A stretch of 64,000 bases of DNA from Leptolyngbya iicbica LK (GTDB taxonomy: Bacteria > Cyanobacteriota > Cyanobacteriia > Phormidesmidales > Phormidesmidaceae), in contig NZ_QVFV01000002.1 of assembly GCF_004212215.1 (NCBI RefSeq), positions 1,317,373 to 1,381,372 on the forward strand, given 5' to 3'. Both the position numbers and the translations under genes were made by a program. Shown piece by piece: positions 1 to 64,000 of the stretch (positions are counted from its first letter, which is position 1; every line of letters starts with the position of its first letter). Under the pieces are notes generated by a model. That model did not search any database. It was not told where the DNA came from and was given only the letters and a program-made list of their open reading frames with translations.

Positions 1-91
1 CAACTTAGTCTATACAATCACCGCTAGCTTCTGCTAAACGAGGTGTCTGCGATTCTCTGATAGGCTCGTACAAAACCCCTACAGGATTAGC

Positions 92-180
92 TCCTGGGAG
101 GGGCGATGGGGTGGGTTAGTGAAGTTGATTGCCGCTATCTGACCCACCCCGCCCTGCGGGCACCCCTCCAGTGGAGGGGA
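92..180. repeat. Gene-free left end with two inverted repeats
   Basis: The first 261 bases hold no convincing gene. Two stem-loops are visible. GGGGTGGGTTAG at 108-119 pairs with CTGACCCACCCC at 139-150 (one G-T pair). CCCCTCCA at 163-170 and TGGAGGGG at 172-179 form a perfect 8 bp stem around one base. Such GC-rich snap-back modules are common intergenic repeats in filamentous cyanobacteria. They could also act as a terminator for the methyltransferase gene that ends at 262, but I see no T-tract. Confidence 0.4.
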
Positions 181-261
181 TTAGCCGTTGCCGAACTAAT
201 GCTAAACACATGCGCGCGATCGCCTTTCTACTCACCCTGCGCCACCCCAGACTGCCAGTTC

Positions 262-1017
262 TCAACCCGTCGACATTGAGTTGCCATGTTTTCGAGCCAT
301 GCCGATATAAAAAACCTGGGTAATGTCGTCAAACTTGGCCCACAAGCTGCCAGTTTGCCAGTAATACCAAAGCGTTTGCAATTGGCTCAGGGGATGGCGC
401 CCGAACAGATCGAAGCCCTGAATCTCCACCTCCCAAAAGTCGGCTTGCTGGAGGTGCCGCGTTAACTCCTCCGGGGAAACAAATTGACGCCAATCGTGAA
501 TGCCCTGGGGAATCAGCCGCAGCCAATCTTCTAGCAGCCAAATCATCAACAGGCGAGATTGCCAGGTGCGATTGAGCGTGTCAAACAATAAAAAGCCACC
601 GGGTTTGAGCACGCGGCCAATTTCCGCAATGGTGGTGGGCACGCTCTGCACATGCTCCAGCACATCGACACAGGTGACAATGTCGAAGCGATCGCCCGCA
701 AAGGGCAATTGTTCCGCTACGCCCGTGTGATAGTCGATAGCCAGCCCCGTGGATTGAGCATGGGCTTGTGCTGCCGCAATGCACGCCGCCGATTGATCGA
801 TGCCGGTAACGACCGCACCGCGCTGGGCCAAAAATTCGCAGGTATAGCCGCCGCCACAGCCCACATCCAGCACTTGCAGACCGCGCCAGTCGGGCACGTA
901 GCGGTCAAAAAATTGAAATCGCAGCGGATTCAGCTGACTCAGCGGAAAGACGGTGGCGGTTTCGTCCCACCACTGGGCTGCTTGCTGGTCGTAAAATGCG
1001 AGATTGTTGCGCTCCAT
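262..1017 (-). CDS. UbiG-like class I SAM-dependent methyltransferase
   Basis: 251-residue soluble protein with a Rossmann methyltransferase fold. The SAM-binding motif I, VLDVGCGGG, lies near residue 50, followed by an acidic loop (GIDQS) and a CVDVLEHV post-motif. The N-terminal NNLAFYDQQAAQWWD block and the overall length (UbiG is about 240 residues) resemble the polyprenyl-hydroxyphenol/demethylubiquinol O-methyltransferase family. Cyanobacteria make plastoquinone rather than ubiquinone, so the true acceptor is unknown. The gene is divergent from the arsenosugar-type glycosyltransferase, with only 7 bases between start codons, which suggests a shared promoter region and possibly a shared pathway. 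Methyltransferase identity is firm; the substrate is not. Confidence 0.85.
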   Translation of the reverse strand: MERNNLAFYDQQAAQWWDETATVFPLSQLNPLRFQFFDRYVPDWRGLQVLDVGCGGGYTCEFLAQRGAVVTGIDQSAACIAAAQAHAQSTGLAIDYHTGVAEQLPFAGDRFDIVTCVDVLEHVQSVPTTIAEIGRVLKPGGFLLFDTLNRTWQSRLLMIWLLEDWLRLIPQGIHDWRQFVSPEELTRHLQQADFWEVEIQGFDLFGRHPLSQLQTLWYYWQTGSLWAKFDDITQVFYIGMARKHGNSMSTG

Positions 1018-1024
1018 TCGGCTC

Positions 1025-1759
1025 GTGTCTCAGGTTTCCATCATTATCCCCGTCTTCAACGAAGCGAGTGCCCTGAACCGCACGCTGCGATGCTTGCAGA
1101 TTCTCGATCCACCCGCTCACGAAATTATTGTGGTGGATGGGGGCAGCACGGATGCCACGGTAGCGATCGCCACCCAACACCAGGCCACCGTGATCATTGC
1201 CCCCCAACGGGGCCGCGCCCCACAAATGAATGCGGGGGCCGAGTTAGCCACGGGGGCAATTCTCTGCTTTGTTCACGGTGACACCCTCGTCCCCGATGAT
1301 CTGGTCGCGGTGCTGCGTCAAACCTTGGCGGATGCCGCGATCGCGGGGGGCGGCTTTATCTCCATCATGGCGGGAGGGCAACGCACTCGTTGGGGCGTGA
1401 CGCTGCATAATGCGCTCAAAACCTACTATGCCCCGCTGATATTTCGTCCCCGGCGCTTTTTTCGCGATGGCCTACGGGTGTTATTTGGCGATCAGGCCAT
1501 CTTTTGCCGCCGCCGAGACTTTTGGGCCTGCGGCGGTTTTGATGCCACCTTGCCCATTATGGAAGACGCCGATCTCTGTCAGCGGTTATCCACGTTAGGC
1601 CGCATTTGCCAGCTCAACCGGGTGGTACAAAGCTCCGATCGCCGCGTGGCCCAGTGGGGCACCCTCAAGGCCAACTTTATTTATCTCGCGATCGGGTCGC
1701 TCTGGGCCATGGGCGTTTCGGCCACCTGGCTCAAACAATTCTATGAAGACGTGCGCTGA
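1025..1759 (+). CDS. TIGR04283-type family 2 glycosyltransferase (arsenosugar-associated)
   Basis: GT-A glycosyltransferase of about 244 residues. The N-terminus reads VSIIIPVFNE, followed by VVDGGSTDATV (nucleotide binding) and a FVHGDTLVP segment in the DxD position. The sequence resembles the TIGR04283 family, which is named for its association with arsenosugar biosynthesis. A GTG at 1025 is preferred over the upstream TTG at 1004, because the protein then begins just before the first beta strand and does not run into the divergent methyltransferase. Its 3' end overlaps the convergent DUF547 gene by 19 bp. The partner family TIGR04282 is encoded 1.1 kb downstream. Sugar donor and acceptor cannot be read from sequence. 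Confidence 0.85.
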   Translation: MSQVSIIIPVFNEASALNRTLRCLQILDPPAHEIIVVDGGSTDATVAIATQHQATVIIAPQRGRAPQMNAGAELATGAILCFVHGDTLVPDDLVAVLRQTLADAAIAGGGFISIMAGGQRTRWGVTLHNALKTYYAPLIFRPRRFFRDGLRVLFGDQAIFCRRRDFWACGGFDATLPIMEDADLCQRLSTLGRICQLNRVVQSSDRRVAQWGTLKANFIYLAIGSLWAMGVSATWLKQFYEDVR

Positions 1760-2439
1760 TTGAGCGCCCAACTATAGGGCAAAAATTGAACGGTGACGCG
1801 CTCCGGCAAGTTCAACTCCGGGCGATGCTGGCAGATGTAGTCAGGCATCGAATCAGCGACAGTCAAAAAATCCGTTGCATACCATTGGAAAATCTTGCTG
1901 CAATACAGGGTTTGCTGAGTCGCATCGTAGCGGACTTTATCGTCATTGCCGATGAACCGACGGACATCTTCGGTGAGTTGCTCAGCCAACCGGGCTGGCT
2001 CATAAGCTTCGGTTCGCAATAGCGGACAGCCCACCGACGCACAGACTAAGGCGAAGTGAATGCGCGGGTCGGAAAATCTTGCCCGTAGCAGGCCATGCTC
2101 AATGCCGTTGAGGCTGAGGGGCTGCTCGTTTAAGTGATAAACCGTTCGGTTGAAAAAGCGGAGAAACACCAGCCAGTTCGGCACGCCCAGGAAAGTGGGC
2201 CGAATGGAGGCGATGGGATACTTTTGCAGCACCTGGCGAATCGTCAGCGCGTTGTAGAGGTTCAGGAGTAGTGCGATCGCTTCGTCCCGTTCCAAGGTGC
2301 TGAGTTCAGATACAGATAGCGATTCCAGCCAGGCATCCAACTCTGGATAAGACTCTGACTGCCAGGCCGCATAATCCACCTGACCACAGTCATTCACATA
2401 ACGCTTTAGCATGGTGTCCCAGGGGGCAAAGTCAGGCAT
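1741..2439 (-). CDS. DUF547 domain protein
   Basis: About 232 residues with the DUF547 core: a LLNLYNALTIRQVL helix, then a LNGIEHGLLRARF segment and a HFALVCASVGCPLLRTEAY block. The conserved Cys and His residues in that last block are a family hallmark. The function of DUF547 is unknown. The ATG at 2439 (MPDFAPWD) is taken as start because the only upstream in-frame candidate is a TTG at 2469. The gene is convergent with the TIGR04283 glycosyltransferase (19 bp overlap) and divergent from the rhodanese gene, so it sits inside the putative arsenosugar neighbourhood. No signal peptide is visible. Confidence 0.85.
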   Translation of the reverse strand: MPDFAPWDTMLKRYVNDCGQVDYAAWQSESYPELDAWLESLSVSELSTLERDEAIALLLNLYNALTIRQVLQKYPIASIRPTFLGVPNWLVFLRFFNRTVYHLNEQPLSLNGIEHGLLRARFSDPRIHFALVCASVGCPLLRTEAYEPARLAEQLTEDVRRFIGNDDKVRYDATQQTLYCSKIFQWYATDFLTVADSMPDYICQHRPELNLPERVTVQFLPYSWALNQRTSS

Positions 2440-2479
2440 TAGGCTTCGTTCTCGTGCAGCAACACTCAAGGAATGGTCC

Positions 2480-2938
2480 GTGTTTGGGAGCTTAACACCC
2501 CTGCGTCACTTCGCTTGGACGGTGGTGAAACGACTCATCCGCCAAAAATTTCCAACCGTTGAGCGAATTTCGACAGCGGAGTTAGCAAGTTGGTTGGCGA
2601 GCGATCTCCCGCCACCGCTACTCATCGATGCCCGCCAGGCAGAAGAGTATGCCGTCAGCCATTTGCCCGGGGCACACCACTGGCCGACCTTGGCCGCTGT
2701 GCAACAGGCAGCGGTAAGTGCCGATGCTGCGATCGTGGTGTATTGCTCGGTAGGCTACCGTTCTGCGCGGTTGGCCCAGCAGTTGCAAGCCGCAGGCTAT
2801 ACCCACGTGATGAATTTGGAGGGCTCCATTTTTGAATGGCACAACCAAGGTCAGCCGCTGGTAGTAGATGGCAAGCCAACTCAGGCCGTCCATCCTTACA
2901 ACCGCACCTGGGGTCTGTTGTTAGCGTCGCCAGAATAA
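2480..2938 (+). CDS. Rhodanese-like domain protein
   Basis: About 152 residues with one rhodanese domain: LLIDARQAEEYAVSHLPGA near the start and the active-site loop VVYCSVGYRSARLA carrying the catalytic Cys. The intact CSVGYRS loop suggests an active sulfurtransferase or an arsenate/phosphate-handling rhodanese. A short basic N-terminal stretch (VVKRLIRQKFP) precedes the domain. The start is uncertain: GTG at 2480 or 2522, with no clear ribosome binding site. The last 43 bp overlap the convergent TIGR04282 gene. Context suggests a role with the flanking arsenosugar-type genes, which is inference. Confidence 0.8.
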   Translation: MFGSLTPLRHFAWTVVKRLIRQKFPTVERISTAELASWLASDLPPPLLIDARQAEEYAVSHLPGAHHWPTLAAVQQAAVSADAAIVVYCSVGYRSARLAQQLQAAGYTHVMNLEGSIFEWHNQGQPLVVDGKPTQAVHPYNRTWGLLLASPE

Positions 2939-3552
2939 GCCTGCCAGAGAGGCAAATCTTCGGGACGATCAATATCCGAGAGGACATCGAGCAATGTCAC
3001 AGAGAGTCCATGATGGGTGGCGATCGCCATCGTCTCGGCCAATACGCAACTTTGCCCCCAGCTAATGTCGACAAACAAAGAGGGCTGCGGCTGCCGCAAC
3101 CCGATCAAGTAATAGCCCCCATCATGGGCCGGGCCGAGCACCACATCATGGTGCTGTAGAGCGGCGACGGCCTGGGTGATCTGCCCTTCGCCGACATCGG
3201 GGCAGTCACTCCCGATGATTAAAATGGGCTGTTGTCCGGCACGAAAGCCTTGCCAAAAAGCGCGGTGCAGTCTAGCGCCTAAATGGCCTGGGCCTTGAGG
3301 CTTGAAGGTCAGATCGTCGCCCAGCCAATCGTGCATCTGGGCCAACGACCCATCAGCAAAATGGATTTCTAACGCGATTGAGGCGCGATCGCAAATGACT
3401 CGCAAGCGATCGACCAAAAGTTCAGTCATACACCGCTGGACCTGTGCCGCACCTTCTGCCCCCAAAGCGGGAATCAGCCGGGTCTTGGTTCGACCAGGAT
3501 GGGGAAACCGGGTCACCATGATTAGCGTAGCGACGGCGGGCGCGATGGTCAC
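2896..3552 (-). CDS. TIGR04282-type (DUF2064) glycosyltransferase, arsenosugar-associated
   Basis: 218 residues of the DUF2064/CofC-like nucleotidyl- or glycosyltransferase fold. Landmarks are the N-terminal MVTRFPHPGRTKTRLIPALG loop (phosphate binding, RTKTRL), ILIIGSDCPDVGEGQI in the middle and VLGPAHDGGYYLIG near residue 130. This family is catalogued as TIGR04282 and co-occurs with TIGR04283 in arsenosugar loci. The GTG at 3552 is chosen as start because GGGAG lies about 8 nt upstream and the first beta strand needs it; an ATG at 3519 would cut that strand. It overlaps the rhodanese gene tail to tail by 43 bp. Confidence 0.85.
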   Translation of the reverse strand: MTIAPAVATLIMVTRFPHPGRTKTRLIPALGAEGAAQVQRCMTELLVDRLRVICDRASIALEIHFADGSLAQMHDWLGDDLTFKPQGPGHLGARLHRAFWQGFRAGQQPILIIGSDCPDVGEGQITQAVAALQHHDVVLGPAHDGGYYLIGLRQPQPSLFVDISWGQSCVLAETMAIATHHGLSVTLLDVLSDIDRPEDLPLWQAYSGDANNRPQVRL

Positions 3553-3685
3553 TAGAGTCTTCTCCCAACAACAATTCTTTCTCTAAACTAATACCGCTTT
3601 GGGAGTGGCCGGCTAACGTCTACACTCCTAGATATCTAAAGTCAGACTGAGATTGAGCAGCGAAAGTTTTTGTCCCCACAGATAG

Positions 3686-3970
3686 ATGAAATCACTACCC
3701 ACCAATTGCGTCCCTTACAAGCGCACCGCCGAATTCACTGACGACTCTGTGCCCGATGCGCTGCTCCAAGCCCATTCCACCAAGGTGAATGTGTGGGGCA
3801 AAATCGTCGTACTCACAGGCAATCTGACTTATCAGATTTTGGAACCAGAATGGGAAGCGATTGCTCTGCGCCCAGGCATCGACGGTGTCATTGAACCCAC
3901 TATCAAACATCAGGTTGTCCCCCAACCTGGCGTGCGTTTTTATGTTGAGTTTTATCGCCCGACGCTTTAA
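3686..3970 (+). CDS. DUF1971 (TehB N-terminal-like) cupin-type protein
   Basis: 94-residue stand-alone DUF1971 protein. The N-terminal MKSLPTNCVPYKRTAEF, the STKVNVWGKIVVL strand and the C-terminal RFYVEFYRP are typical of this small beta-barrel family, which also forms the N-terminal part of some TehB tellurite-resistance proteins. No methyltransferase domain follows here. The molecular role of the single domain is not established; oxyanion or metalloid stress is a plausible link given the neighbouring cluster, but that is inference. It is probably monocistronic. Confidence 0.8.
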   Translation: MKSLPTNCVPYKRTAEFTDDSVPDALLQAHSTKVNVWGKIVVLTGNLTYQILEPEWEAIALRPGIDGVIEPTIKHQVVPQPGVRFYVEFYRPTL

Positions 3971-4302
3971 TGCGGTGCCACCAACCCCGCTATCCACAGT
4001 TGCGGAGTCGCCAGAGCACTATTCTCCCGACAATTGCCGCCACGATATCGACAACCATCAGCACCAGACCCGCGATCGCGCTAAGCGGCGAACCCGTTTC
4101 CAATGAGATCACCGTCTCGGTCATCGGTAGCATCACTGGGCTGATGCCTCGATTAACCAGGCTGTTCAGCGTTGGCAAATCCTTACAGAACGAGGCTCAA
4201 ATAAGCAATCCGCAGTCAGGTACTCAGAGCCTAAAAGTCTAAAGAATGGGCGTTTAATCTAAATGTGGACAGCCGAGACGGCGGCTCACACTGCTTCAAG
4301 GC
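3971..4302. other. Intergenic region with a degenerate dispersed-repeat copy
   Basis: No convincing gene. A possible 62-residue hydrophobic frame on the minus strand (3990-4178) lacks a ribosome binding site and family resemblance. The right part (about 4240-4292) resembles the left half of the dispersed element described at 41804: AAAGAATGGG, TAATCTAAATGTGGACAGCC and GAGACGG occur in the same order. Confidence 0.45.
4240..4292 (+). repeat. Degenerate partial copy of the 105 bp dispersed element
   Basis: Shares the order AAAGAAT, TTAATnTAAnTGTG, GACAGCCGAGACGG with the complete copies at 41804 and 45142. The second hairpin (GCAGGCA/TGCCTGC) is not recognisable. It lies between the DUF1971 gene and the response regulator gene that ends at 4303. 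Confidence 0.4.
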
Positions 4303-4692
4303 TCATGCCAGCGTTGCCGTGAGTCGGCGCAAAATCTCTTTTAATTGCTCAGTATCAAAGGGCTTAGTCAAGTACTCCGTCGCCCCAGCCAACCGCCCCT
4401 GCAACTTATCAAGGTTACTATCACGCCCAGTCACCATGACGATCGGCAAATGTTGAAATTTCGGAATGCTGCGCACCGTACGGCAAAAATCGAGACCATC
4501 CATCTCAGGCATCGAAACATCGAGCAGCACGAGTGAGATCGGTTCTTGATTGATCAGCGCTAATGCCTGAATGGCACTATCACAGAGCAGTACTCGATAT
4601 TCTTCTGACAGCGTTTGTTTGATGAGTTGCTGCATCACTATGCTGTCATCAATTGACAAAATCGTAAGCGTCGATGACGTTATTGCAGACAT
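4303..4692 (-). CDS. CheY-like single-domain response regulator
   Basis: 129 residues, only a receiver domain. The acidic pair D15/D16, phosphoacceptor D58 (VLLDVSMPEMDG), switch T88 and K110 (YLTKPFD) are all present, so it should be phosphorylatable. There is no output domain, which suggests protein-protein signalling. It lies 45 bp downstream of the GAF histidine kinase in the same direction and is the probable phosphate acceptor of that kinase. No promoter is seen between them. Confidence 0.92.
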   Translation of the reverse strand: MSAITSSTLTILSIDDSIVMQQLIKQTLSEEYRVLLCDSAIQALALINQEPISLVLLDVSMPEMDGLDFCRTVRSIPKFQHLPIVMVTGRDSNLDKLQGRLAGATEYLTKPFDTEQLKEILRRLTATLA

Positions 4693-4737
4693 AGCCTTAA
4701 TCCCTTAGGTCAGTGATTGATGGTCGTGGTTGGGCAA

Positions 4738-6321
4738 TCATTCGGTTACCTGCACCGGAATCCGCACAATGAACTCGGTTCCTTGACCCACTTCAGAAAC
4801 ACATTGCAACGTACCGTGGTGCTTTTCTACGATGATTTGATAGCTAATCGACATTCCCAACCCAGTGCCCTTACCCACCGGTTTCGTCGTGTAGAACGGA
4901 TCAAAAATCTTCTGTTGCACCGCGTCATCCATACCCGAACCGTTATCCCGAATGCGCACCTCCACATACGGCACATCGGGCTGTTCGCTGTCGGAGACAT
5001 CTGCCTGAAATTGCTCAACCAGCTGTGTCTCAATTTTGATTTGGGGCTGGGACGTGGTTTCTAACGCATCGATCGCATTACTCAAAATATTCATAAACAC
5101 TTGATTAATTTGGCCTGCATGGCACTCAATCAAGGGCAATGAGCTATATTGACGAGTCACCTGAATAGGGTCTTGCTGATTGCTGCCACGCAGACGACTC
5201 TTAAGAATCACAAGGGTGTTATCCAGTCCTTCATGCAAATCGACAGGTTTAATCTCAGCTTCGTCAAGGCGAGAAAAATTCCGCAGCGACAAGACGATCT
5301 GTTTGATCCGACTGGTGCCTAGCTTCATCGACGACAGCACCTTAAGCAGATCTTCGACCATAAAGTCCAGATCAATGTCGGCTTCTTTTTGGCGAATGGC
5401 TTCGGTGGGTTCCGGGTAGGTGGTCTGATATAGCTCAATTAGCTCCAGCAGGTCTTTGATGTAGTCGGTGGCCGGTTCGATATTGCCATCAATAAAGTTG
5501 ATGGGATTATTGATTTCGTGAGCCACGCCCGCCACCAGTTGACCCAAGCTCGACATTTTTTCATGCTGGACGAGTTGGGCTTGAGTTTGCTGCAACTTTT
5601 GCAGGGCTGCTGAAACCTGTTGGGCCTGGGTTTGCGCTGCCATAGCCGTCGCACGGGCACGGGCTAACAATTCAGCTTGGTCAATCGAAATGGCAACCTG
5701 GTCGGCCAATGCCTGCAACAGTTCAACTTCTGTATCTGACCAGATTCTAACGCCGTGGCACTGGGCGCAAAATAAGGCTCCGGTTTGGCCAGAGTGGGTT
5801 TGCAACGGCAGCACTAATGCGGCTTGAATGCCCAACGGTTGGAAAAAAGCATAGAACTCTGGAGACGTTTCTAACCGATTGTGGACATCATCAATACGGA
5901 CAGTCTGCCGCCGGGCAATCGCCTCCGATAAAGCCTCAGCATGAGCCTCTGGCAAGTCTCCCAGGCGGCTCGCACAGTCTGGTGATTTGGCTTCGTGGGT
6001 GATGACTAACGTGTCGCGAGTCCCGCTCTCTAACCGCCATAAAAAATAACAGCAGTCATTGCGCAGTAGCTTTTGCACTTCAGCGACCGTTGTTTGGAGA
6101 ATCGTCTCCAGTTCCAGAGAATTGCGAATCTGCTTCGTCAAGCCAAAAAGCTTGGATGCTTCACGCGCATGATCAATCGAAACCGGCGCGGCTTGCTCTG
6201 CCAAGTTCTGATGCAGTGTTTTCACCCGCACGATTTTTTTGTAGAGGGGTTCGTCATCGATCCCAGTCATCGGTAGCCCCCCGATCTCGTCTTTCAGCGT
6301 GTGTTGAGAGATCCCTTTCAT
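4738..6321 (-). CDS. GAF-domain sensor histidine kinase
   Basis: About 527 residues, cytosolic, without membrane segments. A GAF domain (about residues 65-220) precedes a short coiled coil rich in Gln. The H-box VAGVAHEINNPINF has the phosphoacceptor at about residue 268. The ATPase follows with N-box (FMNILSNAIDAL), G1 (IRDNGSGM), F-box (FDPFYTTKP) and G2 (GKGTGLGMSI). This ordering is typical of cyanobacterial kinases of the HEINNP subclass. An ATG at 6321 is used; an ATG at 6270 with GGGGGG upstream is an alternative. The response regulator gene follows 45 bp downstream. The GAF ligand is unknown, and no conserved chromophore Cys motif is evident. Confidence 0.92.
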   Translation of the reverse strand: MKGISQHTLKDEIGGLPMTGIDDEPLYKKIVRVKTLHQNLAEQAAPVSIDHAREASKLFGLTKQIRNSLELETILQTTVAEVQKLLRNDCCYFLWRLESGTRDTLVITHEAKSPDCASRLGDLPEAHAEALSEAIARRQTVRIDDVHNRLETSPEFYAFFQPLGIQAALVLPLQTHSGQTGALFCAQCHGVRIWSDTEVELLQALADQVAISIDQAELLARARATAMAAQTQAQQVSAALQKLQQTQAQLVQHEKMSSLGQLVAGVAHEINNPINFIDGNIEPATDYIKDLLELIELYQTTYPEPTEAIRQKEADIDLDFMVEDLLKVLSSMKLGTSRIKQIVLSLRNFSRLDEAEIKPVDLHEGLDNTLVILKSRLRGSNQQDPIQVTRQYSSLPLIECHAGQINQVFMNILSNAIDALETTSQPQIKIETQLVEQFQADVSDSEQPDVPYVEVRIRDNGSGMDDAVQQKIFDPFYTTKPVGKGTGLGMSISYQIIVEKHHGTLQCVSEVGQGTEFIVRIPVQVTE

Positions 6322-6482
6322 AAACGACAACCCGCCAGGCCCTTGCCCTCACAAGGTGCCCAGTCGAAGGGGGGAGAAGCGGGCTGCATTCAAATAAATT
6401 TGTAATTCGATAATGTGATCGCCAGTGAGGTCGACGATCTCCTTATCGTTAGGGCCAAATATCGGCAGTCAGGCCAGCAGGT

Positions 6483-7610
6483 TTAAGAAGTCGCCAAAAC
6501 TTGCTCTAGCGATCGCTGCAAACTAGCCGGACTAAAGTGCTCCAGCGTCTGTTGTCGTAACCACTCGCCATCGCAACGCTGATCCCCACCGTGCAGCAGT
6601 TCAATACAAGCCGCAGCCACCGCCTCAGGGTCACGATACGGCACCCGCCAGCCCACCCGACCATCTTGTAACGGATCTGCCGAACCATCATCGTCCCCCG
6701 ATACTGTCGGCACCCCACAAGCCATGGCTTCTAGATAAACGATGCCAAACCCTTCTCGTGACGGCATCACATAGGCATCCGCCAGACGGTAATGGGCTAC
6801 CAACAAATCATCCGGCACAAACCCGGCAAACACCACCCGTTCAGCTACCCCTAAGTCTTGAGCCATTTGGGCGAGACGGGGTTGATCATCACCCCGACCC
6901 ACCACCAAATACTTCACATCAGGAAACTGACTGAGAATTTTGGGCAGCGCTCGAATCGTGACATCTACCCCCTTATAGATGTCCCCCGACCACAGCCGTG
7001 CTACCGTCATCAGCACCCGACACCCAGCCAAATCATATTGCGCTACCAATTCCGGATTAGGCGGGCCAGGGGTAAAGATATCGCCATTCACCACACACGG
7101 CAGCATGTGAAACTTTTCAGGGGCCAAATCATTAGAGACACAAGAGCGATCACGGGTGTATCGGCTATTGATCCAAATACTCCGTGCCTGCTGAAGAGCT
7201 CTTAATTGCCTCGCCGAAACTGGTTCCCAGACTTCTTTCCCATAAAGCAGCATCGTCAATGGCGTATCAAACCACTGACACAACGGTTGTAGAAGAGGAC
7301 TGAGGAGAATGTGTCCACACACTATACGTTCGTACTGCTTGAACCATAGGTTTTGAAACAACTGCCAACTCAAATGCAAGCGCCCATAATTTCCTTTGTA
7401 TTGACCCGAATAATAGAACTTGAGTTTGGGATTATCCGCAAATGGGTTAGGATCAGTTGCCCGATCTCTGAGCAGATAGATATCGGCAGGGGGAGTGTCT
7501 GGACAAGCAACATAGGCTTGCAAGAGGTCTTTGACATAAGATTGGATGCCACCCTCTACGGAGAAAACACTCAAAAAGACAAACCCAACTAAACTGCCTT
7601 GACCTTGCAA
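6483..7610 (-). CDS. Family 4 glycosyltransferase
   Basis: 375-residue GT-B glycosyltransferase. The C-terminal donor domain shows VLMTVARLWSGDIYKG near residue 205, KYLVVGRGDD, and the EGFGIVYLEAMACGVPTV signature with the EX7E motif near residue 300. The N-terminus has a GGIQSYVKDLL acceptor-domain loop. A TTG at 7610 is the likely start: GGAGG sits 5 nt upstream and no in-frame ATG fits. It probably transfers a sugar from a nucleotide donor to a polysaccharide or glycolipid; the substrate cannot be told. It stands alone, not inside a polysaccharide cluster. Confidence 0.88.
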   Translation of the reverse strand: MQGQGSLVGFVFLSVFSVEGGIQSYVKDLLQAYVACPDTPPADIYLLRDRATDPNPFADNPKLKFYYSGQYKGNYGRLHLSWQLFQNLWFKQYERIVCGHILLSPLLQPLCQWFDTPLTMLLYGKEVWEPVSARQLRALQQARSIWINSRYTRDRSCVSNDLAPEKFHMLPCVVNGDIFTPGPPNPELVAQYDLAGCRVLMTVARLWSGDIYKGVDVTIRALPKILSQFPDVKYLVVGRGDDQPRLAQMAQDLGVAERVVFAGFVPDDLLVAHYRLADAYVMPSREGFGIVYLEAMACGVPTVSGDDDGSADPLQDGRVGWRVPYRDPEAVAAACIELLHGGDQRCDGEWLRQQTLEHFSPASLQRSLEQVLATS

Positions 7611-8016
7611 AACATCCTCCTGATGTACTGATATATCACGATGAAAGCGCGTATCTTGATGAGACAGGTTTTAACTTACCGCTTTTAACTAGGCTCTAAC
7701 TTAGACGCATCTGCACACACAAAGAGTGGTGACGTTTTGCCTTTTGCATGGACGCAAAAGTCTGATGTGAAAACGACTAGAGAAAAGCTTGGAAGTTCCA
7801 AATAAGGTGAAAAAAATACTAAATTCGAGGATTGTTATTGGGGTATCGAGGTGAGAAGGCACACGGAAACACAGACTCTAGTGAATCCTCTTTGGTTGAG
7901 CAATGCTACCAATCGCCTCTATTTTTTCCATTTTTAGTGTTTAACAAAACAGTAGCTACTGCTAACAGAACCCTTAAGAATACGCTACTTATATAATTCC
8001 CAGTTTGAGGGCAGGG
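7611..8016. other. Intergenic region, no gene seen
   Basis: About 400 AT-rich bases between two minus-strand genes. GGAGG at 7616-7620 serves the TTG start of the glycosyltransferase. The rest shows no coding frame or strong hairpin and presumably holds the promoter of the glycosyltransferase gene. Confidence 0.5.
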
Positions 8017-8457
8017 TTATCTGACGGGGCTGGACGGATGTCGATTTTGCATAATTTCGAGACAGTTTCGTTCGCCCTGCCGCCGATAAGTCACGCGATC
8101 AACGGCTCGCCTGAGAAGAAACCAGCCGTAGCCACCGTGACAAAGCAGACTGCCGGGCTCTGGCTCTGGCAGTTGATTGGGGTCAAAGGGTTGACCATGA
8201 TCCCAAATGCAAATTGTGAGGCGATCGCTGACTAAATGCACCTCAATTTTGATTGGCGTTTCGGGGGGCAAATGGCCATGGGCATGTCGTACTGCGTTAG
8301 TGAATCCTTCGGCAACAGCGATGTTGAGGCGATCGCCGTGACGTCGTACCCAGCTAAACTCTGCTTCTAATGAGTGATACCAGTGAGCAAACCAAGCCTG
8401 GATGTCATTCAGAGTCTCTAACCGACTATCAACGACCAGACACGTAGATTTTTGCAT
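8017..8457 (-). CDS. RsbW-like anti-sigma factor/serine kinase ATPase
   Basis: About 146 residues of the GHKL ATPase fold. The N-box NIAVAEGFTNAVRHAHG, G1 box IWDHGQPFDP and the terminal GGYGWFLLRRAVDRV segment match the RsbW/SpoIIAB-like HATPase_c_2 family. Such proteins bind sigma or anti-anti-sigma factors and phosphorylate a serine in the latter. No STAS-domain partner is in the window. The ATG at 8457 (MQKSTCLVV) is preferred; the longer reading adds 21 residues that precede the family's usual N-terminus. The physiological partner is unknown. Confidence 0.85.
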   Translation of the reverse strand: MQKSTCLVVDSRLETLNDIQAWFAHWYHSLEAEFSWVRRHGDRLNIAVAEGFTNAVRHAHGHLPPETPIKIEVHLVSDRLTICIWDHGQPFDPNQLPEPEPGSLLCHGGYGWFLLRRAVDRVTYRRQGERNCLEIMQNRHPSSPVR

Positions 8458-8591
8458 CGCTCTACCAAGCCTATGAATGTAAGCCAGCAGATGCAGCGAA
8501 CCCATGATTCCGAATCGCACTGTTCAAACAACAAAAAGTCGCCTGAGGAATGAACCGCAGACGACCCTTAAAAGCAAAGTCAATAAAGACT

Positions 8592-9074
8592 CTAGAACAA
8601 GCCCAAAGTCAAAGACTTATCAATTGGGAAAGTGGCTCCGATCCCCAGCCATAAGGTAACAGCAGTCCCAAACAAAAAGACTGTAGTTGCCACTGGACGG
8701 CGAAAAGGGTTTTGGAACTTGTTGACATTTTCCAAAAAGGGAACGAGCATCAAGCCCAAAGGAATAGCGGTCATCGCTCCGATGCCCAAAAGCTTGTTGG
8801 GAACCACGCGCAAAATTTGGAAAGTTGGATAGAGATACCACTCAGGCAAGATCTCTAAAGGCGTTGCAAAAGGATCAGCGGGCTCACCCACCATCGCAGG
8901 GTCTAGCACGGCCAAGCCAACACAGCAGGCAATCGTGCCTAAAATCACCACTGGAAAGATGTAAAGCAAATCGTTGGGCCAGGCGGGCTCACCATAATAG
9001 TTGTGGCCCATACCCTGCTTAAGCTTTTCTCTCAGCTTCGGATCACTCAGATCCGGTTTCTTGATAGTTGCCAT
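8592..9074 (-). CDS. petD: Cytochrome b6-f complex subunit IV
   Basis: 160 residues, the normal full length. It starts [18 protein letters not shown] and contains three transmembrane helices and the Qo-site PEWY motif ([14 protein letters not shown]). Subunit IV corresponds to the C-terminal part of mitochondrial cytochrome b and, with PetB, forms the plastoquinol-oxidising core of the thylakoid b6-f complex. It lies about 90 bp downstream of petB in the same direction, the standard petBD operon. Confidence 0.98.
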
Positions 9075-9164
9075 AATTCGTCACTCGACTTCGAGACTTA
9101 CAGTTTAGGGGACGCTAAAGCGAAAAAAGGTTCTCTCTCAACAAGATTTACATCGAAAATAAAT

Positions 9165-9833
9165 CTAGAGAGGGCCAGAGATGCCCTGCTTCCGAATCAT
9201 CAGGAAGTGCAACAGCATGAAGACGGCGATCGCCCAAGGCAGCACAAAAGTATGCAAGCTGTAAAAGCGAGTCAGGGTTGCCTGACCAACAGCCTCACCA
9301 CCGCGCATCAGCTCAACCACCGTAGAACCGACAACTGGAATTGCGCCGGGCACACCAGACACAATCTTGACGGCCCAGTAGCCAACTTGGTCCCAAGGTA
9401 GAGAGTAGCCAGTCACCCCAAAGGTTACGGTAATGACGGCCAGCACCACACCCGTCACCCAGGTCAACTCACGAGGCTTTTTGAAGCCGCCAGTGAGGTA
9501 TACCCGGAAAACATGAAGAATCATCATTAGCACCATCATGCTGGCCGACCAGCGATGAATAGAGCGAATCAACCAGCCAAAGTTCACATCAGTCATCAAA
9601 TATTGAACTGACGCGAACGCATCGGTCACCGTGGGCTTGTAATAAAAGGTCATTGCAAAGCCGGTGGCGAACTGAATAATGAAGCAGGTCAGGGTAATAC
9701 CGCCCAGGCAATAGAAGATGTTGACGTGGGGCGGCACGTACTTACTAGAAATATCGTCGGCGATCGCCTGTACTTCCAGTCGTTCGTTAAACCACTGATA
9801 AGCTTTGGAATCGGTAACTTGCTTGGTAAACAT
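9165..9833 (-). CDS. petB: Cytochrome b6
   Basis: 222 residues starting at the ATG at 9833 ([15 protein letters not shown]), the usual length for cyanobacteria; the frame could extend 11 codons upstream without homology. Four membrane helices. Heme-ligand histidines lie in [10 protein letters not shown] and [11 protein letters not shown] (helix B) and in [10 protein letters not shown] and [11 protein letters not shown] (helix D). Cys42 in NIFYCLGG corresponds to the covalent heme c' (ci) attachment site. It is the first gene of petBD, divergent from ctpA, an arrangement conserved in many cyanobacteria. Confidence 0.98.
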
Positions 9834-10126
9834 GAAGCGGAAGGTTATTAAATCTAAGCAGTGCATTCCTTAGAAATTTAACATGCAGAAACCTTTGCTC
9901 AGAGACATTCCGGCACGAACGTAACGAAAATCAATGCAAAATTCCCTCAACCCATTATCCAGCAAGGGATTTAGCACACACCCACAACTTCACTCTCCAA
10001 ACAATCGAGTTTACATATGTTCATATAGATCGAGAAGGTTTCTTGTTTATCCATTGCTTCAAGTCTATGTAGCACACTGACTCTAAGCCGCCTTCTACAA
10101 TTAAATGGACAGGAACATCGGATGAC
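9834..10126. promoter_or_regulatory. Divergent petB/ctpA promoter region
   Basis: About 290 bases between the divergent starts of petB and ctpA must hold both promoters. The stretch is AT-rich. I could not assign -10/-35 elements or a regulator site with confidence. Confidence 0.5.
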
Positions 10127-11362
10127 ATGGGAAAACAGATTTTACGCTGGGTGGCTTTGGGACTGTTGATCGGAGGATTGGCCCTGGGCATGGCCCCGCA
10201 TTCAGCGTTGGCCCTGACCGATGAGCAAAGTTTAATTGCTGAAGTCTGGCGCTTAGTCAACCGCGCCTACCTGGATGAAACCTTTAATCGGCAGAATTGG
10301 TGGTTTGTGCGCGATCGCTACATCAAGCGCGATTATGAGAGCCGTGATGAGACCTACGATGCCATTCGCGAAATGCTGGCGTCGTTAGACGATCCTTACA
10401 CGCGACTACTACCGCCGGAGCAATACCGCAGCCTGCAAACCAGCACGGCAGGCGAGCTGACGGGAGTCGGGTTACAAATCGCCAAAGACGAAACCGATCA
10501 AACGTTACAGGTCATTGCCCCGATTGAAGGCTCCCCGGCAGCAGCGGCAGATTTGCAACCCCGCGATCGCATTCTCGCCATTGACGGCCATGCCACAGCC
10601 GAGCTCACTTTAGATGAGGCGGCTAACTTTATGCGTGGTCCTGTGGGTACAACGGTCATGTTGACGGTGTCACGGGCAACACAAGCACCAATGGAGATTA
10701 CCCTGACTCGGGATGTGGTGAGTTTGAATCCGGTCATCACTCGACTCGACCGCATCTCACCAGAGCTGAACGTTGGGTACATTCGCCTGAGTCAGTTCAA
10801 TGCCAATGCCGCGACGGAAGTGGCCGCCACCATCGCAACGTTTGAAGCTAAGGGGGCAAATGCCTACATCCTTGATTTGCGCAATAATCCGGGCGGATTG
10901 CTGAATGGCGGCATTGAGATTGCTCGCCTCTGGCTCGATCAGGGCACCATTGTCTACACCTTTGACCGCCGTGGTGTTTTGGATGATTTTGTGGCTGATG
11001 GCACGGCGTTGACGGATGCTCCTTTGGTCTTGCTGGTCAACGAGGGGACGGCCAGTGCCAGTGAAATTTTGGCAGGGGCTTTGCAAGATAACCGTCGGGC
11101 ACAGCTCGTTGGGAACACTACGTTTGGCAAAGGGCTCATTCAGTCGTTGTTCGATCTTTCGGATGGGTCGGGCTTGGTAGTGACCGTGGCGAAATATAAG
11201 ACGCCTGCCAACCATGACATTAATCGCTCTGGCATTCGTCCGAATAAGACGGTGACGTTAGGGCCAATTTCTCGCGATCAAATTGGCACCGCCAGCGATA
11301 CCCAGTACCAAGCCGCGATTGATTTACTCAAACAATCATCGGTGATGGCCAGTGCCCCTTAA
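10127..11362 (+). CDS. ctpA: Carboxyl-terminal processing protease (S41)
   Basis: 411 residues. An N-terminal signal peptide (ALGLLIGGLALGMAPHSALA) directs export to the thylakoid lumen or periplasm. A PDZ domain (about 110-190, GVGLQIAKDE, PRDRILAIDG) precedes the S41 protease domain. Catalytic Ser310 (GTASASEILAG) and Lys335 (TFGKGLIQS) are 25 residues apart, as in the D1 processing protease. CtpA removes the C-terminal extension of precursor D1 so the manganese cluster can assemble. Which CtpA paralogue this is cannot be proven here, but the petB-divergent position fits ctpA. The next gene overlaps its stop by 11 bp. Confidence 0.93.
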   Translation: MGKQILRWVALGLLIGGLALGMAPHSALALTDEQSLIAEVWRLVNRAYLDETFNRQNWWFVRDRYIKRDYESRDETYDAIREMLASLDDPYTRLLPPEQYRSLQTSTAGELTGVGLQIAKDETDQTLQVIAPIEGSPAAAADLQPRDRILAIDGHATAELTLDEAANFMRGPVGTTVMLTVSRATQAPMEITLTRDVVSLNPVITRLDRISPELNVGYIRLSQFNANAATEVAATIATFEAKGANAYILDLRNNPGGLLNGGIEIARLWLDQGTIVYTFDRRGVLDDFVADGTALTDAPLVLLVNEGTASASEILAGALQDNRRAQLVGNTTFGKGLIQSLFDLSDGSGLVVTVAKYKTPANHDINRSGIRPNKTVTLGPISRDQIGTASDTQYQAAIDLLKQSSVMASAP

Positions 11363-12641
11363 ACAAAACCGCACGTATCATGACCCACTGCATGGGGCGA
11401 TCGCACTAGATCGTCACGAACCCGTTGAGCAACTGCTAATTTGCCTGATCGACACGCCGGAATTTCAGCGCTTACGACGGGTGAGACAACTGGGTACCGC
11501 TAGCCTGACGTTTCATGGGGCCGAGAGTTCGCGCTTTACCCACTCGCTGGGGGTCATGGAACTGACGCGCCGCGCTTTCGATTTATTGGCGAATCGGTAT
11601 CCGCAGCTATGGCCCCACCGTGCGACGGTGCTGTGTGCGGCGCTGCTACACGACTTGGGGCACGGTCCCTTTAGCCACACCGCCGAAGAAATCTTTAAAA
11701 CCCATCATGAATACTGGACGCGGCGCATCATGCGGGAGTCGCCCCACATACAGCCGCTATTGGCAGCCTTTGATCCAGAGCTGATTGCCGCGATTGAAGC
11801 GGTCTTTACCCATCAGCATCCCGTGCCGCTAATCTGGCAATTGGTATCGAGCCAGCTAGATTGCGATCGCTTGGATTACCTACTGCGTGACAGCTACTTT
11901 ACCGGAGCATCCTACGGTCATTTAGATCTGGATCGCATTATCCAATCGATGGATCTTGATGGTGACGGTAACTTGGTGCTGTCACGCAATGGGCAGACTG
12001 CGATCGAACATTATTTGCTGGTGCGCTACTTCATGTACGCCCAGGTTTACAACCATCCCAAAAACTTGGCCGCCACCTGGATTTTGCAGCACGCTTTTAG
12101 CCGGGCCAAGGTCTGCTTTGAGCAAGGGCAGTTAGACGCGGATGCCACGATGACGGCATGGCTCCAGCATCCTCAACCGGGACTCCGATTAGCAGATTAT
12201 TTAGCAGCGGATGACATTGTCTTTACCTATCATCTGCAGCGCTGGCAATCCCATGGCGATCGCACCCTGGCAGACCTCTGTCAGCGATTTATTCACCGCA
12301 ATTTGTTTAAAGGTCGCGATGTCTCTGGATTAGGCGAGGGCGATCGCGCCACTCTGCTTTCACACACCCAGGCCAAAGTGATGGAACTCGGCTACGACCC
12401 CAAGATTTACTGCGGGCTAAGCCAAAGCCAAAGCCGAGGGTACACCCTCTATCAGCGCGGCATCAAACTGTGGATCGATGACCAACCGGTGGATATCAAC
12501 ACTGTGTCCCCTGTGGTCGAACCTCTTACGCACACCTATCAGCGCACTTGGCTGCTGCATCCCCCTGAGATCACAGCTTGGCTGGATGAGCAACTGGCGC
12601 AACTAACGCAAACAAAAGTTGCCGTGAGCCCAGAGCGGTAG
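11352..12641 (+). CDS. HD-domain phosphohydrolase (SAMHD1/dNTPase-like)
   Basis: 429 residues. The metal-binding signature is complete: His in RFTHSLGVMELT, the HD pair in LLHDLGHGPFSHTAEE and the downstream Asp in SSQLDCDRLDYLLRD. This arrangement and the N-terminal YHDPLHGAI match the YdhJ/SAMHD1 group of dNTP triphosphohydrolase-like proteins. Substrate specificity is not established. A GTG at 11352 overlaps the end of ctpA by 11 bp, so the two are probably co-transcribed and translationally coupled. Confidence 0.9.
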   Translation: MPLKQNRTYHDPLHGAIALDRHEPVEQLLICLIDTPEFQRLRRVRQLGTASLTFHGAESSRFTHSLGVMELTRRAFDLLANRYPQLWPHRATVLCAALLHDLGHGPFSHTAEEIFKTHHEYWTRRIMRESPHIQPLLAAFDPELIAAIEAVFTHQHPVPLIWQLVSSQLDCDRLDYLLRDSYFTGASYGHLDLDRIIQSMDLDGDGNLVLSRNGQTAIEHYLLVRYFMYAQVYNHPKNLAATWILQHAFSRAKVCFEQGQLDADATMTAWLQHPQPGLRLADYLAADDIVFTYHLQRWQSHGDRTLADLCQRFIHRNLFKGRDVSGLGEGDRATLLSHTQAKVMELGYDPKIYCGLSQSQSRGYTLYQRGIKLWIDDQPVDINTVSPVVEPLTHTYQRTWLLHPPEITAWLDEQLAQLTQTKVAVSPER

Positions 12642-12730
12642 GTAATCTCCCACCACTCCGCAGGGGGCGTAACGAGCACACCACATCAGCCCACCAATGC
12701 ACTAACGATTGACAACTATGGGCAAGCCCC

Positions 12731-14191
12731 TTAGCGAATCGTCAAAATATACGTACCCTGATCGGATTGAGAATAGCCATTCACAATCACGAGATAAGGA
12801 CCGCTCATCGGCAAAGTAAAAGTCACCTCGGAGTTGGTGTCGCTGGGGGAAATGTCATCGTTTTCAGCGACTAAGTTGCCGCCGCTATCCACCACCGCGA
12901 GATAGGTATCAAACTCGGGGCTGACAAGGGTAATGGTCACGAGTTGTCCCGCCTCACCGTCAAAAGTGAATTCGTCATAGAGGGTGCCATCGGGGGCGAT
13001 CGCGTCCCCTTGAGCTAAGAGCCCACGTTCTTGCAAAATCGCCTCACCCGTCGGCGGCACCGAGGGCGTCGCCGTGGTCGGGCCACTGCCCACTTCACTC
13101 AGGCGCAAGCTGTAGCGACCTTGCTCACCGCGCCCAAAGGAGTTAGCCAAAATAATGTAGTCACCATCGGCGGGTAGCGTTGCCATCACCCGCGCATTGA
13201 GATCACCCGCACTATCATCATCTTCCAGATAAAGGCTGTCGCTGTCTTCGCTCAGCACAATCAGGTAAGCATCCAGATCTTGGCTCACCATCTCGATTTC
13301 GATTCTTTGACCCCGTTGGCCCGCGAATACATAGGCATCAAAAAAGCTACCGTCGGCGAGCACATCACTGTCGGTATTCAGTTGACCAGAGACGCTTTCA
13401 TTGAGGGCGATCGCCACTGGTGGTTGCCCCCCGCGATTTCCTGCCACGCTGGCGGTGGGCAGGGCGGTGCCGTTGTTCACTTCGGCGATGAACGTCTCCA
13501 CCTCTTCTACAGGGATGGCAAAGCCAATGCCAATGTTGCCGCCACTGCGTTCGGTCGTAAAGATGGAAGTATTCACCCCGATCAAGCGGCCATCGCTGCC
13601 CAATAGTGGCCCGCCAGAGTTGCCAGGGTTGATCGCAGCATCGGTTTGAATGAGGCCGCGATCGGGATCAATGCGACTCACAATGCCCACGGTAAAGGTG
13701 CCTTCGAGTCCAAAGGGATTGCCGATCGCAAACGCTCGCTGGCCCACCTGGACGGCCCCCATGGGCGCAATGTCGATGGTCGGTAAATTGCGCGGATTGC
13801 CCCGGAGCTGGATGGCGGCCAAATCGACACGGTTGCTGGCAAACCCCACCACATCTCCCGTAAACTCGCGGCCATCAGCTAGACGCACTCGCGCCGTAGG
13901 GCTCGTACCCACCACGTGAGCATTGGTCAAAATCAGGCCGTCAGGGGTGACGATGCTACCGCTGCCCGTGCCCGTGCCCGCGTCAATGGCAACCACAGCA
14001 GGACTCGCTTGGCGATAAACCTCGATGTTGGTTTGCTCTTCAATATCTTGGGCGATCGCCATCTGCGATCGCGCCCACCCAGCAGGCACCTCGGCAACTT
14101 GCGGTATCAGCGAACTCGCTAAACTCAAGCTCAACGCTGTCCCAACTGTATAAACGCCTCTGCGTAGACGTCGCGGCCATCGATTTCCCAT
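12731..14191 (-). CDS. Trypsin-like serine protease with two PPC domains
   Basis: About 486 residues from the ATG at 14191 (a GTG at 14266 would add 25). A basic n-region and hydrophobic segment (VYTVGTALSLSLASSLI) form a signal peptide. The S1C (HtrA-type) protease domain has His92 (LTNAHVVG), Asp123 (NRVDLAAIQL) and Ser192 (NPGNSGGPLL). HtrA proteins normally have a PDZ domain next; here two pre-peptidase C-terminal beta domains follow (about 255-350 and 385-486), each ending in GxY repeats such as GEQGRYSLRL and SDQGTYILTI. It is probably a secreted or periplasmic protease. It is convergent with the HD gene. Confidence 0.9.
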   Translation of the reverse strand: MGNRWPRRLRRGVYTVGTALSLSLASSLIPQVAEVPAGWARSQMAIAQDIEEQTNIEVYRQASPAVVAIDAGTGTGSGSIVTPDGLILTNAHVVGTSPTARVRLADGREFTGDVVGFASNRVDLAAIQLRGNPRNLPTIDIAPMGAVQVGQRAFAIGNPFGLEGTFTVGIVSRIDPDRGLIQTDAAINPGNSGGPLLGSDGRLIGVNTSIFTTERSGGNIGIGFAIPVEEVETFIAEVNNGTALPTASVAGNRGGQPPVAIALNESVSGQLNTDSDVLADGSFFDAYVFAGQRGQRIEIEMVSQDLDAYLIVLSEDSDSLYLEDDDSAGDLNARVMATLPADGDYIILANSFGRGEQGRYSLRLSEVGSGPTTATPSVPPTGEAILQERGLLAQGDAIAPDGTLYDEFTFDGEAGQLVTITLVSPEFDTYLAVVDSGGNLVAENDDISPSDTNSEVTFTLPMSGPYLVIVNGYSQSDQGTYILTIR

Positions 14192-14396
14192 TGCTCTTGC
14201 TTGTAATTTGTTGAGTAAAAATCCCCAGTCGTCTGCCTCTGCTGCGCCCGTAGTGACTGTGGGCACTGAGTCATAAGGGACGATGATTGCTTACAGCATA
14301 CTGAGGTCGTACTTAGACATCCGGGCAGAGTGTACTAAAGGTTGAACGGTCAAAGCTCACCTGACCAGCAGGAAGGCTCACCCCTTTTATACAAGA

Positions 14397-14432
14397 ATTC
14401 CCTGAGGCCAAAAGGTTCCAACCTCAGGGAAT
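14397..14432 (-). terminator. Hairpin, probable ndhD1 terminator
   Basis: ATTCCCTGAGG at 14397-14407 pairs perfectly with CCTCAGGGAAT at 14422-14432 around a 14 nt loop. It lies about 60 bp beyond the ndhD1 stop. Only a weak T-rich tail (TTCTTGT) follows on the minus strand. Confidence 0.5.
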
Positions 14433-14493
14433 CTACCAGTGTTGACCACTTGGCCCAAAACTGACTTGCAATGCCAGCCCGTCAGTAGTCTGA

Positions 14494-16083
14494 CTAATCA
14501 GCAGCGGTGGGCAATTCTGGCGCTTGCAAGTGAGGCAAAAAGGCCAGAGGCTGCAGTTCCTCGGTGGGCGCAAAGGCTCGCGCCCGCAGATTATCGGTCA
14601 GGCTCAGGGTGGTTGTGTCGTAAATTTGCGTCAGCATCTTGGGATACAGCCCAAACCCAATGATGGGAATCAGCAAGCAGGCGATGATAAACACCTCGCG
14701 CGGTTCCGCATCCACCAGCACTTCATGTTCTACCAACTCTTTGTTCTCTGGCCCGTAGAAGATCTCCCGCAGCATGGTGAGCAGGTAAATCGGGGTCAAA
14801 ATCACGCCAACCGCCATTAATATGACGGCAATGAGTTTAAAGGTGAAAGAGTAGGCATCACTGGTGGCAAAGCCGACAAACACCATCAATTCCGCCACAA
14901 AACCGCTCATACCCGGCAGAGCCAGAGATGCCATCGAGCAGGTGGTGAACATGGCGAAAATTTTGGGCATCTTTTTGCCGACGCCACCCATCTCGTTGAG
15001 CACGAGGGTGTGAGTGCGATCGTAGGTGGCCCCCACTAAGAAGAACAGACTGGCGCCAATCAAGCCATGGGACACCATTTGCAGCACGGCCCCGCTCAGC
15101 CCCAGGTTCGTGAAGGAGGCGATACCAATAATCACGAAGCCCATGTGGGAAATGGATGAGTAGGCAATCTTACGCTTCAAATTACGTTGGGCAAAAGAAG
15201 TCAACGCCGCATAAATAATATTGATAATGCCGAAGATGACCAAAATCGGCGCAAAGACGGCGTGGGCATCCGGCAACATCCCCAAATTCATGCGGATGAT
15301 GGCGTAGCCGCCCATTTTCAGCAAAATACCAGCCAGCAGCATGTGAACTGGAGCCGTCGCCTCCCCGTGGGCATCGGGCAGCCAGGTATGCAGGGGAAAA
15401 ATCGGCAACTTCACTGCATAGGCGATCAAGAAGGCCGCGTACATAAAGAGCTGAAAGTTGATGGCGTAGTCTTTAGCCGCCAGGGTCGACATGTCAAAGC
15501 TGACGACATCGCCGTAGAAGGCCATCGCGAGGGCAGCTACCAAAATAAAGAGCGAGCCGCCTGCCGTGTAGAGAATGAACTTAGTCGCTGCGTATAACCG
15601 CTTTTTGCCGCCCCAAATTGACAGCAGTAGGTAAACCGGAATCAGTTCCAGTTCCCACATAAAGAAGAACAGCAGCATGTCTTGCACAGCAAATACGCCG
15701 AGCTGACCGCTGTACATGGCCAGCATCAAGAAGTAAAACAGCTTGGGTTTGAGGGTGACGGGCCATGACGCCAAGATCGCCAGGGTCGTAATAAAGCCCG
15801 TCAGCAGAATCAATGGCATTGAGAGGCCGTCAGCGCCGACTGACCATTTCAGGTCAAGTTGGGGCACCCAGGTATAGCTTTCGGCCAGCTGGAGACCTGA
15901 GTCGCTGAAGTCGTAGCCTAAGTAAAAGGCTGCGACCAACAAGACAAAATCGATCAGACCCACGGTTAGGGCATACCATCGCAGGGTCTTACCATCTTTG
16001 TCGGGAATGAAGGGAATGAATAGAGCTGCGGTAATCGGTAAGAGGATAGTGACCGTCAGCCAGGGAAATTGAGCAAGTTCCAT
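14494..16083 (-). CDS. ndhD1: NAD(P)H-quinone oxidoreductase chain 4 (NDH-1, NdhD1)
   Basis: 529-residue polytopic membrane protein of the proton-pumping antiporter-like family, about 14 transmembrane helices. Landmarks are [36 protein letters not shown] and [15 protein letters not shown], which hold the conserved Glu, Lys and His of the proton channel. It is the D1 subunit of the respiratory and cyclic-electron-flow NDH-1 complex in thylakoids; the D1 rather than D3/D4 assignment rests on pairing with ndhF1 just upstream. The ndhF1-ndhD1 order suggests an operon, although the 231 bp gap contains a hairpin. Confidence 0.95.
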
Positions 16084-16253
16084 AGGAAATATCTAAGGGT
16101 GCTTTGAGAAGAATTTTTCGACCAGGATTGCCGTAACAGTTCCTCGGGCAGAAATAACTAAAGATTCTTACTGAAGACTTTAGAGGGGGTTTTGGGCGAT
16201 CGCGCCAAATCGCAACAAGTTTTTAATTTCTAAAAGGAATTTCACCACGAGAA

Positions 16254-16281
16254 AGCATGGCTAGCGTTAACCAGCCATGCT
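16254..16281 (-). terminator. Hairpin between ndhF1 and ndhD1
   Basis: AGCATGGCT (16254-16262) and AGCCATGCT (16273-16281) form a perfect 9 bp stem with a 10 nt loop, 34 bp after the ndhF1 stop. On the minus strand TTTCTCG follows. It could be a partial terminator or an mRNA processing/stability site that separates ndhF1 from ndhD1 expression. Confidence 0.5.
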
Positions 16282-16314
16282 CTGCAAAGTGATTTAGTCG
16301 CAATGGAAGCCGGT

Positions 16315-18405
16315 TTAGGTAATTCCCGATACCAGCACCAGACCAAGCACTGCACCAAAGACGATCAGGGCATAGAACTGGGCCCGACCATTCTCCAGGT
16401 ACTTCAACCCTTCGCCGGTGACCAGCGTGACAAAGCCCGCCAGGTTCACAATGCCGTCGACGATGCGGATATCCATGGTCAAGGCTTGCTTGGCCAGACC
16501 ACGACAACCCTTCACAAAGACAGCATCGTAAATCTCATCGATGTACCACTTGTTCTTCGACAGTTTGTACAAGGGCTGGATTTGCTTGGCGATCGCTGCC
16601 GGGTCAATTTTCTTCTGGGCATACATCAAGATGGCCAGAGAAATGCCGAGCAGGCCGATGCCCACCGAGGAGCCCGCCATGAGGATGAACTCCGACCATT
16701 CGAATTCGGCCAGGGCTTCTGACCAGGGCAGCAGCGCCTCGACTTCCTCACTGGGGGGATGGATGAACGCCTCAAAGTAATTCACAAAGGGCGTGCCCAC
16801 TAAACCGACGAGAACGGATGGAACGGCTAACGCCACCAAGGGTAACGTCATGGAAATCGGCGATTCGTGAGGCGTCTCTGCATGATGATGGTCGTCACCA
16901 TGCTCCTCTTCGGCATCCAGTGTCAACTCCTGGGGATTCATTGCCCCCGGCCCGAGAGAAGCACCCATGGCCATCAATTGCTCTCGCTTGAGCTGCGTCT
17001 GAATTTCTTTGTTAGTGCCGCGAAACTCACCTTCAAAGGTGCTGAAGTACATGCGGAACATGTAGAACGCGGTGATCCCTGCAGTTAACCAGCCAATGGC
17101 CCATAGCACGGGACTGACGGAAAAGGTGGAGCCCAGAATTTCATCCTTAGACCAGAACCCGGCAAAGGGCGGAATACCACAAATGGCTAAGGTGCCAACC
17201 AGGAAGGTCGCGGAGGTGATCGGCATATATTTTCGCAGGCCGCCCATCAAGCGCATATCTTGCGCTAATACCGGATCGTGACCGACGACTTCTTCCATCC
17301 CGTGAATCACGGAACCGGAGCACAAGAACAGCATCGCTTTGAAATAAGCGTGGGTCATGAGGTGGAAGAGGCCCGCCCCATAAGCGCCGACGCCCATGGC
17401 CATCATCATGTAACCCAACTGGGACATGGTGGAATAGGCCAGACCTTTCTTGATGTCGTTTTGCGTGATGGCGATGCTGGCACCCATAAAGGCCGTGAAG
17501 CAGCCCACCCAAGCGATCGCCGTCATCACCGTGGGCAAGTCTTCAAAGACGGGGAACATGCGCGCCACCAAGAAGATGCCCGCTGCCACCATCGTCGCCG
17601 CGTGAATCAAAGCGGAAATGGGGGTCGGACCTTCCATGGCGTCCGGTAGCCAAACGTGCAGCGGAAACTGGGCCGACTTGGCCACCGGGCCTAAGAACAC
17701 CAAAACTGCAAAGATAGTCGCTACGCCAGCCGTCAAGCTGCCGTTTTCCACCAAAGCGGTGAGGCGATCGCCCATAATGTCGAACTCGAAGCTGCCCGTG
17801 GCCCAAAAGAGCGCCAACATGCCCAGCAGTAAGCCAAAGTCGCCGACCCGATTAGTAATGAAAGCTTTTTGGCAGGCATCTGCCGCGCCGTCACGGCTAT
17901 ACCAAAACCCGATGAGCAAATAGGAACACATGCCCACCAGTTCCCAAAACACATAAATTTGCAGCAGGTTGGGGCTGATTACCAAACCCAGCATGGAGGA
18001 ACTGAACAGGCTGAGGTACGAATAAAAGCGCACATAGCCAGGGTCGTGAGCCATATAGCCGTCGGTGTAGACCATGACGAGAAACGCCACCGTCGTCACA
18101 ATCACCAGCATTAACGATGCCAGGTGGTCGATGGTGTAGCCCATGGTGAGGGTAAAGTCACCCGCTGAAGCCCACTCGATGGTGCGGGTGTAGGCTTCGT
18201 GGCCCTGCACCTGACTAAAGAAGAGGAGAAATGACAGCACCATGGCCGCCCCAGTGAGGGAGACAATGAACACCGCCGACGGTCGCCGAAGTGTACTCGT
18301 CGTTTGGCTATAGCTGATGAGGCCAGTGCCGACAATGGCGGCCCCCACCAGGGGCAACACTGGCACTAGCCACGCGTATTGATATATTGGCTCGATTAAT
18401 TCCAT
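16315..18405 (-). CDS. ndhF1: NAD(P)H-quinone oxidoreductase chain 5 (NDH-1, NdhF1)
   Basis: About 696 residues from the ATG at 18405 (MELIEPIYQYAWLVP). The antiporter-like core contains FWELVGMCSYLLIGFW, FPLHVWLPDAMEGPTP and KKGLAYSTMSQLGYMM. A long C-terminal part includes a hydrophilic His/Glu-rich loop (EEEHGDDHHHAETPHES) and the lateral helix region. NdhF1 is the distal proton-pumping subunit of NDH-1 in thylakoids, serving respiration and PSI cyclic flow. It precedes ndhD1 in the same direction. The upstream 22 codons possible in frame are not homologous to the family start. Confidence 0.95.
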   Translation of the reverse strand: MELIEPIYQYAWLVPVLPLVGAAIVGTGLISYSQTTSTLRRPSAVFIVSLTGAAMVLSFLLFFSQVQGHEAYTRTIEWASAGDFTLTMGYTIDHLASLMLVIVTTVAFLVMVYTDGYMAHDPGYVRFYSYLSLFSSSMLGLVISPNLLQIYVFWELVGMCSYLLIGFWYSRDGAADACQKAFITNRVGDFGLLLGMLALFWATGSFEFDIMGDRLTALVENGSLTAGVATIFAVLVFLGPVAKSAQFPLHVWLPDAMEGPTPISALIHAATMVAAGIFLVARMFPVFEDLPTVMTAIAWVGCFTAFMGASIAITQNDIKKGLAYSTMSQLGYMMMAMGVGAYGAGLFHLMTHAYFKAMLFLCSGSVIHGMEEVVGHDPVLAQDMRLMGGLRKYMPITSATFLVGTLAICGIPPFAGFWSKDEILGSTFSVSPVLWAIGWLTAGITAFYMFRMYFSTFEGEFRGTNKEIQTQLKREQLMAMGASLGPGAMNPQELTLDAEEEHGDDHHHAETPHESPISMTLPLVALAVPSVLVGLVGTPFVNYFEAFIHPPSEEVEALLPWSEALAEFEWSEFILMAGSSVGIGLLGISLAILMYAQKKIDPAAIAKQIQPLYKLSKNKWYIDEIYDAVFVKGCRGLAKQALTMDIRIVDGIVNLAGFVTLVTGEGLKYLENGRAQFYALIVFGAVLGLVLVSGIT

Positions 18406-18942
18406 ACGTTCTCTATGCCCGTTTACTGTTCTTTGCGACAGATTGGCAAAACCGCCTACATTTTGACACAAGCCTAGTCGCTGATTTTCATTCGCTAGAT
18501 ATACTTCCGTCTTTTTTTATGCGACTGTTGGCAAGAATTGACTTCTGCATTGATTCAAATCAATCGTTGGCACCCGTGTGCGAATCTCACAAAGGAGCTG
18601 TTCTCTCCGGCCCATCAGGATTCTGCCCTGGTATGGCCGAGCTCAGCCATGGTATACCCCATCTCCCCTCTTGGGTTCGGTCATGTTGGGCACACCTATG
18701 GCGGAAGAAAGCGATCGCGACTCAATTGAACGGTCGAAAAAACGGTTCGGGAGATTCATCACCTGCATGGCATTTCAATGCTTGACTGTGAGACAAGTGG
18801 CGGCGGGCAGAGCCTCTGACCGCGATCGCCATTCATATTTTGGCGGGGCCGACTCAGTATCTGGATCGCCTATCGGGGGAGTCTTCCCCGGACTTTCCCA
18901 CGGTCCCTGCGGCCCCTTGGCCATCGACGAGGCCCAGCTCCC
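18406..18942. other. Intergenic region upstream of ndhF1
   Basis: About 540 bases with no credible gene. Overlapping short frames on the plus strand have no ribosome binding site or recognisable motif. It should hold the ndhF1 promoter. Its left-hand boundary is the ndhF1 start; a dispersed repeat begins at 18943. Confidence 0.5.
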
Positions 18943-19036
18943 ATAAATTAAGTATGGAAAGCCGTCTCGGCTGTCCAAGTGCAGGCAACATGTCTGCCCG
19001 GCAAAACTGGGATGTTATGAAATCCCAATTCTTAAG
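18943..19036 (+). repeat. Dispersed 105 bp-type element, copy A
   Basis: Diverged copy of the element at 41804: TAAATTAAGTATGG, AGCCGTCTCGGCTGT, GCAGGCAACATGTCTGC, then GATGTTATGAAATCCCAATTCTTAAG. The second hairpin is GCAGGCA/TGTCTGC. Its right end contains the TTA (19032-19034) that is the TAA stop codon of the minus-strand DUF389 gene. Confidence 0.75.
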
Positions 19037-20072
19037 CGGTTTGATGCAGTCCATACATGCGGACGACAATCACCGTGCCAATCAGGCCCACCAGCAATAG
19101 CAGCCAAATGCTGTAAGCAAATTGGGTGACCCGTTTGGCCTCTGGTACATCGTGTTGTTGTCTTGGGCGCAGGTCTTGCACCCAAAAGGTAGTCACTGCG
19201 GCCAAGTTGAGGCAAATCAAGTTGGTGATCGTCAGGAGGCCCGCGCCCAGCGCTTCTGACCAGTAGCCCGCTCCGACCATCAACCCCAAAACCACTAAGG
19301 GCGGCAGCAGCGCCACCGATACCATCACGCCAACGAGACTGCTGCGCTCTTCGGTCGTGAGTGCGATCGCTCCCGCAATTCCCGAAGCTAGAGCCAGAAT
19401 GCCGTCTGGCCAGCCGACTCGGAGACGGCTGGTAATTTCAGTTGAGGTAAGGGCGACATCGGCAAAGTTACCGATCCCGATTGACAGCACCAAAGACAAC
19501 AGGATGCCCAAGGTGCCAGCCCCGATGGTGCGGAGAGCGAGCTGTCGATCGCCCAGGGTCGTTGCCACCGCCAGTCCCATGTTGGGTTTCAGCAACGGCG
19601 CAATCACCATTGCCCCAATGACGACGGCTTGACTATCGCGCAAAATACCGATCGCGGCAATCAGCGTCGACAAAATGACCATTGCCAACTGCACCCAAGA
19701 CAGGTTGGCACTCTGGGCCACGCGATCGTAAATTTCCTCGCGGTTAATCCGCGCCAGTTGCGGATTCAAATCAGTTTTTAATTCCGACTTGGAGGGTAAC
19801 TCGGTAACTTCCCTGTCCTCTTGATCCGAATTAGGCAGCGAAGCTTCCACCACTAACAGGAGCAGTCTGAACCCCTCAATGTCATGAAACTGGTCAAAAA
19901 ACTGGTCGACAATAGTTTCGGCATCCTGCGTCTGGACCAAAATTCTCACCCAGACTTGGTCTTGAAAACGTGGCTCATACCAGGTGTTGATAATCGTTTG
20001 GTCGGCAAGCAACGTTTCCACCTGCTGGGTGCAGTCATCTGGCAAAAATACTTCAATCAGACGTAAGCTCAT
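19032..20072 (-). CDS. DUF389 / TIGR00341-type membrane protein
   Basis: 346 residues. A soluble ferredoxin-like N-terminal domain (MSLRLIEVFLPDDC to about 110) precedes a DUF389 membrane domain with about six hydrophobic helices. Family motifs include GILRDSQAVVIGAMVIAPLL with the conserved MxIAPLL segment, and SVALLPPLVVLGLMVG. The function of DUF389 is unknown; a transport role is inferred from topology only. The ATG at 20072 fits the family start. The stop codon lies inside the end of a dispersed repeat, so the extreme C-terminus could have been altered by insertion. Confidence 0.85.
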   Translation of the reverse strand: MSLRLIEVFLPDDCTQQVETLLADQTIINTWYEPRFQDQVWVRILVQTQDAETIVDQFFDQFHDIEGFRLLLLVVEASLPNSDQEDREVTELPSKSELKTDLNPQLARINREEIYDRVAQSANLSWVQLAMVILSTLIAAIGILRDSQAVVIGAMVIAPLLKPNMGLAVATTLGDRQLALRTIGAGTLGILLSLVLSIGIGNFADVALTSTEITSRLRVGWPDGILALASGIAGAIALTTEERSSLVGVMVSVALLPPLVVLGLMVGAGYWSEALGAGLLTITNLICLNLAAVTTFWVQDLRPRQQHDVPEAKRVTQFAYSIWLLLLVGLIGTVIVVRMYGLHQTA

Positions 20073-20369
20073 AACCCGGTTCTAGGAATCATGAAAATGA
20101 TGACGCGGGGTAGGCTGGGGAGCATCGGTCTAGGAATACAGATTGTTCAGAAGTTGGTCGCCCATTTGCAGTTGGCTAAGACTAGCTCGATCAGGCAATT
20201 CGCTAGTACGCGGCAGTCTCATTTCCGCACCCTCACGATTGAGCACGGCAGGGGAGCGGCGGGGCCGGGGGGCCAGAGACTGAATGGGGGTCGGTTCGGC
20301 AGTCTTCTTTTGAAGGAAGCGTTTGCTCGGTGGTCGAAAACGTGATTCATCGAGCTATCACAAGTGGGG

Positions 20370-21272
20370 TCAAACGACTTCGCCGCGATCGCTCATCAAC
20401 CGCAAAATTGACAATGCCAAAATCACGAGAAACAGTGCCAGGCCGACGGTGCAGGCATAGCTCAGCTCCAACTCTTGAAACGCCAGCTCATAGACGTAGT
20501 AAACGATGGTCTTAGAACTGTTGAGCGGTCCCCCCTGGGTCATGATGTAGATCTCTTCGAAGACCTTAGTGGCGGCGATCGCGGAAATCACCGTGACCAA
20601 AAAAATATAGGGCCGCATCAGGGGAAAGGTGATATCCCAATGCTTGCGCCAGCCGTCAGACCCCTCGATCGCCGCTGCCTCGTACAAATCAGGGGGAATG
20701 GTTTGCAGCCCCGCCAGATAAATCACCATGTAGTAGCCCAGTCCCTTCCAAATCGTCACCACCATGACGCTGGGCATCGCCAGGGCCGGACTGGTCAACC
20801 AGGGAATGCCGCTTTCCGTTAGTCCTAGCCCAATCAAAATCTGGTTAAAAAAGCCGTTCTCCGCATAAAGCCAGCGCCAGGCAATGCCCGCAACGACCAT
20901 GGAGATCACAACCGGGGTGTAGTACGCCACTCGGAACCAGCGCATTCCGCGCAGCTTTTGGTTCACCAAAATCGCCAGCAGCAGCGGCAAAATTGCCAGC
21001 AGCGGCACCACGCCAATTAGATACAGCAGGGTATTTTTGACCGTAGTCCAAAAGGTGCGATCGCCCAGCAACTCCCGAAAATTGTCCAGCCCTATCCACA
21101 ATGGCGGCTGGGTCACGTCAAAGCCGTAGCTGGTAAAGCTCAGATACAGCGCTTGAATCGCGGGCCAAAACACTGTCAGCCCCAGCACCGTCAATGCGGG
21201 CGCGAGGAAAAGGTAGGGGATCAGCGATCGCCAAAGTGCTAGTTGCTTCGAATTTTCAGACAATGGCACCAT
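20370..21272 (-). CDS. Sugar ABC transporter permease (MalF/GgtC-like)
   Basis: About 300 residues with six membrane helices. The EAA loop, EAAAIEGSDGWRKHWDITFP, is intact and should contact the ATPase. The sequence belongs to the MalF-type carbohydrate-uptake permeases (CUT1 family); GgtC for glucosylglycerol is a possible relative, but the substrate cannot be read. The ATG at 21272 is chosen because the DUF4231 stop ends at 21274, leaving one base. No binding protein, second permease or ATPase is present nearby, so the remaining subunits must lie elsewhere. Confidence 0.9.
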   Translation of the reverse strand: MVPLSENSKQLALWRSLIPYLFLAPALTVLGLTVFWPAIQALYLSFTSYGFDVTQPPLWIGLDNFRELLGDRTFWTTVKNTLLYLIGVVPLLAILPLLLAILVNQKLRGMRWFRVAYYTPVVISMVVAGIAWRWLYAENGFFNQILIGLGLTESGIPWLTSPALAMPSVMVVTIWKGLGYYMVIYLAGLQTIPPDLYEAAAIEGSDGWRKHWDITFPLMRPYIFLVTVISAIAATKVFEEIYIMTQGGPLNSSKTIVYYVYELAFQELELSYACTVGLALFLVILALSILRLMSDRGEVV

Positions 21273-21273
21273 A

Positions 21274-21762
21274 TCAACCTGCCGAAGACGCTCGTTGCGA
21301 CCATTTTTCCTGCGCCTGAGACCAAACATTCATCAAGCGCTGAGAAAACATCTTAAGGCTCTCTGCCTCGTCTCGGGCATGCAGATACTCGCCACTCGCC
21401 TGCAAATAGAGAAACAGTTCCATTTGGAACTGCTGCGACATATTGCGGGACTCAACCCACATTTTTTGAGTATGGGTCTGGCTCAAAAGGGTCGTTGCGA
21501 GGGTGGCGAGGCCACTGACTGCCGTCACAATCCACTCCCACTGACCCAATAAGGCACTGGCCGACAGCGCTGCGAGAATAGTGGTACTAATCGCCAAGGT
21601 GACGCTCGCTATCTGCAATCGCTTGTAGCGAGTCTTGTGGCGAGTGGCCCGCCGAGCAAAGTCACGAATTAGATGGTCACACTGGTCAAGGGCCTGCTGG
21701 CGGCGATCTTCAAAAGTCTCCGCAGGTGACAGGGGTTTGTAACGCTCCACAGGCTCTTTCAT
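21274..21762 (-). CDS. DUF4231 (SLATT-like) membrane protein
   Basis: 162 residues. A basic, helical N-terminal half leads into two transmembrane helices (about 50-68 and 75-92: ASVTLAISTTILAALSAS and WIVTAVSGLATLATTLLS), then a long helical C-terminal tail with Met/Gln-rich segments. This is the DUF4231 pattern, related to SLATT membrane domains that occur in some defence and nucleotide-signalling systems. Its stop is one base from the ABC permease start, so translation of the two is almost certainly coupled. The biological link is unknown. Confidence 0.75.
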   Translation of the reverse strand: MKEPVERYKPLSPAETFEDRRQQALDQCDHLIRDFARRATRHKTRYKRLQIASVTLAISTTILAALSASALLGQWEWIVTAVSGLATLATTLLSQTHTQKMWVESRNMSQQFQMELFLYLQASGEYLHARDEAESLKMFSQRLMNVWSQAQEKWSQRASSAG

Positions 21763-22073
21763 CGTCAGTCTCTTCTCCCCGGCAAGTTGTTGAATTCATG
21801 TTTATCAGCCTTCGTATTCCACCTTTTCATAGCACGGCTTCTATGTTGTAAACCCGCAGTAATCGCAAGGAGATTGAGGCAGAGATTTGCGATCGCAAAT
21901 CTCTATAACGCTCGCTACTCGAAGGGCTCGATGAATCCGCAGTCAAAGCACTTTATTTGCCTAGCTCAGTGGCGCGAGATGAGGTAAATAAAGACAGAGA
22001 TTTTGCGCCGACCCAGATCACCTAGTCGAACTCTTCAACCTATTACTTTCCTCAAAAAATACTCACAAACAAA

Positions 22074-22112
22074 ACTCTCCTGGCAGCCAATTCAAAAGCG
22101 GCACAGGAGAGT
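22074..22112 (-). terminator. Rho-independent terminator
   Basis: ACTCTCCTG (22074-22082) and CAGGAGAGT (22104-22112) form a perfect 9 bp stem. On the minus strand the stem is followed by TTTTGTTTGT. It is about 280 nt beyond the stop of the small membrane protein gene that ends at 22395. Confidence 0.7.
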
Positions 22113-22130
22113 ATCAAGCATAATATTTCT

Positions 22131-22162
22131 AATATTTCAGACTTCACGTTAGCTGAAATATT
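22131..22162. other. Strong AT-rich stem-loop
   Basis: AATATTTCAG (22131-22140) and CTGAAATATT (22153-22162) pair perfectly around a 12 nt loop, just 18 bases from the terminator hairpin. It could be part of a structured RNA. Confidence 0.5.
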
Positions 22163-22394
22163 CTTCAGTTCACTTGAGCTAGATCTTGAACATATATTTC
22201 ATATTTTCCATTACTTCACTCCTCCTCAATTCAGACAATTATTTATTGCTAATAGAACATCAATCCACAGCCACCAACACCTTGCCACTAGGATCGTCTT
22301 AGAAACGACTAATCTCAAGCGTTAGCACCAGAATAAATTGCTGCTCGTGACTACCGAAATCCATTCAAATCAATTTTCTACTGAGACATGTTTG

Positions 22395-22745
22395 TCATAC
22401 ACGCGGAAGTTGATAGACAGACGAGGCCTCTGATCGCAGGCTCAACTGAGGCTCTTCTGAAGGTGAAAAGAAAATAGAAGTAGCCAAGCTTAGTAAAGAC
22501 AAAACAATCGCGCCTACCATAAAGCCTACGATTTTATCCTGACCTAACTGGGTAGCCTTATGTAGTTCTAGAACCTGAACTTTATGTTTGAGTGACTTAA
22601 TTTCTTGCTGCTGCTGATCAATTCGATACTGTTGCAAGCGCGATTCAGCTTGAATGTTCTGACAAATAGCTGTTAGCGATTCATGATTTCCTGACGGGTT
22701 AGAACCCATAGAACCTGGGTTAGAAGGATTAGAAAGAATGTTCAT
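22395..22745 (-). CDS. Small coiled-coil, single-pass membrane protein of unknown function
   Basis: 116 residues that I do not recognise. A Ser/Asn/Gly-rich N-terminus is followed by a Gln-rich coiled coil (about 35-62, DQQQQEIKSLKHKVQVLEL), one transmembrane helix (about 73-92, IVGFMVGAIVLSLLSLATSI) and a short polar tail. The layout suggests an oligomeric, membrane-anchored protein. The upstream sequence on the minus strand carries AAGGGACATC, a weak ribosome binding site. The region is AT-rich relative to the window. Confidence 0.6.
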   Translation of the reverse strand: MNILSNPSNPGSMGSNPSGNHESLTAICQNIQAESRLQQYRIDQQQQEIKSLKHKVQVLELHKATQLGQDKIVGFMVGAIVLSLLSLATSIFFSPSEEPQLSLRSEASSVYQLPRV

Positions 22746-22974
22746 TTTTGTAGATGTCCCTTGCGGTTACATCTGGATCTTATGACTATCAAAATGAGAA
22801 ACGATCAGGGAAAATAACTAATTTTTGGTCGGCACCTCGTCAATATCCTCATCAGTAGTGGTGTCACCCCTCATGTGATTGTCACTGAAGAAATTGATAA
22901 TGCCTTCAAGGATTTCATCTGTAGAAACACGGGGATTTCAATTGGTCATTTACTCGCATGGCGATAACTATTCG

Positions 22975-23014
22975 ATATTGAGAGGCAAAATGTGCCGCGA
23001 TCGCCTCTCAATAT
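22975..23014. other. 12 bp perfect stem-loop
   Basis: ATATTGAGAGGC (22975-22986) pairs with GCCTCTCAATAT (23003-23014) around a 16 nt loop that contains a HIP1-like GCGATCGC overlap. No T-tract follows on either strand, so a terminator role is uncertain. Confidence 0.5.
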
Positions 23015-23418
23015 TAGCCGAGCTGGTATCTCAGAAGCCTTATTACAGCTGGCTTTCCAGCTTTGAGTCGATTTATGGATAGGACGACGAAGGACTTTCA
23101 GCACTATTACGGAGGGCGTTGACATCCTTCTGCCTAAAAACACCGCAGTCCTCTGACCGCAAAATTACGGAGTTGCCATAATTTAATTCACAAAAACTTT
23201 TGAATTAATACGGATACTGCAAAATTGGTTTTACGCTGTGCGTCGAGCCGTGATCTTAAAACGGGTGGCTTTACTGAGGGCAAAGGTCCATATTGCACAG
23301 CTATGATACTGCGGCTCAGCTTGAACTGCTCTCGGATCAAGTCTAGCCTTTCTCAGGGTGCGTCACTAATAAGTTCAGCCGCCTTAAGGACTCAGCACTA
23401 GCGTAGTCGCATTCTCAA

Positions 23419-23450
23419 TATCAGTGAGAGCCAGTATCAGTGAGAGCCAG
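23419..23450. repeat. Tandem 16 bp duplication
   Basis: TATCAGTGAGAGCCAG occurs twice head to tail (23419-23434 and 23435-23450) without mismatch. It is a simple local duplication in non-coding DNA. Confidence 0.8.
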
Positions 23451-23790
23451 TCGTTATTGATGACAAGGCTTTGACGGCCACATGGTGACAGCCCCCCTTA
23501 CTCAGGCATTGCACTAGTCCGTTAGAGTTGCGCGCCAAACTCACCTCCTCAGTCCAGCAAAGGTGGTGTAAGGGTTGGGCAATGGCCAGCCCCAACGATT
23601 GGGATGCTATCTGCAAGCAACTCTTTAAATGATTGCCAGCAATAAACAGACCGAACTGCAGTGCATGAGCTGTGCTACAAGCACCCGCAGAGTGGAAGAT
23701 TCTTTTTCAAAGCGCTTTTTAGGTCGGGTCGCGGGCAGCTGATGCGGCATTGGCGGTGAGTATTCGAGGGAGACAGTGTCTTACCCCTGG

Positions 23791-25362
23791 TCAGGCAAAC
23801 GCCACGGCTCCACCGCGACGGGCATCGCCAGCGCCGTGCAAGTTGCCCTGGGCATCGACGCCAACGGCGTGGACACCGCCAAAATACATGTTTTGCTGCT
23901 GCCAGGGAATCACCGTGTCGGTATCGGGCAAGTCATTCAAGGCTTCAAGGGGTAAATGGGCCGCGGGTTCTAGATGCAATGTACCCCGTTCCCAATGGAT
24001 GCGGGGGGCGGCGATCGCGGCCTCGAGCGGCATCCCAAAGTCCACCACATTGGCGATTACTTGCAAAATGGCGGTGCGAATACGATTCGAGCCGCCTGAG
24101 CCGAGCACCAGTTCCGGCTGCCCCTCTTGCAAAATCATGGTCGGGGCCATCATGGACGAAATGCGCTGATTCTGAGCCCACTGATGAAAGCCTTGGGGAT
24201 GCAAGTCCTCTTCGCCCAGCATGTTGTTGAGCATCATGCCCGTCTGCGGCACCACGTAAGAAGACCCTTCGCCATTGGAAGTCGTGACACTGGCCGCATT
24301 TCCCTCGCTGTCGATAACGCTGACGTGGGTGGTGCTGCCTAGACGGTTAACCCGATCTGCGAGAGTGGCCTGATAGGGCTGCAAGTGTGACTGTTGCAGA
24401 AATGCCGTCGCCACATCGGGATCGTATAAGCAATGATCAAATCCATCGCGACGGGCCGTATTGGTAAGGGCCATGACTTGACTCAGACAAGCGAGGTGGC
24501 GATCGCTGCCGTGGGGCAACTGCCGCCAATCCAGCGTTTCCAGCAGCTTGAGGGCAAAGGCAATCAGCGTGCCGCCGGAACTAGGTGGCGGATTCGTCAG
24601 AAAAGTCGTGTCGCGATACGACAGGCTCAGGGGTTGCCGTTCGATGACGCGATAGGCTTGCAGGTCAGCCAGGGTGAGATACCCCCCCGCCGCTCGACAG
24701 TCGCGATCGATCTGCTGGGCGATCGCCCCCTCACAAAAGATGGCCGCCCCATGTTCCACCATCAGCTTCAGCGTCTTGGCAAAGTCCGGCATCGCCAGCG
24801 TATCGCCTGCTCTCAGCAGTTTGCCCTGTTGGGTATACATCGCCTTCGCTGCGTCTGTCGCCGTCAAAATCGGGTCTAGCAATTCATAAACGTAGGCCAA
24901 AAACGGATTGACCGTGACGCCCTGCTGCGCGTGATGAATGGCGGGCTCAGCGATCGCTGCCAAGGGCAACTTGCCCAGGCGCTCGTGTACATGCAGCAGT
25001 CCTACTGCGGCTCCGGGCACTGCGATCGACCCCAGCCCAATGTGAAATTCCTGCACGGTGTCGCCAAAGTTGGCGTAAATCGGATAAAAGTCTGGCGATC
25101 GCGAGAGGCGATTACTCCGGGGCGTTTGGCTAAAAAAGTCGAACAAGCAGTTGCGGCCATTGTGGGTATGGGCCAGCAAAAAACCACCACCGCCGGCTGA
25201 CGTCAGCACTGACTCGGTGACCCAAGCGGTCATCACGGCGGCGATCGCCGCATCAAAGGCATTGCCCCCCTGCCGCAAAATTTCTGCCCCGGCTGCCGCC
25301 GTTAGGGCGTGACCAGCCGCGACCACGCCTTTGCCAGTCCCGCCGCGATGCGCCATCGTCAC
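23791..25362 (-). CDS. ggt: Gamma-glutamyltransferase
   Basis: 523 residues of the N-terminal-nucleophile hydrolase superfamily. The proenzyme is expected to cleave itself before the conserved Thr in NAASVTTSNGEGSS (about residue 355), and the GSGGSNRIRTAILQV oxyanion/glycine motif follows about 80 residues later. GGT cleaves gamma-glutamyl bonds of glutathione and its conjugates. I see no N-terminal signal peptide (MTMAHRGGTGKGVVAAGHA), so a cytosolic location is possible, unlike the periplasmic E. coli enzyme. A GTG at 25362 with GAGG upstream is the probable start; an ATG lies two codons later. Confidence 0.9.
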   Translation of the reverse strand: MTMAHRGGTGKGVVAAGHALTAAAGAEILRQGGNAFDAAIAAVMTAWVTESVLTSAGGGGFLLAHTHNGRNCLFDFFSQTPRSNRLSRSPDFYPIYANFGDTVQEFHIGLGSIAVPGAAVGLLHVHERLGKLPLAAIAEPAIHHAQQGVTVNPFLAYVYELLDPILTATDAAKAMYTQQGKLLRAGDTLAMPDFAKTLKLMVEHGAAIFCEGAIAQQIDRDCRAAGGYLTLADLQAYRVIERQPLSLSYRDTTFLTNPPPSSGGTLIAFALKLLETLDWRQLPHGSDRHLACLSQVMALTNTARRDGFDHCLYDPDVATAFLQQSHLQPYQATLADRVNRLGSTTHVSVIDSEGNAASVTTSNGEGSSYVVPQTGMMLNNMLGEEDLHPQGFHQWAQNQRISSMMAPTMILQEGQPELVLGSGGSNRIRTAILQVIANVVDFGMPLEAAIAAPRIHWERGTLHLEPAAHLPLEALNDLPDTDTVIPWQQQNMYFGGVHAVGVDAQGNLHGAGDARRGGAVAFA

Positions 25363-25537
25363 GGATCAACCTCACAACATCCAAAACTGTGCCCCCTACT
25401 CTACCGCTCTCGCTGAGATTCGAAACAGGGGAATTGTGAGTAAGTAATGAGGCTGATAGGTCAGGGAAGTTGGGTGACTTGGCAAGATCGGTCACACCAG
25501 GCAGGATGTGAACACAGCGCTTGTTGGGAGGCACATT

Positions 25538-26368
25538 GTGGGTCAGCGTCGGGTGTTAATTACGGGATGTTCTTCGGGGATTGGGCGATCGCTCTGTGAG
25601 GAGTTTCACCGTCGGGGCGATATTGTCATCGCGACGGCCCGGCAACCAGACTCGATCGCCGATCTGCAAGCAACGGGCCTGCACACTTACCGCCTGGATG
25701 TCACCCAAGCCGACCAGATCGCGCAGCTCGTCGCAACGTTGCAGCAAGTGGGACTGGTGCCCGATGTATTGGTGAACAATGCGGGGTATGGCTTGTTTGG
25801 CCCGGTGATGGATTTGCCCCCAGCGGCGATCGCGACTCAATTTGCGACGAATGTCACGGCGCAGGTGCAACTGGTGCAGGCGATCGCGCCCCTGATGAAA
25901 GCGCAGGGCGGCGGCCTGATTTTGAATATTGCCAGCGTCTCCAGTGTCTTTACCACGCCTTTTGCGGGGGCCTACGCGGGCTCAAAAGCGGCACTGCGGG
26001 CACTCTCGGAAGCGTTGCGGATGGAGCTGGCTCCCTTTGGCATTCAAGTGGTGACGGTGCATCCGGGAGCGATCGCCTCCAAATTTGGCGACAATGCGCA
26101 ATTGCCAGCCGCCGCCCTCCCCGAAGACTCTTGGTACACCCCCATTGCCGACAAAGTGCAAATGCGCGCCACCCTATCTCAGCAAAACGCTACCTCCAGC
26201 GACGAGTTTGCGCGTCAACTCGGCCAAAAAGTCGACCGTGGGGCGTTGCCGCCAGAGATTTGGTTGGGCAAAAAAAGTTGGCAACTGCCCTTTCTCAAAC
26301 GCTGGCTCCCTGCCCGGCTGCTCGATCGCCTGCAAAGCAAACGCTTTGGGCTGAATACCCTGCGTTAG
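25538..26368 (+). CDS. Short-chain dehydrogenase/reductase (SDR)
   Basis: About 276 residues with the classical SDR fold. The glycine motif LITGCSSGIGRSL, the NNAGYGLFG motif, the catalytic Ser in NIASVSSVF and YAGSK (Tyr-x3-Lys) are all present, so it should be an active NAD(P)H-dependent oxidoreductase. A GTG at 25538 is chosen because GGGAGG lies about 8 nt upstream; an earlier GTG at 25508 lacks a ribosome binding site. The gene is divergent from ggt. The substrate cannot be deduced. Confidence 0.9.
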   Translation: MGQRRVLITGCSSGIGRSLCEEFHRRGDIVIATARQPDSIADLQATGLHTYRLDVTQADQIAQLVATLQQVGLVPDVLVNNAGYGLFGPVMDLPPAAIATQFATNVTAQVQLVQAIAPLMKAQGGGLILNIASVSSVFTTPFAGAYAGSKAALRALSEALRMELAPFGIQVVTVHPGAIASKFGDNAQLPAAALPEDSWYTPIADKVQMRATLSQQNATSSDEFARQLGQKVDRGALPPEIWLGKKSWQLPFLKRWLPARLLDRLQSKRFGLNTLR

Positions 26369-26458
26369 CACGACTCAACTCCGAGCATTTGCCGATGTAG
26401 CCATTCAAACTTTGCCAATCTGACCAACTCGGGAACCGCCAGGTCCGGCCTATTCGAG

Positions 26459-27046
26459 TCAAGCAAATTGTTGTTTGAGGTGAGCCGAAAATCGCTGGAA
26501 ATCATTCTCAATATCAGGATTTTTCATGACATCAAAGCAGGCAAAGGTTTCCAGCGGCTCCATGCCAAAAAATTTGAAATTCAGGTGCATGGGCCAGAAT
26601 AAATCATCAATGGTTTTACCTTCAAAGAACCACTGATCGGGATCATTAAAGGCCTCTTTAGGAGCGTTTAAGGTCAAAGAGAGCATGTACTTTTTGCCCG
26701 TCAACGTTCCCCCCGTGCCGTATTGTTGGCTGGGATCTTGGCGAGTTCTGCCGTCGCCAGCGCAGAGTCGGCCATCCATCCCCGCCGAATAAACGGTATC
26801 CATGTAGCGCTTAAAGCTCCAGGGCACTTCCATCCAATTCACCGGAGTTTGCACAATGATGGCATCGGCCCATTGGTGCTTCTCAATTTCTTGATCAACG
26901 TTGTAATCGTCCTGCATGGTGGTGATTTGGACGTCGTAGCCTTGTTGTAACAGCTCAGTTTTGGCCTGATCAACCAGCGTGGCATTGAGCTTGCCGGGGG
27001 AAAACGGATACGCTTCGTGGGCGTTGATGATGAAAATGTTTTTCAC
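26459..27046 (-). CDS. mdaB: MdaB-type NAD(P)H:quinone oxidoreductase
   Basis: 195-residue flavodoxin-fold protein that matches E. coli MdaB (193 residues) closely in recognisable blocks: [69 protein letters not shown]. It should bind FAD and reduce quinones by two electrons, avoiding semiquinone radicals. The start is a GTG at 27046 with AGGA upstream. It follows a GST gene by 46 bp in the same direction, and both are divergent from an HxlR regulator. Confidence 0.9.
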
Positions 27047-27092
27047 GGTGAATGTTTCCTGATAGGTAAGGGAAAGGAGTCAGGCGAAAAGC

Positions 27093-27791
27093 CTAGAAAC
27101 GGGAGGCGTTTTCTGCCTGAGAAGCCGCTTCGTCGCCCTGGCCAAAGAAGGCGGGAAAAGGTTTGGGAATGGTGACGGCTTTTTGGGTGGCGGGGCGAGC
27201 ATCGATGCGATCGCACCAGGCTTGGAAGTTATCTAGTCCGTCAACGGAAACCTTGGCCCAGGGATAAGACCGCACCCAGGGATAGGTCGCAATATCGACA
27301 ATGGTGAACTCGTCACCAAGGATGTAAGGCTTGTCGGCTAACTGTTTGTCTAAGACTTCGAGCAAGCGGCGAGATTCGGTGACGTAGCGATCGATAGCGT
27401 AGTCATCCTGAATGCCTTTGGGGGCGGCAATGCGCTGAAAGTACATGGCCTGACCCATCATGGGGCCGATGCCCGCCATCTGAAACATCAACCACTGCAG
27501 CGCTTCCGACCGGGCTTTTTCACCCACGGGCAGAAACTGCTGATACTTCTCGGCCAGGTACCAGAGGATGGCCCCCGACTCAAACACGGCAAAATCATCG
27601 TTGCTGCGATCGACAATCGTGGGAATGCGACCGTTAGGGTTCAGCCGCATATACCAGTCAGACTTTTGCTCTTTTTTGCCAAAGTCGATGTAGGTCAAGT
27701 CATATTCGACTCCAGCTTCTTCGAGAAAGATGACAGGCTTCCAACCGTTCATGGTGGAAGCGGTGTAGAGATGAATATCGGGGGATGCCAT
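27093..27791 (-). CDS. Glutathione S-transferase family protein
   Basis: About 232 residues from the ATG at 27791 (MASPDIHLYTAST). The N-terminal thioredoxin-like domain has LYTASTMNGWKPVIFLEEAG, the cis-Pro NPNGRIPTIVD and the glutathione-binding FESGAILWYL. The all-helical C-terminal domain includes GDEFTIVDIATYPWVRSY, the N-capping and hydrophobic staple motif. It most resembles the Nu-class YghU/YfcG group, which handle disulfides and peroxides. It is the first gene of the GST-mdaB operon. Confidence 0.92.
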   Translation of the reverse strand: MASPDIHLYTASTMNGWKPVIFLEEAGVEYDLTYIDFGKKEQKSDWYMRLNPNGRIPTIVDRSNDDFAVFESGAILWYLAEKYQQFLPVGEKARSEALQWLMFQMAGIGPMMGQAMYFQRIAAPKGIQDDYAIDRYVTESRRLLEVLDKQLADKPYILGDEFTIVDIATYPWVRSYPWAKVSVDGLDNFQAWCDRIDARPATQKAVTIPKPFPAFFGQGDEAASQAENASRF

Positions 27792-27910
27792 AAAACGTTC
27801 TGTCGGTAAAAGAACTGCGAACCGAATACACAAGATGGATGAACGAGCGCCCCATCGCGCCCTTTGGCGAGAGATAGCACAGCTCAGCGACCTGTCCTAA
27901 GATAGTCAGA

Positions 27911-27961
27911 CCAGTAACCAGGGTCAACCAGTATACTTTTAGTAACCTGTTAGCAACCTGA
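27911..27961. promoter_or_regulatory. Candidate HxlR operator: four phased AACC(A/T)G hexamers
   Basis: AACCAG at 27916-27921 and 27926-27931, AACCTG at 27944-27949 and 27955-27960. Spacings between starts are 10, 18 and 11 bases, close to helical turns. They lie in the 175 bp between the divergent GST and HxlR genes, immediately upstream of the HxlR start. Function is inferred from position and repetition. Confidence 0.55.
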
Positions 27962-27966
27962 TTTTT

Positions 27967-28329
27967 ATGGGCGACATTACCAACATCAGCACTGACAGTC
28001 AGGGCCGCAAGGTCGTTGCCGAGCCATGTTTAGAGCCTTGCCCCATTGAGCGCGGGATGCGCCTGTTGGGGGGCAAATGGAAGGGCTCGATTCTCTGGCA
28101 TCTCAAAGATGGGCCGGTGCGCTTCAATGATCTGGCTCGTCAGTTAGGCGGAGCGAGTAAGAAAATGGTGAGCCAACGCCTACAAGAAATGGAGGAAGCG
28201 GGTCTGGTGAAACGAGAAGTGATTAGCGATCGCCCCATCGCCGTCGCCTACGAAATTACTGAGTTTGGGCGATCGGCCGTTAACTTCCTAGAAATCCTCA
28301 AAGACTGGGTAGAAAGCCATGAAATTTAG
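27967..28329 (+). CDS. HxlR-family transcriptional regulator
   Basis: 120 residues with one winged helix-turn-helix. The family signature CPIERGMRLLGGKWKGSILWHL and the FNDLARQLGGASKKMVSQRL recognition region are clear. The conserved Cys (about residue 25) is the redox/electrophile-sensing residue in relatives such as YodB and QorR. It is divergent from the GST-mdaB operon, so it very probably represses those genes and itself, releasing them in response to quinones or other electrophiles. Confidence 0.92.
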   Translation: MGDITNISTDSQGRKVVAEPCLEPCPIERGMRLLGGKWKGSILWHLKDGPVRFNDLARQLGGASKKMVSQRLQEMEEAGLVKREVISDRPIAVAYEITEFGRSAVNFLEILKDWVESHEI

Positions 28330-28545
28330 TTTGGGATTAGAGGATGGGTAATCTCACCGAAAACCTGGGCATGTTTATTCTAGAGGAGCCAACCTAATTA
28401 CCTACTATGGGACCATTAGGCTGACTGATTTCTATATGAACGCCCAGGTCAAGTAATTAGATTGAACGATTTCCATCTAATTACATAAATAATAGAAGTC
28501 AGTCAGAATGCGTCGGTTTAATAGATAGTCAAGCTTAAAACAGCC

Positions 28546-29283
28546 ATGCCAGCAATCACACAAGAAATGATCCGTGCCTCATATGATATTGCCAAACAAA
28601 TATATGATGGCGCCATTAGCCACAAAGATGGCCTAGATGAGTTAGTAGATCATTACGGTATGAACAGAAATTCTGCTGGCGACTATGTACACAATTACAA
28701 ATGTATGCTAGAAGCACGCAGATTCCCCAGAACTAGCAACGCCTACGGGACAGAATATTATCTTCAAAAAATCCATGAAGATGGCGGAAGGACGTGCTTA
28801 TTAAATGCTTTATCTGCTCTCAGACAACATATTGATTATTACGAAGACATAGGCAATACGACTCTCCATAAGCAAAGGGAAATATGTGCGAGGTTCACTA
28901 AAATAGCGGCTGTTGATATTCAAGAAATATTTCCAAGTGAAGTAACCGAAGAAGATGAGTCCTTACTCGAGGGGAAAACCAGAAAGGTTAGTGTCAACGT
29001 CTATGAGCGCAACCCAATAGCTCGACAGCAATGTGTAGACCATTATGGTTGCAAGTGCGTGATTTGTGATTTCGATTTTGAAGAGACTTATGGAGATATA
29101 GGAAAATCATTTATACATGTTCACCATTTAGTAGAAATATCATCAATTAGCAATGAATATTCTATTGATGCAATCAACGACTTGAGGCCCGTCTGCCCGA
29201 ATTGCCATGCAATGTTACACAAGAAGAAACCTGCGTACACAATTAGTGAAGTCAAACAATATTTAACAACCCGTCCAACTTGA
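28546..29283 (+). CDS. HNH endonuclease (McrA-like)
   Basis: 245 residues. The C-terminal HNH nuclease is intact: a CKCVICDFDF zinc pair, HVHHLVEISS with the catalytic His, an LRPVCPNCHAMLH second zinc pair with the final His. The N-terminal helical domain (about 1-105) has MNRNSAGDYVHNYKCML and YYLQKIHEDGG blocks seen in McrA-type restriction proteins, suggesting a specificity domain. The gene and flanks are much more AT-rich than the window and I see no HIP1 site from 28330 to 29400, so recent transfer is likely. Defence or type IV restriction is inferred. Confidence 0.85.
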   Translation: MPAITQEMIRASYDIAKQIYDGAISHKDGLDELVDHYGMNRNSAGDYVHNYKCMLEARRFPRTSNAYGTEYYLQKIHEDGGRTCLLNALSALRQHIDYYEDIGNTTLHKQREICARFTKIAAVDIQEIFPSEVTEEDESLLEGKTRKVSVNVYERNPIARQQCVDHYGCKCVICDFDFEETYGDIGKSFIHVHHLVEISSISNEYSIDAINDLRPVCPNCHAMLHKKKPAYTISEVKQYLTTRPT

Positions 29284-29444
29284 CTGGCCTATAAAAAGCA
29301 CCGTCAAGTCAACTCAAACGTTAAAGGGTGATCATAAACATTGCAATCCTGATAGACGATCACTCTCCTCTAACTAACACCCAGTTAGTGACTGGGGCAT
29401 AACAGCGAGATTGTTATGCTCGGAAGCGCGAGTACGATATCGTT

Positions 29445-29942
29445 TCATGCTGACTCATCCACCACTTGTAGTACCTCGGCATAAAGCTGCGCATCAATCC
29501 AGAAGCCGACTTGCTCGATCAAATCATCAAGCAAGGGCTTTACTTCCCGAATTAAGTTATTACGTTTGGCGGCAATCAGGATACCTAAGACACCGGTCAC
29601 TTGAAGCCCTGCTCCTATTGCGGCAGCTCTTCCCAAGCGTTCATCCATCAGAAGACGATCAGCCTTTAACTCGACGGCGAGGGTGATCGCTTCAGCTTCT
29701 CCAAGGTCGAGTGTGGCCCTTAGTTTGTTTACAAATGCTTGATCAGTGGCGGGTTGGATTTTAACCCAACTTAAAGTTGGCACCTCCCTAGCACTGACAT
29801 CAGTATTGCCGACATGAGTAATTTCGTTGTAAACAGCCGTTGGAATTACGATTTCACCGTAGAGCTGGTTGAGTAACTCGATTTGGCCAATGGTAGATAG
29901 GTAAAAGATCGGTGACGTATTACTGACTACGATCATCGCCAA
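29445..29942 (-). CDS. DUF3368 PIN-like toxin
   Basis: 165 residues with a PIN-like fold: VVSNTSPIFYLSTIGQ (first catalytic Asp replaced by Asn, typical of DUF3368), LDLGEAEAITLAVEL, DRLLMDERLGRAAA and TGVLGILIAAKR. This pairs with UPF0175 antitoxins in many cyanobacteria. The proteins are thought to be RNases, but activity of the Asn variant is not certain. Its start overlaps the antitoxin gene by 10 bp, as in most toxin-antitoxin operons. Confidence 0.88.
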   Translation of the reverse strand: MAMIVVSNTSPIFYLSTIGQIELLNQLYGEIVIPTAVYNEITHVGNTDVSAREVPTLSWVKIQPATDQAFVNKLRATLDLGEAEAITLAVELKADRLLMDERLGRAAAIGAGLQVTGVLGILIAAKRNNLIREVKPLLDDLIEQVGFWIDAQLYAEVLQVVDESA

Positions 29943-30178
29943 TCGTTTGCTTCTAGAGTTTTGAGATCTTGCTGCAAGTCTTCAACACCATAATGAATGG
30001 GGATTTTACGACTACCTAATAGGCGCTGAAATTCCAGTTGATTCATCCCTACAAAATGACTGGCAGTGCCGAGAGTAATTTTTTCCTGTTGGAATAGCAA
30101 AATGGCAATTTCGAGTTTGAGATCGGTTTCAGTAATATGTGCTGTTTGCAAAAACTCATCGGAAATGACTAAACCCAT
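29933..30178 (-). CDS. UPF0175 antitoxin
   Basis: 81-residue UPF0175 protein. The blocks LKLEIAILLFQQEKITLG and TASHFVGMNQLEFQRLLG form the family helix-turn-helix, and the tail IPIHYGVEDLQQDL would wrap the toxin. AGGAG lies about 9 nt upstream of the ATG. It overlaps the DUF3368 toxin gene by 10 bp and presumably neutralises it and represses the operon. Confidence 0.88.
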   Translation of the reverse strand: MGLVISDEFLQTAHITETDLKLEIAILLFQQEKITLGTASHFVGMNQLEFQRLLGSRKIPIHYGVEDLQQDLKTLEANDWR

Positions 30179-30296
30179 GGCTTTAATCTCCTAATTTCCA
30201 TGTGCTTTCCCCCCTAATTCTGCTGATTTCTGAGAGACTGCTTGCGAGTATAGAATAAGCGATCGCTCTCCTCTAGCCGGAATCCAGGTGGCGGTT

Positions 30297-30635
30297 TCAG
30301 AAACTCGCTTTCAGCGTTTCTCTCAAGTCAAAGGCCGCATCGTCATCGGTGCTCGACACCATAATCATGACCGTCATTGGTTCAGAGTTTTCTAAACAAA
30401 CAAAGACAGCGGTGGAAATGTCGGTCGTGCCCGCCACGCTATTGCCTTCGACCTGAATGTCGGTCAACCCAGCATTGGTGAGGGCGGCAGTGGAGCGATC
30501 TAAACACGTGGTCAAATTCATTTCAACGCTGCGCCAGGCATAATACAAGCCCGGTGACTGTCCCCAGGCGGGAGCGATCGCCCCCAACAATCCGGCACTG
30601 AGTCCGACCAGAGCACCAATCCGCGAAATTGCCAT
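30297..30635 (-). CDS. Secreted small protein of unknown function
   Basis: About 112 residues. MAISRIGALVGLSAGLLGAI ending in APAWG is a classical signal peptide, followed by a mature domain of about 88 residues with two Cys (LTTCLDRST and AVFVCLENSE) that could form a disulfide. AGGAGG lies just upstream of the ATG at 30635, which decides the start over a longer frame. I do not recognise the family. Its upstream region is shared with no other gene. Confidence 0.7.
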   Translation of the reverse strand: MAISRIGALVGLSAGLLGAIAPAWGQSPGLYYAWRSVEMNLTTCLDRSTAALTNAGLTDIQVEGNSVAGTTDISTAVFVCLENSEPMTVMIMVSSTDDDAAFDLRETLKASF

Positions 30636-30834
30636 AGGGCCTCCTGAAAAGGGGTGTGGATTTGCAGACCACCGCCAATCTTGTATGAAGTAGTCTAGCC
30701 TCCTAGTTAACCCAACGCCAAAACTTTGGTCGCGATCGCTCACTGTCACCTTGAGTCATTTTCAGCCCCTCACCCGAATCCGTCTTGTGAGTTCAGTGAC
30801 GCTGGCCCCGGTGCCCGCAGTTCCCCAGCGGCAC

Positions 30835-30887
30835 AAAAGATGCGCCAATGAGGGCATGATGATGACTCATCGCCCCACTGGCGCATC
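30835..30887 (-). terminator. Rho-independent terminator of the CDGSH gene
   Basis: GATGCGCCA (30839-30847) and TGGCGCATC (30879-30887) form a perfect 9 bp stem around a partly paired loop. On the minus strand TTTTG follows. It begins 18 bp past the CDGSH stop. Confidence 0.7.
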
Positions 30888-30905
30888 ATTGGCTAACCGA
30901 ATTGT

Positions 30906-31142
30906 TTAGAGTTTGGCGTGGGAGCCATCGCAAAAAGGGGCATTCCCGGTCTGTTTGCACTGACACAGGGCTACTTGCTTTTTCTCCTCGATGGTAAATT
31001 TCATCGGCGTAAAGCCAGTGTCTTGGTGAGCCCCGTTGCAAAAGGGTTGATTGTCAGAATTGCCACAGGTGCAATACCAATAGTCACCGGGCTCTAGCTC
31101 CATGACTTTGGGCTGCTTGGCAGCCACGTTTGGGCTTTCCAT
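30906..31142 (-). CDS. CDGSH iron-sulfur protein with two cluster motifs
   Basis: 78 residues from the ATG at 31142, preceded by GAGGAG. Two CDGSH-type motifs are present: CTCGNSDNQPFCNGAH and CQCKQTGNAPFCDGSH, each giving three Cys and one His for a [2Fe-2S] cluster. Family members are small soluble redox or cluster-transfer proteins. It lies 160 bp downstream of the pirin gene in the same direction, with a hairpin between, and is likely part of the local redox-stress set. Confidence 0.9.
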   Translation of the reverse strand: MESPNVAAKQPKVMELEPGDYWYCTCGNSDNQPFCNGAHQDTGFTPMKFTIEEKKQVALCQCKQTGNAPFCDGSHAKL

Positions 31143-31171
31143 GATGGTGTTCTCCTCTAGGTAAGTGAAAG

Positions 31172-31208
31172 AGATCGCCCCGCTCACCGATGAGTGGGGC
31201 AGGGCGAT
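31172..31208 (-). terminator. Hairpin between pirin and CDGSH genes
   Basis: GATCGCCC/GGCGATC with an inner CCCCGCTCA/TGAGTGGGG pairing forms a long imperfect stem. A CTCTTTC tail follows on the minus strand. It could end the pirin transcript or attenuate read-through into the CDGSH gene. Confidence 0.45.
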
Positions 31209-31302
31209 CGCTGTTGCAATGCGGGGGAACCAGGCAACTGATTCCCCAACGGGTCAGGGCTGCCGAGTCGAAAGGGTTGACTTGAGCGCTGCCCAATTTT
31301 GT

Positions 31303-32007
31303 CTAGGCCGCCATGTCAAATAGCAGCACTTCGGCGTCTTCGCTGGTTCCGGTCAGGGTCAAGGCGACGGGCTCAGATACCGCCACCCCATCACCCGCAG
31401 TCAGGTCATGACCATTCAACTTGATCGCCCCTTTCGCCACGTGTAACCAAGCTTGTCGGTTAGCCCCAAGAGTGTGGGTGACCGACGCCTCGGGCTGCAA
31501 CACCGTGGCATACAAATCCACATCTTGATGAATGGTGACGGAGCCTTCGCGGCCATCCTGGGAGCCCACCAGCCGCAGTTGATTCTGCTTATCTTCTGGG
31601 CCAAAGTAGGTTTGCTCGTAGCTGGGCTCGATGCCTTGCTCAGCTGGCAAGACCCAAATTTGCAAAAAGTGGACAGGATCGGTGTCCGAGGCGTTGTACT
31701 CGCTGTGCATGATGCCGGTGCCAGCCGACATCCGCTGCACATCACCGGGCCGGATGACAGAACCATTGCCAATGCTGTCTTTGTGCGCCAAGCTACCGTC
31801 TAACACGTAGGAAATAATTTCCATGTCGCGGTGGCCGTGGGTCGAAAAGCCTTGCCCTGGGGTAACTTTGTCTTCGTTGATGACGCGCAACGTGCCAAAC
31901 CCCATGTGCGCCGGATCGTAATAGTTGCCAAAGGAAAAGGAATGACGACTATCGAGCCAACCAAAATTCGCTTTGCCGCGATCGCTGCCAGGTCGCAGGG
32001 TAATCAT
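31303..32007 (-). CDS. Pirin-family bicupin protein (YhhW-like)
   Basis: 234-residue bicupin. The metal site in the N-terminal cupin is complete: [15 protein letters not shown] gives two His, and [10 protein letters not shown] gives His and Glu. The opening [19 protein letters not shown] is typical. YhhW-like pirins can cleave quercetin-type flavonoids in vitro; the physiological substrate is unknown. The gene is divergent from a LysR regulator, which probably controls it. Start ATG at 32007 has AGGAGG immediately upstream on the minus strand. Confidence 0.92.
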
Positions 32008-32126
32008 GAGACACCTCCTTAATTTGGCGTCGGAATTAATATCACTGGCTTTATTATGGAATGACTCTCAATAAAAGACAATACTCAATTTAATCAACTC
32101 TTTGTTTCTATTCATTCGACAATCAG

Positions 32127-33020
32127 ATGGATAAGTTTGACAGTATGCGAGCCTTTGCCCAAGTGGTCGAATCGGGAGGCTTTGCCGCCGCCGCTCGGCA
32201 AATGGGGCTGTCGCGATCGGCGGTGAATAAGCTGGTAATGAATCTGGAGGAAGCGCTCAAAGTGCAACTACTCCAGCGCACGACCCGCAAAGTGACCCCC
32301 ACCGCCACTGGGTTAGCCTTTTATGAGCGGTGCATCGCCATTTTGGCCGATGTCGCGGAGGCCGAACTCGCGGTGTCTAACTTGCAAACCAAACCGCAAG
32401 GGCAACTCCGCATCAACGCGCCGATGACCTTTGGCACCCGCCATCTGGCCCCACTACTGGCACAGTTTTTGAGGCAGTATCCCGACTTACATGTGGAGCT
32501 GAGTTTGAGCGATCGCTTCATCGACCCGATCGAAGAGGGCTTTGACGTGACTCTGCGCATTGCCCGCCCCACCTCAATGGCTAACCTGATTGTGCAAACA
32601 CTCGCGCCCGCGCCGGTGATTTTATGCGCCGCGCCGGATTATTTGCGCGATCGCCAGCCGCCACAAATTCCCAGCGATTTGGCCGATCATCCCTGCCTCG
32701 CCTACGGCCACCTCGCCACCGACAACCAATGGACGCTTGTTGGCCCCGACGGTGAACACAAAATCACGATTTCTGGTCCCCTCTGCGCCAACAATGGCGA
32801 AGTGTTGCAAGCCGCAGCCGTTCAGGGATTAGGCATCGCGTTGCTCCCTCGATTCATTGTGCAGGCCGATCTTGCCGCCGGTCGGTTACAACAGGTCATG
32901 CCCGCCTACGAAGCGCCCAAAATCTCAATTTGTGTGCTGTATCCGGTCAACCGTCATCTCTCGACCAAAGTGCAGTTGCTGGTGGATTTTCTGGCTGAAC
33001 AGATTGACACCCAGGCATAA
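32127..33020 (+). CDS. LysR-family transcriptional regulator
   Basis: 297 residues. The N-terminal helix-turn-helix ([19 protein letters not shown], then [17 protein letters not shown]) and the [15 protein letters not shown] linker are those of the DsdC/CrgA-like LysR subgroup, followed by a periplasmic-binding-protein-like effector domain (about 90-297, [17 protein letters not shown]). It is divergent from the pirin gene with 119 bp between them. By the usual logic of LysR pairs it activates or represses the pirin gene. The inducer is unknown. Confidence 0.93.
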
Positions 33021-33323
33021 GGCGTTGAAGTCGATATGAGCAACCGCGGTGGGCGAAGAGACATGAAACCAGCCTCCGCCAATCTCAATCTCGTGAGGGG
33101 GGGCTGAGATCGTCCATCCCCTCGTCATGCAGGTTGTGGATGATGGCTTTTTGAGGGATGTCTGTCATGGCTGGGTGGAACGAAACGGTGTGCCACTCGT
33201 CCCCCAATAAAGGCGTGACCTCAGCTCAGTGCACGTGACTAAATCAGTCGCTGGCGCGATCGCACGGGTTCACGTCCTCCCCTAAGATAGGGGGCTGTGT
33301 GTGGTGTCAAGTAATGTAGCAAG
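33021..33323. other. Intergenic region
   Basis: About 300 bases without a gene. A short hairpin CCCCTA-AGA-TAGGGG sits at 33279-33293, about 30 bp upstream of the next start. Confidence 0.4.
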
Positions 33324-33962
33324 ATGCGATTTTCAACCTCTGTTGCCGCCAGTCTGATGGCGGTATTAGCGAGTATTGGGGGCTATTCTGCGGCGGTAGC
33401 CTCCGCGCCGTTGGCCGCCCTGGCGCAGCCATTAGCGATCGCCCAAGCGCTGGAAAATAAAGGGGAACTCAAAGACGACGGCTCAACCCTGTTGCGGTTT
33501 GAAACCGATCACTATCTGGTGCGGGTATATCGCCAAGATGGCTTGACCTATCTCAACGTTTACAACAAAGAAACGGGCTACACCGACCAAAACGGGGTGC
33601 TAGCCTACGTGGTGAGTCCAGAAACGGCTGACGACCCGTGGCGCACCTACGCCAATCAGCAGGGCGATTTAGAATATCGCGCCAGGGTCAATCCGCAGGG
33701 GGAAACCGCACTCGAAATTCGCTTGCCGGATGGCCCAACGGCCCGCCCCGAAGCTGGCTTTAATGTCACTTACAGCTTTCCCCACACTTATTTAGACGAA
33801 GATTTAGACAGCACCCTCGAGGAGCTCGAAGCGGCGGGTTGGGTAATCGAGACCACAACGGCGGAGGGGGTGCAGCTGACCCGCAACCAACTGGCGCTAG
33901 ACCTCAAATTTGACCCGGTCACTCAGGTCATTACCTATACTCGTCTCATTGATTTGACTTAA
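33324..33962 (+). CDS. Secreted protein of unknown function
   Basis: 212 residues. A signal peptide (SVAASLMAVLASIGGYSAAVA) with a probable cleavage near SAPLAALA or AIAQA leads to a beta-rich mature domain of about 170 residues: FETDHYLVRVYRQDGLTYLNVYNK is split by acidic turns, then EYRARVNPQGETALEIRLPD. No catalytic motif is seen and I do not recognise the family. It is monocistronic; the next gene (rsmE) is 165 bp away. Confidence 0.75.
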   Translation: MRFSTSVAASLMAVLASIGGYSAAVASAPLAALAQPLAIAQALENKGELKDDGSTLLRFETDHYLVRVYRQDGLTYLNVYNKETGYTDQNGVLAYVVSPETADDPWRTYANQQGDLEYRARVNPQGETALEIRLPDGPTARPEAGFNVTYSFPHTYLDEDLDSTLEELEAAGWVIETTTAEGVQLTRNQLALDLKFDPVTQVITYTRLIDLT

Positions 33963-34127
33963 GAGATCTCCAGAAACCAAAATGTTTAGCTGCGGTGCAT
34001 GACGCTGCGCTCATGACACCCTACGAGTGGGCAATTATTGATCAGAGATCTCCTTAGCACTGCACCGCGATCGCCGCTACCCTGTCCATTGGCACTCGAT
34101 TTTCACTGGTCACAAGAGAGGCATCCC

Positions 34128-34874
34128 TTGCAACGAGTCGTTGTTGATCCGGCACAAATTCAGGCCGATCAGCTCAATTTAACGGTCGATCAGCGGCATT
34201 ACCTGCAGCGGGTATTGCGGCTCAAATCGGGCGATCGCTTTTTGGCGTTAGATGGACAAGGCCATCTGTGGACGGCTATCTTGCAACCCGATGCCGCACA
34301 GGCAACCCTGACGGCGATCGCGCCTGAAGTTGCCCCAACCACCGGGGTGCGATCGCGCATCACCCTCGCGGCCTGCCTACCCAAACAAGGCTTTGATGAG
34401 GTGGTGCGTCAAGTGACCGAACTCGGGGTGGATGAAATTGTGCCGATTGTTAGCGATCGCACCGTGCTCCGCCCTAGTGCCAACAAACTCCAACGTTGGC
34501 GACGCATCGCTGCCGAAGCCGGGGAACAATGCGAGCGCTTGACCGTCCCTAAGGTGAGGGAGCCCCTAGCTTGGTCCAGTTGGCTAGCCCAAGAGTCACA
34601 GGATACTCGAGTCATCTGCGTCGCCCGACGGTCAGCCCCCGCGCTATTGTCAGTGAGTCTGTTGTCCCCTCTCCCGGCGATAGAAATAGCCATTGGCCCC
34701 GAAGGCGGTTGGACGGAATCAGAAGTCACCCAAGCCCTGGCCCACGGCTATCAGCCGGCGTCTTTGGGCGGCTCAATCTTGCGCGCAGTCACCGCGTCTG
34801 TGGTGGCGATCGGCATCCTTCAAGCTGGCATTGAATTCGCTAACATAACATCATCAAACGACACATCACTATGA
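34128..34874 (+). CDS. rsmE: 16S rRNA (uracil(1498)-N3)-methyltransferase
   Basis: About 248 residues of the SPOUT family. A PUA-like N-terminal domain (QRVVVDPAQIQ, HYLQRVLRLKSGDRFLALDG) is followed by the knotted SAM-binding domain: DEIVPIVSDRT, AIGPEGGWTESEV and SLGGSILRAVTASVVA. RsmE methylates U1498 of 16S rRNA in the 30S subunit. A TTG at 34128 with AGAGAGG 6 nt upstream gives the usual LQRVVV start; an upstream ATG at 34038 would add 30 unrelated residues. Its stop overlaps the arsR start (ATGA). Confidence 0.92.
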   Translation: MQRVVVDPAQIQADQLNLTVDQRHYLQRVLRLKSGDRFLALDGQGHLWTAILQPDAAQATLTAIAPEVAPTTGVRSRITLAACLPKQGFDEVVRQVTELGVDEIVPIVSDRTVLRPSANKLQRWRRIAAEAGEQCERLTVPKVREPLAWSSWLAQESQDTRVICVARRSAPALLSVSLLSPLPAIEIAIGPEGGWTESEVTQALAHGYQPASLGGSILRAVTASVVAIGILQAGIEFANITSSNDTSL

Positions 34875-35206
34875 ACATTGCCAATCTGTCAGAGACAACC
34901 ACAGAGGTCTGTTTGTCTGGTTTCCATGCCTTGTCCGATCCGTTGCGCATGAACGTCATCGAGCGCCTACGGACGCAAGAAATGTGCGTCTGTGACCTCT
35001 GCGATGAATTAGAGGTCAGTCAGTCTAAATTGTCCTTTCATTTGCGCGTGCTCAAAGATGCCGGGCTCGTCAAAGCCCGTCCCCAAGGTCGATGGACATA
35101 CTACAGTTTAGACCTGACCCAATTCACCGCACTTGAGCAATACCTGGCTGATTATCGCCGCCACAGCCCCATCATTCCGACTCGCTTACGCGAAGAAGCC
35201 CAATAA
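34871..35206 (+). CDS. ArsR/SmtB-family metalloid-responsive repressor
   Basis: 111 residues with one winged helix-turn-helix (CDELEVSQSKLSFHLRVL). The N-terminal helix carries CVCDLC (Cys39, Cys41, Cys44), the same spacing as the three-Cys arsenite/antimonite sensor of E. coli ArsR, so trivalent arsenic sensing is likely. The start codon overlaps the rsmE stop in ATGA, implying coupling. No arsenite pump or arsenate reductase gene follows; 600 bp of repeats come next. Targets may include its own operon or the arsenosugar-like cluster at the left end of the window, which is inference. Confidence 0.92.
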   Translation: MNIANLSETTTEVCLSGFHALSDPLRMNVIERLRTQEMCVCDLCDELEVSQSKLSFHLRVLKDAGLVKARPQGRWTYYSLDLTQFTALEQYLADYRRHSPIIPTRLREEAQ

Positions 35207-35841
35207 TCGCTGGGCGCTCAAATCACTTCCCCAGATCAGCCAAGGAAGGAGTTGTACGGGTTGGGCAGTGCCCAAGTATCTGTTTGGCGGGGCTTGAGAT
35301 CCCCCGCTGTCGCCACCCCCTTGAAAAGCTATCCATTAGGCATAAGTCGCTCAAAGTTATGCCAGCAACGGTTTCTAGACTTCGGTTGAGCGATTAACAC
35401 CTCACCGCCTGCGGCACCTCTCCTAAGCCCTTCGGGCAGGCTGAGCCAACGCAAGGAGAGGTTTATTCATGGGCTGGGAAGAAATTTGCCTCAAATCTGA
35501 CCGGGGCTCCGGTTCCTCTCCTTGCCAAGGAGAGGTTAGGTGAGGTTCTAAAGTCCTGAAAACGGCTACAACCGATCTCTAAACTGACTAGCTGAAAAGG
35601 GATACAGCAACTTTTGTGTAAGGGATAGCCTTGAAAAGGGGGCTCTCAAGAACTCGGCTTGAAGTCCCTCTTTTTAAGGGGAATTCAGGGGGAGCAGTCG
35701 CAACCTGACGCTAAACACATACGTGCCCAACCCGAACGATCAGACAGGGGAGCAACGAACCGCGATCGCATTTAGCCCCGATTGCTACCCTTTTGGGAGA
35801 GGGAAATCACTTTAACGAGCGCAAGGGGCGAATCATCCAGT
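35207..35841. other. Repeat-rich intergenic region
   Basis: About 630 bases without a gene. Contains the inverted-repeat element at 35399-35547, and the stretch CCCCTTTTAAGG-like around 35660-35695 (CCCTCTTTTTAAGGGG), another typical cyanobacterial intergenic repeat type. The 3' end must hold the promoter of the next gene. Confidence 0.5.
35399..35547. repeat. Cyanobacterial CTCTCC-type inverted-repeat element
   Basis: The ends are inverted relative to each other: CCTCACC with CCTCTCCT on the left, and AGGAGAGG with AGGTGAGG on the right. The right part also holds a near-perfect palindrome at 35515-35535 with arms CCTCTCCTTG and CAAGGAGAGG around one base. Modules of this kind are dispersed through cyanobacterial genomes. 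Confidence 0.6.
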
Positions 35842-36402
35842 ATGGCAATGTCTTACCTAAGTTTGAACGAGGTCACGGCGGCCCTGCAGTTTGCCGCGCG
35901 TAAACACCGACAGCAGCGCCGCAAAGATGCCGAGCGAACCCCTTACATCAATCACCCGATCGCGCTGTTGAATATCTTGGTCAACGAAGCGCAAATCAGC
36001 GATGCAGTGGTGTTAATCGGCGCTTTATTGCACGACACGGTCGAAGATACCGACACTAGCCTGACGGAAATCGCCGCTCTATTTGGGGAAGAAGTGGCCG
36101 CTGTGGTTGACCAACTGACTGACGATAAATCACTGCCCAAGGCGACCCGCAAACAGTTGCAAGTTGAACATGCGGCAACGATCAGCGATCGCGCCAAACT
36201 GGTAAAACTAGCGGACAAAATCGCGAACGTGCGAGATATTGCGATGTCGCCGCCGCCCGATTGGTCGCCAACCCGTCAGCAAGAATATTGCGACTGGGGC
36301 AAGCGCGTAGTTGATCAAATGCGAGGCACCCACACCATCTTAGAGACCCTCTTTGATGAAGCGTATACTGCGGCCACCCAAGATTGGGCTCAAGCCGAAT
36401 AG
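35842..36402 (+). CDS. MESH1-like (p)ppGpp 3'-pyrophosphohydrolase
   Basis: About 186 residues, a single HD domain without synthetase, TGS or ACT domains. Blocks match the small alarmone hydrolase MESH1/HDDC3: AARKHRQQRRKDAERTPYINHP, IGALLHDTVEDTDTSL (HD metal site with the following ED), VDQLTDDKSLPKATRK, KLVKLADKIANVRDI and the C-terminal GTHTILETLFD. It should hydrolyse the 3'-diphosphate of ppGpp; human MESH1 also acts on NADPH, so a second substrate is possible. Start ATG at 35842 or 35848. Monocistronic. Confidence 0.88.
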   Translation: MAMSYLSLNEVTAALQFAARKHRQQRRKDAERTPYINHPIALLNILVNEAQISDAVVLIGALLHDTVEDTDTSLTEIAALFGEEVAAVVDQLTDDKSLPKATRKQLQVEHAATISDRAKLVKLADKIANVRDIAMSPPPDWSPTRQQEYCDWGKRVVDQMRGTHTILETLFDEAYTAATQDWAQAE

Positions 36403-36771
36403 CGAGCCCCCCAAACGACAACGCCGGGCCAGCGAGGTCGCGGCCTAAACAACCCTTCACTGAGGCAAAATCATCAGGGCAATATCATTTTCCAAAAGAA
36501 ATCCTAAGAAATACTGCAAAACATTGACGCGATTCCAGCCAATTGACGGGAATTAGACCGCTTAGGTGCAAGATGATAGAAGAGGCGTCAGGGCGCACTG
36601 CGGCTAGGGCATGGGCCATGTTTGGCCTAGCTTTTGGCGCAGCCGATTATTCAAAGCTCTCAACGAAAATACTGTGAATGATGACTGAATCTAGCCAGGT
36701 CGTTGAGGAGGCACCGGAGTTGAGCTAAGGGGGACAACAACCGGAAAATTAAGGTTGTTGAGGCATCACTC
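36403..36771. other. Intergenic region upstream of the diguanylate cyclase gene
   Basis: About 370 bases with no credible gene. GC-rich inverted segments (GGCTAGGG and GGCCTAGC near 36600-36645) could fold, but the pairing is weak and I do not assign a riboswitch. Confidence 0.4.
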
Positions 36772-39700
36772 ATGCGCGTACCGCTGCGATCGCTATTAAT
36801 CATTCCCTTCGTCATACAAGTTGTGGGCGTCACTGGGGTCGTGGGCTATCTCTCGTATCGCAGCTGTGAAAATATTGTCGAAACCTTGGCCACCCAACTG
36901 CTGAACGAGACCGGTGCCTTAATTGAACAAAATTTAGATCAGTATTTGCTCGCGGCTGACGCGCACAATCAATCCCATGTGGCCGCTTTAGAGTCAGGCA
37001 TCATCAGTCTCGACGACCTAGATGCACTGCATCGTTACCTCACCCTAGACCTGCTCGCCACCGACACCGCTACCACCTTTTTGCTCGGTACCGAAAACGG
37101 TGATCTGCGAGCGAGCCATCGCGTCACGGAAGCCGATTATGGGGACAATACCCGCCTTACCCCAGATGAGATTCCAATTGAGGCAGCTATTTTAGATCCG
37201 GCTCAGTCGCCCAATACCAATCTCTACAGTGTCGATGCGTTGGGCAATCCCGACCGCTATCTCGAGAGCATCAGCAACCTCGATGCAAGGACTCGGAGTT
37301 GGTATCTGAGGGCGGCCGCAACCGGGACCGCTGGTTGGAGTGACATCTTTCAGATCGGTTCGACTAACCATTTAGCCATCAGCAGGTTTGCCCCTCTCTA
37401 CAGTGACGCGCAGGAATTACTCGGGGTGGTTGCTGTCAATGTCAGTCTGCAAAAATTAGACGACTTTTTAGGCAACTTAGCCTTTGTGGACGTGGGTCAG
37501 GCATTCATTATGCAAGGCGATGGTTTCTTAGTTGCTACTTCGACCAGCGACCCCACCTATACAGCAGTGCAAAGCCCTCGTGCCGCGACCGAGACTACGC
37601 CCAATGTGACCCCACCAGAACACATTCAGTTTCGGCGACTCACGGCCTTAGAGAGTGACAATCCGGTCACCCAGGCCGCCTTTCAGACTTGGCAGGCCCA
37701 GAGCGGCGAAGGAACTGCTCCCGACCTCCCAGCCGACTTCTCAATGAGAGTTGAGGGCGATCGCTATTACACCCGTATCACCGCTTACTGCACCGACTGC
37801 GGCCTGGACTGGATCATCGTTACGACGGTGCCGCAAACCGTCTTTCTTGCCCCTCTGTGGAAGACCCTGCGCCCTGCCGTCATTTGGTCAGGTTTGACGC
37901 TGTTGGCCGTGGTTGGCGCTGGGGTCTGGCTGGCCCGCCGCATCAATCGCCCCTTACAACAGTTAAATGCAGCGGTTTTAGCCTATGCGGATGGACAAGC
38001 TGCGGTCATCACCCAACCGACGCTGATTAAAGAGGTAGAAGCTTTGCGATTGGCCTTTTTGGAAATGATGGCCAAGACAGATGCCCAGCAGCAACACATT
38101 CAGCAGTTTCATGCCGATTATGAGCGATCGCTGGAAGCCAAAATCACTGAGCGTACGGCTGAGCTGAGTCAAACAACCACACAACTGCGAGAAGCGCAGC
38201 GGATTGCCAAGGTAGGCAGCTGGGAGTTTGACGTCGCCAGTCAGCAAATCACCTGGTCAGCCGAAATGTATCGAATTGTTGGCCGGGATCCTGCCTTAGG
38301 CCCCACCACCAGTGAAGAAACTTTTGCTATGGTGATGCCCCCCGGCGATGCCGAGCTGCGGGCTGCGGTGAAGCAGGCCCTATCAGCAGGAACCCCTTAT
38401 CAGCTAGAACAAACCATTCTTTGCCCGAACGGTGAGCAGCGTCACGTCGTCAATCAGGGAGTAGCCCAACGCGATGAACAGGGCAACATTGTCCGCCTGG
38501 TAGGGACGACGGCAGATATCACTGCGCGCAAACTGGCGGAGTTGGCATTGGCGACCAGCGAAGAAAAGCGCCGCCTCGCCTTAGAGCTGACGAATACGGG
38601 CAGCTGGGAATTTGACATCGCCACAGGTCAAGCCACCTGGAGCGACAGTCACTATCGGTTAATGGGGCTCGAACCGCATGCTCTGCCCGCCAATTATGAA
38701 GTGTGGCGCGATCGCGTCCATCCCGATGATTTGGCGGCAGCAGAAGCCGCCTTTCAAATCGCGATCGCTGATCAGACCTTGCTTTCCGTTGAGTATCGAG
38801 TCGTTCATCCGGATGGTCAGGTGCGGTGGGTACTGACTCAGGGGCGGGCCATCTACACTGCCGATGGCACCCCCGATCGCATGGTCGGCGTCATGATCGA
38901 TATTAGCGATCGCAAGCAGCTCGAACTGGCGTTACAAGCTTCAGAGTCACGGCTATCCAACGTTTTAAACAGTGCCCGCGCAACCATTTTGCGGATTCGC
39001 CTCCTGCCAGATGACCGCTTGGAATTTGATTATGTCTCGCAAAATTGTGAGCGGCTTTATGGGTTTAGCGCCGAGGCGTTGATGGCTGACCCCAGTCTTT
39101 GGCAAGGCGGTATCGAGCCAGAAGACTGGCAAGCGATCGTTTTGCCGATGTTGCGCCAGTTCAAACAGCAAACCTCGGTGCCGCAACACTTTGTGCAAAC
39201 CTATCGCTATCGCTATCCTCCTCAGGGAGCCTTGCAGTATATTTTGGGCCACGTCTCAGTTAGTTGGCATGCGGCAGAGCAATATTGGGAAGGGACCGTC
39301 GTTGATACCGACATTACGGAGCTGAAACTCACAGAACAGACCTTGCAGTTCATGTCTCAGGAGTTGCAGGGGTGGCGCGATCGCTACGAAATTGCGATCG
39401 CCGCCGGACGGCAGGTGGTCTTTGAATATGACTTCGCCCAGCAAAGGTACACCTTTAGCCAAAATGCGTCGGAAATGTTTGGCTATGCGGCGGCTGACCT
39501 ACCGCAAACCTTGGCCGATAGTTTTACCTATACCCATCCCGACGATGTGCCGATCCTGCAAGCAGCGATCGCCGCTGCTGTAACGGACGAGCAGTCATCC
39601 TACTGCATTGAGCTGCGGGTGCGGCGTCAAGACGGCACGTACCTCTGGGTCGAAGATCAAGCCGTAGTTCATTTTGATGACTCAGGTCAGCCTCTCAAAA

Positions 39701-41082
39701 TTATTGGGTCACTGCGGGATATTAGCGATCGCAAACAAGCCGAACTAGAACGCGACATCGTCATCGAGCAGTTGCGACAATCGGGCGAAAATTATCTGGC
39801 CATTTTGCAATACCAGACCGAACTCATTGCCCGTTTTAAGCCTGACGGCACCGTGCTGTTTGTCAACAATGCCTTTTGTGAGTACTACGGAATAGAACGA
39901 GAGAGCGTTTATGGCACCACTTACCATCCCTTGATTTACCCGGAAGATCAGCCGGTGATCGACCAATGCTTAGCATCGCTGTCGCCGACCCATCCCTACT
40001 GCACGGTAGAAAATCGCGTCTACGTGCGGGGACAGGTGCGTTGGATGCACTGGACTAACTACGCTATCTACGATGAGCAGGGCCAACTAATGGAACTCCA
40101 GGCAGTAGGACGCGATATTCACGATCGCAAGCAAGCCGAAAGTGCCCTCAAAGCCAGCCAAGTCCAATACCAGCGCTTAGTGGATGACATCGGTCACAAA
40201 TTTGTCGTGTTTAGCCACACTGGGGAGCTCGGCATCATCACCTATGTCAGCGATGGCGTCGAGTCCGTATTTGGCCGCTCACGAGCCACAGTGATGGGCC
40301 AGCCCTGGGCCACGCTCGGTGAGTGGCTCCCGCAATCGCGGCAACTGGCCGCCACCAAGCTACAAGCACTGCTGCATGAGCCCATCGATTTTCAAGAATT
40401 TGAGCTGGAGTTTAGGCATCCTGACGGAGCTCGACGCACCATCCGCGTCTCTCAGCACCCGGTCCGAGATGCCGCCGACCAACTGCTGGCGATCGAAGGC
40501 ATTGTTGAAGACATTACTGATCGCAAGCAAGCGGAACTGGAATTGCAGCTACTGAACGCACAACTAGAGGAGTTGGCAAGCATCGATAGTCTGACGAAAG
40601 TGGCAAATCGGCGGCAGTTTCTCACGGTGTTGGCCCAAGAATGGTCACGTCACCAGCGCGAGCAGATTCCCCTCAGCATCATGATGCTCGACATCGATCA
40701 CTTCAAAAGCTACAACGACACTTATGGACACCCCGCGGGCGATCGCTGTTTGACGCAAATTGCCAAGGTGCTCAAGGAGAATATGCAGCGCTCTGGCGAC
40801 TTGGTGGCTCGTTACGGCGGGGAAGAGTTTATTATGCTGCTGCCCAATACCCATCAGGCCGGGGCAATCGCGATCGCTCAACGTCTGCAAGCTCAACTGG
40901 CCCAGCAGGCGATTCCCCATGCCGCTTCGCCCACTGATGCACACATTACGGTCAGCCTGGGCATTGCGGTGGTGCAAATGCCGACGGAAATGGATGACAC
41001 CACCGCGATCGCGATCGCCGATGAAATGTTGTACGCCGCCAAGCGAGAGCGGAACACATATCAATTAAAAGTCGTCAGTTAG
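36772..41082 (+). CDS. Multi-PAS diguanylate cyclase with extracellular dCache sensor
   Basis: 1436 residues. First transmembrane helix about 8-28, periplasmic dCache sensor about 30-340 (including NLDARTRSWYLRAAATGTAG), second helix about 365-385, HAMP to about 440, then six PAS/PAC units beginning near 481, 610, 723, 877, 1010 and 1133, each closed by a DITDRK-type linker. The GGDEF domain (1264-1436) is intact: DSLTKVANRR, DIDHFKSYNDTYGH and GGEEF at about 1349. RSGD at about 1340, five residues before GGEEF, is a feedback inhibition (I-site) motif. It should make c-di-GMP. There is no EAL domain. Confidence 0.95.
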   Translation: MRVPLRSLLIIPFVIQVVGVTGVVGYLSYRSCENIVETLATQLLNETGALIEQNLDQYLLAADAHNQSHVAALESGIISLDDLDALHRYLTLDLLATDTATTFLLGTENGDLRASHRVTEADYGDNTRLTPDEIPIEAAILDPAQSPNTNLYSVDALGNPDRYLESISNLDARTRSWYLRAAATGTAGWSDIFQIGSTNHLAISRFAPLYSDAQELLGVVAVNVSLQKLDDFLGNLAFVDVGQAFIMQGDGFLVATSTSDPTYTAVQSPRAATETTPNVTPPEHIQFRRLTALESDNPVTQAAFQTWQAQSGEGTAPDLPADFSMRVEGDRYYTRITAYCTDCGLDWIIVTTVPQTVFLAPLWKTLRPAVIWSGLTLLAVVGAGVWLARRINRPLQQLNAAVLAYADGQAAVITQPTLIKEVEALRLAFLEMMAKTDAQQQHIQQFHADYERSLEAKITERTAELSQTTTQLREAQRIAKVGSWEFDVASQQITWSAEMYRIVGRDPALGPTTSEETFAMVMPPGDAELRAAVKQALSAGTPYQLEQTILCPNGEQRHVVNQGVAQRDEQGNIVRLVGTTADITARKLAELALATSEEKRRLALELTNTGSWEFDIATGQATWSDSHYRLMGLEPHALPANYEVWRDRVHPDDLAAAEAAFQIAIADQTLLSVEYRVVHPDGQVRWVLTQGRAIYTADGTPDRMVGVMIDISDRKQLELALQASESRLSNVLNSARATILRIRLLPDDRLEFDYVSQNCERLYGFSAEALMADPSLWQGGIEPEDWQAIVLPMLRQFKQQTSVPQHFVQTYRYRYPPQGALQYILGHVSVSWHAAEQYWEGTVVDTDITELKLTEQTLQFMSQELQGWRDRYEIAIAAGRQVVFEYDFAQQRYTFSQNASEMFGYAAADLPQTLADSFTYTHPDDVPILQAAIAAAVTDEQSSYCIELRVRRQDGTYLWVEDQAVVHFDDSGQPLKIIGSLRDISDRKQAELERDIVIEQLRQSGENYLAILQYQTELIARFKPDGTVLFVNNAFCEYYGIERESVYGTTYHPLIYPEDQPVIDQCLASLSPTHPYCTVENRVYVRGQVRWMHWTNYAIYDEQGQLMELQAVGRDIHDRKQAESALKASQVQYQRLVDDIGHKFVVFSHTGELGIITYVSDGVESVFGRSRATVMGQPWATLGEWLPQSRQLAATKLQALLHEPIDFQEFELEFRHPDGARRTIRVSQHPVRDAADQLLAIEGIVEDITDRKQAELELQLLNAQLEELASIDSLTKVANRRQFLTVLAQEWSRHQREQIPLSIMMLDIDHFKSYNDTYGHPAGDRCLTQIAKVLKENMQRSGDLVARYGGEEFIMLLPNTHQAGAIAIAQRLQAQLAQQAIPHAASPTDAHITVSLGIAVVQMPTEMDDTTAIAIADEMLYAAKRERNTYQLKVVS

Positions 41083-41368
41083 GGGGGCGATCCAAGCCCT
41101 CGACCATGCCCAGTCGGGGACGAGTGGCCGCGGGTGAGACTTCAGCAGTTATGACCGCAAGCGCCCCCCTCAGTGGCGCAATTCGCCAGAGTCGTTATTA
41201 TGACAAACACAAAACTGTACTCGCCCCTGAGCTGATAGCTCTATTTGTCTTTAGGTTAGTAGCATTCCCCCCAGGACTTGGGCGGTCGTGAGGAATGCCG
41301 ATTCCACAGCAGTTCAACGTCCCACTGCCCCTTATGGCAAGGTGTTTGTTTGGTTTTTCCGAGGAAGT

Positions 41369-41806
41369 ATGACCATGTTTGCTAGATTTGCCGCTGCCGC
41401 TGCCGTCCTTCCTGTGTTGCTGAGCCAGTCTACGGCAGTGCTGGCCCAAACTGCGGATGCCTTTGCTAACTGGCGCTACCTCTATGCCGACAGTTTTGAA
41501 AATAGCGCGGGCCAGTCAGTGACCCAAAATTGGTGGCTCAGCCCTAACCAAACTCGCCAAAATAGCCAACTACGATTTACGTTGTTAGCCCGGCGATCGC
41601 CCATTAGCGACAACGGCACGGCGGCGGCCTTATTTGGGTATGTAGCCAACTGCGACAACATGATGTACGCGATCGAGAGTGTGCAATATCTTGACGTCAA
41701 CGACCAAACCCTCAATAGCCAAACGATGCAGCAGGCCATGCAGTCCGCTGACCCTGACAGTCAGTTTTATAGTGTGCTGAGCGGCCTGTGCAGTGGTGCT
41801 TACTAA
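41369..41806 (+). CDS. Secreted protein of unknown function
   Basis: About 145 residues. A signal peptide (MFARFAAAAAVLPVLLSQS, cleavage near AVLAQ) leads to a mature domain of about 120 residues with Trp-rich NWRYLYADSFENS, then ARRSPISDNGTAAALFGYV. Two Cys (NCDNMM and GLCSG) may pair. GAGGAAG directly upstream of the ATG at 41369 decides the start. Family not recognised. Its TAA stop (41804-41806) is exactly the first bases of a dispersed repeat, so the C-terminus (GAY) may have been set by insertion. Confidence 0.72.
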   Translation: MTMFARFAAAAAVLPVLLSQSTAVLAQTADAFANWRYLYADSFENSAGQSVTQNWWLSPNQTRQNSQLRFTLLARRSPISDNGTAAALFGYVANCDNMMYAIESVQYLDVNDQTLNSQTMQQAMQSADPDSQFYSVLSGLCSGAY

Positions 41807-41910
41807 GGAATTGGAATTAAATTAAGTGTGAACAGCCGTCTCGGCTGTTCAAGAGCAGGCAAGATGCCTGCCCGACAAAACCTTGCTCTTATAAAGTCCT
41901 GGTTCCTAAG
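41804..41910 (+). repeat. Dispersed 105 bp element, copy B
   Basis: Begins TAAGGAATTGGAATTAAATT and ends TTATAAAGTCCTGGTTCCTAA. Contains a hairpin with 9 bp arms GAACAGCCG and CGGCTGTTC around TCT, then a 7 bp hairpin GCAGGCA/TGCCTGC around AGA, then CCGACAAAAC. The ends (TAAGGAAT and GGTTCCTAA) are imperfect inverted repeats, as in a small non-autonomous mobile element (MITE) or REP-like unit. Confidence 0.8.
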
Positions 41911-42008
41911 GGCGCGGGGCTCAGCCTATTTTTCCAGGATCGGTAGCGGTTAAATCGTAGAAGCGCGATCGCAAAACGTCCACGATGCGCTCATTAGCAC
42001 GAGCCACA

Positions 42009-43664
42009 TCAACGGTCCAAATGAGCCACTAGCTGTACCTCATACAGCTCTTCAAACCACAGCTTTTTGTCTGCGAGGTTCCAGAGTTCAGACGCGCAGT
42101 CGTCATGGGCGAATGCGGGCTGAATGTGGAGATGCAGCACTTGCTCGTCACTGTCGAAGTCGTACTGCACGGAAGCGATCGCGCCAATGCCCCGGCGATC
42201 GAGGGCCACTGCGACCCGCAACATAGCACTCAGTTCATTCACCAGATTGCGATCGTGCTTGTCTGACAGGTTGCGATAGTTGTCGTGCTTCTTTTTGGGC
42301 AGACTCTTGCGGTGATAGCGGGCCACATTGGCAATAACTTCGATCTCAGCTTCGGTATAGCCCAGCAGCTCACCATTGCGAATCAGGTAGTAGGAATGCT
42401 TGTGGTGGCTGGAGTGGCTGATATAGTGTCCGGCATTGTGCAAGATGGCCGCAGCCCAGAGCAGTTCTCGCTCAGCATTGCCCCAATCGTGCAGGTGGCC
42501 TTGGGTGGCGTCAAACAAGCTGAGCACAAAATCGGCCACGCGCTCGCGGGGGGCCTGGGGCACGTGGTATTTGTCGGCGGCGGCTCGCACACTGCGCTCC
42601 CGCACCGATCGCTGAAACTGCATCCGATCTTCGATCAGGCCCCGGCTGAGCATCCAGTCCACCACGACCCCCTCTCGCAAGGCCCGCTCGCAGATGGTCA
42701 GGCTTTCGGTACCCAGCATCGTCATGGTTTCTTGCAGAATGACGGCTCCCGCCAAAATAATTTCGGCTCGCCGGGCCGACATCTCGGGCAAATCGAGCCG
42801 CTCTTCCAGATCGAGCTTTCGCAGCTTGTTGGTCCAAGTTTCCAGTTCTTCCAGGGTGAACTGGAAGCCGTTGAGCGGTTCGGGCACAAAGCCAAGTCGA
42901 TCTTGGGCGATCAGGGCCGCCACACATTCAATCGTGCCCGAGGTGCCGACAAGTTGCAGGGTTTCTTCGGGTTGCAGGTGCCGTTTCAAATCTTCTACGG
43001 CGGGTTCCATGCGCCCCCGCACATAGGCAGTGAGGTAGGTGAATTCTTCGTCACTGATGGGATCGGTGCTGACAAATCGCGCCGTCAGCCGCACCGCCCC
43101 GACCTTGGTGCTGCTCAAAAAGCGATGGGGGCCGCCCGTGCCGAGCAACAGTTCCGTCGAGCCGCCGCCAATATCGATCACAGCATGGGGTTGACCATGA
43201 AATTCCATGCCGGATAGGACGCCCAAATAAATTCGGCGGGCTTCTTCCGTCCCCGCAATTAAATTAATGGAGAGTCCGACTTCTTGCTGCACCCGTTCTA
43301 AAAAAGCTTGACCATTGTTCGCTTCGCGCACGGCACTGGTGGCGACGGCCACAATATCTTCGGCTTTTAAGCTTTCGGCCAGCGATCGGCACCGCTTCAG
43401 GGCTTCGATTCCCCGTTCCATCGCGTCTTCTGACAAGTCACCATTGTCGGCAAAGTCGCCCAGACGGACGGTTTCTTTTTCTCGGTCAATGATGGTAAAC
43501 GCGGGGAGCGAGGCTTTGATTTTGACCACCACCATGTGAATTGAGTTGGTGCCCACGTCGATCGCGGCGAGGATGCGATCGCGTTGCAGGTTAGGATCCT
43601 GCTCTAGATAAGGATACGGGGCGCTAGCACGGGAAGGAACGGGAGTGGTATTTACCATAATCAA
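42009..43664 (-). CDS. ppx: Ppx/GppA-family phosphatase with C-terminal HD-type domain
   Basis: 551 residues. The N-terminal ASKHA domain has AAIDVGTNSIHMVVVKI, GIEALKRCRSLAES and the IDIGGGSTELLL phosphate motif. The C-terminal half (about 330-545) is an HD-like domain with WAAAILHNAGHYISHSSHHKHSYYLI and SLPKKKHDNYRNLS. This is the exopolyphosphatase / guanosine pentaphosphatase architecture. It degrades polyphosphate and may hydrolyse pppGpp; the two activities are not separable from sequence. It is single, with the aminopeptidase P gene 89 bp upstream in the same direction. Confidence 0.93.
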   Translation of the reverse strand: MIMVNTTPVPSRASAPYPYLEQDPNLQRDRILAAIDVGTNSIHMVVVKIKASLPAFTIIDREKETVRLGDFADNGDLSEDAMERGIEALKRCRSLAESLKAEDIVAVATSAVREANNGQAFLERVQQEVGLSINLIAGTEEARRIYLGVLSGMEFHGQPHAVIDIGGGSTELLLGTGGPHRFLSSTKVGAVRLTARFVSTDPISDEEFTYLTAYVRGRMEPAVEDLKRHLQPEETLQLVGTSGTIECVAALIAQDRLGFVPEPLNGFQFTLEELETWTNKLRKLDLEERLDLPEMSARRAEIILAGAVILQETMTMLGTESLTICERALREGVVVDWMLSRGLIEDRMQFQRSVRERSVRAAADKYHVPQAPRERVADFVLSLFDATQGHLHDWGNAERELLWAAAILHNAGHYISHSSHHKHSYYLIRNGELLGYTEAEIEVIANVARYHRKSLPKKKHDNYRNLSDKHDRNLVNELSAMLRVAVALDRRGIGAIASVQYDFDSDEQVLHLHIQPAFAHDDCASELWNLADKKLWFEELYEVQLVAHLDR

Positions 43665-43753
43665 GTTTGGTATATTGCCTCACATATTACCGGGGAGCCC
43701 CTGCAGAGCTCAAACCTTCGTCACGCATTTACAACAGTTTTTATCACGAGAAA

Positions 43754-45118
43754 TCAGGCGTTCACCATGGCTTCAATGTCGGCAGCGCGGGTCGGTAAGG
43801 CGGCGGTTAGCACTTCGCTACCCGTGGGCGTAATTAACACATCGTTTTCGATGCGGATGCCGCGCACGTCTTGAAATTCGGCCAGTCGCTCCCAGTTCAC
43901 CACACCGGCGAAGCGATCGCGCTTTTGTGGATCTTGCAAAATGCCCGGCACTTGATAAAAGCCGGGCTCAATGGTGACGACCATGCCCACTTGCAACGGT
44001 CGATCGAGCCGCAGGAATCCTAGCCCAAAGCGATCGCTGCGGGTGCGACCGGGCGCATATCCTGCCAAATCACCCAAATCTTCCATGTCATGCACATCCA
44101 GCCCTAATAGGTGACCAATGCCATGGGGGAAGAACAGGGCGTGAGCATCCTGCTCGACCAACGAGTCCGGGTCGCCGCGCAAGATGCCTAACTCTACTAA
44201 TCCCGCTGCGAGCACCCGACTCGCGAGTAGATGCAGCTCACGATATTCCACCCCCGGTTGGGCGGCCTCGATACAGGCGTCGTGAGCCGCCAGCACGATG
44301 TCGTAAATAGCTCGCTGCGTAGCCGAAAAAGTGCCCGTCACCGGCCAGGTGCGCGTAATGTCTGACGCCCAGCCCGTCGCCGCCTCAGCGCCCACATCCG
44401 CCAGTAGCAAATCCCCCGCCTGTAGGGTGTGGTGATAATGCTCGTTGTGCAGCACCTCGCCATGCACCGTGACGATGCTGTTGTAGGCGGTCGTCATGCC
44501 CTGGGCCATAATCACCGCTTCCATCGCGGCACGCACCGTGGCTTCGGTTTTGCCTGCTTGGGTGGCGGCCATACCGGCGCGGTGAGCCTGGACCGAAACT
44601 TGAGCGGCGCGACGCATTTCGGCGATCGCAGCGGCATCGTGGCTCAGCCGGAGTTGCACGATCGCCTCCGCCAACGCCCGATCCTGAGCCGGATTCACCA
44701 CCCCGCGAGCGGTGAGTTGGCCAGCCGCCGTGGTCGAGTCTTGCACCGCTACAGTCGCAACTCCCGCCAAATGCTCTGCCAATTCACTCAGAGGATAGGC
44801 GGCATCGGCCCCAATTTTGCTCGCAATTTCGGCGCGAGTGGGCGTCGGGCCGTGCCACAAAGCCGCCGCCGGGGTGGCCTCATCCACAAATAATGTGAGC
44901 CGCGTGCCGTCAATCCGAATGGCCGCATTCATCAACGGCAGTCCGGCAAAGTAGAGGAAGTGACTACTCGCCCGAAAGGGATAAACGTTGGCGGGAAAGT
45001 TGCGGGGACTGGACTGGCCTGACCACAGCACGACGGGAAAGTTAATGAGCTGGGCCAGCCGCTCACGGCGATGACGGAGGACATCGGCCAGCGTGGGAGA
45101 AGGAGCGATCGCAGTCAT
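43754..45118 (-). CDS. pepP: Aminopeptidase P family (M24) metallopeptidase
   Basis: 454 residues. An N-terminal creatinase-like domain (about 1-170, HRRERLAQLI, FRASSHFLYFAGLPL) precedes the pita-bread M24 domain. The dinuclear metal ligands are visible: Asp in LLADVGAEAATGW and SDITRTWPVTG, His in HGIGHLLGLDVHD, Glu in VVTIEPGFY and IRIENDVLI. It should remove N-terminal residues that precede proline. ATG at 45118. A dispersed repeat ends just 23 bp upstream, so this gene's promoter must lie within or beyond the repeat. Confidence 0.92.
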   Translation of the reverse strand: MTAIAPSPTLADVLRHRRERLAQLINFPVVLWSGQSSPRNFPANVYPFRASSHFLYFAGLPLMNAAIRIDGTRLTLFVDEATPAAALWHGPTPTRAEIASKIGADAAYPLSELAEHLAGVATVAVQDSTTAAGQLTARGVVNPAQDRALAEAIVQLRLSHDAAAIAEMRRAAQVSVQAHRAGMAATQAGKTEATVRAAMEAVIMAQGMTTAYNSIVTVHGEVLHNEHYHHTLQAGDLLLADVGAEAATGWASDITRTWPVTGTFSATQRAIYDIVLAAHDACIEAAQPGVEYRELHLLASRVLAAGLVELGILRGDPDSLVEQDAHALFFPHGIGHLLGLDVHDMEDLGDLAGYAPGRTRSDRFGLGFLRLDRPLQVGMVVTIEPGFYQVPGILQDPQKRDRFAGVVNWERLAEFQDVRGIRIENDVLITPTGSEVLTAALPTRAADIEAMVNA

Positions 45119-45141
45119 AAAACCCGTACTTTATGAATGTT

Positions 45142-45246
45142 TAGGAATCAGGATTTTATAAAATCCAAGTTTTGTCGGGCAGGCATCTTGCCTGCTCTTG
45201 AACAGCCGTCTCGGCTGTTCACACTTAATTTAATTCCAATTCTTTA
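45142..45246 (-). repeat. Dispersed 105 bp element, copy C
   Basis: Inverted relative to copies B and D. Carries the perfect palindrome GGATTTTATAAAATCC (45152-45167 region), TGCCTGC/GCAGGCA hairpin and GAACAGCCG/CGGCTGTTC hairpin, and ends in TTAATTCCAATTCTTTAA. It lies between the pepP start (45118) and a small plus-strand gene. Confidence 0.8.
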
Positions 45247-45434
45247 ACAGCGTTAATGCCAGCGTAAAAGATAGGGGCGAGATTGACACCCGTAGGCAGC
45301 TAGAGATCGCGGCCGGAGCGCAACCACCGAGTCACCCAGTTGTCACAAAACCCTGAAGACAAACGCAGCAAAATAGTACAGAAATACTATTTTGCATGAT
45401 ACAGTGATGCTGTGACTTTCCATCGAGGTGGGCT
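45247..45434. other. Intergenic region
   Basis: No gene seen. It holds the putative promoter of the small gene at 45435: AATAGTACAGAAATACTATT near 45370 is an inverted repeat with AATAGTA and TACTATT arms, possibly an operator. Confidence 0.45.
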
Positions 45435-45623
45435 ATGCCATCGTTGGTTGTGCGTCCTGGCGGTACGGTGCGGCTTAAGCAGCAGCCCGATCATGTGCCC
45501 GACTTTGTGGTGATGGCCTGTGCGAGCGATCGCGCCTGGATTCGTCAGCCCGAGTGGCCCCAGCATATTCAACTATGCGTCCGGATGACCCAGTTGGCCG
45601 TGCCCTATCCTCAAGTCTCATAG
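45435..45623 (+). CDS. Small protein of unknown function
   Basis: 62 residues. Begins MPSLVVRPGGTVRLKQQPDH and ends in a hydrophobic/charged tail (RMTQLAVPYPQVS). GAGGTGGG lies about 6 nt upstream of the ATG, a good ribosome binding site, and an inverted AATAGTA/TACTATT sits 60 bp further upstream. The composition looks coding, but I do not recognise the family. It precedes moeA by 86 bp and could be co-transcribed. Confidence 0.55.
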   Translation: MPSLVVRPGGTVRLKQQPDHVPDFVVMACASDRAWIRQPEWPQHIQLCVRMTQLAVPYPQVS

Positions 45624-45708
45624 GTGATGAGCCCAGATGTCCCCATCAGTTCAGACGACACTGCCACCCCTTGTTAGGATGGCGAAGGCACCATTCCTTA
45701 AGGGTTGT

Positions 45709-46965
45709 ATGATTCCTGCTGATACTGCCGAAGCGCAAATCTTAGAATTGGTGACGCCGCTAGACTCGCGGCGCGATGTGGAAACCGTCTCCTTGCACGA
45801 CGCCCCTGGACGCATTTTGTCGGCATCGGTGGTGAGTCCGATCGACTTTCCCCATTGGGATAACTCGGCCATGGATGGCTATGCGGTTCGCTATGAGGAT
45901 ATTGCACTGGCGAGCGCGACCGAGCCCGTGGAACTCGCGGTGATAGAAGACATCCCCGCTGGGCACTCGCCGCAAAAATCAGTGGCTACAGGACAAGCGG
46001 CGCGCATCTTTACCGGGGCGATGGTGCCGCCCGGAGCCGACACCATCATCATGCAAGAAGATACGGAGCGGCAGGGCGATCGCGTCAAAATTCTGACCGC
46101 AGGCCAGCCCCGAGCCTTTGTGCGGGAGCGGGGCAGTTATCGGCGCGCGGGAGACCGGGTGCTCTCGGTCGGTGAGCTGGTAACGGCCACGGAAGTCGCT
46201 ATTTTGGCCGCAGTGCAGCGATCTCAGGTGGCAGTCTATCGCCAACCTCGGGTGGCGATCCTCTCCACCGGCAATGAGTTGGTCACCCCAGAAGTCGAGT
46301 TGCAACCGGGGCAGATCGTCGATTCCAATCAATATGCGCTGGCGGCGTTAGTGCGGCAGATGGGTGGCATCCCCGTATGTCTGGGCATTGTGCCGGATGA
46401 TCCAGCGGCGCTGAAAACCGCCATTAGTCAGGCGATCGCCGAGGCCGACATGATTCTCTCGTCGGGGGGCGTATCGGTCGGTGACTATGACTATGTCGAC
46501 CAGATTTTGAGTGACTTGGGGGCGACTTTGCACATTCGCGCGGTGGCGGTCAAACCGGGTAAACCCCTGACTGTTGCGACGGTCAAAGGCGAGTCCACCC
46601 CCCTACTCTATTTTGGCCTGCCGGGCAATCCCGTCTCGGCTCTGGTCAGTTTTTGGCGATTTGTGGCTCCAGCCCTGCGCAAACTATCGGGTCAGCGCCA
46701 CAATTGGTCAGCGCCGTTTTTGCTAGCGCGATCGCGGCATGATCTGAAAGCGGGTGGCAAACGCGAAACCTATCTGTGGGGTCAGTTATATGCGACACCT
46801 TCAGGACTGGAGTTTAGTCTGGCTCAGGGCAGCCACAGTTCGGGTAATTTGATCAATTTGGCAGGCACCCAGGCATTGGCCGTAGTTCCCATTGGCGCGA
46901 CGGCGATCGCGGCGGGCTCCATGGTGCGGGTGCTGTGGGTTGGAGCAGACTTGCCCGGGGGATGA
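45709..46965 (+). CDS. moeA: Molybdopterin molybdotransferase
   Basis: About 418 residues from the ATG at 45709; ATG at 45679 is an alternative. MoeA landmarks: DNSAMDGYAVRYEDI, FTGAMVPPGADTIIMQEDTE, the MoaB/Mog-like domain with ILSTGNELVTP and SSGGVSVGDYDYVD, and GLPGNPVSALVSF. MoeA inserts molybdate into adenylated molybdopterin for enzymes such as nitrate reductase. No other moa/moe gene is in the window. A copy of the dispersed repeat follows 93 bp downstream. Confidence 0.95.
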   Translation: MIPADTAEAQILELVTPLDSRRDVETVSLHDAPGRILSASVVSPIDFPHWDNSAMDGYAVRYEDIALASATEPVELAVIEDIPAGHSPQKSVATGQAARIFTGAMVPPGADTIIMQEDTERQGDRVKILTAGQPRAFVRERGSYRRAGDRVLSVGELVTATEVAILAAVQRSQVAVYRQPRVAILSTGNELVTPEVELQPGQIVDSNQYALAALVRQMGGIPVCLGIVPDDPAALKTAISQAIAEADMILSSGGVSVGDYDYVDQILSDLGATLHIRAVAVKPGKPLTVATVKGESTPLLYFGLPGNPVSALVSFWRFVAPALRKLSGQRHNWSAPFLLARSRHDLKAGGKRETYLWGQLYATPSGLEFSLAQGSHSSGNLINLAGTQALAVVPIGATAIAAGSMVRVLWVGADLPGG

Positions 46966-47449
46966 GTCTTGTCGCCAGTTCCAAAGTTTTCTCTTAAGGC
47001 GTTGCTTGCAATTAGCATTGCCAATTGTTGGGGTTAGGCCGTGCCCACCGTACAGTTCCTTAGGAATGGGAACCTAATTAAGTGTGAACAGCCGTCTCGG
47101 CTGTTCAAGCGCAGGCAAAATGCTGCCGAAAAAACTTGGGTTTTATAAAATCCTGATTCCTTAACTGGCCTGGGGAGTTGATTGCAGCGCACAGCGCTGA
47201 GTGGGTGGCCGAGTGCTATAGCAGTCCGCAGTAAGGTACCAACAGGCAAGGAGCTTGAGCCCCTTGTTCCGCAACATGGGGATGTACGGAGCTATCTACG
47301 CGGCGCTATAGCATCCACCGGCTTGAGACGGCGCATAATAAGTTTCTCAACTGCCATGGCCCTCACTGCCCATCCGTTTTCAAAATGAAAAGCAGTTGCG
47401 ATCGCGCAACCCATCCGCCTGTCCTCCCACTGCCCTGTCCCTCGGTTCT
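46966..47449. other. Intergenic region with a dispersed repeat
   Basis: About 480 bases without a gene, holding repeat copy D at 47058-47164. The rest (47165-47449) shows no hairpin or frame I can support. Confidence 0.5.
47058..47164 (+). repeat. Dispersed 105 bp element, copy D
   Basis: Begins CCTTAGGAATGGGAACC and ends GGTTTTATAAAATCCTGATTCCTTAA. The first hairpin (GAACAGCCG/CGGCTGTTC) is perfect; the second has lost bases (GCAGGCAAAATGCTGC). Same orientation as copies A and B. Confidence 0.8.
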
Positions 47450-47749
47450 ATGCAACAGCCTCCTTTCCATAACTCCAACCAAGATCCGCTGCCTGACGCC
47501 AACGACATCCAGGCAGAGTTTCAGGGCAAGCCGACGACTTGGCATCAAGATGATCCGAACTTTGAGCTATCGGAAGCCGGGCGATCGCGGCTAGAAGCCG
47601 ATAAGCGCTGGCTCCGCAACTTTATCGTGGGACTGCTGCTGGCAGGGTTTGCCGTTGGTGGATTGCTAGCAGTGGGCTTAGTGTGGGGCATGAACCGCTT
47701 GAACATGATCGAGCCGACTCCCGTTCCTTCTCAAGAATCGGCCCCGTGA
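47450..47749 (+). CDS. Small single-pass membrane protein of unknown function
   Basis: About 99 residues. A polar N-terminal part (QDPLPDANDIQAEFQGKP, FELSEAGRSRLEADKRWL) precedes one transmembrane helix (about 59-83, FIVGLLLAGFAVGGLLAVGLV), then a short Pro-rich tail. ATG at 47450; an earlier frame extension is possible but has no homology. The gene is convergent with the acidic membrane protein gene, 9 bp apart. Function unknown; it looks like a thylakoid or plasma membrane small protein. Confidence 0.65.
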   Translation: MQQPPFHNSNQDPLPDANDIQAEFQGKPTTWHQDDPNFELSEAGRSRLEADKRWLRNFIVGLLLAGFAVGGLLAVGLVWGMNRLNMIEPTPVPSQESAP

Positions 47750-47758
47750 TCGCAGCGA

Positions 47759-48832
47759 TTAGCGATCGATCATGATGCGAAAGCGAGGGCGCTCGGGCTC
47801 GGGCACCTCGGGGGGGCGCTCCCGTTGCAAGATGACAACGTTGTTGCCAACCACGGGCGATCGCGCCAACAATTCACCCTCGGGCGTCACACATTGCAAG
47901 TCTGCAAATTCCAGGGTTTGCGATTGCTTTAGCAGGGCCTGAGTCAATTGATTTTGGTCGTATTCTGACAAACGATACCAGTCACCGTTAAAAACCAAGG
48001 TCAGCTGATTGCGCGTAAAATCCGCCTGCACCGAGTCAATCACTCGCTGAGCATTCAAGATGGAGCTATCGGTCAGCTGCGACTGAATTTTGGCAATGCG
48101 ATCGCCATCCACAATAACGGGTGCGGCCTCAAGGGGTGTCGGGGCCGCTGCGGGGGGGGCTTCAACCTCGACAGGGGCAGTATCTGGCATGTCCCCAGTC
48201 GCCGACAAGGTTGGCGCAGGCGCGGGAGATGGCGATGAACTGGCGGTAGCAGGCTGACGGACACTGTTCAACACCACCAGCAGCAATACCAAGATCCCGA
48301 TCAAAATGCCGCTGAGTACGATATCAGGCAGCTGAGCGATCGCCGGAATGCGATTCCGCAGACCCGCGAGTAGCCGCTGCCACACCCGCCGTAATCGTCG
48401 TCCAGTCGGCTTTAACCAGCTCAGAGCATCTTGCGTGGAAGGGGACGTAGGCGGCGCAGGCGGTGTCTCGGCTAATTCCTCATCCCATTCAAAAGTCGCC
48501 TCATCCCATTCTTCAGTGGTTGTCGCAGCGGCTGTAGCGGCATCTTCGGCTGAACGCGCGTCCGGCAGCGCTGATTCTAAAGAGTCATACGCGCTATCGT
48601 CTGACCACTCCGCCTCCGCGTCCTCATCGCTGGCCGCAGCGGCCTTCACGTCATCGGTCAGGTTGGCGGGGTGATCAGCCTCCCGATGCTCTTGAGTCAG
48701 CGGGTTGTCTGTAGCGGTCAACGACTCTTCCAGAGCGCCATAATCGAGATCGTCGGACCACTCTGATTCCGCCCAGTTGGTGGCATCCTCCGGGGGCGTC
48801 GGATTTTCTGGCGTGTTCGGTTCCTCAGGCAT
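47759..48832 (-). CDS. Acidic single-pass membrane protein with repeated tail motif, unknown function
   Basis: 357 residues. The long N-terminal part (1-135) is acidic, low-complexity and Ala/Pro-rich, and contains the motif EWSDDxxYxxLExxL twice with identical spacing (residues 24-38 and 75-89), plus a looser EWDE copy near 108. A basic stretch (RRLRRVWQRLLAGLRNR) precedes the transmembrane helix (171-188, IVLSGILIGILVLLLVVL). A Pro/Ala linker leads to a folded C-terminal domain (about 250-357) with DSVQADFTRNQLTLVFNGDWY. Basic residues before the helix suggest a cytosolic N-terminus. Family not recognised. Confidence 0.72.
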   Translation of the reverse strand: MPEEPNTPENPTPPEDATNWAESEWSDDLDYGALEESLTATDNPLTQEHREADHPANLTDDVKAAAASDEDAEAEWSDDSAYDSLESALPDARSAEDAATAAATTTEEWDEATFEWDEELAETPPAPPTSPSTQDALSWLKPTGRRLRRVWQRLLAGLRNRIPAIAQLPDIVLSGILIGILVLLLVVLNSVRQPATASSSPSPAPAPTLSATGDMPDTAPVEVEAPPAAAPTPLEAAPVIVDGDRIAKIQSQLTDSSILNAQRVIDSVQADFTRNQLTLVFNGDWYRLSEYDQNQLTQALLKQSQTLEFADLQCVTPEGELLARSPVVGNNVVILQRERPPEVPEPERPRFRIMIDR

Positions 48833-48985
48833 GGGGGCGCGTTCCTTGTGACCAAGCTGGTGCTATTGTCGCGTAAAACCGTTGATTCCACCGGAGAAAT
48901 CAGCGCCACGAAACCAATGCAGTAGCCGTAATCACGTTCAAATGCTTTGGTATACTAGACGTTCAAACGCTCTTAAGCAGGCTTT

Positions 48986-49216
48986 ATGCTCAAAAATACT
49001 TCTCCTTTTGACAATCAGCAGTTAATGCGGCGGCAAGAAGAATTGATCAACGCGGCTTCGAACCGTTACCGCATTACTGTGCAGGTCGCAAATCGGGCAC
49101 AACGCCGCCGATTTGAAGAGTTCGAAGCTTATGACGACCCCCGGATGAAGCCGGTGCTACGAGCCATCATTGAAATGTCTGACGAGCTGACGCAGCCAGA
49201 AATTATTGGCGAATAA
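48986..49216 (+). CDS. rpoZ: RNA polymerase omega subunit
   Basis: 76 residues matching cyanobacterial omega subunits: [20 protein letters not shown] followed by [19 protein letters not shown]. The [16 protein letters not shown] stretch binds and folds the beta' subunit. It is followed 6 bp downstream by a DUF1818 gene, a pairing that recurs in cyanobacteria. The promoter presumably lies in the 150 bp upstream, shared with the divergent acidic membrane protein gene. Confidence 0.93.
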
Positions 49217-49222
49217 GCAACT

Positions 49223-49585
49223 GTGCGTCATTTGAAGGAAGGTTTAGGCTGGCGTTTGGGGTATGACCCAGACGCCAGTGTCTTTAAAGGCTTGGTAGGG
49301 GGCGATCGCTGGACCGTTGAATTAACCGAAGCTGAGTTCGCAGATTTTTGTCGGCTAACGCTACAACTGGCCGACACGGTGCGATCGCTCGCCAATGAAC
49401 TCATGGATGAAGAGCGCATCTGTTGCGAGCAAGAAACCGCCCACATTTGGCTAGAAGTTGAAGGACTGCCCACCGCTTTTGACTTACGATTCATTCTTTT
49501 AGCAGGGCGGCGGGCTGAAGGGGGCTGGACCGCCACCGCCACCGCTAACATCATTCAGGCAATTCCTGCATTAACGCTGTTTTAA
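49223..49585 (+). CDS. DUF1818 family protein
   Basis: 120 residues of the cyanobacterial DUF1818 family: LKEGLGWRLGYDPDASVFKG, TEAEFADFCRLTLQLA and an acidic LMDEERICCEQETAHIW segment with a Cys-Cys pair, ending NIIQAIPALTLF. Function unknown; plant and cyanobacterial distribution is known for the family. The start is a GTG at 49223, just 6 bp after the rpoZ stop, so the two are co-transcribed and probably coupled. Confidence 0.85.
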   Translation: MRHLKEGLGWRLGYDPDASVFKGLVGGDRWTVELTEAEFADFCRLTLQLADTVRSLANELMDEERICCEQETAHIWLEVEGLPTAFDLRFILLAGRRAEGGWTATATANIIQAIPALTLF

Positions 49586-49714
49586 GTTGCGCAACGCCAT
49601 CACAAGGGCCAACACCCGTCGGCAGATTTCCTTGAGTTTTCCAAACCAAATGTCAGTCCGTGGGTGTGGGGCAGTTACTGAACGATATCAGCCGTTGCGG
49701 CCAAGCTCGAAGCC

Positions 49715-51001
49715 TTAATCCACCACGTCTTGAATAGCCTGCTTGAGGCGAGCCAAGGCGGTCTGTACTTCATCAGCCGTGACCACCAGCGGCGGCACTA
49801 GACGCACCACACTCGGTCCGGCGGGAACCACTAACAAGCCCTGCTCCATCGCAGCTTTCACAATATCGATGGATTTCACCGAGGCGTCTGGCTGAAGCAC
49901 GAGGCCGTTGATCAGGCCCCACCCGCGTGCTCCCGAGAATAGCTGGGGATAGGCTTGAGCGATCGCCGCCAATCCCGCCCGCAGTTCTTCCCCCCGCGCC
50001 TGCACATTTTCCAACAGACGCTCGCGCATCAGCGCCTGGCATACGGCCAATGCCACCCCGCACACAAAGGGGTTACCGCCAAAGGTGCTGGCGTGGTCTC
50101 CCGGCTCAAAGACGTCGCAGTGGGCTTTGCACAACATCGCTCCGATGGGAATGCCGCCGCCCAGTCCCTTGGCGGAGGAAAAAATATCGGGCTCAATGCC
50201 CAGATTTTCGTAGCCCCAGAGTTTCCCCGTCCGGCCCACGCCCACCTGCACTTCGTCCAAAATCAGCAAAATGCCAGTGTCGTCACAGAGTTGCCGTACC
50301 TGCTGAAAATACTCGCGATCGCCAGGATTGACACCGCCCTCACCCTGAAGGGGTTCTAGCAAAATAGCGGCCACTTGGGGGCGATCGCCATCCAGCTCAG
50401 CCACGGCGGCCTGCAGCGCTGCAAAGTCGTTGTAGGGCACGTAGTGAAATCCGGGCACCAAGGGGTTGAAATTCTTTTGGTACTTGGGTTGTCCCGTGGC
50501 AGTCACGGTTGCCAGGGTCCGACCGTGGAAGCTCGCGTTGGCGGTCAGAATAATGGGAAATTCAATATCCCGCTTAACGTGGGCATATTTGCGCGCCAGC
50601 TTGATCGCCGCTTCATTGGCCTCAGCCCCGGAATTACAGAAAAACGCCTTGTCCGCACAGGAATGCTGGGTCAGCCAGTGGGCCAGCTCCCCCTGTTCGG
50701 GAATGTAGTAAAGGTTTGAAACGTGGTGCAGCTTTTGGATTTGCTGCGTGACCGCTTCCACCATGACGGGGTGACCATGGCCCAATGTGCAGGTAGCAAT
50801 GCCCGCCACAAAATCGAGATATTCGCGACCGTCGGTATCCCACACGCGGCTGCCCTGGCCTCGCTCTAACGCGAGGGGAAAGCGTCCGTAGGTCTTCATC
50901 ACCGAACTGTCGAAGGTGACGGCATCAAAGGCGCGATCGCTCACCCGAGCTGGCGATGTCAATGCTTTAAGAGAGTTCCGAACTTTCGTAGCTAAGCTCA
51001 C
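49715..51001 (-). CDS. argD: Acetylornithine aminotransferase
   Basis: 428-residue class III PLP-dependent aminotransferase. The N-terminal FGRFPLALERGQGSRVWDTD-type opening, FCNSGAEANEAAIKLARKYA, ILDEVQVGVGRTGKLW and the PLP lysine in IFSSAKGLGGGIPIGAML are typical of ArgD. It converts N-acetylglutamate semialdehyde to N-acetylornithine in arginine synthesis and may also serve lysine synthesis. ATG at 51001. Monocistronic; the downstream gene is convergent DUF1818. Confidence 0.93.
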   Translation of the reverse strand: MSLATKVRNSLKALTSPARVSDRAFDAVTFDSSVMKTYGRFPLALERGQGSRVWDTDGREYLDFVAGIATCTLGHGHPVMVEAVTQQIQKLHHVSNLYYIPEQGELAHWLTQHSCADKAFFCNSGAEANEAAIKLARKYAHVKRDIEFPIILTANASFHGRTLATVTATGQPKYQKNFNPLVPGFHYVPYNDFAALQAAVAELDGDRPQVAAILLEPLQGEGGVNPGDREYFQQVRQLCDDTGILLILDEVQVGVGRTGKLWGYENLGIEPDIFSSAKGLGGGIPIGAMLCKAHCDVFEPGDHASTFGGNPFVCGVALAVCQALMRERLLENVQARGEELRAGLAAIAQAYPQLFSGARGWGLINGLVLQPDASVKSIDIVKAAMEQGLLVVPAGPSVVRLVPPLVVTADEVQTALARLKQAIQDVVD

Positions 51002-51509
51002 TGCACATTCCTCAACGTCAAGCGGGGAAATCGCTTCAGGATAACGGCCCGCGATCGCCCTCAGCGTAAATGCTTATGATAGCTTAGCCCCGGTCAGCCC
51101 TGAGCACATGGGTCATCAGAATTTTCTTCGGCAAAAGATTTTGGCGCAATCCGCCGATTTTGCCACAACTCGCCGTGAGCGCCCAACGGTTTCAGCCTTC
51201 ATGCGATCAGGGGAGAGAGGCTCAGGGGAGCAATGTCACGAGACGATCATGCATCTCTTGACGGATGATGCTAACCGCTCAGCACGCGATATTAAAAATA
51301 GTGATTCCCCTGACAGCTCGTGTAATTTGCCAGACAGTTTCCTGAGCAGTCACGCGATCACCCGAAAGAGGAACAGTGGGGCTGATGCTCTGGTCACTCA
51401 GCATCCAAAATCGCCAACCGTTCGTATGGTCTAGCGGTGCCCCTAATTGACTTAGCTTTTTTGACGTTGACACGCCGTCACCAGAGCCGCGCTCACACGT
51501 AGTCAGGTC
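51002..51509. other. Intergenic region between argD and the hybrid kinase
   Basis: About 510 bases without a gene; a plus-strand frame at 51108-51434 has no ribosome binding site or family resemblance. It should contain the promoters of the divergent argD and hybrid kinase genes. Confidence 0.5.
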
Positions 51510-53732
51510 GTGTCACACATGTATAAAATGCACACATTTGAGAACTCAACTTGGGACATTGAAGACGATGAGCAGGCTTTGATTTTAAATCGGGTCGGGG
51601 ATGCGATCGCCCTCTTCAATGCCGAGCGCCGATTAACGCTCTTTAACGACAAATTTCGGGAAATGTTTGACCTGTCGGCGGATTGGCTGAGTCAGCGGCC
51701 CCAGTTGGCAGATATTTTGGATCGGTTAGTCGCGAAATCATTTTGGTCAGCCGAGCAGCGCAACCAAGTGATGGCGCACTGTGATGAGCCGACCTTGCAA
51801 AACCAAGCCATGCCCCTACAGCAGGCCAATCAAACTTATTTGGAATTGTTAGTCACCAACACCTCAAATCAGGGACAGTTATTCATCCTGCGGGATTTAA
51901 CGCGAGAGCGGCAGTCTCAGCTGCAGTTAGCGGGTGAAGTGCATCGCCTCCGGTTTTTGCTGGGCCTCACGGAGAAGCTGCAAACGTCGGACAATCTTGA
52001 AGAAATTGGCAAATTCGCCCTGAACTATTTAGTCGAAGCGATGGGGGCCGCTTTTGGCGACGTCAAAGTGGTGAGTGGTCAGGGCAAAAATCGCGTGGCG
52101 GGTCCCTTGACCAATCAAATCTCAGGACAGTTCATCGCCACCTATGGCAAACCTGCGATCGCCGCCATGGAAACTGTCTTGCAGCAAGGGGTGAAATATG
52201 GCGAAGGCCTCCTGTGGGACGTCGTTGATACTGGCAAGCCGATGTTTGTCGAAAATTATGCCGAGCATCCGAAATCGGTGCCGGGCTTTCGCCATCCCGG
52301 TATTGGGCAGTTAGGCATCTTTCCTATTCCCTCGGCAGATGGCAGCATCATCGGCGTCGTCACGCTGGAATCGCGCACCCTGCAAAAGTTGCAAGAAGCC
52401 CCCCAGCAAGACATGTTGTTGGCGGCCTGTCGCACCTTGGGCGCCGCGATCGAACGGGCGCAGTCCCAAGAGCGACTCCAGCGCATCAACCGCGACTTAG
52501 AGCAAGCGTCACGGCTGAAATCGGAGTTCTTGGCGTCAATGTCCCACGAACTGCGCACGCCATTGAACAGCATTCTCGGCTTTTCGGAACTCATGCTGAA
52601 GCAGTTGCCGGAAGACGCCCCCCGCAAGATTGGTCACGTTAAGGCGATTCGCCGCAGCGGCCAGCATTTGCTGAACTTGATCAATGACATTTTGGATTTG
52701 TCCAAAATTGAGTCCGGCAAGTTTGAACTCGACCTGGAAAATGTTTCCGTGCAAAATCTTTGTCGCGAGTGCTTGAGCATGGTGCAGCCTCGGGCCGATC
52801 GCAAACGCCTGCTGCTCTCGTTGGAATTGGACTACCGCATCGATCGCGTCAACCTGGATGCGCGGCGGGTACGGCAGATGATCATCAATCTGTTATCCAA
52901 CGCCATTAAGTTCACCCCTGAAAAAGGTAAAGTGCGCCTGTCAGTCACGCTGGCCTATGGCAGTCAGCTGCTCGACGACTTTCGCCCCGACGACAGCACC
53001 GTCAATGTCAGCACGCCATATCTGTGCATTGCCGTCACCGATACGGGCATCGGCATTCCCCCCGAAAAGCGGAACTTACTGTTTCGCCCATTTCAGCAAA
53101 TTGATGCCTCCCTCACCCGACGCCACGAAGGCACTGGTCTGGGCCTAGCGCTGACCAAACGATTGGCTGAAATGCACGGCGGCACCGTTTCTCTCAAAGC
53201 CAATACGGCAGTGGGCAGTACCTTTGCCATTTGGTTGCCGCTGCATGAAATGCGCCACGTCGCGCCCCCGAGCGCGGCTCCCGTCGCGGTGAACCAGCCG
53301 TTATCGGGCCCAGCGTCTGATTGTGAAGCGTGCAACGGTCAGGCCATCCTAGTCGTTGAAGACCAACCTTATAATCAAGCGCTGATTTCTGAAGTGCTGG
53401 AGATGGAAGGCTTTGCGGTTGATTTGGTGAGCGATGGTCACGCCATGATGGCAACGATGAATTCTGAACTGGTCACCGACAACTCTCTGCCCTGCCTGAT
53501 TTTGATGGATGTGCAACTTCCCGGGGTCGATGGTCTAACGCTTATTCAATCCCTGCGTCAGCATCCGCTATGGCAGTCCGTCCCGATTGTGGCGGTGACG
53601 GCCATGGCCATGCCGGGCGATCGCGATCGCTGTCTCGCCGCCGGGGCCGACGACTACATCACGAAACCCATCGACTTTGACTTGCTGTTGCAAAAGACGC
53701 GGCAGTTAACCCAGACGCCAGCGGCTGATTGA
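51510..53732 (+). CDS. Hybrid sensor histidine kinase (PAS-GAF-HisKA-ATPase-REC)
   Basis: 740 residues, cytosolic. A PAS-like domain (about 22-130, VGDAIALFNAERRLTLFND), a GAF domain (about 150-310), the HisKA H-box with His346 (SMSHELRTPLNSILGF), HATPase_c (NLLSNAIKFTP, TDTGIGIPPEKR, RRHEGTGLGLALTKRL) and a C-terminal receiver (613-737) with Asp667 (LMDVQLPGVDG). It should phosphorylate its own receiver and possibly others. The REC-adenylate cyclase gene lies 100 bp downstream; order GAF-HK-REC then REC-cyclase equals CyaC cut into two genes. GTG start at 51510; nearby ATGs are alternatives. Confidence 0.92.
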   Translation: MSHMYKMHTFENSTWDIEDDEQALILNRVGDAIALFNAERRLTLFNDKFREMFDLSADWLSQRPQLADILDRLVAKSFWSAEQRNQVMAHCDEPTLQNQAMPLQQANQTYLELLVTNTSNQGQLFILRDLTRERQSQLQLAGEVHRLRFLLGLTEKLQTSDNLEEIGKFALNYLVEAMGAAFGDVKVVSGQGKNRVAGPLTNQISGQFIATYGKPAIAAMETVLQQGVKYGEGLLWDVVDTGKPMFVENYAEHPKSVPGFRHPGIGQLGIFPIPSADGSIIGVVTLESRTLQKLQEAPQQDMLLAACRTLGAAIERAQSQERLQRINRDLEQASRLKSEFLASMSHELRTPLNSILGFSELMLKQLPEDAPRKIGHVKAIRRSGQHLLNLINDILDLSKIESGKFELDLENVSVQNLCRECLSMVQPRADRKRLLLSLELDYRIDRVNLDARRVRQMIINLLSNAIKFTPEKGKVRLSVTLAYGSQLLDDFRPDDSTVNVSTPYLCIAVTDTGIGIPPEKRNLLFRPFQQIDASLTRRHEGTGLGLALTKRLAEMHGGTVSLKANTAVGSTFAIWLPLHEMRHVAPPSAAPVAVNQPLSGPASDCEACNGQAILVVEDQPYNQALISEVLEMEGFAVDLVSDGHAMMATMNSELVTDNSLPCLILMDVQLPGVDGLTLIQSLRQHPLWQSVPIVAVTAMAMPGDRDRCLAAGADDYITKPIDFDLLLQKTRQLTQTPAAD

Positions 53733-53832
53733 CCAAACCGCTGGATGCCCATGCTACCAATGTCTTGACTGACCGGCTGGGCACGCTAGGGCTGTATCTA
53801 CCAAACCGACAACCCTTGAACCGTGTGTTCCC

Positions 53833-55026
53833 ATGACTGTGACAACGTCTACTTCGATTTTGTTGGTGGATGACGACCCGCAGAATCTCTATCTCATGGC
53901 CGAAGTTTTAGAGGCGGAAGGCTACCAAGTGCAACAGGCGACCTCAGGGACTGCGGCACTAGAGGCGATCGCTGCGACACCTCCCCACTTGGTCTTGCTC
54001 GACATCATGATGCCTGAGATGGATGGGTTTGAAGTGTGCGAGCAGATTCGCCAAAATCCCCAAACTGCCACGGTGCCAATCATTTTTCTCACCGCCCTCA
54101 GTGATGATGATGCCTACCTCAAGAGTGTGGAAGTCATGGGCGACGACTATCTGACCAAGCCCATTCAGCTCGATCTGGTGCTGAAAAAAATTCAGCGCAC
54201 GCTGCGGCTCAAACAATTGCGAGATGAAGCCTATCAGGCCCAATTGTCGGCCCAAACAGAAAAGATGGTGCAGATTCAACTGCAGCACCAGCGGCAAATG
54301 ACGGCGGCCTGGAAAATTAGTGAGGCCCTGGCCGAAAAGTTTTACTCCTTTGTGCCCCAACAATTTTTGACGCGGGTTGCACCGCGCGGCTTAGAGTCGC
54401 TGCAGGTGGGCAATGCCAATGAGTCCGACATGACGATCTTGTTTTGCGACATTCGCGAATTTACCGCGATCGCCGAAACTCAGACTGCCCGCGCCACCTT
54501 TGCCTGGCTCAATGTCTTTTTTGAAAGCATTAACCAGGCCGTCATGCAGCATCAAGGCTTTGTCGATAAATATCTGGGGGATGCGGTGATGGCCGTGTTC
54601 GATCGCGACCAGCATCACGCCTGCGACGCCGTTCAGGCAACCGCGCAAATTTGCCAAGCGCTGGAAAAGTTTAACGGCGATCGGCATCAATTTGGGCTGA
54701 CCGAGCCGATTCGCATTGGCATCGGCCTGCACTCCGGTCGGGGGCTCATTGGCACCGTCGGGGCAAACCAACGCATGGATACGACCGTGGTGGGCGACGT
54801 CGTTAATACAGCCTCGCGCCTCGAACATCTCACCAAAACCTATCAATGCGCCACGATCATCAGCGAGGCGGTGATTGAACAATTGCCCACCGACCATAAC
54901 TTTCAATTTCGCTGGCTCGATTTGGTCACCCCTCGGGGCAAAACGCAATCGCTCAACATCTATGCCTTGATGAGTGGTGAGCGCGATCGCGCTGCCTCCG
55001 TCACGACCCAGCAAGCCCCCACCTAG
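53833..55026 (+). CDS. Response regulator-adenylate cyclase
   Basis: 397 residues. A receiver domain (about 5-125) has phosphoacceptor Asp57 (LLDIMMPEMDG) and K-containing YLTKPIQ. A helical linker (125-190) precedes a class III cyclase domain (190-370) with metal Asp206 (LFCDIREFT) and Asp250 (YLGDAVMAVF), the substrate Lys246 (FVDKY) and Asp322 in VVGDVVNTASRLE, the residue pattern of ATP-specific cyclases. It should make cAMP under phosphorelay control, most likely from the hybrid kinase upstream. ATG at 53833. Confidence 0.92.
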   Translation: MTVTTSTSILLVDDDPQNLYLMAEVLEAEGYQVQQATSGTAALEAIAATPPHLVLLDIMMPEMDGFEVCEQIRQNPQTATVPIIFLTALSDDDAYLKSVEVMGDDYLTKPIQLDLVLKKIQRTLRLKQLRDEAYQAQLSAQTEKMVQIQLQHQRQMTAAWKISEALAEKFYSFVPQQFLTRVAPRGLESLQVGNANESDMTILFCDIREFTAIAETQTARATFAWLNVFFESINQAVMQHQGFVDKYLGDAVMAVFDRDQHHACDAVQATAQICQALEKFNGDRHQFGLTEPIRIGIGLHSGRGLIGTVGANQRMDTTVVGDVVNTASRLEHLTKTYQCATIISEAVIEQLPTDHNFQFRWLDLVTPRGKTQSLNIYALMSGERDRAASVTTQQAPT

Positions 55027-55134
55027 CGTTAATTGCCAGGTGCTTAGACCACTGCTGACATTGCTGCCGCCTGCTGATTTCTGCCAAATTAACCACTAAG
55101 CTGAAGGAGTCGTCATCCGCGCCCAACCACTGTC

Positions 55135-55908
55135 ATGAACTGCCGTTTGCAAATGAGTTTTCGCTGGGTGGTGCTGTGCTGTTGCTGCCTGAGCTTATGG
55201 GCTTGTCAAGGCAGTCCTTTCAACCAAAACGATACGTCTTACCGCTATCAGCAACCGAGCCAAGACGGCATTGGTAAAGTCTACATGGGACGTGAAATTG
55301 CCCAAGTGATGGGCTATGAGGGAGCCTATTGGTTAGAGCGACCCAGTCGGGAACTGCAAGAGCACCCGCAATTGGTGGTCGATTTGTTAGACCTAGAGCC
55401 GGATGCGATCGCGGCGGATATTGGTGCAGGCAGCGGCTACATGACCCAACGCCTCGCCCAAGCCGTCCCCAATGGCAAAGTCTTTGCGGTCGATGTGCAG
55501 CCCGAGATGATTGACTTGCTCAATCAGCGCATTGTCGAGGAAGACCTCACGGCTATCGAGCCGGTGCTGGGCACGACCGCCGATCCCAAGTTGCCACCTA
55601 ACAGCATTGACCTCGCGTTGATGGTTGATGCCTATCACGAATTTGAGTATCCCCGAGAAATGATGGAGCATCTGTGGACCGCACTGCGTCCCGGTGGGCA
55701 AGTCGTACTGGCCGAATATCGCGCCGAAAATCCACTGGTCATGATCAAACGCTTGCACAAAATGAGCGAAGCTCAGGTAAAACGCGAGTTGACCGCTATT
55801 GGATTTGAATGGTTGAAGACGGAAGAATCACTGCCCCAACAGCACTTGTTGTTCTTTTCGAAACCGATGGCTGCTGAATCCACCACTGCCCCAGCGCCAA
55901 CGACATAA
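55135..55908 (+). CDS. SAM-dependent methyltransferase with lipoprotein signal
   Basis: 257 residues. A type II signal peptide (VVLCCCCLSLWACQGSPF) with lipobox LWAC, so the mature protein should be anchored by lipid on the periplasmic face, followed by a Rossmann methyltransferase: AADIGAGSGYMTQRLA (motif I), KVFAVDVQPEMIDLL, AFMVDAYHEF-type LALMVDAYHEFE and a C-terminal LPQQHLLFFSK. SAM is cytosolic, so an exported methyltransferase is unusual and may be a non-enzymatic relative. An internal ATG (MSFRWVVL) is also possible. Confidence 0.85.
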   Translation: MNCRLQMSFRWVVLCCCCLSLWACQGSPFNQNDTSYRYQQPSQDGIGKVYMGREIAQVMGYEGAYWLERPSRELQEHPQLVVDLLDLEPDAIAADIGAGSGYMTQRLAQAVPNGKVFAVDVQPEMIDLLNQRIVEEDLTAIEPVLGTTADPKLPPNSIDLALMVDAYHEFEYPREMMEHLWTALRPGGQVVLAEYRAENPLVMIKRLHKMSEAQVKRELTAIGFEWLKTEESLPQQHLLFFSKPMAAESTTAPAPTT

Positions 55909-56074
55909 TGTTTGCTCTCAGGGCTAGGGCACCGTCAGCTTAACCAGATAATGCCGCCATTGCTTGAGCCATCCCTGGGGGGATTTGAGGCCAAGCAATT
56001 CGAGTTTCACCTTAATATTCCTTCCATGAGGTGAGAAGATAGTGTTTGGCGATCGCACGTATTGAGTAAGACCT

Positions 56075-56614
56075 ATGTTGAAACGACTCACAGCTTTACT
56101 GTTGGTAGTGACGGCCCTCGTCCTACAGGGCTGTGTCAGCGCTGGAGCGGGGTTGCAAGCCTACACCGACACGTATGACGGGTATCGGTTTCTTTATCCC
56201 TCCGGTTGGACTGAAGTCAAAGTCTCCGGCAACGCCGATGTCGTTTTCCACGACATTGTGAATGAAACCGAAAACATCAGCGTCGTCATTAGCGACGTGC
56301 CCGAAGGCCAGACCCTGCAAGATTTGGGCACCCCGACCGAAGTCGGCTATAAGCTTTCCAAAAGCCTGAATGCCATGGCAGGCGAAGAGCGAGAAGTAGA
56401 ACTGGCAAACGCGATTGAACTCGATCGCGACGGCGTCACCTATTACATCTTGGAATATATCGCCGATCTGCCTTCGGGGATTCGCCATAACCTCGCCAGC
56501 GTAGTCGTCCGTCGGGGCAAGCTCTTTACTTACAACGCCTCGACTATCGAAGGCCGCTGGGACAAGGTGGCAGACTTATTAAAGCAGTCTGTGGCTTCGT
56601 TTTCGGTGGATTAA
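56075..56614 (+). CDS. psbP: PsbP-domain photosystem II lipoprotein (CyanoP)
   Basis: 179 residues. Lipoprotein signal LVVTALVLQGCVSAG (lipobox LQGC) and a PsbP domain: DTYDGYRFLYPSGWTEVK near residue 35, DVVFHDIVNETENISVVIS, and a C-terminal WDKVADLLKQSVASF. CyanoP is attached to the lumenal side of the thylakoid and assists early photosystem II assembly. The PLD-like Asp pattern (VVFHDI) matches cyanobacterial rather than plant PsbP. A maf gene follows 40 bp downstream, a recurring pair in cyanobacteria. Confidence 0.93.
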   Translation: MLKRLTALLLVVTALVLQGCVSAGAGLQAYTDTYDGYRFLYPSGWTEVKVSGNADVVFHDIVNETENISVVISDVPEGQTLQDLGTPTEVGYKLSKSLNAMAGEEREVELANAIELDRDGVTYYILEYIADLPSGIRHNLASVVVRRGKLFTYNASTIEGRWDKVADLLKQSVASFSVD

Positions 56615-56653
56615 TTAACGGCGGTTCTGGCGATTTATGCAGCGAGTTTACTG

Positions 56654-57253
56654 ATGGAAGACTTGCAGTTTGTGCTGGCCTCGGCATCCCCGGCGCGCCG
56701 AAAGTTGCTAACCGATGCGGGCATTTCCGTCTATACCTGCCCCAGCAACTTTGATGAAGACCAGGTCCAAATTAATGAGCCAGGGGAATTAGTCTGCACC
56801 CTGGCCCAGAGCAAGGCGCAGCTAGTCGCACCGCAGTTCAAGCGGGCGCTGGTGTTGGGGTGTGACTCGGTGCTGGCGTTTAACGGCCAGATTTATGGCA
56901 AACCGGACAGTCCTGCCGACGCGATCGCTCGCTGGCAAGCCATGCGCGGCAACGTGGGTGAACTGTACACTGGCCACGCCCTGATCGATACCGTGCAGCA
57001 AACAGCGATCGTGCGCTGCCGGGTGACCCAGGTTTACTTCGCGGTGGTGAGCAATCGTCAAATTGCCGATTATGTCGCTACTGGGGAACCGCTGGGTTGT
57101 GCCGGAGCCTTTGCGATCGACGGCAAGGGGAGCTGTTTCATCGAAAAGCTCGACGGCTGCCACACAAACGTCATTGGCCTGAGTATGCCGCTATTACGAG
57201 AACTCATTCACGAGCTGGGCTACGACATCACGGATTTTTGGTCAGCGAGTTGA
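56654..57253 (+). CDS. maf: Maf-family nucleoside triphosphate pyrophosphatase
   Basis: 199 residues. The Maf signature [17 protein letters not shown] opens the protein; [18 protein letters not shown] and [18 protein letters not shown] hold the acidic metal-binding and purine-base loop residues, and a C-terminal [17 protein letters not shown] block completes the fold. Maf proteins hydrolyse canonical or modified NTPs to NMP and PPi. It follows psbP by 40 bp, likely co-transcribed. Confidence 0.92.
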
Positions 57254-57289
57254 GCGATCGCCCGCTAAACTTCACCCTCAATCTCAGAT

Positions 57290-57895
57290 TTATGCTGCGG
57301 CCAGGCGCTGACCCAATTTTTGCGCTTGTCGTTGCAGGCGCGGCGACAATTGCGCGTTTTGGGGATCAATCATGCCAATCCACACGGTACCGATGGGCTT
57401 AGCGCCCAGCAGTTGCGCGACTTGTCGTAGCGTCTTCGTCACATGGGTGAGCCGCCGCGCCAACCAACCCGGTGCCGCACTCGAAGACACCAGTACTGCC
57501 TGTTTCGTCATCTGAGACTGGCGTAACGTGGGCGCTTTTTGGCCCCAAGGCCAATAGCCATAACAGACGCAGCGTTCGACAAAGCGTTGGGTCAGGGCGT
57601 TAATGCCGCCAAAATTGACTGGGGCTCCCAATACGAAAGCATCAGCAGTCTCCAACTCATCCAAAATGGTGGCCATGTCATCAGCCAATACACAGGTGCC
57701 CCGTTGTGGCCCCGGTTGCTGCAAACAGACGCGGCAATTGGTGCAAAACTCGATGTGCTGATCTTGCAGGTAAATCTTATGGGTTTCAGCGCCAGCCGCT
57801 TCAGCAGCGGCCAAAATTGCGCTCACAGCGGTGTCGATGGTGCCATGTTTGCGGTAACTGCCGACAATGCCGATGATGCGAGGGGTTGTCGTCAT
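57290..57895 (-). CDS. NADPH-dependent FMN reductase / flavodoxin-family protein
   Basis: About 201 residues from ATG 57895, preceded by AGGAGG. The N-terminal FMN-phosphate loop is GIVGSYRKHGTIDTAVSAIL, followed by FCTNCRVCLQQPGPQ and a further Cys about nine residues on, so up to four Cys are available for metal or disulfide. The APVNFGGINALTQRF loop precedes a long helix. It belongs to the iron-sulfur flavoprotein-like NADPH-dependent reductases. The convergent neighbour is maf; the upstream MoaD-thrC operon ends at a terminator between them. Confidence 0.88.
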   Translation of the reverse strand: MTTTPRIIGIVGSYRKHGTIDTAVSAILAAAEAAGAETHKIYLQDQHIEFCTNCRVCLQQPGPQRGTCVLADDMATILDELETADAFVLGAPVNFGGINALTQRFVERCVCYGYWPWGQKAPTLRQSQMTKQAVLVSSSAAPGWLARRLTHVTKTLRQVAQLLGAKPIGTVWIGMIDPQNAQLSPRLQRQAQKLGQRLAAA

Positions 57896-57949
57896 GATGG
57901 GAGTCCTCCTGATCGAAATGGAGCCGGGCAGAAGCATCGCTGCCACAAC

Positions 57950-57990
57950 GCAAAAAGGTGCAGAGACTCAGGCTCACATCTCTACACCTT
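57950..57990 (-). terminator. Rho-independent terminator of the thrC-ThiS operon
   Basis: AAGGTGCAGAGA (57955-57966) and TCTCTACACCTT (57979-57990) pair with one mismatch. On the minus strand the stem is followed by TTTTTGCG, a clear T-tract. It is about 83 bp beyond the ThiS/MoaD-like gene stop. Confidence 0.85.
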
Positions 57991-58072
57991 CATTATGAGT
58001 CGCGATCCAGAGCGCGATCGCAACCGCAGACAAACCGTAGCAATCAGCCCTGGCATCAGGACAGCGACGCGC

Positions 58073-58348
58073 CTAGCCCCCAGCGACAGCGGGGACAATG
58101 CTGACCTCATCACCATCACTCAGGGCCGTGTCTTTGCCATCTAAGAACCGGATATCTTCGCTGTTGACGTAGAAATTCACAAAGCGACGCAGTTCGCCCT
58201 GGTCGTCGCAGAGGCGGGCCTTGATCCCGGGAAAGTGGGAATCCAGGGTATCCATCAAGGACGCGATATTGGCGGCGTCACACTCGACCGTCGCTTCGTT
58301 ATTGGTGAATTTTTGCAGGGGAGTGGGAATCAGAACTTTGATGGCCAT
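58073..58348 (-). CDS. ThiS/MoaD-like sulfur carrier protein
   Basis: 91 residues of the beta-grasp ubiquitin-like fold: [20 protein letters not shown], a helix [16 protein letters not shown], then [20 protein letters not shown], and the C-terminal [12 protein letters not shown]. The terminal Gly-Gly can be thiocarboxylated, as in MoaD and CysO. It lies 168 bp downstream of thrC in the same direction, a pairing found in many cyanobacteria and actinobacteria. Whether it delivers sulfur for threonine-linked cysteine, molybdopterin or another cofactor is unknown. Confidence 0.9.
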
Positions 58349-58515
58349 AGCTACTCGAAAATCAAAAGGTCAAAAATTTAGGGGTTAGGCGATCGCTCGC
58401 CTAAATGTTGTCCGATAAAACAGCCTACCCCTGTTTGTGTCAACAAAGGCAGGCTGCGACTACGCGAGAGTGAGTTTTCACGGGAAAGATTCCAGAAAAC
58501 TCAAAGAAAACGCTG

Positions 58516-59838
58516 TTAGACGGAGGTTTGTTGCCAGTCCAAACGCTCCAGGGTGCGAGCCCGCTCCAGTGCTCGCTCAAAGCTGTCCAGCTTGGGCTCA
58601 ATGGTCAACGGCTCACCAATATAACCCTGCACGGCTTCCTGGGTTTTCAGCCCGTTGCCCGTGATATAAGCCACAGTGGTTTCGTCGGGATCAATCTTGC
58701 CCGCTTCCACCAGCTTCTTGAGCACGGCGATCGTGGTGCCGCCCGCGGTCTCGGTAAAGATGCCTTCGGTTTCCGCCAGGAGCTTAATGCCGTCAATGAT
58801 TTCAGCATCAGTGACATCTTCGATGTTGCCGTTGGTCTTGCGGGCAATATCCAGGGCGTAGATACCGTCAGCGGGGTTGCCAATCGCAATCGACTTGGCA
58901 ATGGTGTTGGGCTTCACCGGAGTCACAAAATCCCGTCCCTCTTTGAAGGCTTGGGAAATGGGCGAGCAGCCTTCCGCCTGCGCCCCACTAAAGCGCACGT
59001 CTTTGGCATCCACCAGACCCGTTTTCACAAACTCTTGGAAGCCCTTGTAGATCTTGGTAAACAGGGAACCCGAGGCCAACGGCGCAACAATGTGGTCAGG
59101 CAGTTGCCAGCCGAGTTGCTCCACAACTTCATAGCCCAGGGTTTTCGACCCTTCGGAGTAGTAGGGACGCAGGTTAATGTTCACAAATCCCCAACCCTGA
59201 GTATTCGCGACCTCAGAGCAGAGGCGGTTGACCTGGTCGTAGTTGCCTTTCACCGCCATCACGGTGGGGTTGTAAATCAACGTACCGAGGACTTTACCGG
59301 CTTCCAAATCAGCGGGGATGAAGACGCAGCAGTCGAGTCCAGCATGGGCCGCGATCGCTGCTGTGGAGTTCGCCAGGTTACCCGTGCTTGCACAAGAGAC
59401 GGTAGAGAAGCCCAGTTCACGGGCACGGCTGAGGGCGATCGACACCACCCGATCCTTAAAACTCAAGGTCGGCATGTTGACCGCGTCGTTTTTAATGTAG
59501 AGAGACCTCAACCCTAAACGCCGCGCGAGGCGATCGGCTTTGAGTAGGGGAGTCATCCCCGTACCGACATCGATGGGATTGTCGGAGGCCACCGGCAAAA
59601 AATCTTTGTAGCGCCAAATTGATTTCGGCCCCGCTTCAATACTGGCGCGACTCACCCGCTGACGAATCAGGTCGTAGTCGTAAACCACCTCTAAGGGACC
59701 AAAGCAAACATCTTCGCAAACGTGCTTGGCACCGAGTTCATAGGTTTCGCCACACTCTCGACAGCGCAGTGCCGAAAAAGTTGCGCCTAAGGCAGCGCCG
59801 GTCGATAAAGTTTTGGGCTGTTCAATGGCCTGGGTCAT
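58516..59838 (-). CDS. thrC: Threonine synthase
   Basis: 440-residue PLP enzyme. The N-terminal segment has a Cys-rich CRECGETYELGAKHVCEDVC (possible zinc ribbon), then the PLP-binding LSFKDRVVSIAL (Lys) and SCASTGNLANSTAAIAAHAG (phosphate cup), a late SETAGGTT-type FTETAGGTTIAVLKKL block. It converts O-phosphohomoserine to threonine. ATG at 59838. The ThiS/MoaD-like gene follows in the same operon. The 500 bp upstream separate it from ntcA, which is divergent. Confidence 0.95.
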   Translation of the reverse strand: MTQAIEQPKTLSTGAALGATFSALRCRECGETYELGAKHVCEDVCFGPLEVVYDYDLIRQRVSRASIEAGPKSIWRYKDFLPVASDNPIDVGTGMTPLLKADRLARRLGLRSLYIKNDAVNMPTLSFKDRVVSIALSRARELGFSTVSCASTGNLANSTAAIAAHAGLDCCVFIPADLEAGKVLGTLIYNPTVMAVKGNYDQVNRLCSEVANTQGWGFVNINLRPYYSEGSKTLGYEVVEQLGWQLPDHIVAPLASGSLFTKIYKGFQEFVKTGLVDAKDVRFSGAQAEGCSPISQAFKEGRDFVTPVKPNTIAKSIAIGNPADGIYALDIARKTNGNIEDVTDAEIIDGIKLLAETEGIFTETAGGTTIAVLKKLVEAGKIDPDETTVAYITGNGLKTQEAVQGYIGEPLTIEPKLDSFERALERARTLERLDWQQTSV

Positions 59839-60346
59839 CGTTTTCTGTGCTCTCTCGCGGAATGAATTGGTAGCAGCTGCAGCAACAGGACTGTTTCAAC
59901 TGAACTTCGCGGATAGTATCACGGCTAAAAAACACGGGTCAAACATACCCGACCATTTTTGTCGGGATTTGAAATGAATCAATGAAACAATTGCTGGAGA
60001 AGACTTTGAAGGCTTTGTCCGGCAGCGATCGCCATCCGAGCCCAAAACCATGTTCAGGAAAAAATTGACACCTTTGCTACAAAAAATCCAGTGAGCTCAA
60101 AGCCGCGATCGCGCCCTTTGCCCTGCCACTCCTAAGATTTTCGGCAGTTTTGTCGACTCCAAGTATCGTTAGATACAAAAGGTCTTCTCATAAGTCGCAT
60201 TAATAGACGGTTAATGCATTGCGGTTTGCATTTCTTAAAGGCCCAAAGACCACGCAATGATGTCTCAATTGATAGGCGTTTTCGTGGATTTCAGTAAGAT
60301 GTGGCTATCGTGATGTTTGGTTCCAGCAGACAAAAGTGGACTCAAG
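59839..60346. promoter_or_regulatory. Divergent thrC/ntcA regulatory region
   Basis: About 500 bases between the divergent starts of thrC and ntcA. No gene is seen. The NtcA box at 60163-60176 lies on the ntcA side; the rest is AT-rich with no clear hairpin. Confidence 0.6.
60163..60176 (+). promoter_or_regulatory. NtcA-binding site (GTA-N8-TAC) upstream of ntcA
   Basis: GTATCGTTAGATAC is a perfect GTA-N8-TAC palindrome, the NtcA consensus. It lies about 170 bp upstream of the ntcA start and is followed about 24 bp later by a TAATAG hexamer (60201-60206), near the -10 distance of class II NtcA-activated promoters (box centred at about -41.5). This supports autoregulation of ntcA. Confidence 0.75.
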
Positions 60347-61018
60347 ATGATAGCAGCGCAGGACAAGCCCTTAGCCAATGCGTTTCGCCAACTCGCAGGC
60401 GGCGCGTTTCCGCCAGTCGTGGAAACCTACGAGCGCGGCAAGACAATCTTTTTTCCCGGTGATCCCGCGGAGCGCGTCTATTTTTTGATGAAAGGGGCGG
60501 TGAAGCTCTCGCGAGTTTACGAAATCGGCGAAGAAATCACGGTCGCTTTGCTGCGAGAGAATAGCGTCTTCGGGGTGCTATCCCTGATTACGGGTGAGCG
60601 GTCTGATCGCTTTTACCATGCGGTAGCGTTCACGCCAGTCGAGTTGTTGTCTTTACCGATTGATCAAGTGCAGCCCGCGCTCGCCGAAAATCCGGAACTC
60701 GCCATGGTAATGCTGAAAGGGTTGTCATCGCGCATTTTGCAGACCGAGATGATGATCGAAACCTTAGCTCATCGCGATATGGGCTCTCGGTTAGTCAGTT
60801 TTCTCCTGATTTTGTGCCGCGACTTTGGCATTCCTAGTTCCGATGGCATCACCATTGACCTGAAATTATCGCACCAGGCGATCGCTGAGGCGATCGGGTC
60901 TACCCGAGTCACCGTCACTCGCTTGCTAGGCGATCTCCGCCAAGAAGGCATGATTGCCATCCATAAAAAGAAGATTACCGTGCATGACCCGGTGAATCTC
61001 AGTCAGCAGTTCACCTGA
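60347..61018 (+). CDS. ntcA: Global nitrogen regulator NtcA (CRP family)
   Basis: 223 residues from ATG 60347, the normal NtcA length. Cyclic-nucleotide-binding-like domain (about 30-140, [40 protein letters not shown]) and a C-terminal helix-turn-helix with the NtcA-specific [20 protein letters not shown]. It binds 2-oxoglutarate and PipX and activates nitrogen-assimilation genes. A DUF3084 gene follows 48 bp downstream, an order conserved in cyanobacteria. Confidence 0.97.
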
Positions 61019-61066
61019 TTGGAAAGCGTTGCAGTAGAGTGGTCATGAATCGCAGGTAACGGGCGC

Positions 61067-62479
61067 ATGGCCACAGGCTACGTTCTAGTATTAGCAGTCT
61101 TGATTCTAGGCGGCGTAATTGCCACGCTAGGCGATCGCATTGGCATGCGCGTTGGCAAGGCGCGGTTGAGCCTATTTAACCTGCGCCCGCGCCAGACGGC
61201 GACTGTGGTCAGTATTTTGACGGGCGGCGTCATTTCCGCCTCGACCTTGGCTTTGCTCTTTGGTGTGAGTCAGCAACTCCGCACCGGGGTCTTTGAGCTA
61301 GAGCGCATTCAAGAGGACCTCTTGCAGGCTGAGGCAGAACTAGGCGAAGCAGAAACCGCCAAGGCCGACATTGAGTCTGCTCTCACCGATGCCCGCGCCG
61401 AACAAACAGCGGCCCAGCAGGAACTCGCCAAAATTAATCGGTCCTTGCAACAGGCGGTCGAGCAGCAACAAACAACCCAGAGCGAACTCCAGCAGTCGCG
61501 ATCGCGATTATCATCGCTCCAATCGGAACTGGGAGAGGTTTCCCAGCAATCGGCTCAACTCCAAAATGAAATTCAGCGGTTACAGACCGAGCGGGCCGAC
61601 CTATTGCAGCAGCAGGCCACAGTCCAAGAGCGCATTGCCGAGCGCGATCGCCTCATTGCCGAACGTGACCAAGACATTGCCCAGCGCGAAGCCCGCCTTC
61701 GAGAACTGCAAAGTCAACAGGCCGAACTACAAGAAAATGTTGCATTGTTGGAACAACAATATCAGGGCCTTTTTCGGGGCAGCGTCGCCGTCGGTCGCAA
61801 CGAACCTCTCGTCTCAGTGCTGTTAAGAGTCAACGACGAAGTAGAAGCTCGCCGCGCCGTTGATCAACTGTTGCGGCAGGCCAACCGCTCCGCCATCGAA
61901 GAAATTGCCCCAGGCATCGATCGCGATGATCCGGTCTTGCTGATTCCCACCCAAGACGTTGATCGCCTTGTGCAGCGCATCAGCGATGGCCAGTCTTATG
62001 TGGTGCGGGTGCTTTCGTCGGCTAACTATATTATTGGCGAGCCTTGCGTCGTTGCTGATGGTGGCCCTTGCGTCCAGGTCTTTATCGACGCCGCAGTGAA
62101 TGAACTCATCTACGAACCGGGACAGCGCCTCGCGATGGTCAGTGTTGATCCCCGGAATTTGACCAATCAAGAGTTAGTCGAAAAGCTAAACCTACTAATT
62201 GCGTCACTCCAATTTCGTGCCCGTCAAGACGGCATTGTGGGCGATACCTTGCAGGTCGCCGACGGACGGACAGATGCCTTGATCGCCTTTTTGCAAGAAA
62301 TGCGGAATCTGGATACGCCGATCGACATTCAAGCGATCGCGTCAGCCCCGATTCCAACAGTCGGCCCGTTACAAGTCGAATTATTTGCCGTTCGCAATGG
62401 CCAGGTGCTGCTACGCACCGATGACTTACCCCGTGAAGCCCCTTCAGAGACCAGTTCCAGCGATCCCCGCCGCCGTTAG
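61067..62479 (+). CDS. DUF3084 family membrane protein with long coiled coil
   Basis: 470 residues. Two N-terminal transmembrane helices (about 4-23, YVLVLAVLILGGVIATLGDR; about 44-66, TVVSILTGGVISASTLALLF) are followed by a coiled coil rich in Gln, Glu and Ala (about 75-230, including RADLLQQQATVQERIAERDR), then a globular C-terminal domain (about 235-455, VSVLLRVNDEVEARRAVDQL). The family DUF3084 is cyanobacterial and of unknown function. It lies directly behind ntcA (48 bp), so it could be co-expressed under nitrogen control, which is inference. Confidence 0.85.
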   Translation: MATGYVLVLAVLILGGVIATLGDRIGMRVGKARLSLFNLRPRQTATVVSILTGGVISASTLALLFGVSQQLRTGVFELERIQEDLLQAEAELGEAETAKADIESALTDARAEQTAAQQELAKINRSLQQAVEQQQTTQSELQQSRSRLSSLQSELGEVSQQSAQLQNEIQRLQTERADLLQQQATVQERIAERDRLIAERDQDIAQREARLRELQSQQAELQENVALLEQQYQGLFRGSVAVGRNEPLVSVLLRVNDEVEARRAVDQLLRQANRSAIEEIAPGIDRDDPVLLIPTQDVDRLVQRISDGQSYVVRVLSSANYIIGEPCVVADGGPCVQVFIDAAVNELIYEPGQRLAMVSVDPRNLTNQELVEKLNLLIASLQFRARQDGIVGDTLQVADGRTDALIAFLQEMRNLDTPIDIQAIASAPIPTVGPLQVELFAVRNGQVLLRTDDLPREAPSETSSSDPRRR

Positions 62480-62876
62480 CAGCTCCTCAATCAAGCCATT
62501 TCAAGCAGCTGACAAGATTATTTTTCCATCAAGGAAATTTAAGAATGTCTACAAGATTTGCGGATAGTAACTATCTGCGCCCTGATTTAGCTTTCTATAT
62601 TATTCAGTGCTTAAAATTGGTCTACGACATCAAAAGCGTCTTAAGACCAAGCTTGGGATCGCCATATCAGCGTTAGCGGGATCACGGTAGTCAACATTGG
62701 GATTCACTATCTCCAGCCCGCCATTTAGCTTGAGCGATATAAGCAGTTTGATGATGGCCGAGATGTTGGCAACGACTTATTCTCGGCAAAGCGACCATGA
62801 TTTTTGCTGATGAGGTTACTGCAAACCCTAACTGATCAACCCATAAGGCCAGTTCACAAGCGTAAGGAGAAATCCG
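62480..62876. other. Intergenic region upstream of the PadR gene
   Basis: About 400 bases without a credible gene or strong hairpin. AAGGAG at 62863-62868 is the ribosome binding site of the next gene. Confidence 0.5.
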
Positions 62877-63263
62877 ATGAAATTTGAAGATATTTATCAG
62901 TTTTTTGAGGATCCACCACCGATATACCTTAACAAGGAACTGGCTGTTTGCTATGTCTTGGCAGTGCTCTTGCAGCAAGATTCCTACGGGACGGAACTGA
63001 TTCAGAAACTCGCCAAGGATTATTCTGACTATCGACTATCCGATACCGTTCTCTACAGTGCCTTAAAATTCCTCGAAGATCAGTCCGCCATTGACGGTTA
63101 CTGGAAAAAAGTTGAGGGCCGGGGCCGTCCCCGGCGGATGTATCGGCTGAATCCGGATTGGCGGATGCAAGCCGAAGAACTCGCGGATTTGTGGATTAAC
63201 TACATGCGCGATCGCGTTTCCCAAACCAAGGTTATGCCAGAGCCAGCCTATTCCGGTCGTTAA
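62877..63263 (+). CDS. PadR-family transcriptional regulator
   Basis: 128 residues. A PadR winged helix (about 30-105): YVLAVLLQQDSYGTELIQKL, YRLSDTVLYSALKFLEDQS and GRGRPRRMYRLNPDW (the wing and strand after it), then a helical tail for dimerisation. Repressors of this family respond to phenolic or other small ligands. AAGGAG lies 8 nt upstream of the ATG. A strong hairpin follows the stop. Target genes are not evident; none of the neighbours looks like a transporter or detox enzyme. Confidence 0.9.
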   Translation: MKFEDIYQFFEDPPPIYLNKELAVCYVLAVLLQQDSYGTELIQKLAKDYSDYRLSDTVLYSALKFLEDQSAIDGYWKKVEGRGRPRRMYRLNPDWRMQAEELADLWINYMRDRVSQTKVMPEPAYSGR

Positions 63264-63283
63264 GGGCTACCCCCGAGTTTGAA

Positions 63284-63327
63284 ACCATAATCCCCATGCT
63301 GATAAACCTCAGCATGGGGATTATGGT
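63284..63327. terminator. Perfect 19 bp hairpin between padR and cyclophilin genes
   Basis: ACCATAATCCCCATGCTGA (63284-63302) pairs without mismatch to TCAGCATGGGGATTATGGT (63309-63327) around a 6 nt loop. It sits 20 bp past the padR stop and is convergent with the cyclophilin gene. No T-tract follows on either strand, so it may act as a bidirectional terminator or block antisense read-through. Confidence 0.6.
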
Positions 63328-63528
63328 ATGGACCTGTAGCGCCGCAATATCGTGAGGGCCAAAGGTCTCAGGAAGGGGCATTTGATCTGTCAGACCTGGA
63401 TCTCGACTGTTCACTATCAGCCCCGGTATTTAGCTAGACGACCTCAACGCAACGCGTACCTTCGCGCGTTGTCAGCCCCGCATGAACAACCGACACCTGC
63501 CTTCAAAAGCAGAGCGCATTTAGGCTAT

Positions 63529-63948
63529 TCAAGCTTCGATTTTGACCGAGATAATCTTGTCGCCCTGGCGAATCGCATTCACCACATCCATATCCTCAGT
63601 TTTGCCAAATACGGTGTGTACGCCATCTAGGTGGGGCTGTGGAGCGTGGCAAATGAAAAACTGACTGCCACCCGTATCAGGGCCACGGTGTGCCATCGAT
63701 AGGCTGCCGGCCTCATGCTTATTTTGATTGATTTCACACTTGATGGTGTAGCCAGGGCCGCCCGTGCCATTGCCTTTGGGGCAGCCGCCTTGAATCATAA
63801 AGTTAGGAATCACCCGATGAAAGTTGAGGCCGTCATAAAAGCCATTATTCGCCAGATCGACAAAGTTCTGAACGGTGCCAGGCGCGTCAGCATCAAACAT
63901 TTCTAGCGTAATCGTGCCCTTATCCGTTTCCATAATTGCGCGAGTCAT
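63529..63948 (-). CDS. Cyclophilin-type peptidyl-prolyl cis-trans isomerase
   Basis: 139 residues, the single-domain cyclophilin length. The active-site blocks [13 protein letters not shown] (Arg, Phe) and [17 protein letters not shown] (Gln, Phe, His) are intact. No signal peptide, so it is cytosolic. It should catalyse proline isomerisation in protein folding. ATG at 63948 with AGGAG about 7 nt upstream. Confidence 0.93.
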
Positions 63949-64000
63949 CCAGTCTCCTAGTGAGTATTGTGAGTCAACAAGCTAGGCAGGCATTTGCTTT

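Follow-up and report, generated by a model that had tools for sequence, protein, structure and literature searches.

A short locus of the filamentous cyanobacterium Leptolyngbya iicbica LK raises the question of whether genes that carry an 'arsenosugar biosynthesis' label in the databases take part in such a pathway where the enzymes that begin it are not encoded beside them. Within the window, the 64,000-nucleotide stretch of genomic DNA analysed here, positions 262–3552 hold the genes for a UbiG-like class I SAM methyltransferase (MT), a TIGR04283 glycosyltransferase (GT), a DUF547 protein, a single-domain rhodanese and a TIGR04282 protein, in strictly alternating orientation. According to PMC8552651, SsArsS and SsArsM act together in the opening steps by which Synechocystis makes arsenosugars, and PMC12159101 reports the adenosylation of arsenic by a radical SAM enzyme. 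The preliminary description of the locus had read it as an arsenosugar-type cluster with extra parts.

The MT gene (262–1017, minus strand, 251 aa) scores 183 bits with TIGR01983 (cut-off 102.95), the GT gene (1025–1759, plus strand) 211 bits with TIGR04283 (cut-off 182) and the DUF547 gene (1741–2439, minus strand, 232 aa) 90 bits with PF04784 (Pfam gathering score 27). They are followed by the rhodanese gene (2411–2938, plus strand), with 65 bits for PF00581 (cut-off 22), and by the TIGR04282 gene (DUF2064, CofC-like; 2896–3552, minus strand), with 208 bits (cut-off 134) and the sole match to its family in the genome at E≤0.001. With every score above its cut-off, the five genes, their families, their place and their strict alternation are borne out as previously described, and all five are intact open frames. 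Mechanical ORF calling gave 1004–1759 (plus strand, from TTG 1004) for the GT and 1741–2469 (minus strand) for the DUF547 protein. The GT most likely starts at GTG 1025, judging from several relatives that begin M-x-x-V-S (alignment A1), which would leave 7 bp to the MT ATG at 1017; the DUF547 protein most likely starts at ATG 2439, and the rhodanese start, ATG 2411 or GTG 2480, is uncertain. Two pairs of genes overlap tail to tail, GT and DUF547 by 19 nt (1741–1759) and rhodanese and TIGR04282 by 43 nt (2896–2938). A scan of the locus for promoters and terminators gave no signal clearly above shuffled sequences.

This arrangement recurs in other species, so the locus is not a product of chance. 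The gene-order comparison proposed in the preliminary description finds the complete five-gene order in Halomicronema, Leptolyngbya sp. SIOISBB and Oscillatoria sp. CS-180, with 56–89% identity. The window GT belongs to a clade, here called clade B, whose surroundings were searched by tblastn within 5 kb at the best 80 of 273 relatives, a sample biased towards the window's kind and including related species; ORF-based counting had missed neighbours in locus L141. Among these best 80 of 273 loci, the MT lies near the clade-B GT in 20, always divergently, the DUF547 gene in 33 and the rhodanese gene in 34, each in a single orientation (33/33 and 34/34), and the TIGR04282 gene in nine; 52 have at least one of MT, DUF547 and rhodanese. 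Where GT and DUF547 are both present (33 loci from the same best 80 of 273), 13 pairs share exactly 19 nt and 11 pairs exactly 16 nt. The 43-nt overlap of rhodanese and TIGR04282 is shared by L074, L075, L077 and L085 and not by L083, L139, L144 and L152. A stretch of 9 kb in Phormidesmis (L094) holds TIGR04282, clade A (the usual cyanobacterial TIGR04283 type), rhodanese and clade B together. The five genes are a real, conserved accessory set of cyanobacteria, centred on the clade-B GT.

The GT at that centre is not the usual arsenosugar glycosyltransferase for which the preliminary description had taken it. In a tree that took in 20 of the 80 clade-B loci (the best 80 of 273 relatives), it falls outside the TIGR04283 clade associated with ArsS and TIGR04282 and inside clade B, a single clade of 31 of the 44 rows with support 100/100. 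Members of clade B are 58–89% identical to one another and 26–40% identical to clade A and to proteobacterial and Hymenobacter TIGR04283 proteins (alignment A6). The two clades share their HMM families and the HxDT-type and GDQ motifs, but clade B has 14 additional residues, in two pieces, ahead of GDQ, a different C-terminal third and neighbours of its own. By sequence comparison, then, the window protein is a clade-B paralogue, distinct from clade A. The structure model of the clade-B GT is poor (mean pLDDT 69, with most of the clade-specific insertion below 50). Of 65 genomes, 21 have clade A no more than 3.5 kb from TIGR04282, seven of them as one open frame; clade A is also present in 9/10 clade-B genomes, and in the window genome it was not found. 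A weaker TIGR04283 match (162 bits, C3:257010) was a candidate for the missing clade-A protein and was rejected, as it has neither the HxDT nor the GDQ motif; it is at most 34% identical to any tree row, and the great length of its branch makes its placement unsure.

Of the three partners, DUF547 co-occurs most strongly with clade B. At more than 300 bits, a line fixed after the gap between 332 and 150 bits had been seen, and with unlinked copies included, it is found in 8/10 clade-B genomes and 0/146 others. Fisher tests, which ignore phylogeny and assume independence, give p values of 6e-12 for DUF547, 9e-6 for rhodanese and 2e-6 for MT. Some of the genomes matched had themselves supplied rows to the search profiles (DUF547 4/8, rhodanese 4/4, MT 4/6). 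The independent evidence for DUF547 comes from G008, G039, G054 and G099, that is, 4/6 of the remaining clade-B genomes against 0/146 others (about 7e-7, calculated by hand); for rhodanese it comes from the curated model NF045521, which matches the same four genomes at E≤1e-22, none above its cut-off; and for MT one independent match speaks for the association (G062) and one against it (G085). At E≤1e-10, weaker DUF547 matches (best 66–150 bits each) appear in eight further genomes without clade B, four of which are also without ArsS; DUF547 is a broad family, and this distribution weighs against a place in an ArsS-dependent branch.

Outside the clade-B module, no linkage of the MT to ArsS was seen in the loci examined, and in one case, G085, the MT is found where both ArsS and clade B are missing, which likewise weighs against such a branch. 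Its top three PDB matches (4kdc, 4kdr and 5dpm) are named UbiG-type enzymes; ubiquinone synthesis is not known from cyanobacteria. The DUF547 protein has an invariant His/Cys/Cys set and a confident structure model (mean pLDDT 93.3), for which Foldseek found no match among PDB chains (best E 3.3); of the 186 chains at the top of the Foldseek ranking, the best reached a Z of 3.8, and a sequence search found no relatives in the PDB (best E 0.18). This yields no mechanism and does not establish a new fold. The NCBIfam model closest to the window rhodanese is NF045521, 'rhoda_near_glyco', yet the score of 113 bits lies below the cut-off of 145, so that the protein is no formal member; the name suggests that curators had met a rhodanese–glycosyltransferase neighbourhood. 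Rhodanese-fold arsenate reductases of the Acr2/Cdc25 type are recognised by a C-X5-R active-site loop, and C-X4-R is the type of sulfurtransferases. The window rhodanese has the loop CSVGYR (C93 to R98, a C-X4-R loop), with C93 and R98 invariant in 30 aligned sequences, and the arsenate reductase assignment was rejected on loop length.

The preliminary description had suggested that arsM and arsS may be found just left of the window. No ars genes were seen among the open frames, inspected by eye, of the 10.3 kb left of it, and ArsS is encoded on another contig, at C9:11634 (TIGR04167, 408 bits against a cut-off of 300). That flank holds, by domain matches, a small AAA/SKI-type kinase and a nitronate monooxygenase and, labelled by eye, glycoside-hydrolase-like and other genes. 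ArsM was not recognised in the window genome, the only one searched with NF008823 (best match 52 bits); three ArsM-like references themselves reach 121–192 bits with this model, all under its cut-off of 263. Nor did NF038099 (ArsM) match the window genome, or the clade-B genomes G008 and G111, at E≤1e-40. In G054 the NF038099 match has three stops and the DUF547 match one. ArsS genomes without ArsM number at most 31 of 66 by NF038099, an upper bound because that model may cover just one of the two cyanobacterial ArsM groups (PMC5552862). Like Synechocystis, then, the window genome has ArsS, TIGR04282 and a TIGR04283 protein; unlike it, it has no recognised ArsM, its ArsS is unlinked, its GT is the other paralogue, and MT, DUF547 and rhodanese are additional. 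The outcome named in advance as speaking against an arsenosugar cluster was a genome with neither arsM nor arsS and no co-occurrence of DUF547 or rhodanese with TIGR04283; what was found is ArsS, together with that co-occurrence, and no recognised ArsM. ArsS, TIGR04282 and TIGR04283 co-occur almost perfectly (TIGR04282 in 65/66 ArsS genomes). ArsS is present in 10/10 clade-B genomes, which is weak evidence because 63/69 genomes of the same class carry it too, and in 0/10 are the two at most 20 kb apart on the same contig.

Plasmids of other phyla link DUF547 to ArsS. In 4/6 species, Acinetobacter portensis, Burkholderia glumae, Cupriavidus sp. KK10 and Hymenobacter volaticus, a plasmid carries a DUF547 gene no more than 7 kb from ArsS. 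Like the window, these clusters have DUF547 and TIGR04283 (4/4) and TIGR04282 (3/4); unlike it, they have ArsS at the locus (4/4) and MTAP and a TVP38/FAD protein (3/4). The Acinetobacter and Cupriavidus runs comprise ArsS, the TVP38/FAD protein, TIGR04283, TIGR04282, MTAP and an ArsM-like gene. Rhodanese and UbiG-like MT of the window type were not found in three of the four by tblastn (E≤1e-8), nor, by annotation alone, in the Acinetobacter cluster, where the methyltransferase is ArsM-like. DUF547 copies on Pseudoalteromonas plasmids resemble the window protein no less than most ArsS-linked copies do, which weighs against an ArsS-dependent role; no ArsS was found in 12.7 kb of one such locus. 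Both in the clade-B module of cyanobacteria and in ArsS clusters elsewhere, DUF547 turns up repeatedly as a partner, and the plasmid linkage supports independently its place in an arsenosugar-type pathway. The earlier proposal that MT, DUF547 and rhodanese are extra pathway parts thus holds in that all three are recurring clade-B partners and that DUF547 joins plasmid ArsS clusters; for the MT, the loci examined showed no link to ArsS outside the module.

We put at about an even chance the reading that this conserved module serves an arsenosugar-type glycoconjugate pathway dependent on ArsS, as a tailoring branch; all substrates, and the sequence in which the steps follow one another, are what we infer. 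ArsS, encoded elsewhere, would form a 5′-deoxyadenosyl compound, an MTAP-type phosphorylase would strip the adenine and TIGR04282 would activate the remaining 5-deoxyribose unit. The clade-B GT would then move this unit onto an acceptor unlike that of clade A, probably lipid-like, after which the UbiG-like MT may O-methylate the product, and DUF547, through its invariant residues, and the rhodanese may carry out thiol or sulfane-sulfur chemistry on it. Because no ArsM is recognised, the ArsS substrate in Leptolyngbya iicbica LK need not be self-made dimethylarsenite. A more specific proposal, which we hold to be quite unlikely, is that clade B transfers 5-deoxy-5-arsinoyl-ribose to a lipid alcohol, isoprenoid or other, followed by UbiG-like O-methylation, or else that a 5-deoxyribosyl lipid free of arsenic is the joint product of ArsS, TIGR04282 and clade B, an alternative raised by the same lack of a recognised ArsM.

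A serious competitor, though on balance somewhat improbable, is that the clade-B module is real and yields a glycoconjugate with no connection to arsenic or ArsS, its label inherited from a distant paralogue. The low identity of clade B to all other TIGR04283 groups compared (26–40%) would fit this, as would the retention of clade A in nine of ten clade-B genomes, the unrecognised ArsM, the distance between ArsS and clade B in all ten genomes and the UbiG match of the MT. It sits less easily with the DUF547 shared with ArsS clusters of other phyla, with TIGR04282 adjoining clade B in the window and in nine of the best 80 of 273 loci and, weakly given its frequency in the class, with ArsS in every clade-B genome.

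Decay would be another way to account for ArsS and TIGR04282 persisting where ArsM and clade A were not found: a former arsenosugar maker would have lost both, leaving the cluster under weak or changed selection, as the interrupted ArsM and DUF547 matches of G054 might illustrate. The five intact frames and the gene order kept in Halomicronema, Leptolyngbya sp. SIOISBB and Oscillatoria sp. CS-180 make such a relic decidedly unlikely. That five unrelated genes merely adjoin could be argued from the alternating orientation, which precludes an operon, and from the 28 of the best 80 of 273 loci in which MT, DUF547 and rhodanese are all absent within 5 kb; with orientation fixed in 20/20, 33/33 and 34/34 loci, constant overlaps and DUF547 co-occurring with clade B even when unlinked, chance is scarcely credible and, in our view, already refuted by conservation.

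Within the open-access literature found, no paper gives genes to the steps after ArsS or treats TIGR04283 or the five-gene cluster; annotated arsenosugar glycosyltransferase genes appear in the list of one paper (PMC13077682). Going by titles and the beginnings of abstracts, work on DUF547 concerns mostly plants, with none on its bacterial function. Two paralogous glycosyltransferases under one database label are now told apart, and the window genome is a case of ArsS without a recognised ArsM. Isoprenoyl 2-O-methyl arsenosugars are chemically known from algae and, if the proposed arsinoyl-ribose transfer is true, this module would point to genes for making them.

Five intact genes occupy window positions 262-3552 in strictly alternating orientation, as the preliminary description had observed: a UbiG-like methyltransferase (first, minus strand, ATG at 1017), a TIGR04283 glycosyltransferase (second, plus, probable start GTG at 1025), a DUF547 protein (third, minus), a single-domain rhodanese (fourth, plus) and a CofC-like TIGR04282 protein (fifth, minus). 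Packing is tight, the methyltransferase and glycosyltransferase start codons lying back to back and the two tail-to-tail pairs sharing 19 nt and 43 nt. This 5.7-Mb genome, 99.99% complete, contains one TIGR04282 gene and one TIGR04283 gene above cut-off; a TIGR04283-like paralogue on contig C3 (locus L014 8951-9691, G000:C3:257010; 162 bits) is below cut-off and lacks the HxDT and GDQ motifs. Nothing indicates that the small DUF1971 protein encoded right of the cluster (window 3686-3970; PF09313, 69 bits) is part of it.

Across 156 surveyed genomes of the phylum, TIGR04282 (67 genomes), TIGR04283 (67) and ArsS (66) occur in nearly identical sets, TIGR04282 being present in 65 of the 66 ArsS genomes. 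TIGR04283 itself splits into two kinds: the usual cyanobacterial form, clade A (66 genomes), which in 21 of 65 genomes is at most 3.5 kb from TIGR04282 (the two forming a single open frame in seven of these) and in three of 64 is located beside ArsS, and a paralogue, clade B (ten genomes), nine of which also carry clade A, the window genome alone having B without A. Identity to the window glycosyltransferase is 59-67% for the nine other survey clade-B proteins, 61-89% for 80 named clade-B proteins (the best 80 of 273 relatives), 58% for a Gloeothece plasmid protein and 26-40% for TIGR04283 members outside clade B; the closest relative in the scan is from Halomicronema sp. CCY15110 (89%), followed by one from Leptolyngbya sp. 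SIOISBB (85%). A 44-row tree places all 31 clade-B rows in a single clade (support 100/100), the program warning of long branches elsewhere in the tree. The HxDT-type and GDQ motifs are retained in clade B, and its 14 additional residues, mostly aromatic and hydrophobic and placed in two pieces ahead of GDQ, together with a different C-terminal third, suggest an altered acceptor site.

The partners recur beside clade B. A tblastn search around the 80 named loci (the best 80 of 273 relatives; titles are cyanobacterial apart from two bins with odd names, L116 and L125) placed DUF547 within 5 kb of the glycosyltransferase in 33 loci, rhodanese in 34, methyltransferase in 20 and TIGR04282 in nine; 52 loci have one or more of the first three partners, 28 have two or more, seven have all three and 28 have none. 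Contig ends cut some loci; 56 have 5 kb of sequence on either side, and for these the counts are 23, 24, 15 and 7, respectively. Orientation relative to the glycosyltransferase is fixed for the methyltransferase (opposite, 20/20), DUF547 (opposite, 33/33) and rhodanese (same, 34/34), and varies for TIGR04282 (opposite in seven, same in two). Where the fetched stretch includes both the glycosyltransferase and the DUF547 gene (33 loci), the two overlap by exactly 19 nt in 13 cases and exactly 16 nt in 11, and the complete window gene order recurs in L074, L075 and L077. The glycosyltransferase is immediately preceded by a gene resembling that of a carboxysome shell protein (assigned by eye) in 14 of 89 anchored loci. 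On plasmids, a clade-B glycosyltransferase in Gloeothece (L156 7995-8729) and a cluster-type rhodanese in Calothrix (L162 6001-6435, where most genes are unnamed) have no partners annotated in the stretches shown, hinting at mobility of single parts.

Co-occurrence extends beyond linkage. The cluster DUF547 profile matches 16 of the 156 genomes at E<=1e-10: eight at 332-410 bits, every one with clade B, and eight without clade B, whose best scores are 66-150 bits (G116 at 150; seven genomes outside the class at no more than 103, with ArsS in G018, G035 and G038 and none in G004, G010, G032 and G044). The glycosyltransferase and high-scoring DUF547 genes are far apart in G008, G039, G054 and G099, genomes that contributed no rows to the profile. 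Rhodanese is found in four genomes, all with clade B, by its own profile (E<=1e-20) and by NF045521 (E<=1e-22); in G005 it and the glycosyltransferase are on separate contigs. Five of the six genomes with the methyltransferase (E<=1e-50) carry clade B, the exception being G085. Within single genera, G111 has clade B and DUF547 whereas G123 has neither, and G068 has clade B, DUF547 and rhodanese whereas G125 has none of them.

Plasmid-borne ArsS of at least 40% identity was found in six species (Burkholderia glumae, Cupriavidus, Hymenobacter, Thiodictyon, Pseudanabaena and Acinetobacter). DUF547 lies within 7 kb of it in four, with none among the matches listed for Thiodictyon and Pseudanabaena, so that its membership of ArsS-type clusters does not depend on the window's module; in Pseudoalteromonas DUF547 occurs without ArsS nearby. 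The Acinetobacter portensis order is ArsS, TVP38/FAD protein, DUF547, TIGR04283, TIGR04282, ArsM-like methyltransferase and phosphate transporter, with MTAP on the other strand, and the Cupriavidus cluster comprises an ArsM-like gene, ArsS, TVP38/FAD, TIGR04283, TIGR04282, MTAP and DUF547. MTAP and DUF547 occur together in the plasmid clusters of A. portensis (L161 8071-16362), Cupriavidus (L155, ~3.5-13 kb) and B. glumae (L154 5217-18843).

The suggestion that arsM and arsS might lie just left of the window was not borne out, neither being among the open frames of the preceding 10.3 kb. Contig C9 carries ArsS (408 bits with TIGR04167, against a cut-off of 300), adjoined by two VTT-domain (TVP38/DedA-like) genes; the cluster is ~250 kb inward from the contig C2 end, which puts a long distance between the two loci. 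ArsM was not recognised in this genome by NF008823 (best 52 bits) or NF038099 (E<=1e-40); ArsM-like proteins of Pseudanabaena, Acinetobacter and Cupriavidus score 121, 177 and 192 bits with NF008823, all under its cut-off of 263. NF038099 gave no ArsM at E<=1e-40 in 31 of the 66 ArsS genomes, this one included; this is an upper bound on ArsS genomes lacking ArsM because some may have the other ArsM group, but the combination is worth checking. In G054, an ArsM match with three stops (G054:C1:3186545) and a DUF547 match with one (G054:C1:739877) suggest that the pathway may be decaying.

In arsenosugar synthesis, ArsS is described as acting with ArsM in the first steps (PMC8552651), and the arsenic as being adenosylated by a radical SAM enzyme (PMC12159101). 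An MTAP-type phosphorylase, a good candidate for removing the adenine, would then act before TIGR04282, which may activate the sugar (the window protein matches CofC at 29 bits, and that of B. glumae matches NTP_transf_3 below cut-off), and TIGR04283, which would transfer it. DUF547 has invariant His126, Cys131 and Cys136, shared by four aligned plasmid proteins; these are compatible with thiol chemistry, although they prove nothing. Because isoprenoyl 2-O-methyl arsenosugars exist in algae (PMC7345539), clade B could be imagined to link 5-deoxy-5-arsinoyl-ribose to an isoprenoid or other lipid alcohol with O-methylation by the UbiG-like enzyme, or, given that ArsM was not recognised, ArsS, TIGR04282 and clade B together to build a non-arsenic 5-deoxyribosyl lipid; we consider this proposal improbable. 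The earlier interpretation of the cluster as part of an arsenosugar pathway is partly supported: there is good support for the module and for linking it to ArsS-type clusters, but not for arsenic as the substrate in Leptolyngbya iicbica LK. The module would yield a differently tailored product, with another acceptor, an O-methyl group, and sulfur or thiol chemistry.
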